Assembly (NCBI GenBank): GCA_018398765.1
Contig: JAHBMJ010001415.1
Location: 6,344-30,821 of the forward strand
Reading direction: 5' to 3'
Origin: Chromera velia
Lineage: Eukaryota > Sar > Chromeraceae
DNA length: 24,478 bases
This document shows positions 1 to 24,478 of this stretch, piece after piece. The translations under genes and the position numbers were made by a program. Position 1 is the first letter of the stretch; each line of letters begins with the position of its first letter. The notes under the pieces are model-generated. The model searched no databases, was not told the origin of the DNA, and saw only the letters and a list, made by a program, of their open reading frames with translations.

Positions 1-1103
1 CCTCCCTCCAGCCCTCTTACACAACGCCGTTGCATAAGGTATTTTGTATGAGCCCCCTAGCGTGGAACCAATCAGTCAATCAAGTAAAAACTAGCTAGAG
101 ATCAAAAGATTCATCATAATACGATGACATAAGATAAAGATGAATCTTAGATAATCTCATAACAAGTTCATTGACAACTCATGTATCTGGCCGTATACTT
201 AGACACGTGACTTGGATAGCACTCAGTCTATCTCTAATTCTCAACATTCCGCTCTCTCAGCGCTCTCCATTCATTGATGAACGCCCCCACTACCGCCCCC
301 AGGCCTCTTCACTTACTGCAAAGGACCGACAAGGCTGTCGGTGAATTCTAGCATGTAGAGCTTAAAGACAGGGAATCAAGCAAGGGGAGAGCACTTTGGA
401 AAAAGAACTGATCCTCTCCGCCAGAGTCGAAACTCCTCAAGAGCAGATAGAGAAGGAAAAAAAAAAAAAGCTGGAGACGATGCAAAACGGGCATGGGTAT
501 ATGTAGTGCAGCTTTCTTTCTTGCCCCTTCTTCTCTGGCCGAGAGATGAAAGGAGAAAGACAGAGAAAGCGCAACTATGCTTGTGGAGATCCGGACCAGT
601 CGAAGTGCGCAGACGTGTCCCCATCCTCCCCTACATGATCAATCTGCATCGAATGGTATGCGTAGTGGATCTGCAGGCAGGCAGGCAGAAAAGAATTGAA
701 GGAATCAAGCGACGGGAAGGGGGGATGAGTGGCATCGATCAGGAGAGTCCAACATGCGGGCCGGGATTTTCTTTTGGAACGTTTCTCTTCTCCTTCAGTT
801 CTCCTTCAGAAGCAAAGTGTTGCCCGGCTTTTTGAATTGAGCCTGAGTGACTTCTTTCTGAGATCGCAATCTTGCAGCCACTGCCGTTCTATTTTTTTCA
901 CTTCCATCCCCCTTTGTCTTCTCTTCTTCTCCGTGCCTGGGTTTCCTGACGGAAATCTACACCTCAAAGTTCCTGCCATCGTAATCCTGCTACAGAGGGA
1001 GGATTGCAGGATGGAATGCATGCAGCCCCCCCCCCCCTCCAATGCAGCCGACGCAGACAGATGGGATGATGAAGCCATCCCCTGCCGAAAGAGCAGAGAA
1101 GGA
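1..1103. other. Non-coding flank downstream of the Hcp-like gene
   Basis: No convincing gene was found here. The first 240 bases or so are AT-richer, with short repeats around ctagctagag and gataa, and could be the edge of an old mobile element. The rest is C/T-rich on the plus strand, with homopolymer runs such as the C tract at 1025-1036. Open frames on both strands have low-complexity translations and no domain signature. One TGCATGCA octamer lies at 1017-1024. The part next to 1104 may be 3' untranslated sequence of the minus-strand Hcp-like gene. Confidence 0.5.
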
Positions 1104-1757
1104 TCAGTGAACTGTTTGGAGGAAATCCGGGGTGACCTCCCCGATCTGTGAAGCGAGAGGAGAACAACAGATCTCCACTCAGCAAGCAGTGGAGTACAGT
1201 TTTCCTGCCGTCTGTCTGTCTGTCTGCCTGTCTGTTTTTCCTTTTGTGTCTGACTGTCTGTCCTCTTGTCTGTCCCTCTGCCTCTCTGTCTGTGTCTAGC
1301 TCTCTGTCTATCTCTCTCTCTTTCGGTCTGTGTTGCTTTGTCTGTCTGTCTGTCCGTCTGCCTGCTTTTCTGACCGACTGACGATCATGTTGGCCTCCCC
1401 CTCCACGTAGTTCATTTTGACATCGGCGAGCCGCCCCTCTCGGCAGTTCATCTGGATGAACTTGCCCTCTGTCCCGTCGCGTCTGTTGCTGAAGAATTTT
1501 ATCGTCGCGTTCACAGTGTGACCGCGCTCAAGGGCCTGCAGACAAACACGCACAATGGTTAAACCGCTTTTGCCAGTGTTCTCGGCAACGCTAAGGCAGA
1601 AGGACTGAATAAAAAAAGAGTAATAGAAGTCGCTCGCTGGACTTCACGTATACATCAAAAAAAGAGAGGCCACTTCATCATCTTTCTTGCTTGTGATTCT
1701 GACTTTTCGCTTGACGTGTGAAGAAGAGACCAACCACACTACACACACGAGCGAGCG

Positions 1758-1789
<32 letters not shown>

Positions 1790-2784
1790 CAGTAGTCAAG
1801 AGTTTGCTTGCCTGCATGAGCATGGGAGTGGCTGGTCCCTGCGGACAGTCGAATTCGATCCGGTCGTAGTGCGTGTGGCCCGAGACGCGTGCCCCCGTTC
1901 CGATGTCCCTCTTCAGACCGTACGAGATCCTTTTACACTGGATCCATTCCGCCCTGACATGCAGGGGGGGGCGGGAGGTTCACAACGAAAGAAAAATCAA
2001 GCAGGCACAAACTGGGAAGGACACATACACTGACGTATACAAAAAGGCGGGCGGGCACTCGAGCAAACAGGAATGAGAGCAGACAGAGAGGTAGGGAAGG
2101 ATTTCCAAAAGAGTGCTGAAACACGAACGCACAGAAAGCGATCCCTAGAAGGGAAAACCGGAAGGCAGGGGCGAACGGTTACAGACACGCGACAAATTTT
2201 TCAAAGCAAGGCCGGAAAATTACCTTGGAAGTTCCTCTCCTCCAATGTGGGTAATGTCCGTGTTGCCCATCACACTTTTGCCGTTGCTCTCAAAATGGAC
2301 GAAGGCGTAGGTGTTCCCTTTAGTAACTGCTGAGTTCAGAGAGTCTGAAGGCAGACAGAAACTTGAAGGCAGAATTTGATGTTGCGCAATGCCACTCTCA
2401 AGCCTTTGGTGTGTCCACATCTTTGGCCAGCGTGCAGATACAGGATCGTCACCAAATCTCAGGAAAGTAAGATATGTCAGGCAAGATAAACAACAGATAC
2501 ATGTTGTATCTCTGCGTCTTTGTGCTTCCAGCGTTGCTTGTTCCCACTGTAATACACCTCGAGAATATACAGTGCTACCTGTCGCTCCCATCTAAAGTCA
2601 TAAATGAGCAGGAAGGAGACGTTCGCTCGCGTGGCTCACCTGCAGTCTTGCTTTCCGACGAGGCCTCCGTGAGCGCTTCAGATCCACGAAGAGCCGTGCC
2701 GATTCGTGCTCCGGATCCGGACACCACCAGCGTCACCAAGCAAGCCACAAGAAGGAGACGAGAAAAGGAGGAAGCAGTCTGCAT
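1104..2784 (-). CDS. Secreted Hcp-like (type VI secretion tube family) protein, five exons
   Basis: Exons on the minus strand: 2784-2640, 2329-2224, 1953-1812, 1535-1383, 1145-1104; all phases join, giving about 195 residues. Residues 1-26 are a signal peptide (MQTASSF, then a Leu/Val core, then SGSGA). The mature part follows the Hcp fold pattern: a first strand AFVHFESNG, then WIQCKRISYGL, a G-rich turn with ARVSGHTHYDRIEF, the family hallmark ATPMLMQALERGHTV, then IKFFSNRRDGTEGKF and the ADVKM strand. Mature length, about 168, matches bacterial Hcp. In bacteria Hcp hexamers form the injected tube of type VI secretion; the role here is unknown. Intron 3 starts with GC (CAG then GCAAGC). The 13-residue last exon is tentative; without that splice the frame runs on to a stop at 1308. 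The family call rests on pattern, not on a search. Confidence 0.7.
1210..1370. repeat. Imperfect (CTGT)n microsatellite
   Basis: Long imperfect CTGT/CTCT array inside the last proposed intron of the Hcp-like gene. On the coding (minus) strand it is a purine-rich ACAG array. It produces several spurious open frames of Cys/Leu/Ser or Thr/Asp/Arg repeats. Confidence 0.9.
1749..1789. repeat. (GAGC)n followed by (GA)n microsatellite
   Basis: A short GAGC array runs directly into a GA dinucleotide array. It lies within intron 3 (the GC-AG intron) of the Hcp-like gene, about 20 bases past its GC donor on the minus strand. Confidence 0.9.
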
Positions 2785-3578
2785 GTTAAGATCAATACCT
2801 CAATTGGACGAGACGTTTCAAATTGATCACTTTAGAGAGTAGAGGATCCAGTGGGCGCCGCGTCGCCGTCTCCTTTTTGACCGTTGCTTGCGTAGCCTCC
2901 TGCGTCTCTAGGAAAGCGTGGATTGATGCATGAAAAGGGAATCATGGAGAAGCATGCACTCTCCATCAAGAAGCAGCTTGCCTTTGATCCTGATACATCC
3001 TGATGCCTTCTGATACCTTAGCACATCTTAGCACCATATAGCACCATTGAGGACCGCCATGGACCGCTTAATTCTCAAATCAGATATTGTTTCGTATATT
3101 GCATGTTGCCTGACCCCAGCTAGGCTCCGCGCCGAGTCCGCGCGCGGGCCGGGCCCGGCCATGCAGATGGGGCCCGGCGGCCGCATGCAGATCCGATTTT
3201 GAACAGATGGCATGGCCATGGCATGGCCCCACGAAATCGGCTCACATGCCACAATCATGCCACATGACCTGACAACACATACATACCCTCATGCACTATA
3301 TACGTGCTTGCGATCATGCAGTGGACTGTAAGCTGTAAACAGACACGCATTCAGTTCTTCAGATTCCCACGTGTACCCAATTGACAGTCCCTTGAGGCTT
3401 GAGCGAATTGGATTCCAATCTCAATTCTCTCTTTTTTGGTGACGGGCCGGACCAACTGCCCAAGCGGACCGGCGTGTTGCTTTGTGTTGCTCACGAACTA
3501 CTGTTGTGTGTTGCCCAAGCAACACCCTGCTTTCAAATTTTGCTGTTGCCTTCTGCTGCTCCGTCTACATTCGTTCAG
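2785..3578. promoter_or_regulatory. Shared upstream region of the divergent Hcp-like and ankyrin genes
   Basis: About 0.8 kb lie between the two start codons, which face away from each other, so both promoters must lie here or overlap. Visible structure: an inverted repeat ATGGAGA/TCTCCAT at 2944-2966; short direct repeats of tagcac at 3019-3046; a 14-base perfect GC palindrome at 3147-3160, flanked by two copies of catgcagat (3160-3168 and 3184-3192); and a catggccatg palindrome at 3211-3220. No TATA box stands out. The stretch 3399-3578 is open in the ankyrin frame but has no ATG, and it ends in ttcgttcag just before the ATG. It may be 5' untranslated sequence or end in a 3' splice site. 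Confidence 0.5.
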
Positions 3579-4805
3579 ATGGACGGGGCCGATGAAAAAA
3601 ATTCCCCTGAGCTCAGCGTCTCCAACGGTCTATTGCGACTGTCGCCGATGATCCTGCAGAACGTCCGCAGATTTCGCCCTATTGAGGCTGAGCTTTTGCG
3701 AGAACAGGTCGAAAAGTGTGCTGACGAGAGGGAGGGGCGGGCGGACCTGGTTCTTCTCCTCAGACTGGGTGCAGACATCAATGAGTTGGTGGAAGTGGCG
3801 GATAGATTTTTACCTGGGCACAAAATCTACAGAGAGACTGCTCTCCACCTCGCAGCCTCGATCGGCTCAGTCGACACAGTGTTGACTCTTCTGGAATACG
3901 GCGCCGCTGTTGAGAGAAGAGACTCAGCAGGCTGGTCAGCCCTCATTAGGGCATCCTGGAAAGGGCGCACACCAGTTGTGAAAGTCCTTCTGGAAGCAAA
4001 GGCAGCGATTGACGTTGTCACAGAGGACAAGCATTGGACTGCGTTGATGCAGGCCTCACACAAAGGACATCTGGATGTTGTGAGAGTCTTGACAGAGGCA
4101 GGGGCGGATCCGAACAAGTCTGCAAGAGACGGTGAGTATACTGCCCTGCTTCTCGCCTCCATGGCCGGGCATTCAAAAGTGGTGGAGATTCTCATTTCCG
4201 CGGGTGCAAATATGGAGGCCTGTGATGGGCATTATGGATCGACTCCATTAATATGGGCTTCTGACATAGGAAATGTTGAGGTGGTGAGGATACTCATCGA
4301 GGGAAAAGCAGACCCCAATGCCCAGTGCGGGATCGGTCAGACCGCTCTCATCAAAGCCTCAGAGAATGGACATACTGAGGTGGTCAGAGCGATTCTGACC
4401 GCATCGGAGGACGTGGATGTCGACGCTTGTGACCCAGATGGAACACGCGCCCTGATGCTGGCAGCAGGGATAGGGTACACCGACATTGTAAAGCTTTTGG
4501 TCGAGGCAAAGGCAAACCTGCATGCCGTCGACGCTTACAGAAAGACAGCGCTCGCTCGTGCTTGTGATCGTGGTCACGACGCAGTCGCTGAAATTCTCAG
4601 AGGCGCAGCTGCAAGTGCAGCAGCCTCCTCGGTCCTTCCAGCCCCGCCAGAGGACCTCAATCTGGTTACCAACACCAGACGGTGGCGTGACCGCTCCACC
4701 GATCCCGGTCGAGAGGGAATTTATCGCTACAGCACAGCCGGTCGTGTTTCGTCGGGGGACGCCCCGGAATCATTCGGAGACCTCGATCCCAGCTTCGGCG
4801 TCTAG
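3579..4805 (+). CDS. Ankyrin-repeat protein, intronless
   Basis: 408 residues from the ATG at 3579; the open frame extends upstream but without an ATG. About eight ankyrin repeats span residues 84-345, each with the TALxxAS..GHxxVVxxLL..GA core: TALHLAASIGSVDTV, SALIRASWKGRTPVV, TALMQASHKGHLDVV, TALLLASMAGHSKVV, TPLIWASDIGNVEVV, TALIKASENGHTEVV, RALMLAAGIGYTDIV, TALARACDRGHDAVA. A degenerate half repeat (LVLLLRLGADIN) lies near residue 58. There is no signal peptide or membrane segment, so a cytosolic or nuclear scaffold is likely. The roughly 65-residue tail is Ala/Ser/Pro- then Arg-rich and probably disordered. Ankyrin repeats bind proteins and reveal neither partner nor pathway. It is divergent from the Hcp-like gene. 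An upstream non-coding exon ending in the cag before the ATG is possible. Confidence 0.85.
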   Translation: MDGADEKNSPELSVSNGLLRLSPMILQNVRRFRPIEAELLREQVEKCADEREGRADLVLLLRLGADINELVEVADRFLPGHKIYRETALHLAASIGSVDTVLTLLEYGAAVERRDSAGWSALIRASWKGRTPVVKVLLEAKAAIDVVTEDKHWTALMQASHKGHLDVVRVLTEAGADPNKSARDGEYTALLLASMAGHSKVVEILISAGANMEACDGHYGSTPLIWASDIGNVEVVRILIEGKADPNAQCGIGQTALIKASENGHTEVVRAILTASEDVDVDACDPDGTRALMLAAGIGYTDIVKLLVEAKANLHAVDAYRKTALARACDRGHDAVAEILRGAAASAAASSVLPAPPEDLNLVTNTRRWRDRSTDPGREGIYRYSTAGRVSSGDAPESFGDLDPSFGV

Positions 4806-5617
4806 TTCGGCGTGAGCCTCAATCCGTAGTCCATCCGTAGTCTCTCGTAGTCAAATGCACGTGTGCACGATGTTGTGCAGGATTGAATATGGCTAAACTT
4901 TTTAATATTTAACGCCAGCTGCAGCTTGGTTGTTTATGCCTTGTCATTTGGTTACGAATGAATGAAGAACCAATGTCTGTATGAACGTCTTTGAGTCTTT
5001 AGGAATGAGTGCCATTGAGTTACCCAATTTAAGTAGCCCCTTGAGTAGCCTATTCTAGAGCCTATTAAACAGCCCTATTTTAACGTAAGTGACCATCTAC
5101 TATAAGTTTATAACTTAGTTTATAAGGTTGTTCTGTATATGTCTAGAAGCATATCCTAGAGCATATCTATATGAAAATGTATAAGTAGAAACAAATTCAA
5201 ACAATTAAATAAAGCCCAAAATATTTTTTTTTTTTTTTTTAAATTATGTTGCCTCTTAAAGTTTAATGAATAGAAAGAGTTAATTTGAGTTGACTTATTC
5301 AACAAGGCTATAAAAAAGTGTAAAAACAAATTATTGAAGCCTAAGAGGCTGAGCATTATAAATTTTGTTTTTTAAACTCTGTTTTTCTTTCTAAGATATA
5401 AACTAGCCTGTGCCTAGGCCTGTGCACTGTAAAATGACATTGTTCTTACTTTTTAACTTATATATCAAGCATGATCAAGCCTGTCGACCTCGGGCTGTCT
5501 TATATTTTTTAATTAATACCTATAAATTTATAGAATATCAATCTAGAATTAATGCGTTTGTTGTATCTACTCTGTTTGCACATGCAACGGGATGGTACAA
5601 ACTTTACTTTGGTGCGC
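4806..5617. other. AT-rich island without a gene
   Basis: From about 4900 to 5580 the sequence turns strongly AT-rich and loses the coding texture of both neighbours. It holds a 17-base T run (5224-5240), a 14-base perfect palindrome CTATAAATTTATAG (5520-5533), tandem agcatatc-type repeats near 5148-5168, and direct repeats of cctgtgc near 5408-5425. The small open frames are Leu/Phe/Lys-rich and resemble no protein. A degraded mobile element or an organelle-derived insertion are both possible; neither can be shown from the sequence alone. Confidence 0.5.
5224..5240. repeat. Poly-T run
   Basis: Seventeen T residues in a row inside the AT-rich island. On the minus strand this is a poly-A run that could be the tail of a retroposed copy, but no recognisable coding body precedes it. 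Confidence 0.7.
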
Positions 5618-6731
5618 TCAAGCAGGAGAGCGAGAAAAAGACGACCCGAAGAGAAGTGCCCGACTATCCTGTTCTTTTCCTGCCGAACCCCTTCTCGCGG
5701 TTACCTGTTTTGCTCTGTTTTTTGCTGCCTGCTGTCGCCAGGTGATTTCGGCTGCCGCTGCGTGATGCCTTTCAGCTCGTCCTTGTGCGTTGGAGAGAGC
5801 GTCGAGCCCCTCTGCCGAGGCACAGGAGGTGCCGGGCAAGCCTGTGTTTCGTTGAGAGTAACAATGCGCTTTCTTTGCTTTGACATCAGCGCCCTGCACA
5901 CCGAAAGACAAGGAACAGGGGGACTGAGATGCCCTTTGCAGCGCCACACAGGCAGGTCCTCCCTGGCCCTCAGGAGACCATACAGAAATCAGACCGGATC
6001 GGACATCAGCAAGGTCTTGTCCCAACGAGAGGGGACAACAGCGTGAGAAGAAAGAGCCCCCCGCGTCTGCAGAGTGGAGGTCCAAATAGATCGCGGTGTC
6101 GCATGTTGCCTCAAGGATTCCCTGCAGGAGAGGGTGCTGCTCTTGTCTGATCAGCATCGCGCGGGAGAGCACACACGGATCTAGCGCCTTGCAGGAGACC
6201 TCATGAGAAGCTGAGCCTTCGTCCCTTTCTCTATCTTGCTTCTGAAGACAGCTGAGCCTGAGAGCCTCAGACAACGCGGCACACTGTCGCACCTCCTCCT
6301 GCTGCTGGCGGTTGGCGCACAGATGCGCCGCCGCCAGATGGAACGCCGAGGGCCAGACCGTCGATCGATTCTGCAGGAAGGAAGGGAGGAACGGGGACAA
6401 GCAAATAGATAGACAGACAGATGGGAAAGCAGACAGAAAATTTTGAGAAGGATCCTCGCAATCTTCCAGTTCCTCTCACCCCCTGTCTTTGAAACTATGC
6501 CTAGCTTGGCAACCGAGCTTGACCAGGAACCTTTCTCTGCTGGCAGGCACGAAGAAAAGAGACCAACACTCAGAGAAGATGAAGTTTCGGCAGTCCTTCA
6601 TGGAGCCGAACCACTCAACACATCTATTTCAGCAAAATTCTAGAGAGGGGGGGCACAAAAAGGCGATGCGATAAAACCACTATCTCATGTTACAGCTGTA
6701 CTATTAAGAAATCTTCACCTCTCTCGTTTCA

Positions 6732-6771
<40 letters not shown>

Positions 6772-9700
6772 TATTTCTGTACTGACAGGGAAAGCAACAG
6801 GAATGGGCGCAGCGGGGAAGAGCTCCGAGAAGGGGCGCTTCGAATTCCCCTGAAGACTGAAGCGGTCGCCTTCTCCCTCCCCTCCAGCTTCTGGAGCCAC
6901 AACTTTCAGCGTTCCCCCACCGCACCCCGTCTCTGCTGCACTGCCGCTGCACGTCCTCTCAACAAGATCAGAGAGGAGGGCAGCAGGACTGGAGGACCTC
7001 AACAGCGTTGCAGTGGGAAACAGGGCAGCTTGGCAATCTGCGTGCGTCAACAAAGGGGAATCAAAGCACTGTTCTTCGGTCAAACGGTGCCCGTGAGGCG
7101 ACGACGAAATTCAAAAATGGATCTGGTATCAGTAAACTTTTGAGCATCGGAGCTTTCTTTTTCGTCCTCGATCACCCTCTGCGGACGCCCGATTTTCAAA
7201 GGATCAAACTACCATACAATAACAGAAAACGCAACACTTCTGAGAGCAACCATTACAATAGAAGCTCTGTCTGACATTATCACCCTCTTCACGGACCTCT
7301 GCAGAGGCCCCACTTCTGCGTCTCCTCCTCCTCGTACCAATTTACAAAGTCCTTCGTTGACACACGGGTCGAGCATCCCTGCACGCAGACACACAGGTAG
7401 ACAGACAGACAGAGTAGATCGCACGCAAGGTGGAAAACTCAGACGCCAGTCCGTTGTGATGTCCGTCTCTTGGTGTCTTCGAGAGAACAGGAAGGCGAGA
7501 AGGAAATGCAGGGGAAACTTTTGTCAACAGATGTTACCATTTTAATACAGAAAAGCCCCCCTTGCCCGCCGCCCCCAAATCCACACGCACAATAAGGAGA
7601 TGCCCACCTTATGTCTGCAGAGAGCCCCGAGACGTTCTCCTTGCGCCCCAGGCTTCTGAATACAGAAAGAAAGAAAGACAGACAGACAGACAGACAGAAA
7701 GAAAGAAAGAAAGAAAAGGAGACAACATGAAGACGGGCGGAAAATCTCCAGCGGAATGAGATAGGAAGCTGAAGAACGTCAACGCAAAGAAAGTCAGCAT
7801 CACTCGAAGAACAGCGCTAGCCAGACCCAGAAACACCCCCCCCGTATGGTTTACTGCGCACACATTATGCTCCAGACAAAAGCGGCTCAGCGGCATGATG
7901 CCATGCAGAGTCGTGGGAAAGCTAAAAACACAAAAGTCCTTTGACAGCTTGAATGGATCGCCCCCGTATTTTTCCACACAAAACAGCTACCTCATTTTTT
8001 CCAGAAGTCAACAGCGGCAGGGCTTCCAGCTTCTCCCCCTTCTGCTCGAGGATGTTCACCCTCATTGTGGCTCTGTCCCCTTCCCCTTCCGCAGAAACCC
8101 GCCCTCCTCTGCCCACCAGAACGACGTCATCAGAGGTTGCGTTTGCCCAGAAGGCAGAGTTTGGTTGACTGATGCCGGAAGCCTCCTGCCCCCTCTTTCT
8201 TCTTCTCTCAACTGGTGCAGCACAGCGACCAGTTGAGTGACTGTAGACCACCGGAATGTTTTGTGTGCAGACTGCAGGGGTGCAGCAGGAGAAGACGCAG
8301 ACCTGTCCCGCGTCCAGAGGCGCTCTGCAGACGCCTGAGTGCACTGCCCTTGAATGGAGACAGCGTCGGCACATCCCGGGGGAGAACGGAGAGGGCGAGA
8401 AATTCTGCATTGAAAAAAAATGCATAACGAAGCTGCAAGGTTTCTTTGCACCTCTGAAGATTCAAAAAGACAGTGAAGCTCTGTACATGTATGGATCAAC
8501 TCAAAGCGATAAACAAAAGTCACGGAAGGCGCCGGCACATGAGCGTGTACACTGTCAGTATTCCAGGAACCGGAGAAGGATAATTGAGTAGAACGCTACC
8601 AACCTCACAAACTGAAAAAGCTTCCCAATCGCTGGGCTCCAAACTCTCCCCGCAAGCATCTTCGTACTCTCTGGGCATTCTCTGCACATAAATTTCATCT
8701 TCTGTCTCCTGATGCTGCCCTCCTTCTTCTGAGAGGCCAAACCGTGGAAGAGCCGAGGCGGCAGGTGGCTGCTGGTTTGGGTCTTTCTTCTCCTTCTCCT
8801 TCTCAGTCGAGAAGAGCTCATCTGCAGCCCCGCGGAGGGCCTCTGTCAGGCCCACATTGCTTGCGCGCTTGTTTCCTTTTGTATGATCTGTCTTGCATTC
8901 CTTCTCTCCTTTGGTGTTCTTCGTGTCGTCTTCGTCTTCGGGGTTGCCTGGAAGGAGACGGAAGTCCATGTCTACCCGGAGGCTCTGGATTCTTTCTGCC
9001 AATTTGGGCATCGCCTCTCTCATCCAGGAGGCACCCTCCATTTCGGCCTGTAGAAGCGGCCTTCTCCGGGGAGACTGCGGCCGGTTGTCGAGGTGAACCC
9101 GTGGGGAGTGCCTCGAGGGCTTGGCATGGGGGGTTAAGATGGAGGCGATGGAAGCGCCAGCTTTTCTGACTGTGCTGAACGAGTTAGTGCACTTAGGCGG
9201 CTGACAGTCCGTTGGCTGATTAGTTTGGCAGGCAGGTCCGTGGCAGGCGGGTTGGGTGTTTATTGTACTGATAATTCTTTGACCTATTACAGATGCGTTG
9301 CAAGAGGGCGGATGTGGGGATGTGTGGGCGCACGGACATGAACATGGGGGGCAGCACGGGGAGGAACAGAGGGGAGGGCTGGGTTGCGGAGGGAAAGGAG
9401 GCCCGTTGACAAAAGGGAGGGGCCAGAGAAAAGGGATGACCCCAGGAGGAGAGGGCCAATATGGAGACTGGGTAAGGGGGCATTGGGGTTGGTGCGTCGG
9501 GGGGGTGGGGGGTTGGGGTGGGGGGGGTTCTTTTTCTGCTGTCGGTGTTTCGTCTTCAAAAGAGACCTTGCTGCCTTCTCGCTTTGAAGAGGTCATAATG
9601 CTAGAANGCTGCGAAAGAATTTCCCCGCTTGGGCGTCCCGGGAGCGTGCGATGGAGGAGGCGGCGGCGGGGCAGGTGGCGACCCTCCTCTGTCGGTTGAT

Positions 9701-11668
9701 AGAGGCGTTGCACCGTGCTGCCCTTCTGTCTCAATCATTGTCGCTGTTTTTTCCTCTTTTGGAGGAATGGTGGGAGGCGGGGGTGGTTGTCCGATAGAAT
9801 CAGCAGCCAGAAAGGAAACTGAAAGGGGTGTGTTGGGCCCAAGAGGTGTGTCTAGAGGTGCAGGGAGGGAGGGGGAAGGTTGGGGTTCGTCTTCATGAAC
9901 TTTGTCTTCCTCTCCTGTTTGATGCTGATGCTCGAGAGGATCACTTTGTGCGGTTTCGTGAGATGACTCCCCCGTGTACTTTTGTAAATGGTCTTCTTGT
10001 TCATTTTCTTTCCCCCCTTGTTGGTCGGAAAGAACCAGTGCATCTTCCTGGGTCTCCCTCTCTGCACCCTCCATGGGCTCTTTGTTGTCTTCATTCATAG
10101 ATTCTCTGACGTCTCCGCTGTTTCTGCGATTTTCGTCTTCCAATGGCCCCATTGAAATTGATTGTTCAGGGGAAGGAACAAGAAAAGTAGGGCCATTACT
10201 TTCGGATTCCCCGGACCACCCGGGCCCCCTATTTTGATCCTCATCCACAGGCAGAGTGGCCAACTGTACATCATCTGCTTCACCTCCCTCCCCTTGCCCA
10301 GAGGGATCTGCGTCTTCACCTCTTTCATCCTGAAATCCAGGCTGTTGATCCATCTCTATATGATTCACATCTCCGTCTTCTCCTTCCTCTAAAGTCTGTG
10401 GACCTTCTCCACCTGTCGCAGCAAGACTCTCCTGCAGGTGGGCCTCCGCCACGCTTGGCCGCACAAATGGTCTGAAGGCGCTTGCGAATCTGTCTCTTCC
10501 TTCAAGTGGGGCTGATGTGGGTTGCTCTTGCTCTTCCTCGTCTCCAGAGCGAATTTGAGGGGGCTCAACAAAGGGACTGAAATGGTCGGAAGGCCCTGTT
10601 TCTGTTCTTTTTGTATCACTGCTTAAACTTGCTCTCCTGGTCTCTGTTACCATCTCCACTCTATGAGTGCTGTCTCGCTTCTGTGCATTGTGCACAGGGA
10701 GGCTAGCAAAATTTTCATGTTTGGGATGACCGTTGGTTGTCCTATCGTCCTCTGGCAGTGAGGTGGCTCCTGTACCTCTAGACTCTCTGTCATCAGTCTG
10801 TGTGCTCTGGGAAGGGCAGAGGGTGGCTTGAGTCTGGGTGTCGACAGCCGGAGGACCCGTCTGCACTGCCTTTGAATTTGAATCACAGGGGGGTCTTTTG
10901 ACGATTCCTCTCTGTACAAGCAGGTCTTCCAACTCTGTGGGGAGAAGGTACAGAGAGGAGGGAGAAGGATTTGCACCCTCAGTCTTCAGACCCATTTCCC
11001 GCATATCCGTCAAAAGGGGCACAGGTTCGAAGGGACGTCTTCTCTTCGGGTGCATCCAATTCCTGTAGTGCCCACCCATCTCGGAGTCTTGTGGAATTTC
11101 TCCCGTGGACAAGTGCTGTAATCGAACGGCCGTAAGTCCGTTCTCCCTCATCCCCCCTCCTGGTTGCACAAGCTGCGAAGGAGGCGGTGAAACCTGTGGT
11201 CTGTGTTGACTTTGCGGCCCTGTATCGCTGTCTGACAGGAGGGGTTGGAATTCTCTCTGGCCTCCCTCAAGAGAGAGATAAAATTCGACAACCACCAGAA
11301 GACTGCCGTTGTTCTCTACCCTCCCCTTCCGCTCATTCCCCCACAACTCTAGATCTAAAGCCCATCTACCGCTGCGCCTTGGAAGAGGAAGCTCAACCTC
11401 ACCTGCAGCAATTGGATCCACACAGAATCGAAGCGCGAAAACCATTCAGAGAAAGAAGAGCCAAAGCGCAAGCCACTGGTTTTTGGCGAATGTGGAAAGA
11501 GAAATGCCACCTTCGTATTTGAGCACTCCATTTGCCTAGAGCCACGAGTGAATCGCATATCTTCGGAGGCAGAGAGGAGAGGAAAAGTGGCCGACCTAGA
11601 AAAAAATCCGCACCCCCAGGCTCAGCATCCCAAACCTCAAAGAGAATTGAACTCGAGTCCTCCGGTTG

Positions 11669-11764
<96 letters not shown>

Positions 11765-14157
11765 GTACAGAGGCATACATACAGAGATGCACATGCACAC
11801 AGCAACACAAGCTTACTCAGTGCGAGAGTTACTACGAGTGCGAGAGTACGAGTGAGTCTTTCTCATTCTGATCGTTCATTCCGCGGAGAAAACAACTCTG
11901 TAAATCTGTTTGAATTGTCAGTCACACTAACCGACCCATGCCTGTTCCTGAAACACTCAACAACTGACCCTTGCAAAGCAGAGATTGAAGGTCTTCTCCT
12001 CTCTCCACTCAGGACTCCTCAGACTCCGGGTTCTCCTCCCAGTGCGCCACAAAACGGTTTCACTTCCGGACACGGGCACGTGTACCTGCACAACCCATTT
12101 TTCATCACCAAGATTCCAAGCAAGCAAGAATCGTGAGTGGATCATTGAACAGTCTAAAGGAGAAATAGAGAAGCAGAGAAAAAAATGCTACTTCCACATT
12201 TCCTTTCAAGGGGCAAGAGAGCGCTAGACCCAGTGCCTTTTTCGGTTCCCTTTCAAAAAGTGGATGGAGTACCGCAAATTGGCTAGGGCTTGGGCTGTTT
12301 TGAACGATTTGACACACACAGGCAGACACTCTCACGTAAATGCCGAAGCGATTGAAACAGAGAGAGAAGCACAGACAAGCAAGAAAAACTCACCGCAACA
12401 AAATGGTCTGTAACTTTTGTCTCCTCTGCCACTGCAAGTCCGTTGGCGCACACAACAGAGAGACGCAAGGGCCCCCCCAGAGGAGGGGGGCAGCACCCAG
12501 AGGACTGGGGGCCTAGGCGGGCCTCTAGGTCGGCAGCGCAGGCGAACCTCTGCAGAACCTCCAGTCGTTGCTGGGCCTTCCTGCGAAGTTGACGATCTCG
12601 TGCAACGCTCTCTCTCTCAGCCTCTAGCAGTGCCCTTTCTCTCTCGAGAAGCACCTCTCTGCGGGTACCCTCTCTTTCCTTCAGATATCGACTCAATGCT
12701 GCTTGTTCAGCCATCAACTTTCTGGAGGACGTGACTTCACGAAGTTTTCTTTCCGCTTCCTCTGCTCTCTGCTTCCACTGAAGGGCCTCCTCTTTGCTCT
12801 CCCACTCGCCTTTTCTTGCAAGAGAACCAGACGGGCGCCTCGAGTCCCCTTGAATCGAGGTCCTTCTGTTCTTTTGCGTTTCTTTTTTTGATTCGCTTTT
12901 GTCTTTTTCATTTTGAGGACCTCCGAAGAGAGCAGAGAGAAACGCAACGCCCCCGTCTCCCTCCCCCTTTGCGCTTTTGTCAAAAAGGGCCGACACGTCT
13001 CCGTCTCGCACATCTTCTTGTAGTCCTCCTGGGAACGTGGGGGGGCCTGCTGAAGGCTTGGGAGTCTCTTCGTTGACTGCCTCTGAGATGAGGGCCTCTA
13101 GGTCGACAGGGGAGGAGGTGGGACGTGCGTCTCCTTGAGGGTTTTGGGGGGGGGCAGAGGGGGGACTGGGGGGCGATCTGGTGACATCGGCAAGGATCGC
13201 ATCAAGATCGAGAGGACTGTCTTTCTTCCTGGTTGGCTCTGCAGTTTGTTTGGGGCTATCGGTCTTTTCTTCTTTGGGTGATAGCCTTGACCCATCAGGG
13301 GGTGCACCTAATTGATCCATGAGGGTGGACATCAGATCGAAAGGGGACCCCTGGGTTTCCTCATTTGAAGGCGGACTGCTTTTTCTCTGGCTGTGCAGAG
13401 CTTCATCGGATGAGGCTGCCTTTCCTTCCGATTTCCCCTTCTTCTTCCCTTTCCCCTTTTCTTTCTTCTTTTGAGGTGCAGGTTGAGACTCGGGCAATGA
13501 AATTCCCGAAGCAGAAAGACCCAGATTCGATGCCTCTGCATTGACTTGGCTGTCGGCTTGTCTTACAGCTTCCGCTTCTGGGGATGGTGTAGCAGGCGCT
13601 TGCTGTTTCTCTGAGGGGAGAAGGAAAAAATCGGACCCCAGGATTGACGTGGGTGGTCTGGGTGAGGGTCCTCTGTCAGTGGCAACTGGAGTCGCTCCTG
13701 AGAGAAAACTTTCTGCAGCACTTATCTGACTTCTAAACGTTGAATCTCCATCTCTTCCCTCCCTCCTGACGCCGATGCGACGCTTGCTTTTGGCAGCGGG
13801 CAGGATCAGCATATTGGGGGGTCTCTCTTTCTCCTTTTCACTTCCTCCTGAAGCCTTCTCCCTTTCCTTCTTGCGTTTTGGTTTCGCTTTCGGTTTCGCC
13901 TCTGCAGTGCTTTTTTCCTTATCTCCATCCCCTGGAACACCAAAAAGGGCCGCAAAGAAGTCAGGCGCTGCAGCCTGTTCCCCCGCAGGCTTTTCAGTGT
14001 CCTCTGGTGCGACTGTCTGACCGTGATTCTGGGAAGCCCTCCTCGAGGGCTCTGCATCCTTCCCGTCTGTTGCCTTCTCTTCAGGAGGGGGTGCAAATGC
14101 CCCAAAGAACGCAGCGAACGGATTTACCTCCTCCCCGCCACCTTTGCCCTCTGCCAT
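5618..14157 (-). CDS. Large C2-domain protein with coiled coil and long disordered regions, about nine exons
   Basis: Proposed minus-strand exons: 14157-12394, 12085-11969, 11668-11596, 11402-8604, 8404-7991, 7655-7608, 7378-7297, 7037-6787, 6370-5618. All junction phases agree once the N at 9607 is dropped, giving about 2,100 residues. An in-frame TAA directly precedes the ATG. Residues 1-450 are disordered and Pro/Ser/Lys-rich; about 452-545 is a charged coiled coil. A C2 domain, a membrane- or lipid-binding fold often needing calcium, spans about 563-695: LRLSVVCANGLAVAEE, TDHFVA, WREEKTFNLCF, ILFEVWDAE, DFFLGEVELPL. Its four segments come from four exons, which supports the splicing. The rest is acidic, then proline-rich. 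The first four exons are well supported; 8404-6787 rests on phase agreement and TGCAG acceptors. An alternative fifth exon starts at 8271, with exon 4 ending at 8600. The last exon's end is unsettled. No named homologue is recognised. Confidence 0.65.
6737..6768. repeat. (CT)n microsatellite
   Basis: Pure CT array in the proposed intron between 6787 and 6370 of the C2-domain gene. On the coding strand it is a GA array just after the GTCAGT donor. Confidence 0.9.
7663..7717. repeat. (GAAA)n(GACA)n(GAAA)n microsatellite
   Basis: Tetranucleotide array changing from GAAA to GACA and back. It lies in an intron of the C2-domain gene, directly upstream (on the coding strand, a TTTC/TGTC pyrimidine tract) of the acceptor for the 48-base exon 7655-7608. 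It may serve as that intron's polypyrimidine tract. Confidence 0.85.
9607..9607. other. Ambiguous base that breaks the C2 gene's frame
   Basis: The only N in the window. With the N counted, the minus-strand frame reads GCA GCN TTC TAG and stops at 9601. With the N dropped it reads GCA GCT TCT AGC ATT ATG and stays open for another kilobase, with the same proline-rich composition. The N is most likely a spurious extra position from assembly or polishing, not a real stop. Confidence 0.8.
11671..11764. repeat. Compound (CA)n(GA)n microsatellite at a splice acceptor
   Basis: CA array about 11672-11742 followed by GA about 11743-11764. On the coding (minus) strand it reads (CT)n then (GT)n, ends in gtgcag, and the exon starts at 11668. 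The array thus forms the whole pyrimidine-rich 3' end of intron 2 of the C2-domain gene. One frame across it is open but encodes only Cys-Val repeats. Confidence 0.9.
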
Positions 14158-15199
14158 TTAGTGGTGTTGTTAGGACTCAGAAAAGACACACTGAGAGTGA
14201 AGGTTGAGGGGAACAGGATTCTGGCTTTCCTTTCCGTTTCCACCTCTGGTCCGCACGTGCACCGTGACCGTGCCCTGGTATCACTTCAGCTGTACCAAAA
14301 GGCAGCGGTAAAGTATGTGGTTGCAGGAGGCGTTTGTTCTGCAAACGCACTCGGTTCGTTTTCCCCTGTTGTTTTTGTTTCAATTTGGAGCAAACGAAGA
14401 ATTCAAAGTGGAGAATTCAGAGCGAATCCAGAGCAACTGCAAACGCCGTCCTGTCACCGTCAGACGATCAGCGTCTGAACTGTAACCGTTCAAATCCAGA
14501 TGTTCCGTCTACGTTGAAGGAGCCCCATGCAGTCGCTTGGTAACATGCATGCAGTGACACGTGGGGTCTCAGAAAGGCTGAAGGGTGCACTGGTTCAGCT
14601 GCTGCATGGCTGATCGACGCGCTGAACTGGTCTCCCCAGTCTCCAACATACTCACGCTCCTCGGATGACTCATCATGCAGAGTTCTCCATCGCTCTCCCT
14701 TCCTTTGTCAGATCAATTAAGCTGATTCCTTGAATTACAATTTTAATTTTAATCTCATGCACGTATTATAATATCGGTACTATTTCTGCTAGCTCGGTCA
14801 CCATATCGGGAACGTTTAGCTCGGCCGAGCTCGCGGTAGAGCAGAAAACTGCTCTCCGGGACCGCAACACGGTACAGCTGCCAGTGACGTGGTCGCTTCT
14901 TCGCTTACCAGCCGGACTGGTTGTGATCCCAGGTGCTGCATCAGGAAAGTGTCGGTTGTGGGAAGAAGTCGTCTCCTTCTCAGTACGCATCTGTGTGATT
15001 TACTTGCTCAGGCGCTTGCGTTTTGACGCAGAAGAGGAAGCGTGCATCTGGTCTCACTGAGGTGTGTACCTTCTGGCGGCCTGTGTGCTCTGGTTTGACC
15101 AGAGTGGCTCTCTCGATCGACAGCGTTTCAAGTCTAGGCTTTGTGAATATCGGTTTTTCTCTCTTAGGAAGGCGCAGACTCTTGTTGCCACGTGATACC
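14158..15199. promoter_or_regulatory. Shared upstream region of the divergent C2 and ALS genes
   Basis: About 1.04 kb separate the two outward-facing start codons. No additional gene is seen. Structures include an inverted repeat GCGTTTG/CAAACGC with a 5-base loop (14330-14348), one TGCATGCA octamer (14546-14553), an AT-rich patch at about 14730-14780, and two adjacent dyads at 14818-14855 (listed separately). The ALS frame is open upstream of 15200 back to about 15023, but without an ATG. Confidence 0.5.
14818..14855. promoter_or_regulatory. Two adjacent dyads in the C2/ALS intergenic region
   Basis: AGCTCGGCCGAGCT at 14818-14831 is a perfect 14-base palindrome. Seven bases later AGAGCAG-AAAA-CTGCTCT (14838-14855... 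ending 14855 at its last T) forms a 7-bp stem with a 4-base loop. They lie about 350 bases upstream of the ALS start. Either could be a dimeric factor site or a hairpin; no known factor is recognised. Confidence 0.35.
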
Positions 15200-18100
15200 A
15201 TGTTGGCAATTCCATCTGCGTCACGTGGATCTCGAGCTGCTTTGCAGTTTGGGAGAACGGCTGCATCTGCAGCACGGCGGATACGGCAGATTACCCTTTC
15301 TGTGCCTTTCTCTAGACATGCAGCAGCCTCAAGTTGCTCGGCAAGACGGTTCTCCTCTTCTGGTAAGTCGGAGTGAGCCTCGAGTGAAGATGCCAGACAG
15401 GTGACAACGGGGAGACGGCAGTTTCTTTTGGAGACTTTGATGGTGTGCATCGTGTGATTCAAGGTCGTGTGCATTTTGTGAAGAGCAGGAAGACATGCAG
15501 TACAGTCTTTGTGAGTTTCATGACACGAATGCATTCGAATGCATTCGATTCGCATGGGCTGTGAGCATGGATATCCCTTTCAGTGCTCTGCGGCTCTCTC
15601 CTAGCTGTCTGACCTTTATCCCATGTCTACCTGCCTGCCCTCAATCTACATCTGAGGTTCGTTTCCACTCCTCTTCCTTTTTTCTTTCCTCTGCAGGCGG
15701 TAGTTCGATGCCAAGGCCTCCGTCAAGGGAGCCTGACGAGGACGCAGATCCCTTCAGTCAGAGGGATCTCGCCAGTTACCGGCAGTCTTTTGAGAAAATG
15801 ATCATCACAGACAGTCTGCAGCAGTTGGTGGATGCTTCAACAAATCGTGTGAAGATGAGTGGAGCGGAGGTCATCTATCGCATGTTGAAGAATAGGGGGG
15901 TGAAGCAAGTGTTTGGGTATTCAGGAGGTGCGGTGCTGCCTTTGGTTGACTGTTTTCACGCCGGTAAAGTTCAGTTTTATCTGTCCGTCAACGAACAGTG
16001 CGCAGGTCATTCTGCACAGGCAGTGGGAAAAGCCACGGGTCGTCCGGGCGTTGCGGTTGTGACAAGCGGGCCCGGGCTGACTGGGCTGATCACCCCTCTC
16101 CAAGACGCAATGATGGATGGAGTCCCCATGATCGCCATCAGTGGACAGGTACCGACAACTGCGATGGGCACAGACGCGTTCCAAGAATGCCCTGCGACCG
16201 CTCTCACAAAACCGTGCACAAAGTGGAATTACCTGGCACAGGCAAGTCATTGGGGTTACATACAGCCTTGCTTACTTGGGAGCATCGCTCCGTGTCTCCG
16301 TCCTTGTGCACTGGCAATTCTTCCTTGCGCGCTTTTTTTGGCAAACCTGCAGTTCGCTTTTCCGCTGCGCGTCTGCCTGGTGAGATCTGGTCATTAATTT
16401 CGTGTGAGTCTCTCTCTTCTTGCCTTTTTCTGTACGTATTCGTCTGCCTGTCTGCCTGTGGATCTGAGCCCTCAGCTGGTTCTTTTTCTTCCCTTGACTG
16501 AGAATGACGTCCCCTTGTCTCCTCTCTCCTCTCCGTCTACTTGGTGGGTGGTGCGGCGCAGGATGTGGAGTCTCTCCCCTGGGCCATCGAGCACGCTTTC
16601 AAGACGTGCATGAGTGGAAGGTAAACAGCGCCTTTCTTGTTTCCTCCCTCTTTCTTGCCAGTCATAGCTGCCTTGCTTGACGGGCTCAGATGAATTGCAG
16701 CACCGTTTTCGTGTACGTGATTCCACACTCTTGTCCTTCTTGAAAAGACTCAAGGCAACCTGTGCACTGATTCCAGCAGGACCGTCGAAGGGCGGTCCCT
16801 TTTGGCGGAGATCCTTTCCTGTGAAATGAATTGGGCGCAAATTTGACTCACGCTCCGTTGGAAGCCATCAGGGTCTGTGTGTTCATACCCGTTCGACCGG
16901 CCGTGCGTTTTGTTTGAGTGTTCTCGTGAAAGAATGAATGAACGTGCAGGAAGGGCCCCGTTCACATCGACCTTCCCAAGAACGTTGCTGCCGGTGTTGC
17001 GGAGATTCCTCTCTCGCTTGTTGCTCCCCGAGTGGGACAAAATGATTTTGGAGCCGCGATGGCGAGAAGGGCAAATGATCTGTTGGAAGGGCACACTGAC
17101 GCCGAGATGCTAGCTCGGGTTGCGGACCTGATCAACAGGTCTGTCTGTCTGTCCCTGTGAGGCAAACACATTGGAAAAACAGGGACAGAATGAGGGAAGA
17201 AAGACAGGAAGAAAGAAGCAGGTAGATGAGGGTGCTGCTTGTTCCCCCGTCCTAGATTGTAGAGGTGTACAGGAAGTGTGAAATGCACTGACTGCGTTTC
17301 TTTCCAAGGAATGGACATCTGAGTAGTGCGATTTTCACGACGTACCCTTTTCGCGACATAGAGTTTCCTCTCATGCCGGTTCCTCTGTTCTGCCCTCCTC
17401 CCTCTGCAGAGCGAAGCGCCCCGTTCTTCTGGTCGGACAGGGAGGCATCGACGCTCCTGATGAGATCAGAGAGTTGGCAGAGAAGGTCAGGGAGGGAGAC
17501 GCGAGTTGATAGCACAAAGAAGAAAATACGGGCATAAAGGCAAAGGAGTAGTCCCTTCCTTTCGCATAAAAGGGCCCCCGGCGTTTTGTCTGATTTCTTT
17601 GCTTTAGCTTCCTCTCATGCCGGCAAGCTACAATGTCCCCCTGCCTCTCTCCCTGCCTCCTTCCATGCAGGCCGATCTGCCGACCACAACGACTGTCCAC
17701 GCCATGGGTGTCTTCGACGAGCTCCACCCCCTCTCCCTGCACATGCTGGGAATGCACGGGGCTGCATACGCCAACTTCGCCATGCAGAATGCGGACCTTA
17801 TCGTCTCTGTCGGAAGCCGTTTCGGTCAGTCAGGGATGCAGTCTGAGACAGAGAAGAACACAAACACGGAGGCGAATGAAGGAAAGGGATGAAACTGAAA
17901 GAATCCGACCGACGGGGCCAAGAAGGAGGACACCCAGTGAGAACGAAGATGGATGTAGTAGTTTGCAGGTGGACTTCGGGGAAGGGACGTGGTATACAGC
18001 GGGGAAGCATTTGTACGTACCCCCAAAGGAAGTTGAGAAAGGCGCCACAATGCCAGTCGGCCTGCATTTTTCTTTGCCTACCTGTATCTGCCTGTGCATG

Positions 18101-18887
18101 TGCAGACGACAGAACCACGGGCATCACCCCCAAGTATGCCCCCAAGGCACGTGAGGCAGCCAAGAGGGGAGAGGGCGGGATCGTGCATATTGACGTCGAC
18201 AGCCGCCAGTTCGGCAAGACCGTGGAACCCGATTTCTCGCTGCACTGCGATGCACGGAATGGTCCGTTTCTTCTTTTCTTCGTTCTTTCCTTCATACCTA
18301 CCTACCTATCTACCTTGTCCTCTCTGATTTTGTTCGGGCCCTTTTCTGTTCTGTGCGGCGATAGAGTGGCTGACTGACAGACCTGACCGACCGAAGCCCT
18401 ACGGTCCTTCTTTGCTGCCTTCATACCTCATGACGTCCAGCTGCTTCATGCCTTGATCTGGATTTGAGAGAGACGAGAGACTTCATGTTGTGTGTCCTGC
18501 TGTGTCGGTGGTGCAGCTGTCCGTGCTTTGCTGCCCCTCGTGCGTCAACAAAAACGACCGGAGTGGACTGCCCAGGTTTGTTTTTTGGTTGTTGAGATTC
18601 CCCCCCCCAACTCTTTTCGGTTGACTCTTTCTATCCGCATGGGTGTGCACCCGTGCGTGACTCATGTTTCTGAGGGAGTTCAGAAGAGAAGAGAAGGACA
18701 CGGTGAGGGTCCCGGAAGGTCATTCAGAGACCCCAAAAAAGCAATTAAGAGCTGCCGCGTTGATGAGAACCCGATGACATAGAAAAGAGCAAATCAGATC
18801 CGATCCCTCTTTCCTTGATTGAGGCTGAGGACGCACATCTTGTCATGCACCACTATCTGAGCGGACAGTATGAGGCTACAGTGGAGT

Positions 18888-18951
<64 letters not shown>

Positions 18952-21220
18952 CGGTGTGAGCGCTTCATCCGCCTTCCTTGTTTGTAAACAAGCACTGCGT
19001 ATGGGGGACTTGTGCAGGTACAAGAGTGGAAGGAGAAGTTTGCGTTCTCGTGGGTTCCTGCAGAGGGGGGGAAGCTGAAGACTCAGCAGGTTATAGAGGC
19101 GCTCTACAGGGCAAGCACGAACCCGAGAATAGTTGATCAGGACAAGAAATTCTTTGTCACAACGGGAGTGGGTAACCACCAGGTCGGTCTCCTATGTGAC
19201 CGTACTTTCTATAGAGCAACAGGACTGCAAATAGAGAATACAGGGAAATGGTTTTCTGGAGGGGATGGGCTTCCCTCCTGGTAACGTGTTGGTTAAAGTT
19301 TCATTCTTGTTTCACATCTCTCTCTGTGAGCTTTCCCCAACGCTGGTCGTTTTTGCAGAGCGACGGTGCCTACTTGGTTCATTGATTTCATTGCCGAACT
19401 CGTTTCGGTCCGACTGCAGCAGCACTTCTCTTGTCACCTTTGCGTCACTTTTTTGTTCTTTGCTTCGTGAATGATTGAATTGAATCGAATTGAATTGCAG
19501 ATGATGGCGTGTCAATTCTTTCGATGGAGAGAACCCAGGCAGATGCTGACGAGCGGGGGGCTGGGGACGATGGGGGTCGGGCTGCCCTTCGCGATCGGCT
19601 GTCAGGTAGCTCGGTTTGGCTCTCTCTCTCTCTCTCTCTCAAGTGCTGCATGTTTGCATGTCTGCCGGTTGAGATACCTGTCTGTTAGGTTGGAAAGTAG
19701 ACTCATGTGCGCTCAGAAAGCTCAGAGCAGCTCGCTGACTCACGTAGTCGACAAGGAAGCCGACAGGTTTTTCTCAGCATCTCTCACTGCAGTCTGGTTT
19801 TTGTTCAATTGAATTTGTCGCTGGTGATGCACGTGAAAGTCTATATGGGTCACGTTCTCTTCCGAATTCTTGCTCTCTCAGGTAGCGCACCCTGACGCTA
19901 ACGTCCTCCTGATTGACGGCGACGGCTCTTTCAACATGACCTCCGTGGATCTGGCGTCCGTTGTCGCGCACAACCTGCCTGTGAAGATCGCCATCATGAA
20001 CGATCGAAAGTGAGTCAGCCGTTTCCATCGTCCGTAAGTGCATAAAACAAAAGTCCGTAAGTGCATAAAACAAAACAAGCAGGGTCTCTCTCACGCCGTG
20101 CAGACAGGCAGAAGGGAGAAAGGAAGGAAAGAAATGAGGGAACGTGAATGAATGAATGAATGAATGAATGAATGAAATCACACCACGATCCGGTCCCGCA
20201 TACGGACCAATGGACGGCTCTTGGAGGTCTCCCCGTTGTTCCGATTCTTTCCGTTCGACTGTTTTTATCTTCCTGTCTTTTCTGTTTGGACACCCGCTGT
20301 CGCCGACAGGTAGAACGAAAATGGTAGTTGCATGAGAAGAATGTTCTGTGACCCGGAATATTCTCCTTGGCCCATGTCTGTTTTCGTTTTTTTGTCTGGC
20401 CCTGGTGGGTCTGCAGGCAGCAGATGGTTGCTGTGTGGCAGAAGCTGTTCTTCAAGGAACGCTTTGTCGGCACAGACAACGTGAACCCAGACTACGTCAA
20501 GGTGCGTGAGCAACCATTCTTCTCTGACTACATGTGTGTGCTCCTTCGCTTCCTTCCTCCCCCGACTTGGACTCGAAAAGTTTGAGTCCTTCAGTCAGTT
20601 TGTGGCCTCTATCTTGTTTGTCTTCGCCACAGGAGTGAAAATCCTGAAGTCCTCTTCCGAGTTCTCTCTCTACCTTCATCATGCATAGGTCTCCCTCCCT
20701 CTTTCTCTCCATCTATGCGTCTCTTTCCCCCCCTCTCTCTCCTGTCTCCCCATCTGCAGCTTGCGGAGTCCTGGGGCATCAAGGCGGTGAGGGCAGAGCA
20801 TAAGGACGAGCTGGACGAAAAGGTGAGTGCCTTAATAGACTGGCCATGCAGTGCTATGCCGGGAATTGAAGAGACTTGAGATCGAAGGAAGTGGTTTTGC
20901 TTGCAGGGTTCAGGGCAAAAAGAAGCTCGCAGACCTGCTAAGTTGCTTTTTTATTTCCTCTCTCGTGACGAGTTGTCATAGAAACTGAAAATCACTTTTT
21001 GTGTCCCTTTTTGATGATGCTCGCCCCTTAAGTCTCGTTCAAATCACTGTGTGTGCAGGTTCGCCAATTTTTGTCCTATGATGGCCCGATTGTCGGGGAC
21101 TTCCGTGTGGAACCCGACATCTGCCTGCCCATGGTACAGCCAGGAAAGGCACTCGACGAGATGCTTCTCTCACAGGCACAACTGGCGGCTGCGAAAATGG
21201 ACGGCCTGGCTCCTTCCTGA
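15200..21220 (+). CDS. ALS: Acetolactate synthase (acetohydroxyacid synthase) large subunit, 14 exons
   Basis: ThDP- and FAD-dependent first shared enzyme of valine, leucine and isoleucine synthesis. Exons: 15200-15362, 15697-16241, 16562-16620, 16950-17138, 17410-17485, 17671-17824, 18106-18261, 18517-18575, 19018-19182, 19501-19605, 19882-20009, 20417-20501, 20760-20822, 21059-21220; every phase closes, giving 702 residues. Residues 1-55 are Arg/Ser/Ala-rich without acidic residues, ending RRFSSSG: a mitochondrial-type presequence with no signal peptide. The N-terminal ThDP domain has FGYSGG (127-132), catalytic Glu154 in NEQ, TSGPG and GTDAFQE. The central domain has [10 protein letters not shown] and RFDDR. 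The C-terminal ThDP domain has LTSGGLG, GDGSF (570-574) and N597 of the GDG-N motif, then W607. Intron 2 is GC-AG (CAG then GCAAGT). FGYSGG replaces the usual FGYPGG, and NEQ the usual HEQ. Divergent from the C2 gene. Confidence 0.95.
18889..18949. repeat. Compound (CT)n(GT)n microsatellite in ALS intron 8
   Basis: CT array about 18889-18914 followed by GT to 18949, about 70 bases upstream of the acceptor at 19017. Relative to transcription it has the same CT-then-GT order as the array at the C2 gene's intron 2 acceptor. Confidence 0.9.
20145..20176. repeat. (TGAA)n microsatellite in ALS intron 11
   Basis: About eight TGAA units in the intron between exons 20009 and 20417. Just upstream, at 20033-20075, an imperfect tandem of agtccgtaagtgcataaaacaaa occurs twice. 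Confidence 0.85.
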
Positions 21221-22982
21221 TAGGCAGGCAGGCAGACAAGCGTGGTTCTCCAGGACACGCAAACAGGAGGACAGATGCATGCGTTTTTTATAAATAAATG
21301 AGAAAACCCAGGCAACCTTGACTGGCTGTCTATGAGAAAGGTAGTTCGTGCATTTTTGTTATCGGCAGCGTGAGCTGCCCTCTCCCCTCCGTCGCGTCTT
21401 TTTCGCCTTTTTTGTGAGGGTCTCGAAAGTCTCTTCTCCTCCCTCCTCCTTGCGCTTGTCTTTTTTTGAGATTTTTGTGATGCATGCATGATGCTGCCTG
21501 CGTGTCGCATTTCCTTTCTTTCTCCTTACAGAGAGAGTGCGAAACTTCTCTCTCTCTCGCTCTCAGCTCATTGAGGGTCAGATCAAAGCAACCTGTTTTA
21601 AAGGTGGAATTTACGAGATGGTAAGTGACTTTTTAAGTGCGTGCGTATGCGCCCACGCTTAGTCAAGTGAAGTGAAGAAGGCGGTTGCATGCACTGATGA
21701 AGGGGGTTCAATCTCTGATAACGAGGACCTAAACGAAGACAGCGTTGCATCCCAGGAGCGTCGTCATCAATTAAGCTATATCTAGAGTTAGTTAGATCTT
21801 CGATTGAGAAAGCTGGGAACTCTGGAAGAGAGCCAAAAGAGGAGCACATATATCCCAAATGACGGCGTCGTGATTTCGTTGCATGATTGCCGTGACTGAT
21901 CAGTTGCATAACTTTCCTGTAAACCAGTATACTAGCCAATATGCGGTTTAACATGGGGTCGATGCATTCGATATTAGATCTAACTGTATGTATCGATCAT
22001 TTAAATTGGACTAAGCAATGAACTTTAAGTTTGTAGTCTAGGCTTAAGGTTATATAATCATAACTAGTTGATTTAGCAACCTAGTATTGATTGATTAATT
22101 GGATTCGGATTAAGATTTATGTTCCGGGTTTGTCCCGATTGAGGTCCTCAGGTCCACTGCCGGGGGACGGCTTGCACTGTATAAATTGTACTAGCGCATT
22201 TGTATAAATTGTATTAAAATTGGTCAAGACGTTTTCGTATGGTAAGTCTGGAAGTAACTAAGTAAGTAATCCCGTTTCAGTTCTTAGTAGTAGTAGGTAT
22301 CATATTTATTTTGATATTGTACAAAAGTTCAACCTAGAGTTCCACTTAGTTTTCAACCCTGTCACGCAGTGTAACAAAATATTCTTCAAACATAAGACTC
22401 AGTAGCAACAGTCACAAGATTCTGGGTCATGAAAACTTTTCTTATATGAATGTGCTTCGGTTTTTGCAGCAAATCTTGCTGGTGACTCACGATTTTGGTC
22501 ACTCAACATACCCCCGAGTCCGTCCGAATCTGACTCCAAAAAGCCTCTTCATCCTCCACATTACCTTGCCGTTTCTGTACGGATCTGTCAGCGCCGTTTG
22601 AGCTGACTGGATTTCGGAAACTCAAAGTCAGCGATACAGCATTAAACTGAGAGGCGGTGACTGACAACGAGAGCGGTAGAAAGAAAGAAGAGAATGAAAC
22701 CCATTTTACGTACAAAACGAAGTGACCGTGGACCGCAAGCATAAGCATTCTACGTCTCTGCCCACGTCTATAGTGACAGAATTTTCTTTAGAACAAACAT
22801 TCTCCGGCCTTGAAGTTCTATCGCCCCACCTCTATTCTGGAGCGCCACTTCTCCCACACCCCCCCATCTTATTTTCTCACTAAATGCTAGCACCAATGAC
22901 ATTTTCCATTCGAACAAAGTCTGCAGGTCTCCTGAACCTGAATCCCCCACCCCTCTGCCGCACCATCGCTCTAACAAAGACC
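21221..22982. other. Intergenic region between the ALS and methyltransferase 3' ends
   Basis: The two genes converge here. 21221-21660 has ordinary base composition and probably holds the ALS 3' untranslated sequence, then C/T-rich filler. About 21740-22480 is AT-rich with no coding signal and could be an old mobile-element fragment. Two TGCATGCA octamers lie at 21481-21488 and 21686-21693. Small minus-strand frames at 21598-21954 (118 residues) and 22503-22748 (81 residues) show no recognisable domain. The part next to 22982 may be 3' untranslated sequence of the methyltransferase. Confidence 0.5.
21293..21298 (+). terminator. Possible polyadenylation signal of ALS
   Basis: AATAAA occurs 73 bases after the ALS stop codon, in an AT-rich patch (ttttttataaataaatg). 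The position suits a polyadenylation signal, but use of the canonical hexamer in this lineage is not established here. Confidence 0.35.
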
Positions 22983-23933
22983 TCACCGTTTCTGTGCACA
23001 TGCGACGGTTGTCGTGTAGGGGTACGGAAACGTATTTTGGTCTCCGTCTGGCACCCCCTCCTCGTCGAGCATCTGCATGGCCTCCTTCCTCAACGCTTCC
23101 TGCTTCTCGGCACTCAGACAGGCCACATAGCTGCGAGAGAGCACGCGTTGCCACAAAAGACTTCTGTTCGCTTCCAGGGCAAACGAGGCACTCACCTTTT
23201 CATCCAACGGCAGAAACAGCTCAGAAGCTGTCTCTGTCTGCCACACATTCCTCCACCGCCCCTGACGGAATTGGGGCGCGTCTCCCTCCAGAGGTTCGTG
23301 CAGAGCCCTCAGCCTCTTCACCCACTGAGCCCTATCTGCGTCCTCCAAATTCCAAATCAAGTACAGCCACCCCCCCTTCTTGCACACGCGTGCCAGTTCT
23401 CGAAGTACCGTCTCGTCAGCGAACCAATGGAAGGCCTGACCGACCAAAACCACATCGAACGCTTCGGACTCAAAGGGAAGAGACCGGGCCGAAGCATCAA
23501 GAATAGGAATGTCGGGGAACGAGGCCTCAAAGACCTTCCGCATTTCAACGGAGGGCTCCACGGCGGTGATGTCGAAATCCGCACCCTTTCGGGTTTTGTA
23601 ATCCACCAATGCACGTGTCAGCTTTCCCGTGCCACTGGCAATCTCCAAGATCTTCTGGGGTTTTATTTTATCAAGAAGGGAGTCGACGACGTCTTGGGGG
23701 TAGCCTGGCCTGGCACGATCGTATCTGTCTGCGTCTGCGTCGAACCCCTTGGAGGAGACGGGGTGTACGGAAGAGGAGACAGCAGCGGTGCAGGAGAAAG
23801 GCATCCTGACGTTTTGGATTGCAGAACTCCGGAGCAAAAAAGCAGAAGACCCCCTGAGAAAGTGACAGAACGAAAGGAAAGCAAATATCACGGGAAAAGC
23901 CGGAAAGGGGGAGGCAAAGGGTGATGCGCTCAT
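22983..23933 (-). CDS. Class I SAM-dependent methyltransferase with a probable plastid-targeting leader, intronless
   Basis: 316 residues in one exon. It matches the Methyltransf_11-type small-molecule methyltransferases. An FDADADRYDRARPGYP signature (residues 64-79), typical of the trans-aconitate/embryo-abundant-like group, precedes motif I LEIASGTGK (96-104), which binds SAM. The acidic post-I strand ITAVEPS follows (122-128), then motif II FDVVLVGQAFHWF (159-171), where the AFHWF block is characteristic. VCKKGGWLYLIW (183-194) is motif III. The substrate cannot be told. Residues 1-62 precede the catalytic domain: a hydrophobic stretch FPVIFAFLSFCHFL (13-26) looks like a signal peptide, followed by SSAF (29-32) and a Ser/Arg-rich acid-free stretch. 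This is the SP plus Phe-led transit peptide arrangement of complex red plastids. Convergent with ALS. Confidence 0.85.
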   Translation of the reverse strand: MSASPFASPFPAFPVIFAFLSFCHFLRGSSAFLLRSSAIQNVRMPFSCTAAVSSSVHPVSSKGFDADADRYDRARPGYPQDVVDSLLDKIKPQKILEIASGTGKLTRALVDYKTRKGADFDITAVEPSVEMRKVFEASFPDIPILDASARSLPFESEAFDVVLVGQAFHWFADETVLRELARVCKKGGWLYLIWNLEDADRAQWVKRLRALHEPLEGDAPQFRQGRWRNVWQTETASELFLPLDEKVSASFALEANRSLLWQRVLSRSYVACLSAEKQEALRKEAMQMLDEEGVPDGDQNTFPYPYTTTVACAQKR

Positions 23934-24267
23934 CCGCAGATACGTATATCGCGATCGTGGTAGACGGAGAGAGAGTGAAGCGTCAGATCGAAAGCAGAAG
24001 CAAATACCGGAAACTCAGTACGTTTTGTGAGGCGGCAAAAGATGAAATTGCGACTGCCGATTGAGCGTCTTTCTGAAAGTGTCTTAATTTGAGGACTCAA
24101 ACTGCTTGCGTCTGCATGGAGCGATGTAGGTCGCTAGGTCGACGTCCTGTACTTTGCCTTGGTTTGCCGAAGTACGTTTGCCATGCATGGCATGCAGCAC
24201 TCATATGCACTCTTTTCGATCATGCATGCATCGATCGATCTGCATGCATGCATGGCTTGCATGCATG

Positions 24268-24284
24268 CGCGCGCAAAGCGCGCG
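24268..24284. repeat. GC hairpin CGCGCGC-AAA-GCGCGCG
   Basis: A perfect 7-bp GC-only stem with a 3-base AAA loop, immediately after the TGCATGCA run. It could form a very stable hairpin or Z-DNA-prone alternating purine-pyrimidine tract. Confidence 0.6.
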
Positions 24285-24323
24285 AATCTGGACACGCATC
24301 CCCTGAGCATTAATTTATTCCAG

Positions 24324-24345
24324 ATTTTGCATGCATATGCAAAAT
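24324..24345. repeat. Inverted repeat ATTTTGCAT/ATGCAAAAT
   Basis: Nine-base perfect arms separated by GCAT, with a TGCATGCA octamer (24328-24335) overlapping the centre. Confidence 0.6.
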
Positions 24346-24478
24346 AATTTTGCAGAAGCTTGAAGGCCCCGGCATAATTCATCCATGTACCATGCAACAG
24401 CTAGTCAGACGTACATGCATGCATGTTGCTTGATATCTTGAAGATGCCATGCTGAGAATCCATCTGATTGTTGAATGA

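Follow-up and report, generated by a model that had tools for sequence, protein, structure and literature searches.

An intron-bearing, Hcp-like gene pair of Chromera velia with putative secretion signals

Computational analysis of a stretch of Chromera velia DNA (24,478 nucleotides, hereafter the window) establishes the structure of an intron-bearing nuclear gene, the match of its product to the type VI secretion (T6SS) tube protein Hcp, a hydrophobic N-terminus, a paralogue elsewhere in the genome and a signature of purifying selection that maintains both copies. From these results we infer transfer from bacteria, secretion and absence of the contractile machine, and the gene pair probably encodes secreted, stand-alone Hcp-fold proteins: a bacterial gene would have been acquired by the alga, gained introns and a signal, been duplicated and been kept without the machine.

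Gene structure and the intron-matched paralogue

On the minus strand, at 2784-575, the gene's five exons join in phase into a product of 218 residues consisting of a putative signal peptide, a linker of about 30 residues and an Hcp-like domain that begins at about residue 57 and runs to the C-terminus. The splice sites of this gene and of its paralogue were picked by the analyst from the genomic sequence alone. The features are as follows.

Exon 1, 2640..2784, minus strand: start codon, then a putative signal peptide of roughly residues 1-26 (approximately 2784-2707), then the first part of the linker; in-phase join
Exon 2, 2224..2344, minus strand: linker and first strand of the Hcp-like domain (YAFVHFESNGKSV); in-phase join
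Exon 3, 1812..1953, minus strand: WIQCKRISYGL, the loop RDIGTGARVSG and TPMLMQ, followed by a GC-AG intron; within the PF05638 match
Intron 3, 1536..1811, minus strand: GC-AG, 276 bases; the equivalent intron of the paralogue also starts with gc
Exon 4, 1383..1535, minus strand: from ALERGHTVNATIKFF to GEANMI; holds the sole N-glycosylation sequon, NAT, at residue 145
Intron 4, 671..1382, minus strand: 712 bases; contains a CTGT-type simple repeat and the fifth exon of the sequence-only reading
Exon 5 (corrected), 575..670, minus strand: IHYAYHSMQIDHVGEDGDTSAHFDWSGSPQA and the stop codon; last strands of the domain; found via the paralogue

The four introns measure 295, 270, 276 and 712 bases, with the donors gtgagc, gtaatt, gcaagc and gtcagt (three beginning GT and one GC) and acceptors that all end in cag. 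A sequence-only reading of the window had proposed five in-phase exons, a gene end at 1104 and a product of 195 residues. The motifs that it quoted are present, and its first four exons exist and join in phase, but the fifth exon is not near 1104. Comparison of the C-terminus of the paralogue with the window (tblastn) locates it at 670-587 (68% identity over 28 residues, E 1.4e-12; genome-wide E 1.1e-8), preceded by a good acceptor and closed by a stop at 575, giving an exon at 670-575, a gene span of 575-2784 and the product of 218 residues. The corrected exon 5 raised the Pfam T6SS_HCP score from 24.7 to 27.0 bits, with the match now extending to the end of the profile, and the TIGR03344 score from 24.4 to 27.4 bits. 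When scored with a profile built from 29 bacterial Hcps, the corrected exon gave 38.4 bits, the former exon 38.8 and omission of any fifth exon 39.1; since this score is not raised, exon 5 rests chiefly on the paralogue. Rfam and tRNA scans of the window returned no match.

A search for paralogues, which the sequence-only reading had suggested, found one on contig C3962, the only further copy upheld genome-wide, and the mature products of the two genes are 75% identical. The paralogue has six exons and encodes 199 residues, with MSSSFSLKTWGCFALFFFGMLNLAQA followed at once by the Hcp domain. Four intron positions and their phases are common to both copies, one extra intron splits the paralogue's putative signal peptide, and in both genes intron 3 opens with GC and the last intron with gtcagt. 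Over 162 aligned codons, the copies have 122 identical residues (dN 0.21, dS 1.94) and 32, 26 and 83 differences at the first, second and third codon positions, the third-position excess being present in each of exons 2-5; because the differences fall mostly at third positions, both look like maintained protein-coding genes. No DNA similarity was detected between the two loci (blastn) outside exons 3 and 4, which identifies them as old paralogues and not alleles. Conservation between the copies peaks in exon 3, where 43 of 47 residues are identical and 22 codon changes are synonymous. Identity amounts to 26 of 38 residues in exon 2, in which 18 of the 37 base changes are at third positions, to 35 of 51 aligned residues in exon 4 and, in residue terms, to 21 of 32 aligned codons in exon 5 (the stop counted as one).

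The copies differ in the length of the loop that precedes the last strands: the paralogue's exon at 3637-3452, compared with window 1535-1383, has 11 more residues just before GEANMI. The genome search for further copies listed eight rows, six of which are exons of the two genes; the other two loci, on contigs C2412 (E 0.16) and C1724 (E 3.25), failed a recheck with the joint profile, the best frame reaching E 0.34 at one and no frame being listed at the other.

Relationship to bacterial Hcp proteins

The Hcp family call of the sequence-only reading is borne out by the Pfam profile T6SS_HCP (PF05638), which the product matches at 27.0 bits, over the curated cut-off of 23.5 (E 5.9e-6; profile positions 16-129 of 129). 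With phmmer, the Hcp structure 5urw (E 2.4e-7) was the sole match at E <=10 among 177635 PDB sequences, and a profile of the two copies also matched it among solved structures (E 1.5e-7); over the 111 matched residues, 5urw has 100% identity with a Myxococcus xanthus protein. A profile-profile comparison against eight bacterial Hcps gave a probability of 97.2% (E 3.2e-11) over residues 7-121 at about 29% identity. The TssD subfamily model TIGR03344 scored 27.4 bits (E 2.7e-6, the better of the two copies reaching E 2.5e-9), below its NCBIfam cut-off of 58.9, and PF17642 TssD gave 12.7 bits (E 0.12), below its cut-off of 25.8. The best of 1000 shuffles of the domain scored 5.7 bits against the profile of 29 bacterial Hcps, compared with 38.4 for the real sequence. 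Local alignments to our own bacterial sets (HMMER and hhalign) end around residue 122; the C-terminal remainder is aligned to bacterial Hcps by MAFFT and by the Pfam and NCBIfam matches.

The algal proteins resemble Hcp/TssD (PF05638; 5urw) in a significant match over most of the domain, with the conserved blocks in the same order, but differ in their putative signal peptide, their introns and the apparent lack of a T6SS gene cluster, as well as in a 5-residue insert before R27 and altered 42-43 and 119-133 regions. Placed by eye on a model of the M. xanthus Hcp built from 15 bacterial sequences (pLDDT 88), five of the six indel sites lie in or beside loops of the predicted structure and one deletion (residues 42-43) lies inside the predicted strand 40-44, the alignment keeping the order of elements.

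Among the 19 columns that are invariant in the eight bacterial Hcps, four of which (G26, V40, R44 and T105) are not fully so over 29 bacterial rows with one incomplete row dropped, nine are kept in both algal copies (G26, R27, I31, R44, G53, P71, L77, G98 and W159) and ten are changed in both (M1, V40, R55, K64, D67, R91, T105, E135, I144 and D157). The changes include six of the eight charged invariant positions (R55, K64, D67, R91, E135 and D157), which makes a T6SS-type tube unlikely. Retention of core glycine, proline and hydrophobic positions with loss of charged ones suggests that the fold was retained and that the tube contacts may have been given up.

Origin and genomic setting

Gene transfer from a bacterium would be the most economical reading; the ground for it is that the machine to which Hcp belongs is bacterial, and not the tree. 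In a tree of 35 rows, in which sampling was uneven (Pseudomonadota represented by four plasmid-borne proteins only, and no other eukaryotes), the two algal proteins group together at the end of a branch of length 4.05, and the tree resolves no sister group and indicates no donor. The nearest sampled relatives are Myxococcus-type Hcps, the best reaching 38.5 bits among 195 genomes of that phylum. A profile of the two algal sequences was run against the genomes of three phyla: it matched 35 of 195 for that of Myxococcus (E 1e-4), 2 of 297 for that of a Thermodesulfobacteriota record (1e-5) and 0 of 294 for that of a Planctomycetales record (1e-5). Searched against plasmids, the paralogue matched 11 records at E <=10 (best 3e-3), six of them annotated TssD or Hcp. 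No close bacterial, phage, plasmid or viral relative turned up in the collections searched. No paper title in the open-licence literature was found to report Hcp in a eukaryote, and prior annotation is possible.

The family search of the genome (178 Mb, 4040 contigs) returned 58 light-harvesting matches, which identify the host as an alga, a photosynthetic eukaryote, and agree with the sequence-only reading of an intron-bearing algal gene. The stretches neighbouring the gene appear cellular in character and unlike T6SS genes, encoding ankyrin repeats, the N-domain of a thiamine-pyrophosphate (TPP) enzyme and a methyltransferase, and four of the seven scanned have no family. No T6SS genes were found in the window stretches scanned, and neither the sheath VipB/TssC (PF05943) nor the spike VgrG (PF05954) had a match in the genome, in a search of a kind that misses weak intron-split matches and that likewise missed this gene with PF05638. 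The contractile machine is likely absent from the alga, to judge from these searches.

Other coding stretches of the window are as follows.

3396-4805, plus strand: uninterrupted frame with many ankyrin repeats, adjoining the Hcp-like gene
9601-11445 and 12283-14157, both minus strand: two frames of >600 residues, charged- and proline-rich by eye, with no Pfam match; one ambiguous base at 9607
From 15441, plus strand: N-terminal domain of a thiamine-pyrophosphate enzyme, acetolactate-synthase-like by eye, continuing in later frames as if intron-split
22983-24014, minus strand: class I methyltransferase domain (Methyltransf_11, UbiE-like)

Two other accounts of the sequence were weighed against transfer. 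Contaminating bacterial DNA, or a recently inserted stretch whose open frames are accidental, would fit a family that is otherwise bacterial in the collections searched, but is scarcely conceivable and was rejected, as the frame is cut by four introns whose phases are conserved at two loci on different contigs, the neighbours include the ankyrin-repeat, TPP-enzyme and methyltransferase coding stretches, and the best match in 195 genomes of the phylum of Myxococcus stands at 38.5 bits, no close bacterial relative having emerged. Hcp and phage tail tubes have a common fold, and with a match as remote as about 29% identity the domain might derive from the tail tube of a phage instead of a T6SS, or an old eukaryotic or viral beta-barrel family might have converged on an Hcp-like sequence. 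An RNA-virus barrel with inconsistent structural matches to an Hcp3, as reported in PMC11796362, would suit such convergence. Either is very unlikely, given that PHROGs yielded one match only (function unknown, E 0.083), that no phage record matched and no IMG/VR contig was confirmed, as against significant matches to three independent Hcp models or sequences.

Targeting and possible function

The N-terminus of the window copy contains the hydrophobic stretch LLLVACLVTLVV, with a 12-residue hydropathy peak of 3.28 at residues 10-21 compared with values of <=0.48 beyond residue 40, a profile that resembles a signal peptide, as the sequence-only reading had claimed; its cleavage site was judged by eye. 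The paralogue has its own hydrophobic N-terminus, which ends in AQA and is followed immediately by the Hcp domain. Both copies have the sequon NAT, at a strand where most bacterial rows have D or E instead of asparagine. In the most likely reading the product passes into the secretory pathway and would act extracellularly, at the cell surface or in a vacuole.

The same N-terminus could be a bipartite plastid-targeting leader, with the protein working inside the plastid instead of the extracellular space; the host is photosynthetic, and in the window copy the hydrophobic stretch is separated from the domain by about 30 residues rich in S, T and A. This is unlikely, as the paralogue lacks such a stretch and its domain starts right after AQA. 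The Hcp-like domain might also still assemble into tubes, as part of an ejected or tubular secretory structure such as an extrusome, organelles that are presumably present in this alga. The predicted secretion signal would suit such a role, as would the strong conservation between the copies (43 of 47 residues) of exon 3, which spans the loop joining strands 40-44 and 51-57 as well as the first part of the helix. Loss of six of the eight charged residues invariant in the sampled bacterial Hcps argues against continued tube assembly, as does the lack of a tube partner in the (insensitive) genome search, and makes it improbable. A rather doubtful, broader proposal is that the alga uses a secreted Hcp ring or tube, independently of any sheath, as a weapon, decoy or carrier outside the cell or in an ejected organelle; if true, this would be the first case of an injection-tube protein used on its own by a eukaryote.

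For the preferred reading, a secreted Hcp-fold protein acting alone, the following course is envisaged. An ancestor of the alga would have taken an Hcp gene from a bacterium; the gene would have gained introns and a secretion signal and then been duplicated, both copies coming under purifying selection; and the product would enter the secretory pathway and work as an Hcp-fold protein without a contractile machine. Bacterial Hcp rings bind small effectors or cargo in their lumen, and a pair of conserved copies that look secreted, with neither sheath nor spike, suggests a binder or ring that acts alone. By way of this cargo-binding capacity, a small ring or monomer might bind bacterial (or algal) peptides or proteins, the mechanism that we favour by analogy. 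With two conserved, intron-bearing, signal-carrying copies, a role of the Hcp fold without sheath, spike or membrane complex becomes directly testable with small soluble proteins.

Eukaryotes have borrowed enzymes injected by type VI systems; borrowing of the tube subunit itself, if true, would be of a different kind. The dae genes are type VI amidase effectors that were taken over by animals and protists and kept as secreted proteins. They resemble the algal case in that a bacterial type VI part was retained by a eukaryote as a secreted protein, but they encode enzymes delivered by the machine, whereas the algal protein corresponds to the machine's tube subunit. The NlpC/P60 hydrolases of Trichomonas, laterally acquired bacterial genes whose products are reported in PMC6299479 to act on bacteria, are likewise bacterial genes retained by a protist, but they encode enzymes, in contrast to the structural protein of the alga.
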